A stretch of DNA of 52,371 nucleotides from Bacteroidota bacterium (lineage in GTDB: Bacteria; Bacteroidota; Bacteroidia; Flavobacteriales; Flavobacteriaceae): contig CANIFM010000002.1 of the NCBI GenBank assembly GCA_947466955.1, positions 1 to 52,371 on the forward strand, written 5' to 3'. The notes under the pieces are model-generated. The model was not told the origin of the DNA. It did no database searches and was given only the letters and a program-made list of their open reading frames with translations. The translations under genes and the position numbers were made by a program. Shown here one piece after another: positions 1-52,371 of the stretch. Numbering within the stretch: the stretch's first letter is position 1; the number at the start of each line of letters is the position of its first letter.

Positions 1-38
1 ATAACAAATCTATATATTTCAAAATCGAATATTAGATG

Positions 39-57
39 TAAATTTGTACATACAAAT
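39..57 (+). promoter_or_regulatory. Promoter -7 box with overlapping palindromic operator for the MarR gene
   Basis: TAAATTTG at 39-46 fits the Bacteroidota -7 consensus TAnnTTTG. It overlaps a perfect 7-2-7 inverted repeat, ATTTGTA (42-48) and TACAAAT (51-57), that ends 15 bases before the MarR start codon. MarR proteins commonly bind such short palindromes over their own promoter, so autorepression is inferred. No convincing -33 element was seen. Confidence 0.55.
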
Positions 58-72
58 ATTGTAACTACAATT

Positions 73-528
73 ATGAAAATTGAAGAAGCTTTAAAATCAA
101 ATGCAACAATGGAACCTTCTCAAAAAGTGGTGCTCAATATCATTTATACCCAAAATGATATTAATGAACGTTTTTCAGAAATTCTTAAGCCTTATGATTT
201 GTCAAGCGAACAATATAATGTTTTACGAATATTACGAGGTCAAAAAGGAAATCCTACGAACATGTGTGTTATTCAAGAACGAATGCTTGCTAAAACCAGT
301 AATACCACACGTTTAGTTGACAAATTACTTTTAAAAGAATTGGTAACACGGACCGTTTGTAAATCAAATAGAAGAAAAATAGACGTTTTAATTACTGAAA
401 AAGGATTATCTGTATTAACAGAATTAGATCCAAAAGTAATCGATTATGAAAAAAAAATAGTTCAAAATTTATCAAATCCAGAATTGGAACAATTGAACTT
501 CCTATTAGAAAAAATTAGAAATCAATAA
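73..528 (+). CDS. MarR-family transcriptional regulator
   Basis: This 151-residue protein has the size and layout of a MarR winged-helix repressor: dimerisation helices at about 15-40, a DNA-binding helix-turn-helix near 62-85 (ERMLAKTSNTTRLVDKL) and a basic wing near 93-104 (RTVCKSNRRKIDV). Two cysteines, Cys65 and Cys96, lie near the recognition helix and in the wing. A redox-sensing role is possible but only inferred. The gene lies 28 bases upstream of a nitroreductase-family gene and a yceI gene on the same strand, suggesting a small stress-response operon that it controls. The ligand cannot be told from sequence. Confidence 0.85.
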   Translation: MKIEEALKSNATMEPSQKVVLNIIYTQNDINERFSEILKPYDLSSEQYNVLRILRGQKGNPTNMCVIQERMLAKTSNTTRLVDKLLLKELVTRTVCKSNRRKIDVLITEKGLSVLTELDPKVIDYEKKIVQNLSNPELEQLNFLLEKIRNQ

Positions 529-556
529 TAAATAAATAATAAATAATAAATAACAA

Positions 557-1189
557 ATGAGCACATTCTTAGAAAATCAAAATTGGCGTTATGCCACAAA
601 AAAATTCGATGCAACCAAAAAAATCTCTACTGAAGATTTGAATCTGCTAAAAGAAGCAATTCGATTAAGCACTTCTTCTTTTGGATTGCAACTTTACAAA
701 GTAATTATCGTTGAAAATCCAGAATTAAGAGCAAAATTATTGCCAGCTGCTTATGGACAAACTCAAATTACAGATGCTTCTCACCTAATTGTTTTTGCAA
801 ATCAAACCGTTGTAAACGATTCTGATATTGATGCCTATATTAAAAACGTTAGCGAAACAAGAGGTATTCCAACGGAAGCTTTATCAGGTTTTGGCGATTA
901 TATGAAAGGTGCTGTAAATCCAATTCCTGCTGATATGAAAGCAATTTGGACAGCAAAACAAACCTATTTAGCACTTGGTAATTTGCTTAATGCAGCCGCT
1001 GAACTAAAAATTGACGCTACGCCAATGGAAGGTTTTGATGCAAAAAAATTCAATGAAATATTAGGATTAGATGCATTAAATCTTAATGCTGCCGTAATTG
1101 CAACAGTGGGATACCGTCACGAAGATGATGCATCTCAGCATAACAAAAAAGTTCGAAAATCAAACGTGGATTTATTTTTAACACTATAA
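557..1189 (+). CDS. NAD(P)H-dependent oxidoreductase, nitroreductase family
   Basis: The 210-residue protein matches FMN-dependent nitroreductases of the NfsB/YdgI type. It opens with WRYATKKFD, the usual N-terminal FMN-binding motif, followed by SSFGLQLYKVIIV and a central helix WTAKQTYLALGNLLNAAAELKID that forms the dimer and flavin site. The C-terminus carries the expected VGYRHEDDASQHNKKVRK basic segment. It presumably reduces quinones or nitro compounds with NAD(P)H in the cytoplasm. It sits between the MarR gene and yceI (24-base gap), and a role in the response to electrophilic or oxidative stress is inferred from that setting. The physiological substrate is unknown. Confidence 0.88.
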   Translation: MSTFLENQNWRYATKKFDATKKISTEDLNLLKEAIRLSTSSFGLQLYKVIIVENPELRAKLLPAAYGQTQITDASHLIVFANQTVVNDSDIDAYIKNVSETRGIPTEALSGFGDYMKGAVNPIPADMKAIWTAKQTYLALGNLLNAAAELKIDATPMEGFDAKKFNEILGLDALNLNAAVIATVGYRHEDDASQHNKKVRKSNVDLFLTL

Positions 1190-1213
1190 TTATTAACTAA
1201 AATCAATTAAACA

Positions 1214-1783
1214 ATGAAAAATTTAAAAACAATTGCAATCGCATTATTAGTAGCTTTAGGAACAGTGACAGTAACTGCACAAATAAAAAAAGTTGACGCA
1301 ACAAAAAGTTCAATCACTTGGTTGGCAAAAAAAGCAACTGGTCAACACGAAGGTACTGTAAACCTTAAGGAAGGTGCGTTAACTTTCAAAGGGAAAAATG
1401 TTGTAGGCGGAAATTTCACTGTTGACATGACTTCTATGATAACTACTGACTTAAAAGCAGGTCAAGGAAAAGAAAAATTAGAAGGACACTTGAAATCAGA
1501 AGATTTTTTTGGTACAGAAAAATTCCCAACTTCTACATTGGTTTTCAAAACTGTTGCAGCTAAAGGAAAAGGTATTTATATGGTAACAGCTGATTTAACT
1601 GTAAAAGGAATCACAAATCCTGTAACTTTTGACCTTGCTACAACTGCAAATTCTGCAACTGCAAACGTAAAAATCAACAGAACTAAATATGATATTAAAT
1701 ATGGTTCAGGTAGCTTTTTCGACAATTTAGGTGACAAAGTAATCTACGATGATTTTGATTTAACAGTAAATTTGAAATTCTAA
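1214..1783 (+). CDS. YceI-family secreted lipid-binding protein
   Basis: A 189-residue protein with an N-terminal signal peptide (basic MKNLK, hydrophobic core to about residue 20, probable cleavage after VTA). The mature part is a YceI-like, lipocalin-type beta barrel: ITWLAKKATGQHEGTV near the start, GGNFTVDMTSM, LKSEDFFGTEKFPTSTL and the late DLTVKGITNPVTFDL are characteristic. Members bind polyprenyl or other amphiphilic chains in the periplasm, although the ligand here is unknown. It is the last gene of the MarR-nitroreductase-YceI group and is followed by an intrinsic terminator. Confidence 0.92.
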   Translation: MKNLKTIAIALLVALGTVTVTAQIKKVDATKSSITWLAKKATGQHEGTVNLKEGALTFKGKNVVGGNFTVDMTSMITTDLKAGQGKEKLEGHLKSEDFFGTEKFPTSTLVFKTVAAKGKGIYMVTADLTVKGITNPVTFDLATTANSATANVKINRTKYDIKYGSGSFFDNLGDKVIYDDFDLTVNLKF

Positions 1784-1812
1784 TTCATTAGAATCTTACC
1801 AATTATAATATT

Positions 1813-1841
1813 CCCTGACAAGAAATTGTTGGGGTTTTTTT
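1813..1841 (+). terminator. Intrinsic terminator after yceI
   Basis: CCCTGACAA (1813-1821), a GAAA loop and TTGTTGGGG (1826-1834) form a 9-bp stem with two G-U pairs. Seven T residues follow (1835-1841). It lies 30 bases after the yceI stop codon. Confidence 0.85.
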
Positions 1842-1851
1842 ATATCTATTT

Positions 1852-1962
1852 GGGCGAGTCCCCTTCCCTTGAATTGGCATTCAAGGGAAGCGGTCAGGCT
1901 CTGCGCTTGAATCTCTGTTCCACTTTGTTCCACAGAGGATTTCCGCTGCGATCCTTCTCGCA
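1852..1962 (+). repeat. Cloverleaf-type dispersed repeat, copy A
   Basis: One of three related elements (others at 8103-8219 and 13731-13854). The ends GCGAG (1854-1858) and CTCGC (1957-1961) pair. An internal 11-bp perfect hairpin is CTTCCCTTGAA (1863-1873) with TTCAAGGGAAG (1880-1890). It is followed by the conserved core CGGTCAGGCT, a second hairpin CTCTGT/ACAGAG (1913-1918, 1932-1937) and a third GGAT/ATCC (1937-1940, 1951-1954) around TTCCGCTGCG. Stem sequences differ from the other copies but pairing is kept. It lies just beyond the yceI terminator, and its function is unknown. Confidence 0.8.
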
Positions 1963-2052
1963 AAAACACAGTGCTTAAATTCAACATATCATAAAAATTC
2001 ATAATTCGTTCAAAATTAAATCAGATTTTATTTTTTCAATTCAATTTATACT

Positions 2053-2060
2053 TACATTTG
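2053..2060 (+). promoter_or_regulatory. Candidate trp operon promoter -7 box
   Basis: TACATTTG matches TAnnTTTG and lies 16 bases before the trp leader ATG, so the leader RNA would begin around 2066-2070. No clear TTG -33 element is visible at the expected distance. The assignment therefore rests on the -7 match and its position. Confidence 0.5.
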
Positions 2061-2076
2061 TAATTCAAAATAAATT

Positions 2077-2133
2077 ATGAAAACATTTTTAAATAATACT
2101 TGTTGGTGGAACAGCTTACTTCATTCGTCGTGA
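2077..2133 (+). CDS. trpL: trp operon leader peptide
   Basis: An 18-codon open frame encodes MKTFLNNTCWWNSLLHSS. Tandem TGG Trp codons at 2104-2109 are the hallmark of a tryptophan attenuation leader. The stop codon (2131-2133) lies inside GTCGTGA (2127-2133), which is complementary to TCACGAC (2189-2195) in the terminator hairpin 56 bases downstream. Stalling at the Trp codons would leave GTCGTGA free to form an antiterminator. A ribosome reaching the stop codon would cover it and let the terminator form. It stands 99 bases ahead of trpE. The mechanism is inferred from sequence and has not been tested. Confidence 0.88.
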   Translation: MKTFLNNTCWWNSLLHSS

Positions 2134-2208
2134 ACAGTACACTTATAGGTATATTTTAAATCAAATAAATATCAAAAAGGGCTTGTCATCACGACAAGCC
2201 CTTTTTTT
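2114..2208 (+). promoter_or_regulatory. trp attenuator: antiterminator segment and terminator hairpin
   Basis: The terminator is GGGCTTGTC (2179-2187), loop ATCAC (2188-2192), GACAAGCCC (2193-2201) and a run of T residues (2202-2208). The competing antiterminator pairs leader segment GTCGTGA (2127-2133) with TCACGAC (2189-2195), which covers the loop and the start of the 3' arm. GCTT (2114-2117) can add pairing with AAGC (2196-2199) across a bulge. The two structures exclude each other, as in classical Trp attenuation. trpE starts at 2233. Confidence 0.85.
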
Positions 2209-2232
2209 ATACAAAAAATACAAAAACAAATT

Positions 2233-3633
2233 ATGGAAATTTATAAATTCAAAACAACTTACAAGAAAATTCTCGCAGACACCATTACGCCCGTGAGTGT
2301 GTATTTAAAAATACGTGATAAATTTGCCAACAGTTTGCTGCTTGAAAGTAGCGATTATCACGCTAACGACAATAGTTTCTCGTATATCTGTTGCAATCCA
2401 ATTGCGTCAATAAAAATTGCAAACGAAACCATTTATAAAACATTTCCAGATGGAAGTACAAACACAATTGCAATTGATGAAAATTCAAATATTCCAAAAA
2501 TAATCGAGGAATTTACCAATCAATTTCAATCCGAAAACAACGATTTTAAATTCATCAATAACGGATTGTTTGGATATATTTCTTATGATGCCGTTCGCTA
2601 TTTTGAAAATATCGAAATCAATAAAAAAGACAGTGATTTGCAAATCCCTGATATTTATTATGCCATTTATCAGAATATCATCGCCATCAATCACTTCAAA
2701 AACGAAGCTTTTATTTTTTGCCATTCCATCACAGAAAACAATAATATTGAAACAATAGAAAACTTGCTTCAAAACAAAAGTTTTGCTTCGTATTCTTTTT
2801 CAAAAACAGGCGATAAAAAATCTAATTTAACCGATTCTGAATTTATTGATAATGTAAAATTAGCCAAGAAACACTGCTTTCGTGGAGATGTATTCCAACT
2901 CGTTTTATCACGTCGCTTTTCGCAAGGTTTTAAAGGCGACGAATTCAATGTTTATAGAGCTTTACGAAGCATCAATCCATCGCCCTATTTATTTTATTTT
3001 GATTATGGCGATTTCAAAATAATGGGTTCATCACCCGAAGCACAACTAATTGTAAAAGACAGAAAAGCAGAAATTCATCCCATTGCAGGAACTTTTAGAA
3101 GAACTGGAAATGACGAAAAAGATGCAGCACTTGCCAAAAATCTATCCGAAGATGAAAAAGAAAATGCAGAGCATATTATGTTGGTTGATTTAGCTCGAAA
3201 CGATTTAAGCAGAAACGGATACCAAGTGAAAGTCGAGAAATACAGAGAAGTTCAGTTTTTTTCTCACGTAATTCATTTGGTTTCAAAAGTCACAGGTTTA
3301 TTGCACGAAAAAGCAACAACAATGCAAGTCGTTGCCGACACATTTCCAGCAGGAACTTTATCAGGAGCGCCAAAACACAAGGCGATGCAACTTATCGAAA
3401 AATATGAAAAAACGAATCGGAATTTCTACGGTGGCGCCATCGGATTTATGGATTTTAATGGAAATTTTAATCACGCCATTATGATACGTACTTTTTTGAG
3501 TAAAAATCATAAATTGCACTATCAAGCGGGAGCAGGAATTGTATCAGATTCCATTGAAGAAAATGAAATGCAGGAAGTTTATAATAAATTGGCAGCATTG
3601 GATAAAGCATTGAAAATAGCGGAAACGATATAA
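2233..3633 (+). CDS. trpE: Anthranilate synthase component I
   Basis: The 466-residue large subunit converts chorismate to anthranilate using ammonia supplied by TrpG, the first committed step of tryptophan synthesis. The N-terminal region carries LLLESSD, the motif used for tryptophan feedback binding. The C-terminal chorismate-binding domain (about 200-460) shows GDVFQLVLSRRF, PSPYLFYFDYGDFKIMGSSPE, HPIAGTFRRTG, DLARNDLSRNG, FPAGTLSGAPKHKAM and YGGAIGFMDFNG. It is the first structural gene after the attenuator. The length is normal and no key motif is missing. Confidence 0.97.
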   Translation: MEIYKFKTTYKKILADTITPVSVYLKIRDKFANSLLLESSDYHANDNSFSYICCNPIASIKIANETIYKTFPDGSTNTIAIDENSNIPKIIEEFTNQFQSENNDFKFINNGLFGYISYDAVRYFENIEINKKDSDLQIPDIYYAIYQNIIAINHFKNEAFIFCHSITENNNIETIENLLQNKSFASYSFSKTGDKKSNLTDSEFIDNVKLAKKHCFRGDVFQLVLSRRFSQGFKGDEFNVYRALRSINPSPYLFYFDYGDFKIMGSSPEAQLIVKDRKAEIHPIAGTFRRTGNDEKDAALAKNLSEDEKENAEHIMLVDLARNDLSRNGYQVKVEKYREVQFFSHVIHLVSKVTGLLHEKATTMQVVADTFPAGTLSGAPKHKAMQLIEKYEKTNRNFYGGAIGFMDFNGNFNHAIMIRTFLSKNHKLHYQAGAGIVSDSIEENEMQEVYNKLAALDKALKIAETI

Positions 3634-3727
3634 ACCAATTAAAAAATTTAAACAATTTAATATTCAAAGATTACAAAAACAACTAAATTTTCAATCATTC
3701 AATCTTTCAATTTTTTAATACTATACT

Positions 3728-4297
3728 ATGAAAAAAATAATAGTCATCGATAATTACGATAGTTTCACCTACAATTTGGTACACTGCTTAGAAGATTTAA
3801 ACTGCGAAGTAACCGTTTATAGAAACGACGAATTTGACATTGAAGAACTTCAAAAATTTGATAAAATCCTACTTTCACCAGGGCCAGGAATCCCGGATGA
3901 AGCGGGTTTACTCAAAGAAGTAATCAAAGCCTATTCGGCTACAAAAAGTATTCTAGGAGTTTGTTTAGGACAACAAGCCATCGCTGAAGTATTTGGCGGA
4001 AGCCTTATCAATCTTGAAAAAGTATATCACGGAGTAGCTTCAAATATTAAAATTCAAGTGCAAGACGAACCTTTATTTAAAGGTTTAGAATCTGAAATTG
4101 AAGTCGGGAGATACCATTCTTGGGTGGTTAATCCAACTGATATTCCTGAAGTTTTAGAAATCACATCATTAGATGAAAACGGGCAAATTATGTCATTGAG
4201 ACACCGGACTTTTGATGTTCGTGCCGTTCAATTTCATCCTGAAAGTATTTTGACACCGCACGGAAAAAAGATTTTAGAAAACTGGGTTGCACAATAA
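3728..4297 (+). CDS. trpG: Anthranilate synthase component II, glutamine amidotransferase
   Basis: A 189-residue class I glutamine amidotransferase that releases ammonia from glutamine for TrpE. It begins with IDNYDSFTYNLV, has the oxyanion-hole LSPGPGIP, the nucleophile Cys79 in GVCLGQQAIAEVFGG, and the remaining triad members His170 and Glu172 in VQFHPES. It is a stand-alone subunit, not fused to trpE or trpD. The gap from trpE is 94 bases, with no terminator seen. In some organisms the same subunit also serves p-aminobenzoate synthesis, but operon placement makes Trp the main role. Confidence 0.96.
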   Translation: MKKIIVIDNYDSFTYNLVHCLEDLNCEVTVYRNDEFDIEELQKFDKILLSPGPGIPDEAGLLKEVIKAYSATKSILGVCLGQQAIAEVFGGSLINLEKVYHGVASNIKIQVQDEPLFKGLESEIEVGRYHSWVVNPTDIPEVLEITSLDENGQIMSLRHRTFDVRAVQFHPESILTPHGKKILENWVAQ

Positions 4298-4337
4298 ACG
4301 AAGATTTCAATAGCTACATTATTTATATTTAATTAAA

Positions 4338-5330
4338 ATGAAACACATACTTAACCGACTTATTAATCACGAAGTACTTTCAAAATTGGAAGCCAAAGAA
4401 GTTTTGGTAAATATTTCCAACGGGAGTTATAATACAAGCCAAATTGCAAGTTTTCTGACCGTTTATATGATGCGAAATATCACCATTGAGGAATTGGCAG
4501 GATTTCGGGAAGCTTTATTGGAGTTATGTATTTCTGTTGATTTATCAAATTATAATACCATCGATTTGTGCGGAACTGGTGGCGATGGAAAAGACACATT
4601 TAATATTTCAACATTGGCTTCATTTGTAACTGCAGGAGCTGGAGTTAAGGTTGCAAAACACGGAAATTACGGCGTTTCCTCAATTTCAGGTTCAAGTAAT
4701 GTAATGGAAATTCTTGGTGTAAAATTCAGTAATGACAATGCTTATTTGGAAAAATGCATCGATCAAGCTGGAATTTGCATTCTTCACGCGCCACTATTTC
4801 ATCCAGCAATGAAAAATGTTGGCCCTATTCGTAAAGAATTAGCCGTAAAAACGTTCTTCAATATGCTTGGGCCAATGGTAAATCCTTCGTTTCCACAGAA
4901 TCAATTGGTGGGTGTTTTCAACCTTGAATTGGCAAGAATGTACAGTTATTTATATCAAAATACGACTACCAATTTTACAATTTTGCACAGTTTAGACGGT
5001 TATGACGAAATTTCGTTGACTGGAAATACCAAAACCATTACAAATGCAATGGAAGGAATGTTGAAACCCGAAGATTTTGGAGTTTCAATTTTAAAGCAAA
5101 ATGAAATTCAAGGCGGAACTACCATCGAAGAATCGGCTAAATTATTTATGAATATAATAGAAGGCAAAGGAACTGACGCACAGAACAATGTAGTTTGTGC
5201 CAATGCTGGAATGGCAATTGCAACCGTTAATTCACTCTCACCAATTCAGGGATTTGAAATTGCAAAAGAAAGTTTGTTGTCAGGAAAAGCACTTTTAGCA
5301 TTAAATAAATTGCAACAATTAAGCAAATAA
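4338..5330 (+). CDS. trpD: Anthranilate phosphoribosyltransferase
   Basis: The 330-residue enzyme attaches the phosphoribosyl group of PRPP to anthranilate. Diagnostic motifs are DLCGTGGDGKDTFNIST (PRPP binding), KVAKHGNYGVSSISGS, and HPAMKNVGPIRKELAVKTFFNMLGP in the anthranilate-binding region. Start ATG follows trpG by 40 bases. Length and motifs are normal. The gene ends 9 bases before trpC. Confidence 0.96.
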   Translation: MKHILNRLINHEVLSKLEAKEVLVNISNGSYNTSQIASFLTVYMMRNITIEELAGFREALLELCISVDLSNYNTIDLCGTGGDGKDTFNISTLASFVTAGAGVKVAKHGNYGVSSISGSSNVMEILGVKFSNDNAYLEKCIDQAGICILHAPLFHPAMKNVGPIRKELAVKTFFNMLGPMVNPSFPQNQLVGVFNLELARMYSYLYQNTTTNFTILHSLDGYDEISLTGNTKTITNAMEGMLKPEDFGVSILKQNEIQGGTTIEESAKLFMNIIEGKGTDAQNNVVCANAGMAIATVNSLSPIQGFEIAKESLLSGKALLALNKLQQLSK

Positions 5331-5339
5331 GAATCGATT

Positions 5340-6137
5340 ATGAATATTTTAGATAAAATAATTACAAGTAAGAAAAAAGAAGTGCTTCTCAAAAAATCAA
5401 TTATTCCAATAAATGAATTTGAGAAATCTATACTTTTTGAACGCAAAACCGTATCATTAAGCAACAATTTAATTCATAGTTCTACTGGAATTATTGCGGA
5501 ACACAAAAGACGTTCCCCATCAAAAGGAGAAATAAATTATGCGTTTTCTGTTGAGGAAGTTGTGCAAGGATATGAAAATGCAGGCGTTTGTGGAATTTCT
5601 GTATTAACAGATTCTACCTATTTTGGTGGTTCTTTAGACGATTTAATTTTTGCGAGAGCAACAACAAATCTTCCACTTTTGCGAAAAGAATTCATCGTTG
5701 ACGAATACCAAATCATAGAAGCCAAAGCGTATGGTTCAGATGTAATTTTGTTAATTGCAGCCGTTTTAACTGATAATGAAATAAAAATATTATCCGAATT
5801 AGCACAGTCTTTAGGAATGGAAGTGTTGCTTGAAGTTCACAATTTAGAGGAATTGCAAAAGTCAATTATGCCAAGTTTAAATATGATTGGTGTCAACAAT
5901 CGAAATCTAAAAACATTTGAAGTAGGATTGAACATTAGCAAAGAATTGGCTTCGGAAATTCCCACCGATTTTGTAAAAATTTCAGAAAGCGGAATTTATT
6001 CAATTGAAGCAATCAACGAACTAAAATCGTATGGTTACAAAGGATTTTTAATTGGTGAAAATTTTATGAAAACTGAAAATGCTGGGAAAGCAGCAAAAGA
6101 ATTTATTAGCCCTCTAACCCCCAAAGGGGGAAAGTAA
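5340..6137 (+). CDS. trpC: Indole-3-glycerol-phosphate synthase
   Basis: A 265-residue TIM-barrel enzyme that closes the indole ring. It shows the catalytic-lysine segment AEHKRRSPSKGEIN, SVLTDSTYFGGSLDD, LLRKEFIVDEYQI, MIGVNNRNLKTF and ISESGIYS, in the family order. It is a monofunctional TrpC, since trpF is separate. The last residues, SPLTPKGGK, do not belong to the fold. They are encoded by a 25-base micro-repeat (6108-6132) that recurs inverted at 41101-41125, so the gene appears to have picked up a new stop codon from an inserted repeat. Confidence 0.95.
   Translation: MNILDKIITSKKKEVLLKKSIIPINEFEKSILFERKTVSLSNNLIHSSTGIIAEHKRRSPSKGEINYAFSVEEVVQGYENAGVCGISVLTDSTYFGGSLDDLIFARATTNLPLLRKEFIVDEYQIIEAKAYGSDVILLIAAVLTDNEIKILSELAQSLGMEVLLEVHNLEELQKSIMPSLNMIGVNNRNLKTFEVGLNISKELASEIPTDFVKISESGIYSIEAINELKSYGYKGFLIGENFMKTENAGKAAKEFISPLTPKGGK
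6108..6132 (+). repeat. Micro-repeat forming the trpC 3' end
   Basis: This 25-base palindrome-containing sequence, with ACCCCCAAAGGGGG at its heart, is present in inverted orientation at 41101-41125 with 24 of 25 matching bases. Here it encodes the last residues of TrpC. Confidence 0.8.
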
Positions 6138-6146
6138 GAACTAATA

Positions 6147-6212
6147 ATTAAACACGAATTTCACAAATTTCCACGAATTAATCCGTGATAATTAGTGATA
6201 ATTAGTGTTCAA
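6147..6212. repeat. CACGAATT-type intergenic repeat between trpC and trpF
   Basis: The spacer holds repeated CACGAATT-like words (ACACGAATTTCACAAAT, CCACGAATTAATCCGTG) and then a doubled ATAATTAGTG. Arms such as CACGAATTA and TAATCCGTG suggest a weak fold. It resembles degenerate intergenic repeats seen in Bacteroidota, recalled from general knowledge and not checked. Confidence 0.5.
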
Positions 6213-6232
6213 AAACTTAAAATGAAAGAATT

Positions 6233-6922
6233 ATGGACAATCTAGACGTTTCGGCTCCCTCTCCTTTGGATTGCTTCGAATCTCGCAATGACAGGGCTGG
6301 GGTGAGGATTAAAATTTGCGGAATGAAATTCCCCAAAAACATCCTTGAAGTAGGCACGCTCCTACCCGACTTTATGGGTTTTATTTTCTGGGGAAAATCC
6401 AGTCGCTATTTTGAAGGTGAAATTCCAATGTTGCCAAAATCCATCAAAAAAGTGGGCGTATTTGTTGATGAATCATTTGAAATTGTAGTTTCTAAAATTG
6501 ATAAATACAAATTAGATTGTATACAATTGCACGGAAATGAATCGATTGAATTTTGTCAAAAGCTAAAAGAAATACCAATCGAAATCATCAAAGTTTTTTC
6601 TATAAAAGACAACTTTAATTTTGAAATTTTAAGAGAATTTGAAAATGTTTGCGATTATTTTCTATTTGATACAAAAGGAAAATTACCAGGTGGAAACGGT
6701 ACCACTTTCGATTGGAATCTGTTGAAAAAATACCCGTCAAATAAACCTTTTTTTCTAAGCGGGGGAATCGGAATTGAAGAAATAAATTTACTAAAAGATA
6801 TGAATTTGCCAATTTACGGCATCGATGTAAATAGCAAATTTGAAACAGAACCAGGATTAAAAAAAACAGAATTGTTAAAATCGTTTCAATCACAAATTGA
6901 AATATTAAATTTAAAAAAATGA
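6233..6922 (+). CDS. trpF: Phosphoribosylanthranilate isomerase
   Basis: The isomerase is recognisable from [13 protein letters not shown] onward: [52 protein letters not shown] and FFLSGGIG are TrpF motifs. TrpF normally begins almost directly with KICGM. Here about 25 extra residues precede it, encoded by two small repeats, one inserted in the other (6248-6307). Either the ATG at 6233 is used and the extension is tolerated, or translation starts at GTG 6302, directly before the conserved core. The gene overlaps trpB by four bases (ATGA), which implies translational coupling. Confidence 0.93.
6248..6307 (+). repeat. Nested micro-repeats inside the 5' end of trpF
   Basis: The outer piece reads GCTCCCTCTCCTTTGGA and resumes as GGGCTGGGGTGAGG. 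It is interrupted by ATTGCTTCGAATCTCGCAAT (6270-6289) plus GACA, a hairpin repeat that recurs before thrC (29136-29160) and in the long repeats near 17.7, 18.0 and 47.3 kb. The continuity of the outer element across the inner one suggests insertion. Confidence 0.65.
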
Positions 6923-8100
6923 GCTATCACGTTAATGAAAATGGATTTTATGGGAATTATGGCGGTGCTTTTATTCCCGAAATGTTATTCCCAAATGTTG
7001 AGGAATTGCGCCTTAATTATTTAAAAATTACAGCCGAACCTTCCTTCCAAATAGAATTTGAAGCTTTACTAAAAGACTTCGTTGGACGTCCAACCCCACT
7101 CTATTTTGCGGAGCGTTTGTCTAAAGAATACAACACGAAAATCTACCTAAAAAGAGAAGATTTATGTCATACTGGCGCGCATAAAATCAACAATACTATT
7201 GGGCAAATTTTGGTAGCAAAACGACTTGGAAAAACCCGAATTATTGCGGAAACTGGCGCTGGTCAACACGGCGTTGCAACCGCAACCGTTTGTGCGTTGA
7301 TGGGTTTGGAATGCATCGTTTATATGGGTGAAATCGACATCAAACGGCAAGCGCCAAACGTGGCAAGAATGAAAATGTTGGGTGCCGAAGTTCGTCCCGC
7401 AACTTCGGGTTCAAAAACCTTGAAAGATGCCACAAATGAAGCCATTCGCGACTGGATTAATAACCCCGAAGACACCTATTATATCATCGGTTCCGTGGTG
7501 GGGCCGCACCCGTATCCAGATATGGTGGCGCGTTTTCAAGCCGTTATTTCAAAGGAAATTAAAATACAATTATTCGAGAAAGAAGGGCGTGAAAACCCCG
7601 ATTATGTCATCGCTTGTGTTGGTGGCGGAAGCAACGCTGCTGGAACGTATTACCACTTTTTAGACGAAAATGACGTGAAAATTATCGCAGTTGAAGCGGC
7701 TGGAAAAGGCATCCATTCGGGTGAAAGTGCCGCAACTTCTGCATTGGGTAAAATTGGCGTTATTCACGGCAGTAAAACCCTTTTGATGCAAACTGACGAT
7801 GGTCAAATTACCGAGCCGTATTCCATTTCTGCAGGATTGGATTACCCCGGTGTAGGCCCTATGCACGCTCATTTATACGAAACAAAACGGGCTCAATTTA
7901 TCTCAATTACCGATGAAGATGCTATGAATTGGGGCATCAAATTATCCCAAACCGAAGGCATAATTCCAGCGATTGAAACCGCCCACGCCTTCGCAATTTT
8001 GGACGAAATGAAGTTCAAACCCACCGATATTTTGGTCATCAATTTATCGGGGCGTGGCGACAAAGATTTGAACACTTATATCGATTATTTCAAACTTTAA
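6919..8100 (+). CDS. trpB: Tryptophan synthase beta chain
   Basis: The 393-residue PLP enzyme condenses indole with serine. The PLP lysine is Lys89 in [35 protein letters not shown] (phosphate-binding loop), [11 protein letters not shown] and [14 protein letters not shown] are all present. The start codon overlaps the trpF stop (ATGA). It is visibly less AT-rich in its codon choice than its neighbours (many GGC, GCG and ACC codons), which may reflect expression level or a different history. A structured repeat begins two bases after its stop codon. Confidence 0.97.
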
Positions 8101-8102
8101 TT

Positions 8103-8219
8103 GGGCGTTACCGCAAGTCCTGAAAAAAAATTCAGGACTTGCGGTCGGGCAGTCCGCTGTATCCACAATATTGCTTCGTGCCGAGCAATAATGCGGGATG
8201 CCGCTTCCATCCCTAACGC
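8103..8219 (+). repeat. Cloverleaf-type dispersed repeat, copy B, inside the trp operon
   Basis: The ends GCGTTA (8105-8110) and TAACGC (8214-8219) pair. Hairpin 1 is a perfect 14-bp stem, CCGCAAGTCCTGAA (8111-8124) with TTCAGGACTTGCGG (8131-8144). The conserved core GGTCGGGC follows. Hairpin 2 is TATTGCT (8169-8175) with AGCAATA (8184-8190). Hairpin 3 is GGGAT/ATCCC around GCCGCTTCC. It starts two bases after the trpB stop and ends before trpA, so it must be transcribed within the trp mRNA. It keeps the trpA frame open and creates a false upstream extension of that gene. Confidence 0.85.
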
Positions 8220-8244
8220 ACCTCCTAACAACAATACAACTATT

Positions 8245-9009
8245 ATGAAAAATAGAATTTCAAACACATTATTAGAAAATAAAAAATTAATTTCAATTTA
8301 CTTTTCTGCTGGCTATCCTAATCTAAATGACACGGTTCAAATCATACAAGATTTAGAAAAAAGTGGCGTAGATATGATTGAAATTGGATTACCATTTAGT
8401 GATCCATTAGCCGACGGACCAACCATTCAAGAGAGTTCTACACTTGCAATTCAAAATGGAATGACAACCCAATTATTGTTTAGCCAATTGAAAAACATCA
8501 GAGAAACAGTGTCAATTCCGTTATTAATTATGGGATATTTCAATCCGATTTTACAATATGGAGTGGAAAAATTCTGTGAAAAATGTGCAGAAATTGGAAT
8601 TGACGGTCTTATAATTCCTGATTTACCCGTTGCCATTTACGATGAGAATTATAAAGCAATCTTTGAAAAAAACGGGATTTTTAATGTGTTTTTAATTACG
8701 CCGCAAACTTCAGAAAGTAGAATACGCTACATCGACAGCGTTTCAAATGGGTTTATTTATATGGTGAGTTCTGCGAATGTAACGGGTTCACAGTCAGATT
8801 TCGGAACAACTCAAGAATCTTATTTTCAAAGAATTGACGCAATGAATCTCAAAAACCCGCAAATTGTAGGATTTGGAATTAGTTCAAAAACAACTTTCAA
8901 TCAAGCGACAAAATATGCTAAAGGTGCGATTATTGGAAGTGCTTTTATAAAACATTTAACTGAAAACGGAACGCAATCCATTCCTGAATTTGTGAATCAG
9001 TTCAAGTAA
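8245..9009 (+). CDS. trpA: Tryptophan synthase alpha chain
   Basis: The 254-residue TIM-barrel subunit cleaves indole-3-glycerol phosphate and passes indole to TrpB. The catalytic Glu and Asp are in IEIGLPFSDPLADGP; MGYFNPILQYG, GLIIPDLP and GFGISSK are also present. The ATG at 8245 (MKNRISNTLLENKKL) is chosen because it fits the family length. The open frame continues upstream to 8101 only because repeat copy B has no stop in this frame. Last gene of the operon. Confidence 0.96.
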   Translation: MKNRISNTLLENKKLISIYFSAGYPNLNDTVQIIQDLEKSGVDMIEIGLPFSDPLADGPTIQESSTLAIQNGMTTQLLFSQLKNIRETVSIPLLIMGYFNPILQYGVEKFCEKCAEIGIDGLIIPDLPVAIYDENYKAIFEKNGIFNVFLITPQTSESRIRYIDSVSNGFIYMVSSANVTGSQSDFGTTQESYFQRIDAMNLKNPQIVGFGISSKTTFNQATKYAKGAIIGSAFIKHLTENGTQSIPEFVNQFK

Positions 9010-9039
9010 ATCAATTGTTAAATTTATGTTATTAAAAAA

Positions 9040-9077
9040 TTAAACGATTGTTTAAATTAAACAATCGTTTAATTTTG
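9040..9077 (+). promoter_or_regulatory. tetR promoter with two tandem palindromic operators
   Basis: Two 16-bp palindromes of form TTAAAC-N4-GTTTAA (9040-9055 and 9057-9072) stand one base apart and are also reverse complements of each other. TTG (9048-9050), a 19-base spacer and TAATTTTG (9070-9077) give a complete Bacteroidota promoter lying within the palindromes. A repressor bound here would block both elements. The tetR ATG follows at 9096. Confidence 0.8.
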
Positions 9078-9095
9078 CGGACATAAAAAATCTCA

Positions 9096-9722
9096 ATGAC
9101 TGATTTCAATGACAAGCAAATTCAAATCCTTCAAGTAGCCGAAACGCTATTTGCAGAGCACGGATTTGACGGGACATCAATCAGAACAATATCCAAAGAA
9201 GCCAAAATTAACATTGCAATGGTTTCCTATTACTTTGGATCTAAAGAAAAATTATTAGAAAGATTGATTTTCTTTAGAACGAACGATTTGAAATTGCAAT
9301 TGGAAAATGTTTCTAAAACAGAAGTATCACCATTAGAAAAAATTGAAAACTTCGTAGAACTTTATATTAATAAAATTGATGCCAACAGAAACTTGTATCA
9401 AATTCTACATTATGAAGTTTCATCGCAAAAACGAACCATCGATTTTAAAGCCTTTACAGAAATTAAAAAAAGCAATTTAGAAACCTTAAAAAGTATTATT
9501 GAAGAAGGACAAAATCAAAATATTTTTAAGAAAAACATCGCAATTCCCTTACTTACACCAACAATATTAGGAACGTATTTTCATTTCCATAGCAATAAAT
9601 CTTATTTCAAAGAAATTTTAAATTTGAAAACCGAATTAGAATATAATAATTATATCAAAACCGAATTAACAACGCACATTCAACAAACAATCAAATCACT
9701 TTTACTAAATGAAAGTCACTAA
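9096..9722 (+). CDS. TetR/AcrR-family transcriptional repressor
   Basis: A 208-residue one-domain regulator. The N-terminal helix-turn-helix is classical: QILQVAETLFAEHGFDGTSIRTISKEAKINIAMVSYYFGSKEKLLERLI (about residues 7-58). The rest is a helical ligand-binding and dimerisation domain with no recognisable ligand motif. It is the first gene of a four-gene run with an outer-membrane channel, a membrane-fusion protein and an MFS transporter. Its 3' end overlaps the next gene by 14 bases. It very likely represses its own operon through the double palindrome upstream. The inducing compound is unknown. Confidence 0.93.
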   Translation: MTDFNDKQIQILQVAETLFAEHGFDGTSIRTISKEAKINIAMVSYYFGSKEKLLERLIFFRTNDLKLQLENVSKTEVSPLEKIENFVELYINKIDANRNLYQILHYEVSSQKRTIDFKAFTEIKKSNLETLKSIIEEGQNQNIFKKNIAIPLLTPTILGTYFHFHSNKSYFKEILNLKTELEYNNYIKTELTTHIQQTIKSLLLNESH

Positions 9723-11040
9723 ATTATTGCTTATTGCAATGGTTTTCATTGGAATTCCATCGCTTAAAGCACAAGAAAAAACAGGTTTAACACTCAATGA
9801 AGCCATCAATATTGTACTTTCCAAAAGTAGCGAAGTTGCCTTGGCATCTGCAAAAGTGGAAACCAAAAAATACGAATCGGAATCGATAAAGAACAATAAA
9901 TATCCAGATTTGAGAGTTTCAGGTCAGTATTTACGCCTTACAAATGCCAATGTAAATTCTAATTTGAATTCCAATTCATCCAATCCGCCATCTTCACCAT
10001 TGGCAGTAAATCAATTGATGCTTGGGCAAATAAATTCCAACTTACCATTATTTTCAGGATTTAAATTACAAAATAGCATTAAAGCTTCAGAGAATTTATA
10101 CCAATCTGAAAAAGCAAAATTGGAACAAACCAAGGAAGCTGTTGCTATGGAAGTTGTCGAATATTACGCTAATTTATACCGTGCTCAAAAAGCCGTAAAC
10201 CTAATTACAGACAATTTAAAATCCGCAGAACAACGCGTATCGGATTTTACTGCATTAGAAAAAAACGGAATTATTGCTCGAAATGATTTGCTGAAAGCGC
10301 AATTGCAACAATCAAAAGTGCAATTATCATTGGACGAAGCCTATAAAAATGTATCAGTTTTGAATTATTATCTCATCACACTTTTAAAACTTCCTGAAGA
10401 CTACAAAATTGGAATTGACGAAAATCAATTTGCAAACAACCAACCGATAAATATTATCAAAAACGAGGAAATTGCATTGAAAAATAGAAAGGATTTGGAA
10501 GCCATTCATTTCATTGAAAAAGCAAGCGAAAACAATATCAAAATCGCAAAAAGCGCCTATTTCCCAACCGTAAATTTAACGGGTGGATTTATTTATTTAG
10601 ATTTAAAAAATGCCTTAACTGTTTCAAATGCTATGAATTTTGGTGTTGGAATTTCGTATGATGTTGCTAATATTTTCAAAAACAAATCCAACGTAAAAGC
10701 TGCAAAAAGTAGAGCATTAGAAGCATCGGAATCAGCCGCTATATTATCAGAAAAAATAAAAATTCAGGTGCAACAAGCCATTGAAAACTATAATTTGGCA
10801 TTGAAACAAAATCTGGTTTACGAACAAGCAATTGGGCAAGCAACAGAAAATTATAGAATTGTAAAAGATAAATACGACAACGGACTTTCAAACACCACCG
10901 ATTTACTAGAAGCCGATGTAGAACAACTGAATTCTAAAATAAATTATGCGTATTCAAGAGCGAATATTATGCTCAAATATTACGAAATGCAATCCGCTTC
11001 AGGGCAATTAACACAATCATTCCAACTTACAAAAAACTAA
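9709..11040 (+). CDS. TolC-family outer-membrane efflux channel
   Basis: A 443-residue protein with a signal peptide (MKVTKLLLIAMVFIGIPSLKAQ, cleavage likely after SLKA) and two repeated OEP halves rich in long amphipathic helices. It starts the mature part with LTLNEAINIVLSKSSEVALASAKVE, typical of TolC/OprM proteins. NGIIARNDLLKAQLQ and its counterpart DKYDNGLSNTTDLLEADVEQL mark the paired helical hairpins. It would form the trimeric exit duct for the transporter encoded two genes downstream. Gap to the next gene is 11 bases. Confidence 0.93.
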   Translation: MKVTKLLLIAMVFIGIPSLKAQEKTGLTLNEAINIVLSKSSEVALASAKVETKKYESESIKNNKYPDLRVSGQYLRLTNANVNSNLNSNSSNPPSSPLAVNQLMLGQINSNLPLFSGFKLQNSIKASENLYQSEKAKLEQTKEAVAMEVVEYYANLYRAQKAVNLITDNLKSAEQRVSDFTALEKNGIIARNDLLKAQLQQSKVQLSLDEAYKNVSVLNYYLITLLKLPEDYKIGIDENQFANNQPINIIKNEEIALKNRKDLEAIHFIEKASENNIKIAKSAYFPTVNLTGGFIYLDLKNALTVSNAMNFGVGISYDVANIFKNKSNVKAAKSRALEASESAAILSEKIKIQVQQAIENYNLALKQNLVYEQAIGQATENYRIVKDKYDNGLSNTTDLLEADVEQLNSKINYAYSRANIMLKYYEMQSASGQLTQSFQLTKN

Positions 11041-11051
11041 TATTTCATACT

Positions 11052-12128
11052 ATGGAAAATCAAAAAAGCAACAAAAAAAACATCATTATAGCCGTATTAA
11101 TTCTATCGGCATTGAGTTACGGAATCTATAAATATGTGCATTCTCTTTCTCACGAAAGTACGGACGACGCACAAATTGAAAAAAATATGAACCCAATTAT
11201 CCCAAGAGTCATGGGATATATCACGAAAGTAAATATCAAAGACAACGATTATGTAAAAAAAGGCGATACCCTTTTCACCATCGATAACAATGATTATATC
11301 GTGAAATTAGAAGATGCAAAAGCCGCATTAATTGCAGCGCAAGGCAATTTTGAAGTTTCAAAAGCCGATGTTGGAAGTGCTTTAGCGAGTGTTTCTGTAT
11401 CGGATGCCAACGTGCAATCGGCGAGTGGAACTATCGAAACTGCAAAAATCAGATTGGGACGAACAACCAACGATTTTGAGCGTTACGAAAATTTATATAA
11501 AAATCATTCTATTACAAAACAACAATACGAGCAAGCTTTGGCGGCAAAACAAGAGGCAGAAAGTCAGTTGCGAATTTTGCAACAACAACAAAAAGCCAGT
11601 ACATTTCAGAAATCGGTAATAATTGCAAAATCGAATGTTTCAAATAAACAAACCGAAGTAGCTTCCGCAAATATTAAACGTGCCGAAGCAATGTTGGCAG
11701 CAGCCAAATTAAACTTAAGTTATACAGTTGTAACCGCAGCAATTGACGGTCAAGTTTCTAAAATTTCCATTCAACCGGGACAATTAGTGCAACCGGGGCA
11801 AGCATTATTTTACATTATCAACAATCAAGAAGCGTGGGTAATTGCCAATTTCAAAGAAACACAATTGGACAAAATGAAAATGGGACAAAAAGTAACCGTG
11901 AAAGTTGATGCCTATCCAGACACCGATTTTCAAGGGGAACTTACTTCCTTTTCACCAGCAACAGGTTCTAAATTTTCTTTACTTCCGCCTGATAATGCCA
12001 CTGGAAATTTCGTGAAAACCATTCAACGATTGCCAGTGAAAATTAGTTTGAATACTTCTAATGATCCTGAAAAAATTAAATTACTACGTCCGGGAATGAA
12101 TGTAAATGTGGATGTTCATTTGAACTAA
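11052..12128 (+). CDS. HlyD/EmrA-type membrane fusion protein
   Basis: The 358-residue periplasmic adaptor has one N-terminal membrane helix (about 10-28), then STDDAQIEKNMNPIIPRVMGYITKVNIKDNDYVKKGDTLFTID, the first half of the lipoyl/biotinyl-like domain. A long coiled-coil hairpin runs from about 75 to 220. The second lipoyl half is YTVVTAAIDGQVSKISIQPGQLVQPGQALFYI. It ends with a beta-barrel domain. It links the inner-membrane MFS pump to the TolC-like channel. STDDAQI is typical of the EmrA subgroup, which pairs with DHA2 transporters such as the next gene. Confidence 0.93.
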   Translation: MENQKSNKKNIIIAVLILSALSYGIYKYVHSLSHESTDDAQIEKNMNPIIPRVMGYITKVNIKDNDYVKKGDTLFTIDNNDYIVKLEDAKAALIAAQGNFEVSKADVGSALASVSVSDANVQSASGTIETAKIRLGRTTNDFERYENLYKNHSITKQQYEQALAAKQEAESQLRILQQQQKASTFQKSVIIAKSNVSNKQTEVASANIKRAEAMLAAAKLNLSYTVVTAAIDGQVSKISIQPGQLVQPGQALFYIINNQEAWVIANFKETQLDKMKMGQKVTVKVDAYPDTDFQGELTSFSPATGSKFSLLPPDNATGNFVKTIQRLPVKISLNTSNDPEKIKLLRPGMNVNVDVHLN

Positions 12129-12163
12129 AAAAACGCCATTAAGTAGCATAACCAATAATAAAA

Positions 12164-13717
12164 ATGGTAGTAGAAGATCAAGATAGTTTAGTAGAATACG
12201 GTTTTAGAAGGGTAATTATCACAATTACAGCGGTGCTTTGTGCCTTGCTGGAAATCGTTGACACTACCATTGTAAACGTGGCTTTGAACAATATGCGAGG
12301 AAGTTTAGGGGCAACATTAACCGATGTCGCTTGGGTAATTACAGCTTATGCCATTGCCAATGTAATCATCATTCCAATGACCAGTTGGTTGTCGCAACAA
12401 TTTGGAAGACGGAATTATTTTGCTACTTCAATCATCATTTTTACCGTGGCTTCCTTTATGTGTGGAAACGCCACAAACATTTGGGAATTGGTCGCTTTTA
12501 GATTTATTCAAGGTTTAGGTGGCGGTGCGTTATTGGTTACTGCTCAAACCATTATCACCGAGAGTTACCCTATTGCTAAACGAGGAATGGCACAAGCTAT
12601 TTACGGAATGGGTGTTATTGTAGGCCCAACTTTGGGACCGCCATTGGGAGGTTATTTTGTAGATCATTTCTCTTGGCCGTATATTTTCTATATCAATATT
12701 CCCATTGGGATCATCGCTACATTTTTGACATTGGCTTTCGTGAGAAGTCCAAAATATGGCGAAAAACTAAAAGCGTCACAAGTCGATTGGTGGGGAATTG
12801 CATTTCTTGCCGCCTTCGTGGGTTCGCTACAATTTGTATTGGAACACGGGCAACAAGACGATTGGTTCAACGACCGAACAATTACACTTTTAACCGCAGT
12901 TTCTGCTTCTGGATTGATGCTTTTTATATGGCGAGAACTCACCTATAAACACCCAATTGTAAACCTCAGCGTATTGAAAAACACCAATCTTAGAGTCGGT
13001 GTAATAATGAGTTTTGTGTTAGGATTTGGGTTGTACAGTTCCACTTTCATCATACCAATTTACACGCAATCCGTTTTGGGATGGAGCGCATTAAACGCAG
13101 GATTAATTTTAATTCCGAGTTCCATAACCACAGGAATAATGATGCCAATGATAGGAAAAATGATACAACGCGGCGTTCCACAAGCCTATATGGTAGCCCT
13201 TGGATTCCTCGCATTTTTCGTATTTACCTATTGGATGCACAACGTAGTCACCCCAGACACAGGCGAAGAACACATTTTTTGGCCACTGATTTTGAGAGGC
13301 GTTGGATTGGGATTACTATTTGTACCCATAACCACATTATCCTTATCAACCTTGAAAGGGAAAGAAATTGGCGAAGGTGCTGCTTTCACAGGGATGATGC
13401 GACAATTAGGAGGTTCATTTGGAATCGCCATCATCACCACATTCATTGCCCGATTCAATCAAGAACACCGTGTAAATTTGGTTTCACACCTCGATAAAAC
13501 CAATTTTGCCGTTCAACAAAGAGTCCTACAATTACAACAAGGCTTTATGAACAAAGGCTTCAGCACCAACGAATCCCTAAACAGAGCCTACCAAGTTATG
13601 GATTATGGCGTGATGAAACAAAGCTCGGTACTGACTTTCGTTGACATTTTTTATTACTTAGGAATCTTGTTTTTGCTGTGCATCCCGTTTGTTTTACTCA
13701 TCAAAAAACGCAATTAG
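12164..13717 (+). CDS. DHA2-family MFS multidrug transporter (EmrB/QacA type)
   Basis: The 517-residue transporter has the length and about 14 hydrophobic segments of the DHA2 subfamily. Family signatures are LEIVDTTIVNVALNNM in helix 1, WLSQQFGRRNYF (motif A) between helices 2 and 3, RFIQGLGGGALL (motif B) and GMGVIVGPTLGPPLGGYF (the antiporter motif C). It is predicted to expel hydrophobic compounds or drugs in exchange for protons, working with the preceding adaptor and channel. It is the last gene of the operon. A structured repeat begins 13 bases after its stop. The substrate is unknown. Confidence 0.95.
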   Translation: MVVEDQDSLVEYGFRRVIITITAVLCALLEIVDTTIVNVALNNMRGSLGATLTDVAWVITAYAIANVIIIPMTSWLSQQFGRRNYFATSIIIFTVASFMCGNATNIWELVAFRFIQGLGGGALLVTAQTIITESYPIAKRGMAQAIYGMGVIVGPTLGPPLGGYFVDHFSWPYIFYINIPIGIIATFLTLAFVRSPKYGEKLKASQVDWWGIAFLAAFVGSLQFVLEHGQQDDWFNDRTITLLTAVSASGLMLFIWRELTYKHPIVNLSVLKNTNLRVGVIMSFVLGFGLYSSTFIIPIYTQSVLGWSALNAGLILIPSSITTGIMMPMIGKMIQRGVPQAYMVALGFLAFFVFTYWMHNVVTPDTGEEHIFWPLILRGVGLGLLFVPITTLSLSTLKGKEIGEGAAFTGMMRQLGGSFGIAIITTFIARFNQEHRVNLVSHLDKTNFAVQQRVLQLQQGFMNKGFSTNESLNRAYQVMDYGVMKQSSVLTFVDIFYYLGILFLLCIPFVLLIKKRN

Positions 13718-13730
13718 TTTTTTTTTATTT

Positions 13731-13854
13731 GGGTGCGCCCTCGTTTAGAACGATTTTAGTTACTACGCCATCTGTACTAAACGAGGTCGGGCTATTCGCT
13801 GCAATCTTTGCTGCACTTCGTTCCGCAAAGGATTTCCGCTGCTATCCCTCGCAC
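13731..13854 (+). repeat. Cloverleaf-type dispersed repeat, copy C
   Basis: The ends GTGCG (13733-13737) and CGCAC (13850-13854) pair. Hairpin 1 is CCTCGTTTAG (13739-13748) with CTAAACGAGG (13777-13786) and a 28-base loop. The conserved core GGTCGGGCTATTCGCTGCAAT follows in part. Hairpin 2 is CTTTGC (13806-13811) with GCAAAG (13825-13830). Hairpin 3 is GGAT/ATCC around TTCCGCTGCT. As with copies A and B it lies directly downstream of a gene and in the same direction. Confidence 0.85.
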
Positions 13855-13937
13855 GAAACCCTTCGATTTAAGAATTATGATTTATAGATTTTAGATTTTA
13901 GAATAACCGAATACACCTTTTCAAATAAAAAGTCATT

Positions 13938-13993
13938 TTGACGATTTGTAAGTATAATAACGTTACATTTGAAAATAAATAACGGAGGTTATT
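13938..13993 (+). promoter_or_regulatory. Candidate promoter and SD-bearing hairpin ahead of the cassette
   Basis: TACATTTG (13964-13971) fits the -7 consensus, with TTG at 13938-13940 as a possible -33 element 23 bases upstream. The transcript would carry AATAACGGAGGTTATT (13978-13993), a 6-bp stem with GGAG as its loop, ending directly before an ATG. GGAGG Shine-Dalgarno sequences are rare in Bacteroidota. The hairpin could hide the site or be a DNA operator. Confidence 0.5.
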
Positions 13994-14053
13994 ATGGCAC
14001 AAAGCCAACCCTTTTTGGGTAGATTACAGCCATTTTATGGCTGGTATAAATGA
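13994..14053 (+). CDS. Possible 19-residue leader peptide
   Basis: The frame encodes MAQSQPFLGRLQPFYGWYK, preceded by GGAGG five bases before the ATG. Its stop codon abuts the left inverted repeat of the cassette (14054). Inside it is a 7-bp hairpin CAGCCAT/ATGGCTG (14027-14033, 14037-14043). It may be a translated leader, the remnant of a gene cut by cassette insertion, or simply structured RNA. No homologue is recognised. Confidence 0.35.
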   Translation: MAQSQPFLGRLQPFYGWYK

Positions 14054-14068
14054 GTTGGCAGTAATGCT
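14054..14068. repeat. Left inverted repeat of the protease cassette
   Basis: GTTGGCAGTAATGCT matches, in inverted orientation with one mismatch in 15, AGCACTACTGCCAAC at 15228-15242. The two arms bracket the protease and membrane-protein genes. Confidence 0.75.
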
Positions 14069-14110
14069 AACGCAGAATCGACAAATTCAAGAACTTAATC
14101 AATATAATAT

Positions 14111-14764
14111 ATGAACATACAAACTTTACATCAAAAAATTTATACAGTTGGGAGAATTACTCCAACTGGCGTAAAGCTATTAGGAACTTGTTTTTCATTG
14201 AATGAAAGAGGGCTTTTTGCTACAGCGTCACATGTAACAAATAATGATAATACTAATCTCGTAATTTTTATTACCAATAATACAGACTTGACAACTTATC
14301 AAGACACATCAAATAATAGTGGTCAGACTATTCCAGTTTCAATTTACAAAGTTGATCCAATACGAGATATTTGTATTTTGCAAGTTGAACAAAATGTTTT
14401 TTCAGATTTGGTAATTGGAGGAAGTGATGACACAAATGTTGGAGAAAATGTTGGAATAGTTGGGTTTCCACATTGTGTTAATGGTAGAAATGTTTTAACG
14501 TACCAAAACACTGAAATTGGCGCCAAAGTACTAATTGAATCATCAGGAATAAAGTCTAAACATTTAATATTAAATATTCAAACCCGACCTGGACAATCAG
14601 GAAGCCCAATATTTCGCTTGTCAGATTCGCGTGTAATTGGAATGATTATTGGCTCTTACGTCCCAAATTCTGGAGGAAGTATTTCATTGGGTGGAATCGA
14701 CCCTGAAACTCTTCACCAAACTACTCATGCTGTTTCAACGGAATATATAACCAAAATGTTATAA
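14111..14764 (+). CDS. Trypsin-like serine protease, cytoplasmic
   Basis: The 217-residue protein has a chymotrypsin-fold catalytic triad in the right order and spacing: His41 in FATASHV, Asp86 in RDICILQV and Ser164 in GQSGSPIF. There is no signal peptide or membrane segment, and no PDZ domain, so it is not a DegP/HtrA protease. It lies two bases upstream of a gene for a small protein with hydrophobic helices. The pair is enclosed by inverted repeats. Small trypsin-like proteases paired with a membrane partner are known among bacterial defence and conflict systems. A similar role here is inferred, not shown. Confidence 0.85.
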   Translation: MNIQTLHQKIYTVGRITPTGVKLLGTCFSLNERGLFATASHVTNNDNTNLVIFITNNTDLTTYQDTSNNSGQTIPVSIYKVDPIRDICILQVEQNVFSDLVIGGSDDTNVGENVGIVGFPHCVNGRNVLTYQNTEIGAKVLIESSGIKSKHLILNIQTRPGQSGSPIFRLSDSRVIGMIIGSYVPNSGGSISLGGIDPETLHQTTHAVSTEYITKML

Positions 14765-14766
14765 TT

Positions 14767-15228
14767 ATGGAAGAATTTGACACATTAATTAACGCAGACC
14801 AAGCTGAAATATTAGCTTCTTTAGATGGTTTCCAAGTCGAAATTCTTGAATCATTTCTCATGCAAACTAAAAATGATTATTTAGAAAGCGCAGATAAATG
14901 GTTAAACGCAACAACCGCAAATACTGCTCAATTTGGAGGAGAAACAGGAAAGGCAAAAATCTACAGAGAAAAGTTACTTGATGAGATTGAAAAGTTCTTT
15001 TGTGGCGATGAATCTTATGAAGACGACAGAAAAAAAATAAGTGAAAGTACAGAGAAAACTAAACAATATTTAATTGGAGTTTTATCATCAGCAATTGGTG
15101 CGACGATGGGAGTTGCAGGAACTTTTATAGCTCCGGTTATAGCCTTACTTATAATGAGTATGGGAAAAATGGGAGTTAATGCTTGGTGTGCAATGAGGGT
15201 TGAAATAAAGGCTAATCAGCAGACATAA
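14767..15228 (+). CDS. Small membrane-associated protein partner of the protease
   Basis: The 153-residue protein is not recognised. Residues 1-95 are charged and probably helical (QAEILASLDGFQVEILESFL, ETGKAKIYREKLLDEIEKFF). Residues about 103-135 are strongly hydrophobic and glycine/alanine-rich (IGVLSSAIGATMGVAGTFIA, then PVIALLIMSM), enough for one long or two short membrane helices. A short basic tail follows. It begins two bases after the protease stop, implying co-translation. A plausible but untested model is a membrane effector activated or kept in check by proteolysis. Its stop codon touches the right inverted repeat. Confidence 0.75.
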   Translation: MEEFDTLINADQAEILASLDGFQVEILESFLMQTKNDYLESADKWLNATTANTAQFGGETGKAKIYREKLLDEIEKFFCGDESYEDDRKKISESTEKTKQYLIGVLSSAIGATMGVAGTFIAPVIALLIMSMGKMGVNAWCAMRVEIKANQQT

Positions 15229-15242
15229 GCACTACTGCCAAC
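15228..15242. repeat. Right inverted repeat of the protease cassette
   Basis: AGCACTACTGCCAAC is the inverted partner of 14054-14068 (14 of 15 bases). It overlaps the last base of the preceding stop codon and leads into the large palindromic element at 15236-15372. Confidence 0.75.
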
Positions 15243-15372
15243 ACAGGTTTTGCGCTATTGCGGTTTTAAGGCTTAATTTAAAGTTTGTTTTATATCTTTG
15301 AAGTCAGTGCTTAACCGAAAATTTCGGCATCTTTAGTCCGCAACATCGCAAAGCCTGGGGACGTTAGGTGCA
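15236..15372. repeat. Large imperfect palindrome resembling an integron attC site
   Basis: About 137 bases open with TGCCAAC and close with GTTAGGT (15366-15372), which fits the attC core GTTRRRY. Long imperfect arms, CAGGTTTTGCGCTATTGCGG (15245-15264) and CCGCAACATCGCAAAGCCTG (15341-15360), pair at 17 of 20 positions. The left core does not fit RYYYAAC perfectly, and no integron integrase is in the window. Length, position after a short gene cassette and architecture resemble attC, but the identity is only suggested. Confidence 0.45.
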
Positions 15373-15422
15373 AGCGTAACGCCTGTTCAGACATAAACTA
15401 AAGACGAAAATGCCAACGCTTC

Positions 15423-15486
15423 GCAAAATTAAAGTGGTGCAAGCCACTGCACAAGCCGACCCAAATTGCACCACATTTAATTTTGC
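15423..15486. repeat. Inverted-repeat element
   Basis: The left arm GCAAAATTAAAGTGGTGCAA (15423-15442) pairs with the right arm at 15466-15486 across 20 positions with one bulged base, around a GC-richer 23-base loop. It lies in the roughly 420-base gap between the cassette and the next gene. No open frame here looks like a gene. It may be a separate dispersed repeat next to the palindrome at 15236-15372. Confidence 0.65.
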
Positions 15487-15650
15487 CCAACCACACCCAA
15501 TGACCACCCACCACCCTGACAAATTGTTGAGAAGTTTGACGACTTCTTTATAACGACTTTGGAAAATTCTTTTTATATTCGCTCGGTGAGTTTTCTTTAG
15601 CAAATGGAAATGAATTAAAATTCATTAAAAAAAAATAAAATAATAGTATT

Positions 15651-16238
15651 ATGAAAATTATCGTCACGAGTTTGTTTATTATTTCATGTTTATTTTTAAC
15701 AAGTTTTAAAAATCCTTCTAAAAATGCAAAGGTTGCAATTTCAACAAAATTAAGTATTGATAACGAAGAGGAAGAATTTGTAGAATTAATGAATGGTAAA
15801 ATCATTAAAGGCAAAGTATCTAAATGCAATGTATTTAAAACTAATAGTTTTAAAGCAAAGGGTTCTGGTGAGGTTGTTATTAATGATGTTAAATATGAAT
15901 ACAATGATGTTATGGCTGTTCAACACAAGAAAAATAGATATAAAAAAAATGCTGACGGAGAATTTGCCAAAAGAACTTATAAAAGTAAAATTAGTGTTTA
16001 CTATACATGGATAGATATTGGTGGTGGAGGCACAACTCGTAATTTTTATTATATACTAAAAGGTGATACTGGAACCTTAGTTGAAATGACTTACGGCAAT
16101 CTCAGAAATATGGTGAGTGATTGCCCTGCTGCTATTGCCGTATTTGATGAATATGACAAACTAACAGGTAGAGCCAAAATGGATAGAAGTATAAAGGTTC
16201 AATATGACTGTATTGATATGTATGATAAGTGTAAATAA
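15651..16238 (+). CDS. Hypothetical exported protein
   Basis: The 195-residue protein is not recognised. A hydrophobic N-terminus (MKIIVTSLFIISCLFLTSF) looks like a signal peptide. Cys13 could be a lipobox cysteine (IISC), but this would be unusually close to the start. The mature part has beta-rich stretches (EEEFVELMNGKIIKGKVSKC, GEVVINDVKYEYNDVMAVQ), a central KISVYYTWIDIGGGGTTRNFYYILKG and three C-terminal cysteines (SDC, YDC, DKC) that could form disulfides. It stands alone between repeat-rich spacers. A periplasmic or surface location is inferred. Confidence 0.6.
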   Translation: MKIIVTSLFIISCLFLTSFKNPSKNAKVAISTKLSIDNEEEEFVELMNGKIIKGKVSKCNVFKTNSFKAKGSGEVVINDVKYEYNDVMAVQHKKNRYKKNADGEFAKRTYKSKISVYYTWIDIGGGGTTRNFYYILKGDTGTLVEMTYGNLRNMVSDCPAAIAVFDEYDKLTGRAKMDRSIKVQYDCIDMYDKCK

Positions 16239-16280
16239 ATTTAAATGCTATTAATTAAAAACAGTAATTAATATAAAAGT

Positions 16281-16315
16281 CCCCCCGCTAGCGCAAGCGT
16301 CACGCTTGTGCCCAC
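16281..16315. repeat. Short GC-rich hairpin repeat
   Basis: CAAGCG-TCA-CGCTTG (16294-16308) sits within a GC-rich island of an AT-rich spacer. It looks like one of the small palindromic intergenic repeats common in this group. Only one copy was noticed in this window. Confidence 0.45.
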
Positions 16316-16379
16316 AATGAAATTTAAAAAAATCTATAAATAATTATCAGTTAGAAATTAAAAATAGTACATAATCCGA

Positions 16380-16737
16380 CTTATATTTATTGCAGTCTAA
16401 CTTGTATTTATTGCAGTCCAACTTATAAATCTAGCGGTCTGACTTATAAACCTAGCGGTCTGACTTGTAAACCTAGCGGTCTGACTTATAAACATAGCAG
16501 TCTGACTTGTAATTATGCTTCCTGCATTTGTAGTTATGCTTACTGCATTTGTTATTATGCTTCCTGCGTTTGTAATTATGCTTCCCGCATTTGTAATTAT
16601 GCTTCCTGCATTTGTAATTATGCTTCCTGCGTTTGTAATTATGCTTCCTGCGTTTTTAATTATGCTTCCTGCATTTGTAATTATGCTTCCTGCATTTGTA
16701 ATTATGCTTCCTGCATTTGTAATTATGCTTCCTGCAT
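16380..16737. repeat. 21-bp minisatellite, about 17 units of two sequence types
   Basis: Six units of one type (16380-16505, variants of CTTRTAAACCTAGCGGTC) run in unbroken 21-base register into eleven units of a second type (16506-16736, variants of CTTGTAATTATGCTTCC). All share a CTTRTA start. Because 21 is a multiple of three, open frames run through it on both strands and encode heptad strings such as ITNAGSI or MLPAFVI. Nothing else suggests they are proteins. It lies between the hypothetical gene and the toxin-antitoxin pair. Confidence 0.92.
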
Positions 16738-16876
16738 TTGTAATTATAACTTTTGCTGTGCAAAGTTCCACGACTTCGTACACACAAAGACAAGAAAAAA
16801 ACGAATGATTTTAATAATAAAAATTAGCATCTGAAATAAATTCAGATTGACAAAAAAGGGCTTTTTGTTATGCAAC

Positions 16877-16903
16877 TCCGTCAGAGTTCAAAACTCTGAC
16901 GGA
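16877..16903. repeat. Perfect hairpin repeat, first copy
   Basis: TCCGTCAGAGTT (16877-16888) and AACTCTGACGGA (16892-16903) form a 12-bp perfect stem. The same hairpin recurs at 17897-17929. It follows GATTGACAAA-type repeat sequence shared with the long repeats nearby. Confidence 0.75.
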
Positions 16904-16991
16904 TTTAGAACATTGGTAAAAATGCTAAAAAAAATCGCAGAGAATCGAAACGTAATTTTTTTTATGTACTTTTGAGTAAATTAATAATTAT

Positions 16992-17291
16992 ATGAACCTA
17001 ATAGAAAATCATAATAAAGACATATTCGATTTATGCAAAACGCATAAAGTAAAATCTTTATATGCTTTTGGTTCTGTTTTAACTGATAAATTCAACAACG
17101 AAAGTGATGTTGATTTGATTGTTGATTTTGAAAATTTGGATGTTTTAGATTATGGAGATAACTATTATAACTTAAAGTTTTCACTTGAAAATATTTTAAA
17201 AAGAAATATTGATTTATTAGAAGAAAAAGCCATAAAAAATCCATATTTTAGAAAGACTTTAAACCAAAATAAAGTGTTGATTTATGGATGA
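16992..17291 (+). CDS. mntA: MNT-domain nucleotidyltransferase antitoxin (MntA type)
   Basis: A 99-residue minimal nucleotidyltransferase. Gly27-Ser28 and Asp39/Asp41 form a perfect GSX10DXD motif (AFGSVLTDKF, ESDVDLIVDF). NIDLLEE supplies the probable third acidic residue. In characterised MntA/HepT pairs this enzyme AMPylates the HEPN toxin and silences it. It overlaps the hepT start by eight bases, as usual. A -7-like TACTTTTG lies at 16967-16974. Confidence 0.88.
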   Translation: MNLIENHNKDIFDLCKTHKVKSLYAFGSVLTDKFNNESDVDLIVDFENLDVLDYGDNYYNLKFSLENILKRNIDLLEEKAIKNPYFRKTLNQNKVLIYG

Positions 17292-17623
17292 TACTATTAA
17301 AACTTGGCTTTATGATATTTTAAGTTCCATTAATGAAATCGAAAGTTACTTTATTGAAACACCTAAAATGTTTTGAAATTTATCAAAATGATTTAAAAAC
17401 TAAAAGAGCTGTTGAAAGAAACATCGAAATTATTGGAGAAGCAATGAGTCGAATTCGAAAAGAAAATAGTAAAATTGAAATTTCAAACTCAAGAAAAATT
17501 GTAGATGTAAGAAATAGAATAATTCACGGATATGATTCCGTTTCTGATGATGTAATTTGGGGAATTGTAATTAGAAATCTGCCAGTTTTACAAAAAGAAG
17601 TAGAAATTCTGTTGAACGAATAA
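17284..17623 (+). pseudogene. hepT: HEPN-domain toxin gene, frameshifted
   Basis: The natural start is ATG 17284, giving MDDTIKTWLYDILSSINEIE and a stop (TGA 17374) after 30 codons. Reading from 17333 in the +1 frame continues the same protein: FEIYQNDLKTKRAVERNIEIIGEAM, then RNRIIHGYD (17510 onward). Removing one T from the TTTT run at 17371-17374 restores a normal HepT of about 112 residues. The RX4HXY ribonuclease motif, whose Tyr is the AMPylation target in HepT, is intact downstream. The break may be a real mutation silencing the toxin, a slippage site, or an assembly error. Confidence 0.85.
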
Positions 17624-17670
17624 AGCCAAACCGCTCGTATTTACAACATCTAGTTGCTCGAAAATGTTAT

Positions 17671-17875
17671 GTTTCGATACCATTTTCGATATGCGAATTT
17701 ACAATCTGTCCCCACAAAGTCAAGAAAAAATAATTGTGAAGAGATTGCCACGTTCCTCGCAATGATATTCTAACACGATTACGGATGCGACACCTAATTG
17801 CCCTCGATACTACTATAAAAATAGAAACTGAAATAAATTCAGATTGACAAATCAAAGGTTAAATTCAGATTGATA
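17671..17875. repeat. Long dispersed repeat, copy R1
   Basis: About 200 bases match, with small changes, copy R2 (17961-18170) and R3 (47241-47412). Shared words are ACAAGAAAAAATAATT or close variants, an ATTGCC...CAATGATATTC hairpin segment, ATTACGGATGCGACA and CTGAAATAAATTCAG. No gene was seen in 17624-18253. Confidence 0.85.
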
Positions 17876-17896
17876 AAATAGGTTTATTTGTTTCAC

Positions 17897-17929
17897 AACT
17901 CCGTCAGAGTTTAAAACTCTGACGGAGTT
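17897..17929. repeat. Perfect hairpin repeat, second copy
   Basis: AACTCCGTCAGAGTTT (17897-17912) and AAACTCTGACGGAGTT (17914-17929) form a 16-bp perfect stem with a one-base centre. It repeats the hairpin at 16877-16903 and lies between R1 and R2. Confidence 0.8.
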
Positions 17930-17960
17930 AAGCGATAATCAAGATGGCTCGGATATGTTA

Positions 17961-18170
17961 CGTTTCGATACCCGTTTCGATAGCGCGGATTTGCAATCCG
18001 TGCCCATAAATACAAGAAAAAATAATTATGATGAGATTGCCTTGTTTCCCTCAATGATATTCTAACACGATTACGGATGCGACACCTAATTGCCCTCGAT
18101 ACTACTGTAAAAATAGAATCTGAAATAAATTCAGGTTGACAAATCAAAGGTTAAATTCAGTTTGATAAAC
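17961..18170. repeat. Long dispersed repeat, copy R2
   Basis: Second copy of the R1 repeat in the same orientation, about 290 bases downstream. It contains GCGGATTTGCAATCCGTGCCC and then the shared blocks listed for R1. Extra GATTGACAAATCAAAGGTTA-type units follow. Confidence 0.85.
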
Positions 18171-18253
18171 CAAAGGTTAAATTCAGATTTTCCAAATAAC
18201 CGAATTAACAAATAACCAAATCAACGAATCCACAAATAAACCCTTCCTAAAAA

Positions 18254-19012
18254 CTATCTCGTAAAAACCAATTTCACATCCGTGGATAAATTAGCATCAA
18301 AACAATATCCTTCATAATTAAACCCTTTCAAATCGTCAATCGTTTGGGCGTTACTATCAATAATATACCGAACCATCAAACCCCTAGCCTTTTTGGCAAA
18401 GAAACTAATCATTTTTAGTTTTCCATCTTTATAATCTTTAAATTCTGGCGTAATCACTGGCACTTTCAACGCTTTTAAATCTACTGCCGAAAAATATTCG
18501 GTACTTGCTAAATTCACTAACAATTCTCCTTTAGCCAGCGATTTGTTTAAAGCAGCGGTAACATTGTTTTTCCAAAATGCATATAGGTTTTTAGCATCAC
18601 CAACAGCTATTTTCGTACCCATTTCCAAGCGGTACGGCTGGATTAAATCCAATGGTTTCAGCACGCCATACAATCCTGAAAGAATGCGCAACCTACTTTG
18701 TAAATCTTCCAATTTATCCAATGGAATCGTGTGTGCATCAATACCTGTATAGACTTCCCCATCAAAAGCAAAGATGGCGGGACGTGCATTTTGTGGAGTA
18801 AAGGGTGTTTTCCAATCTTGATTGCGTTGCCAATTCAAATCTGCCAATTTATCGGAAATATCCATTAAACCTGACAAGTCTTTTGGCGAAAGTGTTTTCA
18901 AAACGCTATGAACTTGTCGTGCTTCCTTTAGAAACTCAGCTCCCGAATAGGTTTCGGTTGGCAAAGGCGTTTCAAAATCCAATGATTTAGCAGGAGAAAT
19001 TACGATTTTCAT
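18254..19012 (-). CDS. yaaA: Peroxide stress protein YaaA (UPF0246)
   Basis: The 252-residue protein starts MKIVISPAKSLDFETPLP, the YaaA signature, and carries NARPAIFAFDGEVYTGIDA, RILSGLYGVLKPLDLIQPYRLEMGT, LVNLASTEYFSAVD and the late ISFFAKKARGLMVRYII. In E. coli YaaA lowers free intracellular iron during peroxide stress and binds DNA. The biochemical activity here is assumed similar. It is a single gene facing the repeat-rich region. A minus-strand TACTTTTG box lies at 19032-19039, about 20 bases before its start. Confidence 0.94.
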   Translation of the reverse strand: MKIVISPAKSLDFETPLPTETYSGAEFLKEARQVHSVLKTLSPKDLSGLMDISDKLADLNWQRNQDWKTPFTPQNARPAIFAFDGEVYTGIDAHTIPLDKLEDLQSRLRILSGLYGVLKPLDLIQPYRLEMGTKIAVGDAKNLYAFWKNNVTAALNKSLAKGELLVNLASTEYFSAVDLKALKVPVITPEFKDYKDGKLKMISFFAKKARGLMVRYIIDSNAQTIDDLKGFNYEGYCFDANLSTDVKLVFTR

Positions 19013-19386
19013 AGTGGTTTTTATTGAAATTCAAAAGTACAAATTAGTATTAAAGATTGCTAATACGTTGAGAATAGTTTTTTCATACAATAAACAAATG
19101 CAATTCTAATTCATAAGATCGCTATATTTCATTGCACAAATCAACAAAAAATCGAATCAACGGAAAACCAATTAATCATTATCAATAAATTTGAAATACT
19201 TTGATTTAAAAAATAATATATTTTGTTTCAAAATTTTATCATAAATTGCACCTTTATTGTCTGAATAATAAATTAAATTCTTTGTTTTTAGAGTTTTTTA
19301 TAAATAATTTAGGAAATAAAAATATACGAAATAGAATAAGCGGGAAGTCGAAAACGTATTTAGAGTAGATAAACAAAAACAAAAAA
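19013..19386. other. Divergent intergenic region, no gene seen
   Basis: About 370 AT-rich bases separate yaaA (minus) from the lipoprotein gene at 19387 (plus). Apart from the yaaA -7 box at 19032-19039, nothing is recognisable. No RNA gene or strong hairpin was seen. Confidence 0.5.
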
Positions 19387-20454
19387 ATGAAAATAAATAA
19401 ATTTAAATTAATAGCATTAATTATTTTTTCGATTATTATCCTAAATTCTTGCTCAAAAGAAAGCGCTGGACCAGCTGCAACAACTGTTGCCCAAGACAAA
19501 CAAAACATATCAAATACAATACATGATTTTTATGGTTGTTTAACCACTTTAGACGACGGCGATTTATCAAACTTTTTATTGTATTCATTATTTAACTCAA
19601 CAAATCAGCATTACAACGATACCTATTTAAAAACTTTGACCGACAAATTTGAATTGCAATTTGGACAATTAGTTTTAAATGATAGAATGCAATTTGCTAA
19701 CAATACAGGTATTTACACTTGGAGCAATACAACTCAATCATGGACAAAAGTAAATAGTTCAAACGTAATTACTTTAAAATTCCCTTCCAGATCAAATCAA
19801 GTTATTGACTCGGAATTATCTTTCAACTCTTATAGTGATGTTCTTACCTCATATAATGCTACTAATTATTGGTTACCAACAGGTGCTAACTTAACGTTAA
19901 AAAGAGATGGAAATTTAGTTTTTTCACTTAATTTAAGTAATGTTACATTTGACACAAGTACAAATTTTACAATGCCAATAAATGCTGATATTTCAATTTA
20001 CACTGCTCCTTTCACTCATACTTTTCAATGGAGAAGGACTTCAAGTACTGAATTTCAGTTAAGTTATAATTCTACAACCCCACAAGGTTGCGGGACTAAC
20101 TCTGTTACAAATTTCAAACTTTATGATGCGGATTATGGAAACATTACATCTGTAAAAGATGATCTAAAAACTGTTAATGGAACACTAATTGAAGGAAATT
20201 TAAAAGTTGTTTATTCTATTAATGTTCAAGCCTTATCAGTATATACAGACCCAACTCCTTCTCAAATAAACAATAATTCAGATGCCGAGGTTTATTATAA
20301 TGATGTGAAAATTGGAGATTTAAGTTATGATGTTATAAATAATAGTTCTGAAATTTTTATTATTTATTCTGATGGAACAAGAGAAAATATTGATGTTTAT
20401 GTTGGTGATTTTCAAAATCAAATAAATACTATTTTCGCTAATTACATGCACTAA
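19387..20454 (+). CDS. Hypothetical lipoprotein
   Basis: A 355-residue lipoprotein. A basic N-terminus and hydrophobic core lead to the lipobox ILNSC near residue 22, followed by SKES, so no strong retention signal is apparent. The mature protein is Asn/Ser/Thr-rich and beta-sheet-like (NRMQFANNTGIYTWSNTTQSW, ANLTLKRDGNLVFSLNLSNV). No known domain is recognised. It is followed after two bases by a small outer-membrane barrel gene, so the two probably act together at the cell surface. Confidence 0.75.
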   Translation: MKINKFKLIALIIFSIIILNSCSKESAGPAATTVAQDKQNISNTIHDFYGCLTTLDDGDLSNFLLYSLFNSTNQHYNDTYLKTLTDKFELQFGQLVLNDRMQFANNTGIYTWSNTTQSWTKVNSSNVITLKFPSRSNQVIDSELSFNSYSDVLTSYNATNYWLPTGANLTLKRDGNLVFSLNLSNVTFDTSTNFTMPINADISIYTAPFTHTFQWRRTSSTEFQLSYNSTTPQGCGTNSVTNFKLYDADYGNITSVKDDLKTVNGTLIEGNLKVVYSINVQALSVYTDPTPSQINNNSDAEVYYNDVKIGDLSYDVINNSSEIFIIYSDGTRENIDVYVGDFQNQINTIFANYMH

Positions 20455-20456
20455 AA

Positions 20457-21029
20457 ATGTTTAAAAATTTTATTAAAATAATAGTTCTTTTATTTTCATT
20501 GACTTTGTATTCTCAAAATGAAATAACGAATTTATCCAATCCAAACCTGATAAAACATCAGGTTGGAATTGGTATTTCAAAATTTATAAATTCCGCATTT
20601 TCATCAGACATAAATGCCTATAATATTGAATATAGATATAAATATTCAAACAAAACGTCCTTACGAACAGGAGTAAGCTACGAAAAAGATGATAGTGAAA
20701 ATGGTTTTATAAACAGTGGTGTTAAATTTGGAATTGATAGACAACTTAGAAAATATGAAAAATGGACTTATTATTACGGAATAGATTTATTTGGTAATTA
20801 TTCCAATTATAAAAATATTAATAAAGATATTTATAGTTTTGGTGTTACACCATTGATTGGAATTCAATATAATATCTCACAAAACTTTTCTATTTCAATT
20901 GAACCGATGTTATATATAAAATACAACATCGTTGTTGATAATTTAACATTTGATAGAAATAATAAAAAAGAATGGGCTGAAACTGGGTTGGGAAAACTTG
21001 GATATATTCAATTAAATTTTCACTTTTAA
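20457..21029 (+). CDS. Small outer-membrane beta-barrel protein
   Basis: The 190-residue protein has a signal peptide (MFKNFIKIIVLLFSLTLYSQ) and alternating aromatic/polar strands ending in YIQLNFHF, the C-terminal phenylalanine signature of outer-membrane barrels. About eight strands fit. It resembles PorT/OmpW-sized barrels, but no specific family is recognised. The start lies two bases after the preceding lipoprotein gene, suggesting co-transcription. After it, at about 21093-21118, is another fragment of the ATTGC...GCAAT hairpin repeat. Confidence 0.75.
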   Translation: MFKNFIKIIVLLFSLTLYSQNEITNLSNPNLIKHQVGIGISKFINSAFSSDINAYNIEYRYKYSNKTSLRTGVSYEKDDSENGFINSGVKFGIDRQLRKYEKWTYYYGIDLFGNYSNYKNINKDIYSFGVTPLIGIQYNISQNFSISIEPMLYIKYNIVVDNLTFDRNNKKEWAETGLGKLGYIQLNFHF

Positions 21030-21162
21030 AAAATATTGTTTTTATAAAACATAATATAGTGGCAATTGCTGATTACTAGGTTCAGTTGTATCTATCATTG
21101 CAAGAACGTGGCAATCACAGTGAAGGTCGTAAATCAACAAATAAACAAATCTACAAATAACC

Positions 21163-22212
21163 TTATTCCCCTTCCTCAACTACTTCGTGAGATTTCGAGT
21201 AATTGCGCCATTTATCAATACAATCCTGCATGTCTTGTGGCAATTCCGTATCAAAACTCATCATTTCTCCCGTGGTGGGATGAACAAAACCTAAAGTCTT
21301 GGCGTGCAACGCTTGACGTGGTAAAACCTTGAAACAATTGTCTATAAATTGTTTGTATTTTGTAAAAGTAGTTCCCTTCAAAATTAAATTTCCACCATAA
21401 CGCTCATCGTTAAAAATAGGATGTCCAATGTGTTTCATGTGCACCCGGATTTGGTGCGTACGTCCCGTTTCTAATATGCAAGAAACCAAGGTTACATAGC
21501 CAAAACGCTCCAAAACTTTATAATGCGTTACGGCGTGTTTTCCAATCGTTGGATCTTCAAAAACCGACATTTGCATTCTGTCTTTAACGTGTCGTGCAAT
21601 ATTTCCTTCAATCGTGCCTTCATCTTCTTTGACAGTTCCCCAAACCATAGCAACATATTCTCTTTCGGAAGTTTTAGCTTCAAATTGCTTGGCGAGGTGC
21701 GTCATTGCCGCTTCAGTTTTGGCAATTACTAAAAGTCCTGTCGTATCTTTATCAATTCGATGTACTAATCCCGGTCGTTCGCTGCTATTCATTGGCAAAT
21801 TGTCAAAATGATACGCCAACGCATTCACTAAAGTTCCCGTGTAATTTCCGTGTCCCGGATGCACAACAAAACCTGCTGGTTTATTAATGAGCAACAACGT
21901 ATCGTCTTCATACACAATATCAAGCGGAATATTTTCTGGATCAACACGATTTTCAAACGGTGGATGTGTCAGCATAATCCGAACAATATCCAAAGGTTTT
22001 ACCCTGTAATTTGATTTTACGGGCAAATCATTCACATAAATATCGCCAGCTGTAGCGGCATTCTGAATTTTATTTCGGGTTGCATTTGGAATCAAATTCA
22101 TCAAAAACTTATCAATTCTTAAAAGCAATTGCCCTTTGGGAACATCAAATCTAAAATGTTCAAATAATTCTTCTTCAATCTCGTCAATCTCTGTATTCTG
22201 ATTATTGTCCAT
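21163..22212 (-). CDS. rluD: 23S rRNA pseudouridine synthase, RluD/RluA family
   Basis: The 349-residue enzyme has an N-terminal S4 RNA-binding domain (about 28-80, LLRIDKFLMNLIPNATRNKIQ) and a RluA-type catalytic domain. The catalytic Asp154 lies in GLVHRIDKDTTGLLV. INKPAGFVVHPGHG and LETGRTHQIRVHMKHIGHPI confirm the family. The neighbour combination with a PASTA protein (11-base overlap, upstream) is common in Bacteroidota. It probably modifies helix 69 of 23S rRNA, but substrate choice within RluA/C/D is not certain from sequence. Confidence 0.93.
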   Translation of the reverse strand: MDNNQNTEIDEIEEELFEHFRFDVPKGQLLLRIDKFLMNLIPNATRNKIQNAATAGDIYVNDLPVKSNYRVKPLDIVRIMLTHPPFENRVDPENIPLDIVYEDDTLLLINKPAGFVVHPGHGNYTGTLVNALAYHFDNLPMNSSERPGLVHRIDKDTTGLLVIAKTEAAMTHLAKQFEAKTSEREYVAMVWGTVKEDEGTIEGNIARHVKDRMQMSVFEDPTIGKHAVTHYKVLERFGYVTLVSCILETGRTHQIRVHMKHIGHPIFNDERYGGNLILKGTTFTKYKQFIDNCFKVLPRQALHAKTLGFVHPTTGEMMSFDTELPQDMQDCIDKWRNYSKSHEVVEEGE

Positions 22213-22804
22213 TCGGTGTTGTTGTGCTTAAACTGTCAATTTGTTCTTCATATCCTACATTTCCATCTCCAAGAACCAAATCAATTTTGGATGATTTAAA
22301 GATTTTATCGCCCGGATTTAATTTTTTTCCGTTGCAATGCATTTCCATAACCATATCTTTTCCCATATAAGGTTTGTAGGTAATTTCCCCAGCTTCAAGT
22401 CCCAACGATTTCAATGTTGGAACTGCTTGTCGGTATGTTTTTTCTATTAAATTTGGAATTCTCACCATTGTAAAACCTGAAGAATTTATTTTAATATAAA
22501 CCTTTCTGTTTTTCTTAACTCTTGCTCCAGGCATCGGATCTTGCTCTACAACAGTGTGTTTTGGATACCCCGGATTATAATCTACGCTGTCCAAAAGCAC
22601 GTAATCCAAATTCAAATCATCCAACTTGTCTTCCACTTGCTCTTCGTTCAATTTACTAAGATTTGGAACCGTAATCTCATTTCCGTGATCTGTAGTAAAA
22701 GTTAGCCAATGCATAAATAAATAGCCTAAAACAAATAGAATTGTTAACGCTACAAATACTTGAACTAAAAAAACTTTACTCTTTAAATATTCCTTTAAAG
22801 TCAT
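22202..22804 (-). CDS. PASTA-domain membrane protein
   Basis: The 200-residue protein has a short cytoplasmic start, one membrane helix (about 11-32, FLVQVFVALTILFVLGYLFM) and two to three extracytoplasmic PASTA domains: ITVPNLSKLNEEQVEDKLDDL to VEQDPMPGARVKKNRKVYI, then VRIPNLIEKTYRQAVPTLKSLGL onward. PASTA domains bind peptidoglycan fragments in Ser/Thr kinases, but no kinase domain is present here. It overlaps rluD by 11 bases. A cell-envelope role is inferred. Confidence 0.9.
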   Translation of the reverse strand: MTLKEYLKSKVFLVQVFVALTILFVLGYLFMHWLTFTTDHGNEITVPNLSKLNEEQVEDKLDDLNLDYVLLDSVDYNPGYPKHTVVEQDPMPGARVKKNRKVYIKINSSGFTMVRIPNLIEKTYRQAVPTLKSLGLEAGEITYKPYMGKDMVMEMHCNGKKLNPGDKIFKSSKIDLVLGDGNVGYEEQIDSLSTTTPNGQ

Positions 22805-22908
22805 ATACTTTTATTTATTGCAAAGATATAAAAATTGTAAAGGGAACTTGATTACAGTTGTGAAATTAGTTCCTAAATATAAATATCTCATTGAATTTAC
22901 TGTGTTTT

Positions 22909-24417
22909 CTAACCAAATAAATCTTCCTCAATCATAAAGCTATTCAAGAAAGTTATTGATTTTTGAATATCATAATGTAGAATTCGATCTTCTTTTACAA
23001 AAGGAACTTCCTCACAATACGATTTCAAGAACATTTCAATAAAATCACTTGACTTTAATGGACGTCTAAATTCAATTGCCTGTGATGCATTCATTAATTC
23101 TATGGCAAGAATTCGCTCTAAATTATCCATAATTCGTAGCGCCTTTGTAGCTGCATTTGCGCCCATACTTACGTGATCTTCTTGTCCATTGGAAGAAACA
23201 ATACTGTCAATACTGGCGGGAGTTGCCAATTGTTTGTTTTGACTTGCAATACTTGCAGCGGTATATTGTGGAATCATAAAGCCAGAATTTAAACCTGGAT
23301 TATCAACCAAAAATGCAGGAAGATTTCGCAATCCTGAAATTAATTGATAAGTTCGGCGTTCAGAAATACTTCCTAATTCTGCTAATGCAATGGCAAGAAA
23401 ATCTAAAGAAATCGCTAACGGTTGTCCGTGGAAATTTCCTCCAGAAAGTATCTGATCACTTTCTATAAATACGTTTGGATTATCTGTAACTGAGTTGATT
23501 TCGGTTTTAAAAACTTTCTTAACATAATCAAGCGCATCTTTTGAAGCACCGTGAACTTGAGGAATACATCGGAAAGAATACGGATCTTGAACATGTGTTT
23601 TCGGTTGTGCAATAATTTCACTTCCTTCTAAAAACTCATTTACACGATTTGCAGTAACAATTTGCCCTTTGTGAGGTCTGATAAAATGAATTAACTCGTT
23701 AAAAGGCTCTTGACGTCCATCAAATCCTTCCAAAGAAATCGTGCCAATTAAATCCGCTAAATAAGAATATTTACTGGCTTTTATGAGGATATGTGTTCCA
23801 TAAGCACTCATAAATTGCGTTCCATTTAGCAATGCCAATCCTTCTTTAGATTGCAAAACAATAGGATTCCAACCAAAATGTGCCATCACCACAGAAGTTG
23901 GTACTTTATTTCCGTTAAATACCACTTCGCCTTCTCCTAAAAGTGGCAATGATAAATGGGCTAAAGGTGCCAAATCACCCGATGCTCCAAGTGAACCTTG
24001 TGTATAAATTATTGGTAATATATCATTATTATAAAAGTCAATCAAACGCAAAACAGTCGCCAATTGCACTCCTGAATAACCGTAACTCAACGATTGTATT
24101 TTCAACAGCAACATCAACTTCACAATTTCTGAAGGCACCTCCTCCCCTGTTCCGCAAGCGTGCGATTTTACTAAGTTTTCTTGAAGTTGAGAAAGATTTT
24201 CATTTGAAATTTTCACATTGCAAAGCGATCCAAAACCTGTGTTTATTCCGTAAATAGCCGTTTCATTAGATTCCATTTTTTTATCTAAATAATCTCTGCA
24301 TTTTTGAATATTCACTCTTGCTTCTTCAGATAATTCAATGGTTTTGTTATGACTTATGATTTCTTGAACTACTTCTAACGAAAGAATATCGGTACTTATA
24401 TAATGAATGCTACTCAT
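22909..24417 (-). CDS. hutH: Histidine ammonia-lyase
   Basis: The 502-residue enzyme deaminates histidine to urocanate. The Ala145-Ser146-Gly147 triad in GSLGASGDLAPLAHL forms the MIO electrophile. Tyr56 lies in YGINTGFGSL. The selectivity pair Ser85-His86 (KSHACG) is that of histidine lyases; tyrosine and phenylalanine lyases use His-Leu or Phe-Leu. HGQPLAISLDFLAIALAELG and SNGQEDHVSMGANAA are further family motifs. hutU, hutI and hutG are not adjacent, so the histidine pathway is either elsewhere or incomplete. Confidence 0.94.
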   Translation of the reverse strand: MSSIHYISTDILSLEVVQEIISHNKTIELSEEARVNIQKCRDYLDKKMESNETAIYGINTGFGSLCNVKISNENLSQLQENLVKSHACGTGEEVPSEIVKLMLLLKIQSLSYGYSGVQLATVLRLIDFYNNDILPIIYTQGSLGASGDLAPLAHLSLPLLGEGEVVFNGNKVPTSVVMAHFGWNPIVLQSKEGLALLNGTQFMSAYGTHILIKASKYSYLADLIGTISLEGFDGRQEPFNELIHFIRPHKGQIVTANRVNEFLEGSEIIAQPKTHVQDPYSFRCIPQVHGASKDALDYVKKVFKTEINSVTDNPNVFIESDQILSGGNFHGQPLAISLDFLAIALAELGSISERRTYQLISGLRNLPAFLVDNPGLNSGFMIPQYTAASIASQNKQLATPASIDSIVSSNGQEDHVSMGANAATKALRIMDNLERILAIELMNASQAIEFRRPLKSSDFIEMFLKSYCEEVPFVKEDRILHYDIQKSITFLNSFMIEEDLFG

Positions 24418-24495
24418 AATTATTGTTTTATTACAAGCACAAAAATCCGTAAATACTACTTATAAAGCAAGGTTTATTCGTTTATTTTATGATTA

Positions 24496-25338
24496 TTATA
24501 ATTGTGAAGCAGATTCGAGATAGGCAATTCCAATATTCTCAATAATATCAGAGGCAATAAATGCTTGATAACTCATTTTTGGGGCTGCAATATCGGCTGT
24601 TAATCCGTGTAAATAAACACCTAAAATTGCTGCATCCAATGGTTTGTAAGATTGAGCAACCAAACTTGTAATAATTCCAGACAAAACATCGCCACTTCCT
24701 GCGGTTGCCAATGCTTGATTTCCAGTCGTGTTTTCATAGATTTCATCTTGAAAAAAGATAACTGTTGGCGCACCTTTAACCACAATAATAAGATTGTATT
24801 TATGAGATAATTGTGCTACTCGATACCTTTTGTCTTCATCTGAATCCCATTTTCCAATTAATCGTTCCAATTCTTTTGGGTGTGGCGTCAAAATGGTGTG
24901 TTTTGGTAACAATTCCAACCATTCTATATTTTGAGAAAGGATATTTAATCCGTCAGCATCAATTATTAAAGCGGTTTTGTTGCTTTTTAAGAAATAATGA
25001 AATGCGTGTTGGGTATCCGAATTCTGCCCCATCCCCATCCCTATTCCAATGGCTTGAAATTCAGTTTCGATATTTATAGCTGTCAAATGTTCCATAAAAT
25101 CATCGGTTTCAACCATTACTTCAGGAATTGAAATTTGCAAAATCTCATAACCACATTTTGGAATAAATGCAGTAACTAATCCGCAACCTGTTTTCAAACA
25201 AGCTTTTGAAGCCAAAACTATCGAGCCCATTTTCCCATAACTTCCACCAATAATCAAAGCGTGCCCTTGAATCCCTTTGTGAGTAAATTTATTAATGGGA
25301 CGGTATCTTTTTCTAAATTCTTCTCTATTAATTATCAT
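24496..25338 (-). CDS. nnrD: ADP-dependent NAD(P)H-hydrate dehydratase
   Basis: The protein repairs hydrated NADH and NADPH. Ribokinase-like fold motifs are [58 protein letters not shown] and the nucleotide/catalytic [15 protein letters not shown]. It contains only the dehydratase half. The epimerase domain fused to it in E. coli Nnr is absent and must be encoded elsewhere. The ATG at 25338 ([14 protein letters not shown]) is preferred over a TTG 21 bases upstream because it fits the family start. Confidence 0.92.
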
Positions 25339-25460
25339 AAAATGATGTTTAAATTGCAATTAAATTTACGACAAATTGACTATTTATTTATTCATTTATC
25401 AAAATAAGTTTTAAAAAATGAGAAATTCATATTAATTATTAGTTTTAAAATAATCTATTA

Positions 25461-25489
25461 TTGAATGTTAGTAATAATTACTACATTTG
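25461..25489 (+). promoter_or_regulatory. Promoter of the thr operon
   Basis: TTG (25461-25463), an 18-base spacer and TACATTTG (25482-25489) match the Bacteroidota promoter pattern. The transcript would start within a few bases of the leader peptide ATG at 25495. Confidence 0.65.
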
Positions 25490-25494
25490 AAATT

Positions 25495-25614
25495 ATGATA
25501 CACAACTTGAAATCATATTATCACATTATACCAACCGAAATTACGGTTGCATTTTCGTTTACAACAATTTCTACAATAACTATTACCCCTTTGGGGTACA
25601 TTTTTCACATATAA
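25495..25614 (+). CDS. thrL: Threonine/isoleucine-rich leader peptide of the thr operon
   Basis: A 39-codon frame begins six bases after the promoter box and ends 63 bases before thrA. Its middle, TTISTITITP (from 25561), is packed with Thr and Ile codons, the two end products of this pathway, as in known thr leaders. A perfect hairpin TACCCC-TTT-GGGGTA (25584-25598), followed by CATTTTT, lies over codons 30-35. An earlier hairpin CAACCG/CGGTTG spans 25532-25549. A ribosome stalled at the Thr/Ile run would alter folding of the second hairpin. The exact switch is unclear because the T-run is short and the hairpin lies within the coding part. Confidence 0.72.
   Translation: MIHNLKSYYHIIPTEITVAFSFTTISTITITPLGYIFHI
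25584..25605 (+). terminator. Candidate thr attenuator hairpin
   Basis: A perfect 6-bp stem TACCCC/GGGGTA with a TTT loop (25584-25598) is followed by CA and five T residues (25601-25605). It may act as a weak terminator when the leader peptide is finished quickly. It overlaps the leader reading frame. Confidence 0.45.
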
Positions 25615-25677
25615 TCCACTTTGTTTCCTTATTTGTAAGAAGAATAAATCACTATTTACCTCATAACAAAACACACA

Positions 25678-28128
25678 ATGAAAATTTTAAAATTCGGCGG
25701 AACTTCGGTTGCCAATGCAAATAACATAAAATTAGTCCTTTCAATCGTTGAAAATACAGTTGCAACATCTACAAAATTAGTGATTGTGGTTTCCGCTTTT
25801 AGTGGCGTTACCGATTTACTAATTTTAGCAGCTTCAAAAGCAGCTTCAAAAGACATTACATTCAAAGATGTGGTTTCACAAATTGAAGAAAAACACAGAG
25901 AAGCTATTGAAGAATTAATCATTACAAGCCATCAAAAACCTTTGTTAGAGGCTATTAATAGCGATATTAATCATCTGAAAACACTTTTAGACGGTTGCTT
26001 TTTATTGGGAGAATTATCCAATAGAACTTCCGATACAATAATGGGATTTGGCGAACTTTTATCTTCCCAAATCATTGCGAAAGCATTGGAACAAAAAGTT
26101 CATAATTCAGGATATAAAGACAGTCGCGAAATTATTAAAACCAACAATCATTTTGGAAAAGCGGTTGTGAATTTTGATCTTTCCAACCAATTGATAAAGG
26201 ATTATTTTAATTCAAATGTATTCAGAGTAACTTTAGTTCCAGGTTTTATCGCCTCTTCAACAGACGGTTATTCTACAACTTTGGGTCGTGGCGGTTCTGA
26301 TTATACGGCTGCTATTTTAGCTGGCGCATTGAATGCTGAATTACTCGAAATTTGGACAGATGTAAGCGGAATGTTTACTGCAAATCCAAAAATCGTAAAA
26401 CAGGCGCATCCCATAGAAACAATTTCTTATCAAGAAGCTATGGAATTGTCACATTTTGGTGCAAAAGTTTTGTATCCACCTACAATTCAGCCTGTTTTGA
26501 AATTGAATATTCCAATTGTTATCAAAAATACATTTGAACCTGAAGCAGCTGGTACTTATATTTCATCTGAAAGAAATGAAAATGAAAACCCAATAAAAGG
26601 AATTTCACACATTGACAATATCGCTTTATTAACGCTGGAAGGTTCAGGAATGATTGGAGTTTCGGGTTCTTCAAAACGATTATTTGAAGTGTTATCCAAT
26701 GAAAATATTAATGTTATTTTTATCACGCAAGCCTCTTCGGAACATTCTATTTGTATTGGAATTTTAAATGAAGATGCCAATAATGCTCGAATTGCTATTG
26801 ATAAAGCATTTGAATTAGAAATTGCTCAAAACAAAATCGATCCAAGTATTGTCGAAGAAAACCTTTGTATCATTGCTTTGGTTGGTGAAAATATGAAAAG
26901 TCACCAAGGATTGAGCGGTAAAATGTTCAGTACTTTAGGAAAAAACAATGTGAACATCAGAGCTATTGCGCAAGGCGCTTCAGAACGAAATATTTCAGCG
27001 GTAATCAACAAACGTGATGTTAAAAAAGCATTGAATACCTTGCACGAATGTTTTTTTGAAGACAACGCAAAACAGTTGAATTTATTTGTAATGGGCGTTG
27101 GAAATGTAGGTGAAAAATTCATTGAACAAATTCACCAACAAAAGAAATTCTTAAAGGAAAATCTTAAAATAAACCTTCGTGTTATTGCTTTATCGAACTC
27201 TCGAAAAATGCTTTTTGACGAAGAAGGAGTTTCATTAAATAATTGGAAAACAAGTTTAGAAAATGGTGAAGTTGCGAATAAAGAATCCTTTATTTCTAAT
27301 GTAATCGCACTCAATTTAAGAAACAGTATTTTTGTAGATGTAACAGCAAATGAAAGTGTTTCTCAAACGTATGCACACTATTTAAAACAAAATATAGCAG
27401 TGGTTACTTGCAATAAAATTGCGTGTTCTTCTGCTTATGATAATTATAGCAATCTGAAACAATTATCAAGAAAATTCAATGCGCCATTTTTGTTTGAAAC
27501 CAATGTTGGTGCAGGTTTACCAATAATTGACACTTTGAAACATTTAATTGCATCGGGTGATAAAGTTCATAAAATTCAAGCGGTACTTTCGGGAAGTTTG
27601 AATTTTATATTCAACAATTTTGACGAGAAAAATTCTTTTCACGATGTAGTAAAAGAAGCTGGCGTTCAAGGATTTACAGAGCCTGACCCGAAAATTGATT
27701 TAAGCGGTGTTGATGTTGCTCGAAAGATTTTAATTCTTATTCGCGAAAGCGGTTATAAAATGGAAATCGAAGATATTGTCAACGAATCTTTTTTACCAGT
27801 TGAATGCTTAGAAACTAAAAATAATGAAACGTTCTTTGCTTCTTTAATAAAAAACGCAGCTCATTTTGAAAACATATATAAAGAAGCTTTGGTAAAAGAC
27901 TGTCGTTTGAAATATGTTGCCAAATTTGAAGATGGAAAAGCAAGTGTAGGATTGCAATTTATACCAAAAGAAAGTCCGTTTTACAATTTAGAAGGAAAAG
28001 ATAATATTGTTCAATTTTACACCGACAGATATGTTGATCAACCTTTATTAATTAAAGGTGCTGGCGCTGGTGCTGCGGTTACAGCTTCAGGAATTTTTGC
28101 CGATGTAATCAGAATTGGAAACGTATAA
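25678..28128 (+). CDS. thrA: Bifunctional aspartate kinase / homoserine dehydrogenase
   Basis: The 816-residue fusion enzyme carries out the first and third steps from aspartate to homoserine. The kinase domain (about 1-290) opens with KILKFGGTSVANANNI and contains TLGRGGSDYTAAILAGALNA. ACT-type regulatory repeats follow (about 310-450, LLTLEGSGMIGVSGSSKRLF and CIIALVGENMKSHQGLSGKMF). The homoserine dehydrogenase domain begins with the NAD(P)-binding LFVMGVGNVGEKFIEQ and continues with ETNVGAGLPIIDTLKHLI, ILSGSLNFI-like AVLSGSLNFIFNNF and GFTEPDPKIDLSGVDVARKI. First gene of the thrABC operon, downstream of a leader peptide. Confidence 0.96.
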   Translation: MKILKFGGTSVANANNIKLVLSIVENTVATSTKLVIVVSAFSGVTDLLILAASKAASKDITFKDVVSQIEEKHREAIEELIITSHQKPLLEAINSDINHLKTLLDGCFLLGELSNRTSDTIMGFGELLSSQIIAKALEQKVHNSGYKDSREIIKTNNHFGKAVVNFDLSNQLIKDYFNSNVFRVTLVPGFIASSTDGYSTTLGRGGSDYTAAILAGALNAELLEIWTDVSGMFTANPKIVKQAHPIETISYQEAMELSHFGAKVLYPPTIQPVLKLNIPIVIKNTFEPEAAGTYISSERNENENPIKGISHIDNIALLTLEGSGMIGVSGSSKRLFEVLSNENINVIFITQASSEHSICIGILNEDANNARIAIDKAFELEIAQNKIDPSIVEENLCIIALVGENMKSHQGLSGKMFSTLGKNNVNIRAIAQGASERNISAVINKRDVKKALNTLHECFFEDNAKQLNLFVMGVGNVGEKFIEQIHQQKKFLKENLKINLRVIALSNSRKMLFDEEGVSLNNWKTSLENGEVANKESFISNVIALNLRNSIFVDVTANESVSQTYAHYLKQNIAVVTCNKIACSSAYDNYSNLKQLSRKFNAPFLFETNVGAGLPIIDTLKHLIASGDKVHKIQAVLSGSLNFIFNNFDEKNSFHDVVKEAGVQGFTEPDPKIDLSGVDVARKILILIRESGYKMEIEDIVNESFLPVECLETKNNETFFASLIKNAAHFENIYKEALVKDCRLKYVAKFEDGKASVGLQFIPKESPFYNLEGKDNIVQFYTDRYVDQPLLIKGAGAGAAVTASGIFADVIRIGNV

Positions 28129-28203
28129 TTCAGTCGTTCAGTTATAAAGCACAGAAGTTAATGACTTTAGACTTTAAGACTTTAGACTTTAATACTTATA
28201 AAA

Positions 28204-29124
28204 ATGAATGAAATAAAAATATTTTGCCCCGCTACAATTGCCAATATTTCCTGTGGATTTGATGTCTTAGGATTGTGTTTGGAAGCTACTGGCGACGAAA
28301 TGATTATTAGAAAAACAGATAAAAAAGGCATCAGAATCACCAAAATCGTAGGCGCTGATTTGCCTTTGGAAACTTCTAAAAATGTCGCTGGAGTTGCTGG
28401 TTTAGCACTTTTAGAAGCTATTGATTATCAATTTGGTTTTGATATTGAAATCTACAAAAACATAAAAGCAGGAAGTGGAATTGGGAGTTCGGCTGCAAGT
28501 GCTGCAGGAGCAGTTTTTGGAATAAATGAATTAGTTGGAAAACCATTCACTCGAAAAGAATTGGTTGCTTTTGCAATGAAAGGCGAGGCAATTGCAAGCG
28601 GAAGCGAACACGCTGATAATGTTGCACCCGCCATTTTGGGAGGAATAACACTGGTTCGCAGTACAATTCCATTAGATATTATTAAAATAGAAAGTCCTTC
28701 TGAATTGTATGCAACGGTAATTCATCCACAAATTGAACTGAAAACTTCAGAAATGCGTGCCGTTTTACAACCGATGGTTTCTTTAAAAAGTGCCATTGTA
28801 CAATGGGGAAACTTGGGAGGATTAATTGCTGGATTTTATACTTCTGATTATGAGTTGATTGGACGTTCGCTTCACGACGAAATTGTGGAACCCTTGCGCG
28901 GTCCATTCATTCCAAAATTCGATGTAATTAAAAAAGTTGCTTTAGAAAATGGTGCTTTGGGATCTGGGATTTCTGGTTCAGGACCTTCAATATTTGCCTT
29001 GAGCAAAGGAATTGAAACCGCCAATAGAATTGCAAAAGCAATGAGTGGCGTTTACGATGAAATGGATTTACCTTATGAAATTCACGTTTCAAAAGTAAAT
29101 TCTGAAGGAGTTAAAATAATATAA
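28204..29124 (+). CDS. thrB: Homoserine kinase
   Basis: The 306-residue GHMP-superfamily kinase phosphorylates homoserine. Family motifs are PATIANISCGFDVLGLCLE at the start, the ATP-binding loop GSGIGSSAASAAGAVFGINEL, SGSEHADNVAPAILGGITLV and the C-terminal GALGSGISGSGPSIFALSKG. It follows thrA by 75 bases, a gap that holds a short GACTTTA repeat (TTTAGACTTTAAGACTTT). Normal length. Confidence 0.96.
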   Translation: MNEIKIFCPATIANISCGFDVLGLCLEATGDEMIIRKTDKKGIRITKIVGADLPLETSKNVAGVAGLALLEAIDYQFGFDIEIYKNIKAGSGIGSSAASAAGAVFGINELVGKPFTRKELVAFAMKGEAIASGSEHADNVAPAILGGITLVRSTIPLDIIKIESPSELYATVIHPQIELKTSEMRAVLQPMVSLKSAIVQWGNLGGLIAGFYTSDYELIGRSLHDEIVEPLRGPFIPKFDVIKKVALENGALGSGISGSGPSIFALSKGIETANRIAKAMSGVYDEMDLPYEIHVSKVNSEGVKII

Positions 29125-29135
29125 AGTAACAAAAG

Positions 29136-29160
29136 ATTGCTTCGTGCCTCGCAATGACAT
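29136..29160. repeat. ATTGC hairpin micro-repeat before thrC
   Basis: GATTGCTTCGTGCCTCGCAA (29136-29155) plus TGACA forms an ATTGC/GCAAT hairpin. It recurs inside the trpF 5' end and within R1. It supplies the apparent upstream codons MPRNDIK in front of thrC. Confidence 0.7.
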
Positions 29161-29164
29161 AAAA

Positions 29165-30460
29165 ATGAAATATTACAGTTTAAACCATAACGCACCAAAA
29201 GTTTCTTTTCAAGAAGCTCTAATTCAAGGATTAGCACCTGATAAAGGTTTATATTTTCCTGAAAGCCTCACCCCTATTTCATCTGATTTTTTTGATAAAA
29301 TCGAGACTTTTTCAAACGAAGAAATTGCTTTTCAAGCGATTCAACAATTTGTAGGCGATGAAATTCCTGAGGAAAATTTGAGGCAAATTATCACTGAAAC
29401 TTTGTGTTTTGATTTTCCATTAGTGAAAGTAGAAAACAATATTTATTCATTAGAACTTTTTCACGGCCCTACAATGGCTTTCAAAGATGTCGGTGCGCGA
29501 TTTATGTCACGCTGTTTGGCGTATTTTAATTCAGATAAAAAAGGAGCTAAAAACACTGTAATCGTTGCTACTTCAGGAGATACTGGAGGTGCTGTTGCCA
29601 GTGGTTTTTTAGGTGTTGAAGGCGTTGACGTTGTCATTTTATATCCTTCGGGGAAAGTAAGTGATATTCAAGAACGACAATTGACAACTCTCGGACAGAA
29701 CATTACGGCACTTGAAGTTGACGGTGTTTTTGATGATTGTCAGGATATGGTTAAAAAAGCTTTTTTAGATGAAAGTCTGGACTATAAAAATCTAACATCT
29801 GCAAATTCCATCAATATTGCCCGTTGGTTGCCACAAATGTTTTACTTTTTCTTTGCTTACAAGCAATTGAAATCAGAAAATAAACCTTTGGTATTTTCTT
29901 GTCCGAGTGGTAATTTTGGCAATATCTGTGCTGGTATCATTGCAAAAAAATTAGGATTACCAATAGAACATTTTGTAGCTTCTACCAATGTAAACGATAC
30001 GGTTCCACGCTTTTTAGAAGATGGATTGTATGAACCAAAACCTTCCAAAGCAACGATTTCTAATGCAATGGATGTTGGAAATCCAAGCAATTTTATTCGG
30101 ATTCAAGAAATGTATAAAAATGATTTGTCGGAATTCAAAAAAGACTTTTCTTCATTTTCATTTACAGATGCCGAAACCGAAGTTGCTTTACAAACAATCT
30201 ACAAAAACTCAGGATATATTGCCGAACCTCACGGTGCTGTTGGGTTTCTTGGTTTGAAAAAGGAATTACAGAATCATCCGAATTCAATTGGAATTTTCCT
30301 TGAAACAGCGCATCCAATTAAGTTTTTGGACGTGGTTGAACCTTTTTTAAATGTAAAACTTCCTATTCCAACCCAAATAGAAAGTGTTTTGAATAAGGAA
30401 AAGTTGAGTATAAAAATCAAAACCTACGAAGATTTCAAAGCGTATTTGAAGCGAAATTAA
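29165..30460 (+). CDS. thrC: Threonine synthase
   Basis: The 431-residue PLP enzyme converts phosphohomoserine to threonine. Motifs are APDKGLYFPE, the PLP-lysine segment HGPTMAFKDVGARFMSR, VATSGDTGGAVASGF, SANSINIARWLPQ and SGNFGNICAGI. The ATG at 29165 (MKYYSLNHNAPKVSF) is chosen. A longer frame from 29144 starts inside a hairpin repeat and adds seven residues foreign to the family. Last gene of the thr operon. A spacer of about 420 bases follows. Confidence 0.95.
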   Translation: MKYYSLNHNAPKVSFQEALIQGLAPDKGLYFPESLTPISSDFFDKIETFSNEEIAFQAIQQFVGDEIPEENLRQIITETLCFDFPLVKVENNIYSLELFHGPTMAFKDVGARFMSRCLAYFNSDKKGAKNTVIVATSGDTGGAVASGFLGVEGVDVVILYPSGKVSDIQERQLTTLGQNITALEVDGVFDDCQDMVKKAFLDESLDYKNLTSANSINIARWLPQMFYFFFAYKQLKSENKPLVFSCPSGNFGNICAGIIAKKLGLPIEHFVASTNVNDTVPRFLEDGLYEPKPSKATISNAMDVGNPSNFIRIQEMYKNDLSEFKKDFSSFSFTDAETEVALQTIYKNSGYIAEPHGAVGFLGLKKELQNHPNSIGIFLETAHPIKFLDVVEPFLNVKLPIPTQIESVLNKEKLSIKIKTYEDFKAYLKRN

Positions 30461-30879
30461 AATGTGGAAATTTCATAAATACGAAAATTAAAACCAATAT
30501 TTTTTTTACTCTTTGTTGCCAATTCCAGCTTTCCACTTCAAGATTTTTCCATAAAACGTTTTTTTCTAAGGCAAAAAAGGAGCTTCTTTGGTCGCTCTTT
30601 TTTGCCAATAAAAAATACGTTTTCTCAAAAAAATGCTTTCCGTTTCAATCTGGGGCACAATTCCGAGACAACAGAAAATTAGATTTTAAAAGGAATTTCA
30701 GAGGATTTAAACCTAAAATCCGGAATCTAAAAACTACTTTTCCATTGTCAATATCATTCTTAATAACTTTGGATTTAAAATATTTTAAACCAAATCGAAT
30801 TTCACTATATTAGCACACTCGAGGACTGAGCGAAATGCAAAGACCGAACAGAACGCAGATAAATTCAGTAAACTTTATA
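30461..30879 (+). other. Intergenic region with degenerate hairpin repeat
   Basis: No gene is seen. Positions about 30505-30670 hold repeat-like sequence: CCAATTCCAGCTTTCC, then GGCAAAAAAGGAGC (30570-30583) facing GCTCTTTTTTGCC (30594-30606), an imperfect long hairpin, then AAAACG...CGTTTT arms and ATGCTTTCCGTTTCAATC. It resembles a decayed member of the structured repeat families in this window. The last 100 bases before parE are AT-rich and should hold its promoter, but no clear consensus was found. Confidence 0.5.
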
Positions 30880-32742
30880 ATGTCAGATCAAAATCAATAT
30901 ACCGAAGACAACATCCGTTCACTCGACTGGAAAGAACACATCCGAATGCGTCCCGGAATGTACATCGGAAAACTCGGTGATGGTTCGTCCCCAGATGACG
31001 GTATTTATATTCTTTTAAAAGAAGTTCTCGATAACTGCATCGATGAATTTGTTATGGGAGCCGGCAAAAACATTGAAGTTACCATCAAAGATAAAACCGT
31101 AACTGTCCGTGATTATGGACGTGGAATTCCACTTGGAAAAGTGATTGACGTAGTTTCCAAAATGAATACAGGGGGAAAATACGACTCGCTTGCCTTCAAA
31201 AAATCAGTAGGATTAAACGGAGTTGGGACAAAAGCCGTAAATGCGTTATCAAATTATTTTCGGGTAGAATCTGTTCGTGACGACAAACAAAAAGCCGCAG
31301 AATTTTCAGCAGGAAACTTAGTTCTCGAAGAAGATATTGTAGAAACTACCAAACGAAAAGGAACCAAAGTTACCTTTATTCCAGACGAAGCTATTTTCAA
31401 AAATTATAAATTCCGTTATGAATATGTAATTAGAATGGTAAAAAACTATTGTTATCTTAACAATGGTTTAACCATTTTATTCAATGGTGAAAAGTATTTT
31501 TCAGAAAACGGACTTAGAGATTTATTAGAAGAAACCATTCATGCCGATGATTTGGAATATCCAATAATTCACTTGAAAGGCGAAGACATTGAGATTGCTT
31601 TAACACACAGTAAAACTCAATACAGCGAGGAATACCATTCGTTTGTAAACGGACAAAATACGACTCAAGGAGGAACGCATCTTGCTGCCTATCGGGAAGC
31701 AATCGTGAAAACCATTCGAGAATTTTATAACAAAAGTTTTGAAGCTTCCGATGTGCGAAAATCGATTGTAACCGCAATTAGCATCAAGGTTATGGAACCT
31801 GTTTTTGAGTCGCAAACCAAGACCAAATTAGGTTCTACAGATATGGGTTCGGAAGCAGGAATGCCTTCGGTTCGTACGTTTGTAAATGATTTTGTAAAAA
31901 CCAAATTAGATAATTTCTTACATAAAAACCCACCAACTGCAGATGCTTTGTTACGCAAAATTCTTCAGGCAGAACGGGAACGTAAGGAACTTTCGGGCAT
32001 TAGAAAATTAGCCACCGATCGTGCAAAAAAAGCCAATCTTCACAATAAAAAATTAAGAGATTGTCGGGCACATCTTCCGGACACAAAAAATCCTAAATGT
32101 TTAGAAAGCACCCTTTTTATCACTGAGGGAGATTCTGCTTCTGGATCGATTACCAAATCACGCGATGTGAATACCCAAGCAGTTTTCAGTTTGCGTGGAA
32201 AGCCATTGAATTCGTATGGAATGAGCAAGAAAATTGTTTATGAAAACGAAGAATTCAATTTGCTTCAAGCAGCATTAGACATTGAAGACGGTTTAGAAAA
32301 ATTGCGATACAACAATATTGTAATCGCAACTGACGCCGATGTCGATGGAATGCACATCCGATTACTATTGATTACTTTCTTCTTGCAATTTTTTCCAGAA
32401 TTGATAAAAGAAGGCCATTTATATATTTTGCAAACGCCACTTTTCAGAGTTCGAAATAAAAAAGAAACCATCTATTGTTATTCAGATGAAGAGCGAAAAG
32501 AAGCAATCGAAAAATTGAAGCCAAAACCAGAAATTACGCGATTTAAAGGTTTGGGAGAAATATCACCAGATGAATTCAAGAATTTCATTGGAGAAACCAT
32601 TCGTTTGGATCCCGTTATGATGGACAAAAACACCTCAATCGAGCAATTATTGTCTTTTTATATGGGAAAAAATACGCCAGACCGACAAGAATTTATCATC
32701 AAGAATTTGAAGGTGGATTTAGATGTTGTTGAAGCGAGTTAA
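30880..32742 (+). CDS. parE: DNA topoisomerase IV subunit B
   Basis: The 620-residue ATPase subunit has the GHKL domain: [17 protein letters not shown] (Bergerat motif), [42 protein letters not shown], then the transducer and TOPRIM domains with [11 protein letters not shown] and [35 protein letters not shown] is near the end. Pairing with parC just downstream, and not gyrA, supports topoisomerase IV over gyrase. The ATG at 30880 ([20 protein letters not shown]) is preferred over one 45 bases upstream. The enzyme decatenates sister chromosomes. Confidence 0.93.
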
Positions 32743-32765
32743 ATTAAAAGATTCAAAGAAATTAA

Positions 32766-35453
32766 ATGGACGAAGAGAATAGCATCCCAAATGAAGAAGA
32801 ATTTAACGAAGAGTTAAACAAATCTGCAATGGAAGAAGGCTTTGAAGATATAAAATCTTCAGAAGGAAAGCATTTTTACGAAAATGACGAGGACGGCAGC
32901 GATACCATTACCAAAGTTACAGGAATGTACAAAGATTGGTTTTTGGATTATGCTTCTTATGTAATTTTGGAGCGTGCTGTTCCTGCAATTGAGGACGGAT
33001 TTAAACCAGTTCAACGCCGTATTATGCACTCGCTTAAGGAGTTGGACGATGGTCGTTATAATAAAGTTGCCAATGTTGTTGGTCATACAATGCAATACCA
33101 TCCCCACGGAGATCAGAGTATTGGTGATGCTATGGTGCAAATTGGACAACGAGAATTATTGATTGATTGTCAAGGGAACTGGGGAAATATACTTACGGGA
33201 GATAGTGCAGCAGCTTCTCGATATATTGAGGCACGATTATCAAAATTTGCTTTGGAAGTTTTATATTCTCCAAAAATTACCGATTGGGGAGTTTCTTATG
33301 ATGGTCGTCGGGCTGAACCTAATAATTTACCCGTAAAATTCCCGTTATTGTTGGCTTCTGGAGCCGAAGGAATTGCTGTTGGACTTTCCACAAAAGTATT
33401 GCCTCACAATTTTAATGAATTAATTGATGCTTCCATTAAAATATTAAAAGGAAAACCATTTCAGTTATTCCCAGATTTTCAAACAGCTGGAATTGCAGAT
33501 ATTTCCAATTATAATGATGGATTACGTAGCGGAAGAGTTCGTGTTCGTGCTAAAATTGGTCAATTAGACAAAAATACGTTGGTGATTACCCAAATTCCGT
33601 TTTCTACAAATACGACTACTTTAATAGACAGTATTTTGAAAGCCAATGAAAAAGGGAAAATCAAAATCAAGAAAATTGAAGACAATACTGCCGCTGAAGT
33701 TGAAATTTTAATTCATCTTTTCCCTGGTGTTTCGCCAGATAAAACCATCGACGCTTTATTTGCTTTTACCGCTTGTGAAACTTCGGTAGCACCTTTAGGA
33801 TGTGTAATTGAAGACAATAAACCTTTATTTATTGGTGTTTCTGAAATGTTGAAAATTTCAACAAACAGAACTGTTCAATTACTAAAAAGCGAACTCGAAA
33901 TTCAATTGAGTGAATTAGAAGAACAATGGCATTTTGCGTCGTTGGAACGTATTTTTATAGAACAAAAAATATATCGTTTAATTGAAGAAGAAACTACTAA
34001 AGAAGGTGTAATTTCTGCAATTGACGAAGGTTTGAAACCACATATAAAACATTTAAAACGAGCCATTACCGAAGAAGACATTTTGCGTTTGACCGAAATT
34101 CGGATTATGCGTATTTCTAAATTTGACAGTAATAAAGCCCAAGACAAAATTGAATCTTTAGAAGGCGATATTGAACAAGTAAATCACGATTTAGCCAACT
34201 TAATCGATTTTGCAATAGCATTTTTCACACGCCTAAAAGAGAAATACGGAAAAGGAAGAGAACGTCAAACAGAACTTCGAATTTTTGATGATATTGAAGC
34301 TACAAAAGTGGTTTTGAGAAACACCAAATTATATGTAAATAAAGAAGAAGGATTTGTCGGAACAAGCCTTAAAAAGGACGAATATGTTACAGATTGCTCT
34401 GATATTGATGATGTAATTGTATTTCTACGAGATGGAAAAATGATGATTACCAAAGTCGATGCCAAAACATTCGTCGGTAAAGACATTATTCACATCACTA
34501 TTTTTGACAGAAGCGACAAACGCACGATTTATAATATGATTTATCGCGACGGTAAATCAGGACCTTCATACATAAAAAGGTTCAATGTTTCGGGAGTTAC
34601 ACGTGACAAACCGTATGATTTAACGAATGAAAAACCAGGTTCTCAAGTATTGTATTTTTCTTGTAATCCAAATGGTGAAGCCGAAGTAATTACTATTTTA
34701 TTGCGCCAAGTAGGAAGTGTCAAAAAACTAAAATTCGATATTGATTTTGCAAAATTAGCCATCAAAGGTAGAACCTCAAAAGGGAATATTGTGACCAAAT
34801 ATCCTATCAAAAAAATTGAACTCAAAGAAAAAGGGATTTCTACATTATTACCAAGAAAAGTTTGGTTTGATGATACTGTTCAAAGATTAAATGTAGATGC
34901 ACGTGGCGAATTGTTAGGAGAATTTAGACCAAGCGATAAAATTTTAATCATACAACAATCAGGAAAACTGAAAGTTATCACGCCTGAATTATCAACACAT
35001 TTTGATGAAGATATGGTTGTACTAGAAAAATGGATTCCTAAAAAACCTATTTCCGCTATTTATTATGATGGAGAAAAAGAGCGTTATTTTATAAAACGTT
35101 TCTTAGTAGAAGTAGAAAACAAGGAAGAAATTTTCATTACGGAACATCCAAATTCACAATTGGAAATCGTTTCAACAGATTATCGACCGGTTGCAGAATT
35201 AATTTTCAATAAAATTAAAGGAGTTCAAAAAGAAAATTTAACCGTTGATATTGAGTCTTTCATTGCTGTAAAAGGCTTTAAAGCACTTGGAAATCAATTG
35301 ACAACTGATAAAGTAAAACAGGTAAATTTATTGGAATCTTTGCCGTATGAAGCCCCCGAAGAAGTAATTCCAGAGGAAATTGAAGTGGAAGAAACAAACA
35401 TTAATGATTCGGAAATTCAACTTGATGACGACGGACAAATAACATTATTTTAA
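32766..35453 (+). CDS. parC: DNA topoisomerase IV subunit A
   Basis: The 895-residue breakage-rejoining subunit carries DYASYVILERAVPAIEDGFKPVQRRIM, VGHTMQYHPHGDQSIGDAMV (the quinolone-resistance region, where the serine at the usual position reads Gln-Ser) and the catalytic tyrosine in AAASRYIEARLS. A C-terminal beta-pinwheel region follows, and the tail is acidic (PEEVIPEEIEVEETNINDSEIQ). It begins 24 bases after parE. A strong bidirectional terminator follows directly. Confidence 0.95.
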   Translation: MDEENSIPNEEEFNEELNKSAMEEGFEDIKSSEGKHFYENDEDGSDTITKVTGMYKDWFLDYASYVILERAVPAIEDGFKPVQRRIMHSLKELDDGRYNKVANVVGHTMQYHPHGDQSIGDAMVQIGQRELLIDCQGNWGNILTGDSAAASRYIEARLSKFALEVLYSPKITDWGVSYDGRRAEPNNLPVKFPLLLASGAEGIAVGLSTKVLPHNFNELIDASIKILKGKPFQLFPDFQTAGIADISNYNDGLRSGRVRVRAKIGQLDKNTLVITQIPFSTNTTTLIDSILKANEKGKIKIKKIEDNTAAEVEILIHLFPGVSPDKTIDALFAFTACETSVAPLGCVIEDNKPLFIGVSEMLKISTNRTVQLLKSELEIQLSELEEQWHFASLERIFIEQKIYRLIEEETTKEGVISAIDEGLKPHIKHLKRAITEEDILRLTEIRIMRISKFDSNKAQDKIESLEGDIEQVNHDLANLIDFAIAFFTRLKEKYGKGRERQTELRIFDDIEATKVVLRNTKLYVNKEEGFVGTSLKKDEYVTDCSDIDDVIVFLRDGKMMITKVDAKTFVGKDIIHITIFDRSDKRTIYNMIYRDGKSGPSYIKRFNVSGVTRDKPYDLTNEKPGSQVLYFSCNPNGEAEVITILLRQVGSVKKLKFDIDFAKLAIKGRTSKGNIVTKYPIKKIELKEKGISTLLPRKVWFDDTVQRLNVDARGELLGEFRPSDKILIIQQSGKLKVITPELSTHFDEDMVVLEKWIPKKPISAIYYDGEKERYFIKRFLVEVENKEEIFITEHPNSQLEIVSTDYRPVAELIFNKIKGVQKENLTVDIESFIAVKGFKALGNQLTTDKVKQVNLLESLPYEAPEEVIPEEIEVEETNINDSEIQLDDDGQITLF

Positions 35454-35456
35454 AAA

Positions 35457-35485
35457 GAAAAGTCACTTACGAGTGGCTTTTTTTA
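35457..35485. terminator. Bidirectional terminator between parC and terC
   Basis: AGTCACT (35461-35467), loop TACG and AGTGGCT (35472-35478) form a 7-bp stem with one T-G pair. It is flanked by A residues upstream and a T-run downstream, so it can end transcripts from both parC (plus) and the convergent terC (minus). Confidence 0.85.
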
Positions 35486-36256
35486 TTTCTTATTTTTCTT
35501 CATTTTCATATTCAAAACTTCTACTAAAAGCGAGAAGGAAATTGCAAAATACAAATAGCCTTTTGGCACCACATCCACATGATTTCCAAAAAAGGAAGCG
35601 TTTGCTAAATGCGCAGATTCTGTAATTAACATAAACCCAATTAACACTAAAAATGTTAATCCTAGTATTTGAATGGAAGGATGCTTATTTACGAAAATTC
35701 CAACAGGAACTGCAAACTGCATCATAATCAAAACGGATATTACAACCGCCGTAATCATTATATAAATTGCGCCTTCAACGCCATTTGTCATTCCAACAGC
35801 CGTTAAAATACTGTCAAATGAGAATACAATATCAATCAAAATTATTTGCACAATCACGTTTGAAAAGGACTTAGTAGCAGATTTTCCCAACTCTTTTTCT
35901 TCGTGTCCTTTTTCCTCTACTTTTTCGCGAATTTCATTGGTGCTTTTATACAATAAAAACAATCCTCCGAACAATAAAATCAGGCTTTGGCCAGTAATTT
36001 GAGCTGAAAACCAAGTGTAATTAAAAGTGTACCAAGGTTCTTTCATAGCAATCAATACAGATATCCCCATCAAAAGAGCAATACGCATAAACATTGCCAA
36101 AAACATTCCGATTTTTGTAGCTCTTTTTCGTTTCTCTTCGGGTAATTTCCCCGTGGCAATCGAAATAAAAATAATATTATCAATTCCTAATACGATTTCT
36201 AAAAATGTCAACGTTAATAAGGCAATCCAGGCACTTGGGTTTAAAAAAACTTCCAT
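35483..36256 (-). CDS. TerC-family integral membrane protein
   Basis: The 257-residue protein has about seven hydrophobic helices. It opens with the TerC motif WIALLTLTFLEIVLGIDNIIFISI and repeats a related motif later, VIVQIILIDIVFSFDSILTAVGM; the paired acidic Asp residues in both are typical. TerC proteins are linked to metal (manganese) homeostasis or tellurite resistance. The actual transported ion is unknown. It converges on parC across the shared terminator. Confidence 0.92.
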   Translation of the reverse strand: MEVFLNPSAWIALLTLTFLEIVLGIDNIIFISIATGKLPEEKRKRATKIGMFLAMFMRIALLMGISVLIAMKEPWYTFNYTWFSAQITGQSLILLFGGLFLLYKSTNEIREKVEEKGHEEKELGKSATKSFSNVIVQIILIDIVFSFDSILTAVGMTNGVEGAIYIMITAVVISVLIMMQFAVPVGIFVNKHPSIQILGLTFLVLIGFMLITESAHLANASFFGNHVDVVPKGYLYFAISFSLLVEVLNMKMKKNKK

Positions 36257-36301
36257 TTATTTAGGTGTAAAATTTGATTTATTACTAAAATTTTTGGTAA
36301 T

Positions 36302-36670
36302 TTAAAGTTTATTAGCGATTCCTTTTTGCTTTTCGTCACTTCCAATTATTCCAAATTCAAAGGTATAAGAATTTTTCGTAGTTGACACTATTCTCATACT
36401 AATTGCCTTTTTTTCTTGTATGTTTTTTGGGTGTAATTTCTGCAAAACGAACTCGCAATCATTCACCCAACGAACCGTCGCTGTATCGGTTTTACCCTCG
36501 TAAGTCTCGATTTGTAATGTTTCTGTACGCTCAAAAACTGTCGTTTTCTTAACGCCATTTACGACAAAATCAAACTGAAACTTGCCCGTTTTGAAGTCCT
36601 TGCAATTTCGTTCTACATCATAACACGATGTCAAAATCAATAATGAGACGAAGAATACTATTTTTTTCAT
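36302..36670 (-). CDS. Small hypothetical lipoprotein
   Basis: A 122-residue protein with a lipoprotein signal peptide: MKKIVFFVSLLILTSC, with Cys16 in the lipobox. The mature part (DVERNCKDFKTGKFQFDF, then WVNDCEFVLQKL and a final FGIIGSDEKQKG) is small and beta-rich with two further cysteines. No enzymatic motif is visible. From general memory, small proteins of this kind near parC are sometimes labelled topoisomerase IV in databases; nothing in the sequence supports that. It lies 45 bases upstream of terC on the same strand. Confidence 0.75.
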   Translation of the reverse strand: MKKIVFFVSLLILTSCYDVERNCKDFKTGKFQFDFVVNGVKKTTVFERTETLQIETYEGKTDTATVRWVNDCEFVLQKLHPKNIQEKKAISMRIVSTTKNSYTFEFGIIGSDEKQKGIANKL

Positions 36671-36690
36671 TTTTATTTTTTTTTGAAGCT

Positions 36691-36754
36691 ATTTCCTGCT
36701 GTCATTCCAAATCCTCGCTAAAAAGCTCGGGATTTTCCCTTCCATCAGGGCTAG
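36691..36754 (+). repeat. Type-2 structured repeat, plus orientation
   Basis: The sequence starts ATTTCCTGCTGTCATT, contains a short GGATTTTCCCTTCC core and ends ATCAGGGCTAG. CCTG and CAGG at the ends can pair, and ATCC/GGAT lie inside around GCTAAAAAGC. A relative with the same ends lies on the minus strand at 48155-48222. It shares the CGCT/GGAT layout with the cloverleaf family but lacks its first hairpin. Confidence 0.5.
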
Positions 36755-36789
36755 TTGTTTTAGTGCTTTATTGTATTTTTTCTACTTTT

Positions 36790-37329
36790 TCACGCTTTTT
36801 TATCTTGTGAGAATTTTTCATCATTGTAATTCTTTGATTTATTCTTCTTTATTGATAAACTTTCCCACTCACTATTTTTTAATTGTTTTGCATAAAAAAC
36901 TATTTGTCCAATATGATATGGATAATGTGCTAATTGTCTATTAATTGCTTCAATTACAGTGTGTTTTTCATTTCTAATATAAATGATTTCAGATAATTGT
37001 TCTGGTTTTAAAGAGAAAAGTAACTCAAAAAAACAATCCCAACCTTTATTCCAAAAAATCATTAGTTCCTCTTTTGTTTTTATAGTTTCTTCAAACTCAC
37101 TATCACGATTACGCCATTCTTTTTCACCATCGGAAGTAAAAAAATCAGTCCAGCGTGAAAGCATATTTCCTGAAATATGCTTCACAATTGTTGCAATACT
37201 ATTGGAATCTTCATTTGTTGAAATAAAAAGTTGTTCTTCTGCCAATTGATTTATTGCTTTTTCACCCAATGTTTTATAATATATAAATTGGCTTTTTGCA
37301 CTTTCTAAATAAGAATCAGATATACTCAT
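36790..37329 (-). CDS. DinB-like protein (DUF1572 type)
   Basis: The four-helix-bundle protein of about 179 residues belongs to the DinB/YfiT superfamily by its pattern: SIATIVKHISGNMLSRWTDFFTSDGEKEWRNRD, with a first metal-ligand His, and a later INRQLAHYPYHIGQIVFYAKQL carrying the other two histidines. Some relatives are thiol-dependent transferases, but the activity here is unknown. The ATG at 37329 (MSISDSYLESAKSQF) is chosen because it lies one base after the stop of the upstream pentapeptide gene. A longer frame would add 13 residues and overlap that gene. Confidence 0.8.
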   Translation of the reverse strand: MSISDSYLESAKSQFIYYKTLGEKAINQLAEEQLFISTNEDSNSIATIVKHISGNMLSRWTDFFTSDGEKEWRNRDSEFEETIKTKEELMIFWNKGWDCFFELLFSLKPEQLSEIIYIRNEKHTVIEAINRQLAHYPYHIGQIVFYAKQLKNSEWESLSIKKNKSKNYNDEKFSQDKKA

Positions 37330-37330
37330 A

Positions 37331-37903
37331 TTACTCAATTTTAATATCATATTTATCCAATAATCCAACGATTCCCTGCGTCGAAAATTTTGCTTTCCTC
37401 ATCGGATTAAATTCTGGGTCAATTTTGAAATTTTGCGCCAACGTAAAATCAGCAGCAGCCAATTGTGTGTCATTAAAAATAGCACCTTCCAGATTGCTAT
37501 TCTCAAAAACAGAATTTGATAAATTTGCACCGATAAAAGTTACTTCTTTCAATGACGAGTTCATAAATTTTGTTTTCAACATTTTTTTATTCGCAAACGA
37601 GGCATAATCTAAAACACATTCTTCAAAACTGACATTAAATAAAAAGTCGTCACATTCATTGAATAATATTCCGAGCAATTTACAGTTTATAAAATCCACT
37701 GTTTTCAATCCCGTTCCTCTCAAATTGGTCATTGAAAGATTGCAATCGAAAAACTCGCAATCGATAAAAGTATTATTTGAAAAATCACTATTTGAAAAAT
37801 CGCAATTCTTGAAAACACAACCTTCAAACTCTCTGTTGTTGACTCTTTTATTAATAAAATTGACTTTTTCAAAAGTCTTATGAACGTTAATTAAATTTTC
37901 CAT
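37331..37903 (-). CDS. Pentapeptide-repeat protein
   Basis: The 190-residue protein is built of A(D/N)LxX-type pentapeptides: FEGCVFKNCDFSNSDFSNNTF, DCEFFDCNLSMTNLRGTGL, FIGANLSNSVFENSNLEGAIF and so on (about residues 25-150). This forms a right-handed quadrilateral beta helix. Size and repeat character are like Qnr and MfpA, DNA mimics that bind gyrase or topoisomerase IV, but many pentapeptide proteins have other or unknown roles. The gene starts one base before the DUF6095 stop and belongs to the murQ run. Confidence 0.9.
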   Translation of the reverse strand: MENLINVHKTFEKVNFINKRVNNREFEGCVFKNCDFSNSDFSNNTFIDCEFFDCNLSMTNLRGTGLKTVDFINCKLLGILFNECDDFLFNVSFEECVLDYASFANKKMLKTKFMNSSLKEVTFIGANLSNSVFENSNLEGAIFNDTQLAAADFTLAQNFKIDPEFNPMRKAKFSTQGIVGLLDKYDIKIE

Positions 37904-38125
37904 TTATTTGCCGAATAGACTTTTCATTATTGTATTTAAACCTAAAAATAGCATCACCATTGCCGTAATACAAATCGCAATTCCAATTCCCAATATCAAA
38001 TAAAATGCAGGTTGTAACTTATTTATAAAACCAAAATGAATAACGGCCGGACCTATAAATAAACAAGGCAAAGCAATTGTAATAAATTTTATTCCTTTGT
38101 TCAAAAGTTCTTTATCGGTATTCAT
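37904..38125 (-). CDS. DUF6095-family small membrane protein
   Basis: The 73-residue protein has two membrane helices (about 12-33, FITIALPCLFIGPAVIHFGFI, and 40-65, AFYLILGIGIAICITAMVMLFLG) with short charged ends. It matches DUF6095, a small family found in Flavobacteria. Function unknown. It sits one base downstream of murQ and directly before the pentapeptide gene, so all are likely on one transcript. Confidence 0.75.
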   Translation of the reverse strand: MNTDKELLNKGIKFITIALPCLFIGPAVIHFGFINKLQPAFYLILGIGIAICITAMVMLFLGLNTIMKSLFGK

Positions 38126-38126
38126 C

Positions 38127-38948
38127 TTACTTATTTTCAGTTAAATAATGGTCAACCGCTTTTCTAACGCTTCCATATTTTTCTAATAATTCTGAGCCAA
38201 TTTCGTAGTTTACAGGAATTTCACCCATAATCATTTTTACGCCACGATCCACTAATTTGCTGTTGCTCAATTGCATATCAACCATTTTATTTCCCTTGAC
38301 TTTTCCTAATTGAATCATTGTTGCCGTTGAAATCATATTCAACACTAATTTTTGTGCTGTTCCTGCTTTCATTCTCGAACTTCCGGTTACAAATTCGGGA
38401 CCAACTACCACGTCTATTGGGAATTTAGCTGTTTGCGAAAGCGGACTTTCTGCATTACAAGAAATAGAACCTGTAATAATATTATTTTCATTGCACGCTT
38501 TCAAACCTCCAATAACGTAAGGTGTAGTTCCTGAAGCTGCAATTCCGATAACAACATCATTTTCAGAAATGGCGTGTTCTTGCAAATCAATCCAGGCTTG
38601 TGTTGGATTATCTTCGGCATTTTCTACCGCTCTGCGAATGGCTTTGTCACCACCAGCAATGATTCCGTTTACCAAATCAAAAGGCACTCCGAAAGTTGGC
38701 GGACATTCTGACGCATCAACAATTCCTATACGACCAGAAGTTCCTGCACCAATATAAAAAAGTCGTCCTCCCAGTTGCATTTTAGCTACTATTTGAGCGA
38801 CCAAAAGTGAAATTTGTGGCAATGCTTTTTCAACAGCAAAAGGTACAGTTTTATCTTCCTGATTGATATTAAATAACAATTCCTGAACCGACATTTTTTC
38901 TAAATGTTCGTATTTTGAGGATTGTTCGGTGGTTTTTATAAATGTCAT
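38127..38948 (-). CDS. murQ: N-acetylmuramic acid 6-phosphate etherase
   Basis: The 273-residue SIS-domain enzyme cleaves the lactyl ether of MurNAc-6-phosphate during peptidoglycan recycling. Motifs are GGRLFYIGAGTSGRIGIVDASECPPTFG (sugar-phosphate binding, with the catalytic Glu), IGIAASGTTPYVIGGLKAC, and EFVTGSSRMKAGTAQKLVLNMIST. It lies nine bases after the DUF5615 gene. The kinase-like gene at 48339 may be a functional companion but is far away. Confidence 0.95.
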   Translation of the reverse strand: MTFIKTTEQSSKYEHLEKMSVQELLFNINQEDKTVPFAVEKALPQISLLVAQIVAKMQLGGRLFYIGAGTSGRIGIVDASECPPTFGVPFDLVNGIIAGGDKAIRRAVENAEDNPTQAWIDLQEHAISENDVVIGIAASGTTPYVIGGLKACNENNIITGSISCNAESPLSQTAKFPIDVVVGPEFVTGSSRMKAGTAQKLVLNMISTATMIQLGKVKGNKMVDMQLSNSKLVDRGVKMIMGEIPVNYEIGSELLEKYGSVRKAVDHYLTENK

Positions 38949-38956
38949 AATAAAAA

Positions 38957-39307
38957 TTATCGGATACTTTCGATGTGAGTTTCTTTCGCAATTATTAATT
39001 TAGAGGAACTAATTTCGGTTTTTAATTTATCCCAATTGGCATTAAAATAATCGTACAATTGCTTTAATGAATAATTACCTAATTGAAAAAAAATAACCTT
39101 AGGTGTCTTTTCAGAAACTAAAAAGCGATTATAAAAATCCACATCTTTAGTTAGTATCACACAGTTATTTTCAAGCGCATAATTCCAAATTTCAGTATCT
39201 GTCATTCGAAGATTGATGTCGGAAACAAAAATAAAATCTGCATTATTGAAAAAACTAAAATATTTAGGCAAATTTACATCAACTAAAAATGACAAATGAA
39301 TATCCAT
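38957..39307 (-). CDS. DUF5615 PIN-like protein, probable toxin
   Basis: The 116-residue protein has the PIN-like arrangement of the DUF5615/Mut7-C group: an early Asp in FLVDVNLPKYF, a middle TDTEIWNYALENNCVILTKDVDFYNR with acidic residues, and a late Gly/Asn-rich strand. The family is usually paired with DUF433 proteins, as here (two-base gap), and treated as a probable toxin-antitoxin module. RNase activity is inferred from fold similarity only. Confidence 0.82.
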   Translation of the reverse strand: MDIHLSFLVDVNLPKYFSFFNNADFIFVSDINLRMTDTEIWNYALENNCVILTKDVDFYNRFLVSEKTPKVIFFQLGNYSLKQLYDYFNANWDKLKTEISSSKLIIAKETHIESIR

Positions 39308-39309
39308 AA

Positions 39310-39549
39310 TTAACTTGCTAATTGAATGTCATTTTTCTGATTGGAAAGATTTTTTAATGCAAATGCAATGCACGCTTGAATATCTTCTTTTTCAAGAAAT
39401 GGATAAGCTTCTAAAATAGTTTCCATAGAATCACCCGCAGATAAGTATTGCAAAATGGTTTCAACAGTAATTCGCATTCCACGAACCGTTGGTTTTCCAT
39501 TACATACGTCTGGGTTTATCGTAATTCTTTCTAATACAGATGTTTCCAT
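39310..39549 (-). CDS. DUF433-domain protein, probable antitoxin
   Basis: The 79-residue protein is a typical DUF433 helix-turn-helix protein: LERITINPDVCNGKPTVRGMRITVETILQYLSAGDS, then EAYPFLEKEDIQACIAFAL. It is transcribed immediately before the DUF5615 gene and presumably neutralises it and represses the promoter. This pair heads the run of minus-strand genes leading into murQ. Confidence 0.88.
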   Translation of the reverse strand: METSVLERITINPDVCNGKPTVRGMRITVETILQYLSAGDSMETILEAYPFLEKEDIQACIAFALKNLSNQKNDIQLAS

Positions 39550-39590
39550 TGTGATTGTTTTTACAAATTTAGTGAATATTTCAATAGTAT

Positions 39591-40271
39591 TTAAATAAAA
39601 TAAGCCATTGCTATTCCTAAAATAATCATTGAAATTTTGGCAATATTAAATTTGTGTCCTTCGCTGCTTTCAAAAATTATGGTTGAGGAAATATGGAACA
39701 AAATTCCAATGACAACGGCCGTAATTTCGGTGTAATAATCGTTTAAAATGGGGAAAATATCCGAAAGTAACGTTCCCAAAGGCGTCATAATTGCAAAGGA
39801 AATCATAAACAAGAATATCGCTTTTTTATTCAATTGTGCATTTACAAAAAAGGTGGTCAAAATGATTGCGATTGGAAAATGATGAATGGCGATTCCTAAT
39901 GCCAACTCGTGTTGGTGACTTACCGGAAAACCTTCTAAAAGTGCGTGAATACACAAACTTATGAATAAAAGCCAAGGCATTTTGAACATTTTTTCGTGAC
40001 CGTGAACGTGACCGTGTTCTGCACCTTTTGAGAAAAATTCTAAGATGATTTGGAACAAAATTCCCAACATTATATACAATCCAACCGATGAATTGTGTGC
40101 TTCATATAGATTTGGCAATAAATGCATTACTGTTAATGATAGCAAGAAGGAACCACTGAAAGCCAATAGTAATTTTAAGTTTTTCTTGGCTTCTGGTTTT
40201 AGGAATAATGCAAAAACATATCCAATTAAAACGGATAGTAAAGGTAATAATAAGGGAAAATAAGTGTTCAT
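39591..40271 (-). CDS. ZIP-family metal transporter
   Basis: The 226-residue transporter has about eight helices and a His-rich loop (EHGHVHGHEKMF, about residues 85-97). The metal-binding helix is LCIHALLEGFPVSHQHELALGIAIHHFPIAIIL, which has the HxxxEG and HxxPE-like positions of ZIP helices 4 and 5. It imports zinc or another divalent metal into the cytoplasm. Its start overlaps the stop of the methyltransferase gene by one base. Confidence 0.88.
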   Translation of the reverse strand: MNTYFPLLLPLLSVLIGYVFALFLKPEAKKNLKLLLAFSGSFLLSLTVMHLLPNLYEAHNSSVGLYIMLGILFQIILEFFSKGAEHGHVHGHEKMFKMPWLLFISLCIHALLEGFPVSHQHELALGIAIHHFPIAIILTTFFVNAQLNKKAIFLFMISFAIMTPLGTLLSDIFPILNDYYTEITAVVIGILFHISSTIIFESSEGHKFNIAKISMIILGIAMAYFI

Positions 40272-41035
40272 TATTTGAAAATCATTATTAATCTTTCACT
40301 TTCTAATTTATGGAATTTTTTCAAGCGATAATCACCGAAAATATCCAATAAATAAATATCGGCTTGTTCCATCATCAATTCGAAATCTTGTAAAGTTAAG
40401 GCTTTTACTTTTTCGGTAAAATGATATTTTTCGCCGTTATCTTCAAAATCTATTTCTTTATAAATATGATTGTCTTTTAAATATCTTTTGATGTGAAAGT
40501 CAATATTTTCAACTGTTTTCACTTCGTCTGGAACTAAATTAGCCAAGACATTTGGCACGTTCATAAAGTCAATTACTGCAAATCCATATTCTGAAATGCT
40601 TTCTTTGATTGCTTTTAATGTCGTTAAATTGTCTTCATCATTTTCAAAGTATCCAAAACTTGTAAATAAATTTAATATCGCATCAAATTTTTGTTCGAAT
40701 GGTTTTCGCATATCGTGTTCAACAAAATGCAAGGTTTCATTCTCAGATTTTTTTGCAAAAGCGATACTATTTGATGACAAATCTGCACCCGTAACATCAA
40801 ATCCTAATTGGTTTAAATAAATGGAGTGACGTCCTTTTCCACAAGCCAAATCTAAAATTTTCGCATCTTCTGGAAGGTTTAAATAATGAACGATGGTGTC
40901 CATAAACAACTGCGCTTCTTCCTCATCGCGTTCTTTGTAAAGGATGTGATAATAAGGCGAATCGAACCAAGAGGCGAACCAATTTTGTGTTTTAGAATTT
41001 GCAGTTTGAGAGTTTGTATTTTTTAAATCTGACAT
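40271..41035 (-). CDS. Class I SAM-dependent methyltransferase
   Basis: The 254-residue enzyme has a Rossmann-type SAM domain: ILDLACGKGRHSIYLNQLGFDVTGADLS (motif I and acidic loop), HFVEHDMRKPF, DAILNLFTSFGYFENDEDNL and FAVIDFMNVPNVLANL. The N-terminal FASWFDSPYYHILYKERDEEEA is common in a subgroup of unassigned Bacteroidota methyltransferases. Substrate is unknown. It is the first gene of a pair with the ZIP transporter and faces the rRNA methyltransferase gene. A minus-strand TAAATTTG box lies at 41063-41070. Confidence 0.87.
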   Translation of the reverse strand: MSDLKNTNSQTANSKTQNWFASWFDSPYYHILYKERDEEEAQLFMDTIVHYLNLPEDAKILDLACGKGRHSIYLNQLGFDVTGADLSSNSIAFAKKSENETLHFVEHDMRKPFEQKFDAILNLFTSFGYFENDEDNLTTLKAIKESISEYGFAVIDFMNVPNVLANLVPDEVKTVENIDFHIKRYLKDNHIYKEIDFEDNGEKYHFTEKVKALTLQDFELMMEQADIYLLDIFGDYRLKKFHKLESERLIMIFK

Positions 41036-41100
41036 TTATCAATTTGAATTTCATTTAAAATGCAAATTTAGACTATTTTTGCCAAATATAACGTTAACAA

Positions 41101-41125
41101 TTCCCCCTTTGGGGGTTAGGGGGCT
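41101..41125 (-). repeat. Micro-repeat abutting the rRNA methyltransferase start
   Basis: Inverted copy (24 of 25 bases) of the repeat at the trpC 3' end. It ends directly against the ATG at 41126, so it occupies the ribosome-binding position. Confidence 0.8.
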
Positions 41126-42298
41126 ATGGAAAATTTTAAAATGATTGCCAAAACCTTTTTTGGTTTTGAAGAAATCTTAGCAAATGAGTTGAAAATGCTT
41201 GGTGCGCAAGATGTTGAACAAGGTGTGAGAATGGTTAGTTTCAAAGGGGACAAAGGTTTTATGTACAAAGCAAACCTCTCTTTGAGAACTGCTTTAAAGG
41301 TATTAAAACCGATTTATTTTTTCAAAGCTACGAACGAACAAAATTTATACAAAGGCGTTCAAGGCGTTAATTGGTCGAAATTTATTGGTGCAAACCAAAC
41401 TTTTGTGATTGATGCAACGGTACATTCTGACAATTTTAATCATTCTGAATTTGTTTCCCAAAAATGTAAAGATGCTATTGTTGACCAATTTAGAGATAGA
41501 ACGGGACAACGCCCAAGTATTGATAAAATTCATCCAGATTTAAGAATTAATATCCACATTGATAAAGACCAAGTTTCAATTGCCTTAGATACTTCAGGAA
41601 ATTCATTGCACCAACGAGGTTACAGAACGGCGACAAATATTGCACCTATTAATGAAGTTTTGGCTGCGGGGATTTTATTGCTTTCTGGTTGGGATGGTCA
41701 AACCGATTTCTTAGATCCTATGTGTGGTTCGGGAACTTTCCTTGCCGAAGCAGCTATGATTGCGTGTAATATTCCAGCAAATATCAATAGAAAAGAGTTT
41801 GCATTTGAGAAATGGAACGATTGGGATAATGATTTATTTGATTCAATTTTGGAATCATTAATGAAAAGAGTTCGTGAATTTCATCATACTATAAAAGGTT
41901 TTGACAAAGCCCCAAGTGCTGTAAATAAAGCAAAAGACAATATCAAAAATGCCAATTTAGACGAATATATCACTATCGAAGAACGTAACTTTTTTGATAC
42001 AGAAAAAACATCAGAAGGAAAATTGCATATCGTTTTCAATCCACCTTATGATGAGCGTTTGGATATTCATATGGAAGAATTCTATAAAAATATTGGCGAT
42101 ACGTTAAAGAAAAATTATCCTGGTACAAACGCTTGGTTCATCACAGGAAATTTAGAAGCTTTGAAATATGTTGGATTAAAACCATCTCGAAAAATCAAAC
42201 TTTTCAATGCAAGTATTGAAGCCCGTTTGGTGAAATACGAAATGTATGAAGGCAGCAAAAGAACGAAGTTTCAAGTGGTAGAAAATCCTACAGAATAA
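41126..42298 (+). CDS. THUMP-domain RNA methyltransferase, RlmL N-terminal type
   Basis: The 390-residue enzyme has an N-terminal ferredoxin-like and THUMP region (about 1-155), and a class I methyltransferase domain with FLDPMCGSGTFLAEAAMIA (motif I), GFDKAPSAVNKAKDNIKNANL and FNPPYDERLDI. The NPPY motif IV marks N-methylation of a base, as in RlmL (23S rRNA m2G2445) and TrmN. It corresponds to the first half of E. coli RlmL, with no RlmK half. A -7 box TATTTTTG (41074-41081) is upstream. Exact target base is unproven. Confidence 0.9.
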   Translation: MENFKMIAKTFFGFEEILANELKMLGAQDVEQGVRMVSFKGDKGFMYKANLSLRTALKVLKPIYFFKATNEQNLYKGVQGVNWSKFIGANQTFVIDATVHSDNFNHSEFVSQKCKDAIVDQFRDRTGQRPSIDKIHPDLRINIHIDKDQVSIALDTSGNSLHQRGYRTATNIAPINEVLAAGILLLSGWDGQTDFLDPMCGSGTFLAEAAMIACNIPANINRKEFAFEKWNDWDNDLFDSILESLMKRVREFHHTIKGFDKAPSAVNKAKDNIKNANLDEYITIEERNFFDTEKTSEGKLHIVFNPPYDERLDIHMEEFYKNIGDTLKKNYPGTNAWFITGNLEALKYVGLKPSRKIKLFNASIEARLVKYEMYEGSKRTKFQVVENPTE

Positions 42299-42316
42299 TA
42301 TTTTAATTTAAGAATT

Positions 42317-42553
42317 ATGACAAAATTACAAGTAAAAGCGTTTGTTTTTCAATTGTTGAGTTTTGCAACTTTGTTTATTTTGGGGCGCTATTTAATAGAA
42401 AGTTATACCAATTTAACTGGACTTTGGATACCATTTACGGCATTTGCGGTAGGAACACTTTTGGCGCCTAAATTTCAAGCGGTAAAAACAAATGACGGAG
42501 AAAAGTTATTTATGAAATGGATGTTTATTAAAGGAATAAAAGAAATAAAGTAA
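42317..42553 (+). CDS. Small hypothetical membrane protein
   Basis: A 78-residue protein with two hydrophobic segments (about 8-26, FVFQLLSFATLFILGRYLI, and 34-50, LWIPFTAFAVGTLLAPKF) and a basic C-terminal tail (KLFMKWMFIKGIKEIK). It starts 18 bases after the rRNA methyltransferase gene and is probably co-transcribed. No function is recognised. Confidence 0.65.
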   Translation: MTKLQVKAFVFQLLSFATLFILGRYLIESYTNLTGLWIPFTAFAVGTLLAPKFQAVKTNDGEKLFMKWMFIKGIKEIK

Positions 42554-43285
42554 TTATTTCTTTTTTGCCACTTTTTTTGGTGAAGATTTCGTTTTATATA
42601 TTGGCAAAAAGTAAGAAACGGTGTAGTTAAATCCAACACCAAAATCGCCATTATACGTTCGGTTGAAACCTGGAATATATAAATTATCGAAATTTTCAGG
42701 TTTGGTATTTGAAAGTATTTTATTCATTCTAACGCTGAAACCAACGTAGATATTTTTCAATACCTCTGCTTTCATTCCAACAACAACTTCAAGCCATTGC
42801 GCTGACAATCCATTGAATGTTTCTCCAGAAACAACTGTTGGCGCTTCAGGGAAATAAGTTGAAGTATTGTATAATTTATAGGAGTTAAGTTGCTGACTGA
42901 ACGTACTTGCACCGTAACGCAATCCGATAAAAACCATATTTCTCATATCCAACCAATTTTCGTAGGAATTATAATCAAAACCAGCTTTAATGTAGGTTCC
43001 TTTTGCTGTGGTATTCAACCTGTCATCTTCAGTAGTTTTGTTTTCATTTCCTAATTCGGCTGCTAAATAATAATTTTTCGTGAGTCGGTAATCCCCAACA
43101 AATTCAATTCCTTTGTAATTTTTATCGTAAAAAGAACGGGTCAATTTGAATAAATCGGCACCAACTCGAATTCCAAATTTTTCAATTTTTGGAGGAATAC
43201 TGTCTGTTTTTTTCTGTTGTGCATTTACTAAAAATGACAGCAAAATTAGTGCAATACTAAAAGTAAATTTTGATGTGTGTTTCAT
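42554..43285 (-). CDS. DUF6048-family outer-membrane protein
   Basis: The 243-residue protein has a signal peptide (FSIALILLSFLVNAQQ) and a strand-rich barrel (IRVGADLFKLTRSFYD, FVGDYRLTKNYYLAAELG, VFIGLRYGASTFSQQL, FGVGFNYTVSYFLPIY). It matches DUF6048, a Bacteroidota family of unknown function. The start overlaps the 3' end of the DUF6452 gene by 29 bases. The tail is very lysine-rich (KTKSSPKKVAKKK). Confidence 0.8.
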   Translation of the reverse strand: MKHTSKFTFSIALILLSFLVNAQQKKTDSIPPKIEKFGIRVGADLFKLTRSFYDKNYKGIEFVGDYRLTKNYYLAAELGNENKTTEDDRLNTTAKGTYIKAGFDYNSYENWLDMRNMVFIGLRYGASTFSQQLNSYKLYNTSTYFPEAPTVVSGETFNGLSAQWLEVVVGMKAEVLKNIYVGFSVRMNKILSNTKPENFDNLYIPGFNRTYNGDFGVGFNYTVSYFLPIYKTKSSPKKVAKKK

Positions 43286-43757
43286 TTTCAGTTGTTATAT
43301 TTGAGGTTGCAACAGTAATATTTTGAATCCAATATCCGTCAGGAGTTGAAGTTTCAGTTTTAATAAATGGAGTTGTTGGGTCTAATGTGAAAATAGTTTT
43401 ATAGCCACAAGCTCTCGATACAAAGATATTTTGTCGTGTATAATTGAATTGCAGAAAATCTTCATTATCTATAGTTACATCCGTGCTATTCAGTATCAAA
43501 CTATATTTAGTTATATCTTCATTTGTTTTTAATGGCAATTGGATTTTACTTTCGCTTACAAAACCAATAATAGCCGTACTTCCAACTTCTTTAACTGCTA
43601 AATTGGTTACGTTTTTTAATACTGTTGGATGTAAAACATCGTAGAATTCTATGATTAATTTTGGTGTTGTAGCAGTAGTAGCATCACAAATATCGTCCTT
43701 CTCACAGCTTGAGAATGACATTGAAAGCACAAGAATAAGTGGTAATATTTTTTTCAT
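43257..43757 (-). CDS. DUF6452-family lipoprotein
   Basis: The 166-residue lipoprotein (lipobox in SMSFSSC, Cys18) begins the mature part with EKDDICDATTATTPKLIIEFYD, the opening typical of DUF6452, and is otherwise beta-rich. It commonly occurs directly upstream of DUF6048 as here, suggesting a shared envelope role that is not known. Confidence 0.8.
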   Translation of the reverse strand: MKKILPLILVLSMSFSSCEKDDICDATTATTPKLIIEFYDVLHPTVLKNVTNLAVKEVGSTAIIGFVSESKIQLPLKTNEDITKYSLILNSTDVTIDNEDFLQFNYTRQNIFVSRACGYKTIFTLDPTTPFIKTETSTPDGYWIQNITVATSNITTENETHIKIYF

Positions 43758-43803
43758 TTTGGCGGATTCTAATTGATTTAATATACGTAAATTTCAAAAT
43801 CAG

Positions 43804-44577
43804 CTATTCTTTTTTTATAGCATCTTCATATTTTTCACCAACGACTTTCCAATTAATAATATTGAAAAAAGCATCAATATAATTTTTCCTTTTATTTTGA
43901 TATTGTAAATAATAGGCGTGTTCCCATAAATCTAACGCTAATATTGGAGTTCCCGATACGATAGCTTTTGGCATTAAAGGATTGTCTTGATTGGTTGTAT
44001 TAGTAATTTGTAGTTTTCCCGTTTTATCAACAATCAACCAAGCCCAACCAGAACCAAATTGTCTGTTTGCGGTATTTTTAAATTGATTTTTAAAACCTTC
44101 AAAGGATCCAAAATCATTGTTAATTGCAATTGCCAAAGTATCTTTTGGCTGACCTCCAGCTTTTGGTCCAATACACTCAAAAAACAAACTATGGTTGAAA
44201 TATCCACCCGCATTATTTCTCAAATTCAAACTATCTGCAACCGATTTTGACAATATTTCTTCAATGGTTAAATCTTCATATTCAGTGCCTTTTATAGCTT
44301 TATTTAGACTATTTGTATATGCTAAATAATGTTTGGAATAATGAAGTTGCATAGTTCTTGCTTCAATTTCAGGAGAAACAGCATCATAAGAATAGGGTAA
44401 TTTTACAAGTTCAAATGAACCCTCATCTGCTTTAACATCATCAGGTGAACCAACCGTAAATTTTTCAACTGCTGAAGGAAGTGGTACTTCAACAACCTCT
44501 GTGAGTTTTTTATTGTTACACGATACTACTACTAAAAGTATAGAAAAACACAATAAATACAAATATGTCTTTTTCAT
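43804..44577 (-). CDS. sodA: Superoxide dismutase (Fe/Mn type), lipoprotein-anchored
   Basis: The 257-residue protein has a lipoprotein signal peptide ending VVVSC (Cys20), a 40-residue linker, and an Fe/Mn superoxide dismutase domain from ELVKLPYSYDAVSPEIEA. The four metal ligands are His79 (MQLHYSKHY), His129 (YFNHSLFF), Asp216 and His220 (DLWEHAYY). Fe versus Mn cannot be decided confidently. Lipid anchoring would place it outside the inner membrane. It is the third gene of an operon with psd and the acyl-CoA-binding protein (six-base gap). Confidence 0.93.
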   Translation of the reverse strand: MKKTYLYLLCFSILLVVVSCNNKKLTEVVEVPLPSAVEKFTVGSPDDVKADEGSFELVKLPYSYDAVSPEIEARTMQLHYSKHYLAYTNSLNKAIKGTEYEDLTIEEILSKSVADSLNLRNNAGGYFNHSLFFECIGPKAGGQPKDTLAIAINNDFGSFEGFKNQFKNTANRQFGSGWAWLIVDKTGKLQITNTTNQDNPLMPKAIVSGTPILALDLWEHAYYLQYQNKRKNYIDAFFNIINWKVVGEKYEDAIKKE

Positions 44578-44583
44578 GATGAT

Positions 44584-44853
44584 TTATTTTTTATGTAATG
44601 AAAGTATATTTTCTATGTAAAGCTCCTTAGCTTCATCCATTGATAAATGACTGATTTGCATCCAAGCATTTGTTTTAAATGCATTTCTCAAATCAAAATT
44701 TGAATTTTGATTGCTATTAAGAGTACCGAAAGTTGCTTGTTTATAATAGGCATAAAGACGCAATTGCACATCTTGAGGCAATGATTCTTGTGCCATATTA
44801 GAAGCAATTTCAACAGCCTCCGCAAATCTAGTATCTAAATCTTTTTCTTTCAT
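44584..44853 (-). CDS. Acyl-CoA-binding protein
   Basis: The 89-residue four-helix protein matches the ACBP family: LDTRFAEAVEIASNM, LRLYAYYKQATFGTLN (the YxxYKQAT signature), and NAWMQISHLSMDEAKELYIENI. It binds long-chain acyl-CoA in the cytoplasm. ACBP is uncommon in bacteria outside a few groups. The start codon overlaps the psd stop, tying it to phospholipid synthesis. Confidence 0.93.
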   Translation of the reverse strand: MKEKDLDTRFAEAVEIASNMAQESLPQDVQLRLYAYYKQATFGTLNSNQNSNFDLRNAFKTNAWMQISHLSMDEAKELYIENILSLHKK

Positions 44854-45506
44854 TACGATTTAATCGCAATTATTGTTTTCCCACCAATTGCTTTGTCATT
44901 CAGTTTTACATTGATTTTTGTTCCTAATGGTAAGAACAAATCTACTCTTGAACCAAATTTAATAAATCCTGCGTCTGTTCCTTGAGTCACATGCATTCCT
45001 TCTTCAGCATAATTCACAATTCTTCTTGCCAAAGCCCCTGCTATTTGTCGGTACAAAACTTCACCAAACACACGGTTTTTAATTACTACAGTGGTTCTTT
45101 CATTTTCTTCACTTGCTTTTGGATGCCAAGCAACAAGGAATTTTCCAGGATGATATTTGCTAAATTTAACTTCTCCATTCAAAGCATATCTTGTTACATG
45201 TACATTTATTGGGGACATAAATATAGAAACTTGAAGTCTTTTATCTTTAAAATACTCTCCTTCAAACACTTCTTCTATAACAACAACTTTTCCATCAACT
45301 GGCGCAATAATATGATTGTCATTAATTTTAACTGTTCTTACAGGATTTCTAAAAAATTGTAAAATCAAAAGTAAAAACAATAATACAGTAATCTCTACTA
45401 CCTTCTGCAACCAAATAGTAGCAATAAATGTGTCTGCTAATAATAAAAACGCAACCGTTAATGTTGTTGCAATTAAGATAATCTTTCCGCCTTCTTTGTG
45501 AAACAT
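44853..45506 (-). CDS. psd: Phosphatidylserine decarboxylase, short type
   Basis: The 217-residue proenzyme has two N-terminal hydrophobic segments (about 10-50), then IIAPVDGKVVVIEEVFEGEYFKDKRLQVSIFMSPINVHVTRYALNGEV with the catalytic His, and the self-cleavage site Gly-Ser in KFGSRVDLFLPLG, where the serine becomes the pyruvoyl cofactor. It is the short, archaeal-like subgroup. It makes phosphatidylethanolamine. A minus-strand TATATTTG box lies at 45649-45656. Confidence 0.94.
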   Translation of the reverse strand: MFHKEGGKIILIATTLTVAFLLLADTFIATIWLQKVVEITVLLFLLLILQFFRNPVRTVKINDNHIIAPVDGKVVVIEEVFEGEYFKDKRLQVSIFMSPINVHVTRYALNGEVKFSKYHPGKFLVAWHPKASEENERTTVVIKNRVFGEVLYRQIAGALARRIVNYAEEGMHVTQGTDAGFIKFGSRVDLFLPLGTKINVKLNDKAIGGKTIIAIKS

Positions 45507-45935
45507 ACTATACTATTAAAATTTTAATTACTTGAAAATAAATGTTTTAATTGGGATTCCAAACAATTAAAACCCATTATTTTCTACTGAATTTTGTACT
45601 ATTTTAGAAATTAATTTCCAAAATGTTAAAAATAAAATCCAAAGTTAACAAATATACTTTGTCCTTACTATTAAATATGTTGCTTTTACTATTTTTTTTA
45701 ACAATACTTTAATCAAACGAAATAAAATAGCTTAGTTTCTTTTGGACATGAATATGAATAAAAATGTAGAAAAAAAATAAAAAAGAGTCAGCATTTCTCA
45801 TAATTAGCAGGAGCATATAGTAAGCTTTAATGCAAAACATTAACTAATTTTTTCTTGAAATCGTTTTGCAATTGACTGTACGAAAATGTACCAATACCGG
45901 ATAACGTGGGTTTAGAAATTTATACATACAAATCC
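45507..45935. other. Intergenic region, nothing recognised beyond a -7 box
   Basis: About 430 AT-rich bases lie between psd and the truncated surface-protein gene. Apart from the possible psd promoter box at 45649-45656, no coding sequence, RNA gene or strong hairpin was noticed. Confidence 0.5.
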
Positions 45936-46898
45936 CTAAAAATAACGAACTGCTCTTACAAAACCAGAAACACCTATTAAATAAGCGTCAGGTCTCACAT
46001 AATAAACATCATTACTAGCATCATAATCAAGAGCAAAAGTGTAAGCACTCGAATCACCACTTGGAGTAAAATTCATTGTTGATGTCCAGTAAAAATATTG
46101 ATCTGGTTGATTATCAGAAACAATAGTAAAATTATATGCCGAATAATTATAAAACAATTTAGAAAGTTCCTCTCGACTTGGTAAAAACCAATCCGTAAAA
46201 CCACCGCCATTGTAATCTCTTGCAATTTTTGCTGCATAATTTGGTGCAGTTCCTGCAAGTGAAACAATTGCATTGGTATTTGTCAAGCCTGATCCGATAG
46301 CTGAAACCGTAATTGGTGTTTCAGAACCCCCATTAGCCCAAGGAATTCGAGTGCTTTGGTCTTGATTTGCAACAATCAATCCGTGTAATTCACCTTCAAC
46401 GTATCTAGAATCTCCGGGAATAAACACATATCCTAAAATACCTCCTTGAAAAGCACCTCCAACAGTTGGAGGAACAGCAGCTGTTGTAAAAATTATTTCA
46501 TCTCCATAAGCAGTTCCGATATCATTTATAGCATATGCCCGAAGATGGTAAACTGTATCTGGGGATAAATTTGTTAAATTACTTGAATAAATTCCAAAGG
46601 TACCAGTATCAGATAAAACAGTATCTAAAGTTGTTGGTGAAGCAGAAGTACTCCAACAAACGCCTCGTGAAGTTATTGCTGAACTACCTTCACTGGTAAC
46701 ATTTCCACCACTTATTACTGAAGTCGAAGTTATTGAAGTGGCAATTATTGTAGTTACTATTGGACTTGAAATTACTCCTGATGCCAGTCCTCCAATCATA
46801 TTTGTCCAATCGGTACCATTATTTACTTCAAGTTCCCCAGAAATACCACAATCTGTGCACCAAATTATCAATCCCGCAGAGTGGTAACTTTTCGTGTT
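45936..46898 (-). pseudogene. 5'-truncated surface protein with FN3 and DUF1566 domains
   Basis: The frame has no signal peptide and no credible start. It begins in a linker-type segment, YHSAGLIIWCTDCGISGELEVNNGTDWTNMIGG, which normally lies inside large flavobacterial surface proteins. A fibronectin type III domain follows (about 35-130, TTIIATSITSTSVISGGNVTSEG to DTVYHLRAYAINDIGTAYGDEIIFTT). Then a DUF1566-like domain (DWFLPSREELSKLFYN, YFYWTSTMNF, FVRAVRYF). The open frame meets a stop near 46905. Probably the 3' remnant of a longer gene, cut off by the repeat-rich DNA upstream. Confidence 0.7.
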
Positions 46899-46936
46899 TT
46901 TTACTTTTTAAACACTTTAATTTTAATTAAAATATT

Positions 46937-47064
46937 CTTTTATTTTGGAGCGCATTGTCCTCTTGTATTTGGAATTACAATTCCCGCTTTTGGCTATATC
47001 TCTTCGCTTCGCTGCGAAGATACCACCTTAAATGAAATTCACTGAACTCCAATTAAAATAAAAG
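46937..47064 (+). repeat. Type-3 structured repeat
   Basis: Outer arms CTTTTATTTTGGAG (46937-46950) and CTCCAATTAAAATAAAAG (47047-47064) are complementary with a small bulge. Inside are GGAATT/AATTCC (46971-46976, 46979-46984), CCCGCTTTTGGCTATATC and a hairpin CTTCGC/GCGAAG (47002-47007, 47014-47019) followed by ATACCACC. The layout (closing stem, CGCT-like core, variable hairpin) recalls the cloverleaf family but with different core sequence. Confidence 0.55.
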
Positions 47065-47240
47065 TATAGGGAAGTAATCGGGGCTGAGGAAAAATTTGTT
47101 TTCTTACTTTTATTTTTTTTGTTTAAATCTATTATCTTTTTTTATTAACCGCAAAGAGCACAAAGTCTTACTTAAAGTTCGCAAAGTTTTTTTATCACAA
47201 ATTCGCCAACAACCAACAACTATTTTTAAACCATATAAAG

Positions 47241-47412
47241 GTGGATTTTTAATCCGTGCCCAAAAATACAAGAAAAAATAATTGTGATGAAACTGCCTCG
47301 TTCCTCACAATGATATTCTAACACAATTACGGATGCGACAACTAATTGTCCTCGATAATAAAATAAAAATAGAATCTGAAATAAATTCAGATTGACAAAA
47401 CAAAGATTAAAT
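47241..47412. repeat. Long dispersed repeat, copy R3
   Basis: A third copy of the R1/R2 repeat, about 29 kb away and in the same orientation: GGATTTTTAATCCGTGCCCA, then TACAAGAAAAAATAATTGTG, ATGATATTCTAACACAATTA, CGGATGCGACAACTAATTG and CTGAAATAAATTCAGATTG. No gene was seen from 46899 to 48338. Confidence 0.85.
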
Positions 47413-47519
47413 ATCAGACCCCTCGGATATGTCCCACAACGTATAGGGCATTTGCACAATATATATTAAATCTAATTTACTTGTGTTCGGTTGAGAGTCA
47501 TCCGACAAGAAATCAATCG

Positions 47520-47861
47520 TCGGCAGGTTGGATACTCAGTATCTGAGTAGAAAACAATCGTCGGCGGGTTGGATACTCAGTATCTGAGTAGAAAACGATT
47601 GTCGGCAGGTTGGATACTCAGTATCCTATGAGAAATCAATCGTCGGCGGGTTGGATACTGAGTATCTGAGCAGAAAACGATTGTCGGCGGGTTGGATACT
47701 CAGTATCTGAGCAGAAAACGATCGTCGGCGGGTTGGATACTGAGTATCTGAGCAGAAAACGATTGTCGGCAGGTTGGATACTCAGTATCTGATGAGAAAT
47801 CAATCGTCGGCGGGTTGGATACTCAGTATCTGAGTAGAAATCAATCGTCGGCGGGTTGGAT
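47520..47861. repeat. 41-bp minisatellite, eight units plus a partial
   Basis: Eight units start at 47520, 47561, 47602, 47643, 47684, 47725, 47766 and 47807, each beginning TCGGCRGGTTGGAT. A ninth is cut after 14 bases (47848-47861). Each full unit holds the palindrome GATACT-C/G-AGTATC, whose central base alternates between copies. The rest of the unit ends in variants of GAAAACGATTG or GAAATCAATCG. There are no unique spacers, so this is not a CRISPR array. Its surroundings are other repeats. Confidence 0.95.
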
Positions 47862-48019
47862 CACCCTTTTCTGAACTCTAATAAATTATTTTTGAAAGGC
47901 TTTTTTGATTTTTTTTAAAAAAATCTGAAATAAATTCAGTTTGAAAAATCAAAGGTTAAATTCAGATTATCTAAGGGTTAATTCGGTTATTCGGAAAATC
48001 TTAAATCTTAAATCATAAA

Positions 48020-48222
48020 TCGAGGTTAGCATGAATGGTGGCAGCGGAAATCTTCTGTGGAACAATCCATTTTATAACGTTTGATTTTAATCTAATGGAA
48101 TATAAGTATCGCAGCTTTGCATAAGTTATTATGAAAATCTAAACGTGAATTAGTAGCCCTGACAGCAGCGGCATCCTGTTGTGGCGGTGTTCGCCACAAG
48201 AGATACAGCGAATGGCAGGAAG
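48020..48222 (-). repeat. Degenerate structured repeats on the minus strand
   Basis: Read on the minus strand, 48025-48056 gives a fragment like the 3' half of cloverleaf copy A (ACAG, then GATTTCCGCTGCCACC). Positions 48155-48222 give a fuller type-2 element: CTTCCTGCCATTCGCTGTATC, a perfect 8-bp hairpin TTGTGGCG/CGCCACAA (plus-strand 48179-48186, 48192-48199), then AGGATGCCGCTGCTGTCAGG. The second shares its ends with 36691-36754. Confidence 0.55.
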
Positions 48223-48282
48223 AATAGTGAAAGAAAAATAAAACGTGTGCTTCAAGAAAAAAAACAAGCTAATAAATAAAAA

Positions 48283-48315
48283 AACGAATTTGAAATGAAT
48301 CAAATTCGTTTTTTT
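48283..48315 (-). terminator. Terminator downstream of the sugar-kinase gene
   Basis: AACGAATTTGA (48283-48293) and TCAAATTCGTT (48300-48310) form an 11-bp perfect stem around a six-base loop. On the minus strand a T-run follows, 24 bases after the stop codon of the gene at 48339. A T-run on the plus side too makes it potentially bidirectional. Confidence 0.8.
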
Positions 48316-48338
48316 ATATAATAATACTTCCTGAATTC

Positions 48339-49187
48339 TTAATTCAATAAATGAAATTGAATCAAACCGTCAATTGGTCTTCTAAGTACATTTCCAATCG
48401 TTAAACCATTGAATTCCAAAACCTCTTTTAATTCTTCTTTTAGATAAAAAGCAATTGACCCAATAAAATGAACGGGCACTTCTTTGCAATTTTCATATTG
48501 AGTAATATAATTTTCTACAAAAACTTGCATGTCTTTTCTAACTAACTTTTGACAATATTCTTCGTCTTTGTGTTGAATTAAAAACTTTGCAAAAGTCGCC
48601 ATATAGGCATTGGGATTTGGTTCTTTATATAAATTGTGTTTGATTACATCCGCTTCTAAATCGTATGCTTTTTCAAATTTCTTTGCCAAAGCAGCTGGCA
48701 TTTTACCAAAATAATAATCCCGAATTAGTTGTCGTCCAAATTGGTTTCCACTGCAATCATCCATTGCAATATAGCCCAAAGATTGTACTTTTTGATGCAA
48801 AATATTTCCATCAAAATAACTGCAATTTGAACCTGTTCCTAAAATACAAACTATTGCTTTTTCATTTTTGGGAGTTGTTGCATAAACCGCTGCATACGTA
48901 TCTTCGTGAACCACAATTGTAGCGTTTGGAAAATACTCTTGAAATACACCGTGCAAAAAATTTTTCATTCTATCGGTTCCGCAACCAGCACCATAGAAAA
49001 ACAAATGAGATACACTTTCTCTGTTTAGGGAAAGATCGAAACGGTCATTTAAACGAGAAATAATTTCTTCTTTTACAAGAACTTCAGGATTTAATCCTAA
49101 TGTTTGTGTTGTAAATAATATTTTTCCAGTTTCATCTATAGAAATCCAATCGGCTTTTGTAGAGCCGCTATCAACTAATAATTTCAT
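48339..49187 (-). CDS. BadF/BadG-type ATPase, N-acetylglucosamine kinase-like
   Basis: The 282-residue protein has the actin-like ATPase fold of the BadF/N-acetylglucosamine kinase family: phosphate-1 loop LLVDSGSTKADWISID, then VVHEDTYAAVYATTP, the phosphate-2 motif ICILGTGSNCSYFDG and GYIAMDDCSGNQFGRQLI. Phosphorylation of an amino sugar is the likely activity. Substrate is not proved by sequence. The same strand carries gapA and pfkA just upstream, fitting a role in feeding sugars into glycolysis. Confidence 0.85.
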   Translation of the reverse strand: MKLLVDSGSTKADWISIDETGKILFTTQTLGLNPEVLVKEEIISRLNDRFDLSLNRESVSHLFFYGAGCGTDRMKNFLHGVFQEYFPNATIVVHEDTYAAVYATTPKNEKAIVCILGTGSNCSYFDGNILHQKVQSLGYIAMDDCSGNQFGRQLIRDYYFGKMPAALAKKFEKAYDLEADVIKHNLYKEPNPNAYMATFAKFLIQHKDEEYCQKLVRKDMQVFVENYITQYENCKEVPVHFIGSIAFYLKEELKEVLEFNGLTIGNVLRRPIDGLIQFHLLN

Positions 49188-49211
49188 AATTTAAAGGTAT
49201 TAGGCGTAAAT

Positions 49212-49246
49212 AAATACAAAATCCCCAAACAAAAATTTGAGGATTT
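49212..49246 (-). terminator. Terminator downstream of gapA
   Basis: AAATCCCCAAA (49219-49229) and TTTGAGGATTT (49236-49246) form an 11-bp stem with one G-U pair when read on the minus strand. It lies nine bases after the gapA stop. The tail TGTATTTATTT is only moderately T-rich. Confidence 0.65.
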
Positions 49247-49255
49247 ATATTTTTA

Positions 49256-50272
<1,017 letters not shown>

Positions 50273-50355
50273 TTAGGCAATAAGTGATAAACTTTATGCC
50301 GGTTATAAATATTGATTAATTTAAATTTTCTATTAAAGTCAGTGACTTAAATATT

Positions 50356-51342
50356 TTATGTTGACATTATGTCTGAAACTCTTAATAATTCCAAATCAAT
50401 TTCAGTATGTCCTTTTATGGCTTGTTCCAATGGAGTTAACGTTATTTTATCTCCCAAAATTCCAACCATATAATTTGATTTTCCTTCTAATAATGCTTCT
50501 ACAGCTTTTACGCCCAATCTACTTGCCAAAACTCTATCAAAACAAGATGGTGAACCACCACGTTGCATGTGCCCTAAAACAGAAACACGAACATCATATT
50601 CAGGTAAATTGGCTTCTACATAATCTTTAAGTTCAAAAATATTTTTACCAATTTTATCCCCTTCAGCAATTACAACAATGCTTGAAGATTTTCCAGATGC
50701 TTTACTTTTTTCTAAAGATTCTAACAAACGTTCTAAGCCTAAATTTTCTTCGGGAATAAGAATTTCTTCAGCACCTGCACCAATTCCTGCATTTAAAGCA
50801 ATATGACCAGCATCTCTACCCATGACTTCCACTAAGAATAATCTGTTGTGAGAACTGGCAGTATCACGAATTTTATCAATTACGTCAATAACCGTATTTA
50901 GCGCAGTATCGTAACCTAAAGTGTGACTTGTTCCAAAAATGTCATTATCAATAGTTCCAGGAATACCCATCACTGGAAAACCAAATTCGCTATTGAAAAC
51001 CTCTGCACCTGTGAAACTTCCGTCACCACCAATAATTACAAGTGAATCTATACCTGCTTTTACCAAATTATTGTATGCTTTTTTTCTGCCTTCAACGGTC
51101 ATAAATTCTTTAGACCGAGCAGTTTTTAGAATAGTACCTCCTTTATTGATAATGTTATTCACACTTCTTGGTCCCATTTCCTTAAAATCACCATCAATCA
51201 TACCTTCATATCCACGATAAATACCGATACATTCTATGTTGTGAAAGGCACAAGTTCTAACAACAGAACGAATGGCAGCATTCATTCCAGGAGAATCTCC
51301 CCCAGAAGTCAAGACCCCTATTTTTTTTATTGTATTACTCAT
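50356..51342 (-). CDS. pfkA: ATP-dependent 6-phosphofructokinase
   Basis: The 328-residue enzyme phosphorylates fructose 6-phosphate. Motifs are IGVLTSGGDSPGMNAAIRSVVR (nucleotide loop), GGDGSFTGAEVF (GGDGS favours ATP over pyrophosphate), the catalytic PGTIDNDIFGT, VEVMGRDAGHIAL and LGHMQRGGSPSCFDR. Length is that of bacterial PfkA. It lies 179 bases downstream of the TamB-like gene, with no terminator noticed between them. Confidence 0.96.
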   Translation of the reverse strand: MSNTIKKIGVLTSGGDSPGMNAAIRSVVRTCAFHNIECIGIYRGYEGMIDGDFKEMGPRSVNNIINKGGTILKTARSKEFMTVEGRKKAYNNLVKAGIDSLVIIGGDGSFTGAEVFNSEFGFPVMGIPGTIDNDIFGTSHTLGYDTALNTVIDVIDKIRDTASSHNRLFLVEVMGRDAGHIALNAGIGAGAEEILIPEENLGLERLLESLEKSKASGKSSSIVVIAEGDKIGKNIFELKDYVEANLPEYDVRVSVLGHMQRGGSPSCFDRVLASRLGVKAVEALLEGKSNYMVGILGDKITLTPLEQAIKGHTEIDLELLRVSDIMST

Positions 51343-51521
51343 TTTTTGCGTTTTAAAATGTAAACTTACTATAATTCACTCTTTAAAAAAGTGGATTTTT
51401 TATTAAATTAATAAATTGTTGAAATTCAAACGTTTTCGTTGATAAGTTTTTAAAAAACGAGACTAACCTACTTATTTTTATAAACTAAATTCTCAAATTT
51501 ATTTTAAATAATAGAACGATT

Positions 51522-52371
51522 CTAATCGCCATCTTTATTCAAAACTCCCTCAATATTTGCTTTTTCAGTTTTTGAAGATTTACTTTTTTTAGTTTTAAAA
51601 ATAATTCCATCAGACGGAACGTCAGAATCCAATTGAGTGTTCGCTTGAATTACTTTTTTAGCGGGATTTTTCTTCTTGAAAATTATATTTACCAATTCCT
51701 TAAAGGTGTCAAAATCTATTTGATATGAAATTCCTAATCCTTGTGTATATCCAATTCCTTGTCCAATATAACTTATGTCATTTTCCTTATTAAATACTCG
51801 TAAATTGAGGGTTCCTTCTTCATTTACACGATATTGAACTTCAACATCGCCTACAACTGCCGATTGATTTATTCCACCAACAGGAACTCCTAATTTTCCA
51901 TTAAAAGTTATTTTATCGTTAATTTTAGAGGAAACTGTTACTCCAAATCTACCATCTGTTTCGGTGCCAGGACGTTTGTCTGCTAAAACATAATCTATTC
52001 CTAAATTGAATTTTCCTTCTTCATCTTTAAATATATCATTGAATAACCCACTTGCCTTTTCAAATAAATTTCCTGTCAAATCCGATTGACTAACACCAAC
52101 TTGACTTAAAAAACCACCTGAAGAAAGCAAATATAACGCTTGTTTTTGTCGGGCATCTTTATCATCTAATTTGTACTGAATCTCAGATTTTAATACGGAA
52201 CTAACTGTTGGAAAATTAATTAAAAAATCAGGTTCTGGATTGCTCAAATTCCCTTTAATTCCGATAACAACTTCTACAGGTACTTTTTTATTAAATGAAG
52301 GATTGTCTAATAAAACAGCCGGATTTGCTGTAGTTTCATACACCGCTTCTAAATTCAAAATAGCACGAAGC
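51522..52371 (-). CDS. tamB: TamB/DUF490-type translocation and assembly protein, C-terminal part
   Basis: The frame is open to the window edge, so only the last 282 or so residues are visible. They match the C-terminal TamB domain: NLEAVYETTANPAVLLDNPSF, VPVEVVIGIKGNLSNPEPDFLINFP, ALYLLSSGGFLSQVG, KINDKITFNGKLGVPVGG, VGDVEVQYRVNEEGTLNLRVF and YTQGLGISYQIDFDTFKELVNIIF. In proteobacteria TamB is a bridge-like periplasmic protein for lipid transport or barrel assembly. The Bacteroidota protein is presumably similar. The lysine-rich tail after IIFKKK is variable. Confidence 0.88.
   Translation of the reverse strand, partial: LRAILNLEAVYETTANPAVLLDNPSFNKKVPVEVVIGIKGNLSNPEPDFLINFPTVSSVLKSEIQYKLDDKDARQKQALYLLSSGGFLSQVGVSQSDLTGNLFEKASGLFNDIFKDEEGKFNLGIDYVLADKRPGTETDGRFGVTVSSKINDKITFNGKLGVPVGGINQSAVVGDVEVQYRVNEEGTLNLRVFNKENDISYIGQGIGYTQGLGISYQIDFDTFKELVNIIFKKKNPAKKVIQANTQLDSDVPSDGIIFKTKKSKSSKTEKANIEGVLNKDGD

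Follow-up and report, generated by a model that had tools for sequence, protein, structure and literature searches.

A leader strand complementary to the terminator loop as the probable antiterminator of a Bacteroid-trp attenuator in Flavobacteriaceae

How does the leader of a flavobacterial tryptophan operon decide between ending transcription and admitting RNA polymerase to the structural genes? The question is raised by a locus on contig CANIFM010000002.1 (assembly GCA_947466955.1, Flavobacteriaceae), of which positions 1-52,371 were analysed; this whole stretch of 52,371 nt is referred to here as the window. The leader matches the Rfam family Bacteroid-trp (RF01692) over model positions 1-131 of 131, scoring 67.9 bits against a cut-off of 49 (cmscan; E-value within the window 2e-6), and is the sole copy detected in its own genome. 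In 2010 Bacteroid-trp was put forward, on in silico grounds, as a likely cis-regulatory RNA (Weinberg et al. 2010, PMC2864571), and the copy upstream of trp in F. psychrophilum has already been read as a Trp attenuator (PMC6414381). A first-pass annotation of the window proposed classical Trp attenuation in a Bacteroidota genome. By sequence comparison this appears sound, since the Trp codons, the antiterminator strand, the terminator and the downstream trp operon are all conserved, but it is not a new finding: both the element and the attenuator reading are already known and catalogued as RF01692. What appears to be new is comparative evidence on how the "on" state works, which points to a leader strand that seizes the terminator loop.

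The element is widespread, RF01692 having been matched in 210 of 301 sampled genomes of Flavobacteriaceae. Strong TrpE matches were found in 16 of 22 Rfam-negative genomes examined, and 14 of these 16 carry a WW leader and a hairpin before TrpE which the model missed. In the window the element sits 5' of tryptophan biosynthesis genes, the complete trpEGDCFBA operon following directly after the terminator and trpE beginning 24 nt past the U tract (Table 1). The TIGR00564 match of TrpE falls below the curated cut-off, as it does for other flavobacterial TrpE proteins. As called, the trpF and trpA ORFs carry odd, non-homologous N-terminal extensions (6233-6300 and 8101-8244), and these stretches before the two starts may be intergenic repeat-like sequence. 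One of the four matches to Flavo-1 RNA in the window sits between the upstream gene and the trp leader. The element is not a product of chance, given the full-length RF01692 match, a z-score of -6.0 for the 145-nt leader fold, a TrpE-like protein downstream in 149 of the 149 family loci retrieved, and a conserved, covarying complementarity. That an ordinary terminator and a spurious small ORF should merely happen to precede trpE, without regulatory role, is hardly credible when Trp codons, spacing, terminator and operon are conserved in roughly 200 genomes.

Table 1. Coordinates of the trp leader, its RNA elements, the downstream operon and Flavo-1 matches in the window
Feature	Position	Strand	Basis
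Probable Bacteroidota -7 promoter element TACATTTG (consensus TAnnTTTG)	2053-2060	+	sequence, relatives
Leader peptide ORF MKTFLNNTCWWNSLLHSS, followed by stop	2077-2133	+	translation; RF01692 match spans 2057-2187
Leader hairpin (segments 1:2), core arms 2096-2108 / 2140-2152	2088-2160	+	MFE fold, Rfam consensus, shuffles
Control codons TGT TGG TGG (Cys Trp Trp)	2101-2109	+	comparison with relatives
Antiterminator strand GUCGUGA, conserved core UCGUGA (2128-2133)	2127-2133	+	spacing, frame independence, covariation
Intrinsic terminator (14-bp stem)	2174-2208	+	fold -20.7 kcal/mol; found in relatives
Terminator 5' arm AAAAAGGGCTTGTC	2174-2187	+	
Terminator loop ATCAC	2188-2192	+	
Antiterminator target UCACGAC (terminator loop and first three 3'-arm bases)	2189-2195	+	complementarity, covariation
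Terminator 3' arm GACAAGCCCTTTTT	2193-2206	+	
U tract (seven U)	2202-2208	+	
trpE, anthranilate synthase component I, first controlled gene	2233-3633	+	TIGR00564, E 2e-134
trpG	3728-4297	+	NCBIfam
trpD	4338-5330	+	NCBIfam
trpC	5340-6137	+	NCBIfam
trpF	6233-6922	+	NCBIfam
trpB	6919-8100	+	NCBIfam
trpA (start probably 8245)	8245-9009	+	NCBIfam
Flavo-1 RNA (RF01705)	1888-1966	-	
Flavo-1 RNA (RF01705)	13781-13857	-	
Flavo-1 RNA (RF01705)	30518-30660	-	
Flavo-1 RNA (RF01705)	48151-48226	+	

The leader contains a short ORF with at least two consecutive Trp codons (TGG TGG at 2104-2109) and a TGA stop at 2131-2133. The first-pass annotation had placed leader, GTCGTGA and terminator correctly and had noted the tandem Trp codons, omitting that relatives carry three. 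Among the family loci parsed with their terminator, Trp runs occur in all 143 leaders; 140 have three consecutive Trp codons and three have two, the window species being one of these three. The first codon of its run is TGT (Cys), where all 15 other genus members read have TGG. By this comparison the window species has apparently lost one Trp codon kept by its genus mates, a possible natural retuning of sensitivity. Codon number affects attenuator sensitivity according to modelling (PMC1183508), and the missing third Trp codon provides a natural comparison for how it does so. In one further leader (L236), CWW has arisen independently of the window species. Of 140 relatives examined, only 4 lack the TAnnTTTG element ahead of the leader ATG, and in the window transcription is predicted to start at about 2065-2067. 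In about 23 relatives (L049, L113, L149 and others) the -7 box ends some 5 nt before the leader ATG, which suggests that their leader peptide is translated from a leaderless transcript.

An intrinsic terminator lies between the leader and the first gene, and GTCGTGA near the end of the leader is the exact reverse complement of TCACGAC, which comprises four loop bases and the three bases that begin the 3' arm; the duplex is worth -9.1 kcal/mol. The annotated complementarity to loop and 3' arm is thus a perfect match, and in the comparison across Flavobacteriaceae, a check that had been suggested as an alignment, it is kept among relatives together with the Trp codons. UCGUGA is present in 135 of the 143 parsed leaders. 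In 134 of these 135 its distance from the first Trp codon is +26 to +28 nt, the sole exception being the window locus, where the distance is +27 when counted from the mutated TGT. Its reading frame is free to vary, being 0, +1 and +2 in 100, 30 and 5 loci, respectively (the second yields endings such as FVN-stop). Measured between first bases, the leader stop lies at most 8 nt downstream and at most 11 nt upstream of UCGUGA, and in about half of the relatives the stop is located elsewhere than in the strand. GTCGTGA does contain the leader stop, as annotated, but this is incidental, the motif standing in another frame in 35 of the 135 relatives with the exact motif. Since UCGUGA is fixed from the Trp codons while frame and stop vary, conservation applies to the RNA strand and neither to the peptide nor to the stop. 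Nearly all of 140 family loci retain the core pairing UCGUGA/UCACGA, and in almost every locus the stop is so placed that a terminating ribosome would cover the strand. These comparative data supply what the Rfam entry lacks, namely a testable antiterminator and a frame-independent spacing rule of 27 +/- 1 nt.

The comparison covered about 200 related leaders, with pairings tested sequence by sequence and not from an alignment. RNAalifold on a MAFFT alignment recovered the terminator only, since the spacer aligns poorly and alternative pairings have no place in a nested fold. The strongest evidence comes from loci in which strand and target have changed jointly. Outside the common motif, the strand GUCGCAA of L103 faces the target UUGCGAC. 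Another family of the order pairs GUUGGUUC with GAACCGAC and, in L210, GUUGAUUC with GAAUCGAC; another order of the class pairs GUCGUAAG with CUUACGGC and ACCGUGAG with CUUACGGU; Rfam-negative genomes pair UCGCGA with UCGCGA and GCGAG with CUCGC. In two further Rfam-negative loci (L234 and L235, one from a genus mate) the terminators are of unrelated sequence, and the leader strand stays complementary to the new terminator loop (UUUGGAA/UUCCAAG and GGAUUCAG/CUGAAUCC). Among 39 distinct strand/target combinations, in a set that included 18 deep loci picked for a readable register, 229 of 234 cells are paired; re-dealing the partners gives 198.8 on average and at most 217, and none of 5000 shuffles reaches 229. 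Because those 18 loci were chosen for a clear register, fairer tests are those in which the register is not chosen, where the best duplex with the own terminator scores 381 versus 296 +/- 12.5 for permuted partners (0/5000), and the same test within the Rfam-negative set, which gives 215 versus 188 +/- 8 (8/5000). The shuffles ignore relatedness, though the 39-combination test and the test that gave 381 used distinct sequences only. Column-wise partner shuffles within the family are uninformative at most positions, the motif being nearly invariant, and most of the covariation therefore stems from other families. Taken together, the comparison across relatives supports GUCGUGA as the likely antiterminator.

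The geometry could instead follow that of E. coli, the leader pairing with the terminator 5' arm and the loop complementarity being secondary. The fold of the stalled state does include ACAG (2134-2137) paired with UUGU (2183-2186) of the 5' arm, one related clade (L174 and relatives) pairs UCAAAGUCUU with AAGACUUUGA in the 5' arm, and the pheA leader of the same genome apparently pairs with its 5' arm as well. In most family loci, however, the conserved pairing takes in the loop and two to three bases of the 3' arm, the covariation tracks the loop, and the ACAG extension is poorly conserved. An antiterminator made with the terminator 5' arm (2:3) was not found in the window, where only the four non-conserved extra pairs reach that arm, and such a geometry is considered unlikely here. 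Capture of the loop by GUCGUGA remains the preferred reading.

The timing of this capture was considered by folding partial transcripts of 140 loci with the ribosome footprint kept single-stranded. The footprint was assumed to be E. coli-like, reaching 15 nt upstream and 12 nt downstream of the first A-site base, and the model is one of equilibrium folding, pseudoknots and polymerase kinetics lying outside it. With a ribosome stalled at the first Trp codon and GAC plus 0-3 nt exposed, the antiterminator has a probability above 0.5 in 126-139 of the 140 loci. With the ribosome at the stop and GAC plus 1-3 nt exposed, the terminator dominates in 106-134 of 140; as the mask itself excludes the antiterminator, this state tests only whether the ribosome is so placed as to cover the strand. 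In ribosome-free RNA at these exposures, the terminator pairing is the dominant one in 98-130 of 140 loci. Once GAC plus 6 nt have emerged the terminator prevails in 126-140 of 140 whatever the state, and at full length it is more stable than the antiterminator in every state. Since the terminator is in all cases the more stable outcome, we infer that the switch would have to be kinetic, timed to the moment at which the loop and the start of the 3' arm exit the polymerase. This is also the point at which a terminator hairpin normally must nucleate. With the antiterminator in place, most of the terminator stem could still form, giving a pseudoknot. In the window species the antiterminator already reaches 0.94 in the untranslated RNA at exposure 2195-2196, and the model therefore predicts leaky basal expression, which may exceed that of relatives.

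The same stability argument lends something to the view that no dedicated antiterminator exists, a stalled ribosome merely delaying or melting structure while the loop pairing is a kissing contact that permits termination. GUCGUGA directly blocks only 3 of 14 terminator pairs, and in the end the terminator is invariably the more stable of the two. Against this, a pairing whose distance from the Trp codons is constant whatever the frame, and which covaries across families, needs a function, and masked folding gives the loop pairing the decision window; the view is judged improbable. The first-pass annotation had allowed only two alternative pairings. This does not hold, since a third competing structure exists, the conserved leader hairpin, which is the structure modelled by Rfam. 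It is a protector hairpin (1:2) involving the control codons. In an ensemble test over 140 relatives its expected pairs number 13.5, against 7.5 when the downstream arm is shuffled; a test of the best ungapped helix is weak, at 12.5 against 11.6. Folding of 140 relatives leaves the antiterminator strand about 80% paired within the leader when untranslated, suggesting that the leader hairpin keeps GUCGUGA buried absent a ribosome.

The reading favoured here, with a probability of about 0.9, is that the element is a ribosome-mediated transcription attenuator of the trp operon belonging to the Bacteroid-trp family. The parts, their conservation, their covariation and the geometry are observed; the tRNA-Trp response and the kinetic decision are what we infer. 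When tryptophan is sufficient, the ribosome would reach the leader stop and its footprint would cover GUCGUGA, so that the terminator folds and transcription ends at about 2202-2208. When tryptophan is scarce, the ribosome would stall at the two Trp codons, melting the 5' arm of the leader hairpin and freeing GUCGUGA, which could then pair with UCACGAC as the terminator loop and first 3'-arm bases emerge. ACAG might assist by its pairing with UUGU of the 5' arm. The GUCGUGA/UCACGAC duplex, which excludes the terminator and is itself excluded by a ribosome on the leader stop, would block the loop-closing pairs from which the terminator would zip, and RNA polymerase would enter trpE. In RNA that carries no ribosome, GUCGUGA would be hidden by the leader hairpin and termination favoured.

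Not all related leaders keep this arrangement. In L174, L208, L209, L212, L213, L216, L217 and L219-L222 the strand UCAAAGUCUU, at +20 nt, pairs with the 5' arm, indicating that the geometry switched within the element family. A bolder reading is that Bacteroidota trp attenuators have a distinct antitermination geometry, in which a strand of 6-8 bp captures the apical loop and a few bases to each side of it within a kinetic window of about 3-4 nt, that this has been reinvented with the unrelated loops UCAC, GAAC, AAUC, UUCC and UCGC, and that one related clade is 5'-arm-switched; we hold this generalisation to be slightly better than an even bet. Elsewhere in the same genome, the first 120 bases of the reverse complement of another contig (C209; locus L176) hold a Phe/Tyr-rich ORF ending in FNFTPSYYFFFSRSKDCAVVI before its stop, and a terminator, upstream of pheA; C209 ends before the start codon of this ORF is reached. 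Here the leader stretch AGGAUUGU and the stretch ACAAUCCU in the 5' arm of the terminator are complementary, and the pheA leader is probably a Phe attenuator of ordinary 5'-arm geometry. A search of the same assembly, which is 88% complete, gave no match for hisG. A second genomic copy of TCACGACAAGC (L178) was set aside, since its surroundings lack a trp-like leader and terminator and chance alone predicts about one copy.

Bacteroidota differ from E. coli in both transcription and translation initiation. The leader-peptide attenuator is conserved across Flavobacteriaceae and is found in other Bacteroidota families, and such conservation implies that in this phylum the ribosome stays close enough to RNA polymerase near the 5' end. 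The trp leader may thus serve as a simple reporter for ribosome-polymerase closeness in Bacteroidota.

Several parallels can be drawn with known systems. In F. psychrophilum, a fish pathogen of the same bacterial family, a transcriptome study gives clues, in the accessible part of its account, for leader-peptide attenuation before amino-acid operons, with structured 5' elements at pheA and hisG; the proposed mechanism is that of the window and the operons are others, and an antiterminator geometry was not found in that part (PMC9723704). The open literature searched, without the 2010 supplement, yielded no experimental study of a Bacteroid-trp leader and no description of its antiterminator, and the claim made here is limited to the Rfam model being without an antiterminator pairing. 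With RF01692 the window copy shares the full-length match, the tandem-Trp leader peptide, the leader hairpin and the position before trpE; however, the Rfam consensus holds the leader hairpin only and ends at the terminator 5' arm, and the window copy has two Trp codons where RF01692 relatives have three. The E. coli trp attenuator (regions I-IV) has the same leader peptide with adjacent Trp codons, protector hairpin, antiterminator, U-tract terminator and ribosome logic, its II:III and III:IV pairings being mutually exclusive (PMC1183508). The two differ in the target of the antiterminator: in E. coli region II pairs with region III, which is the terminator 5' arm, whereas in the window the strand pairs with the loop and the beginning of the 3' arm. 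In function the window element resembles the E. coli attenuator, but it is not classed under that structure, and no homology between the two is implied.
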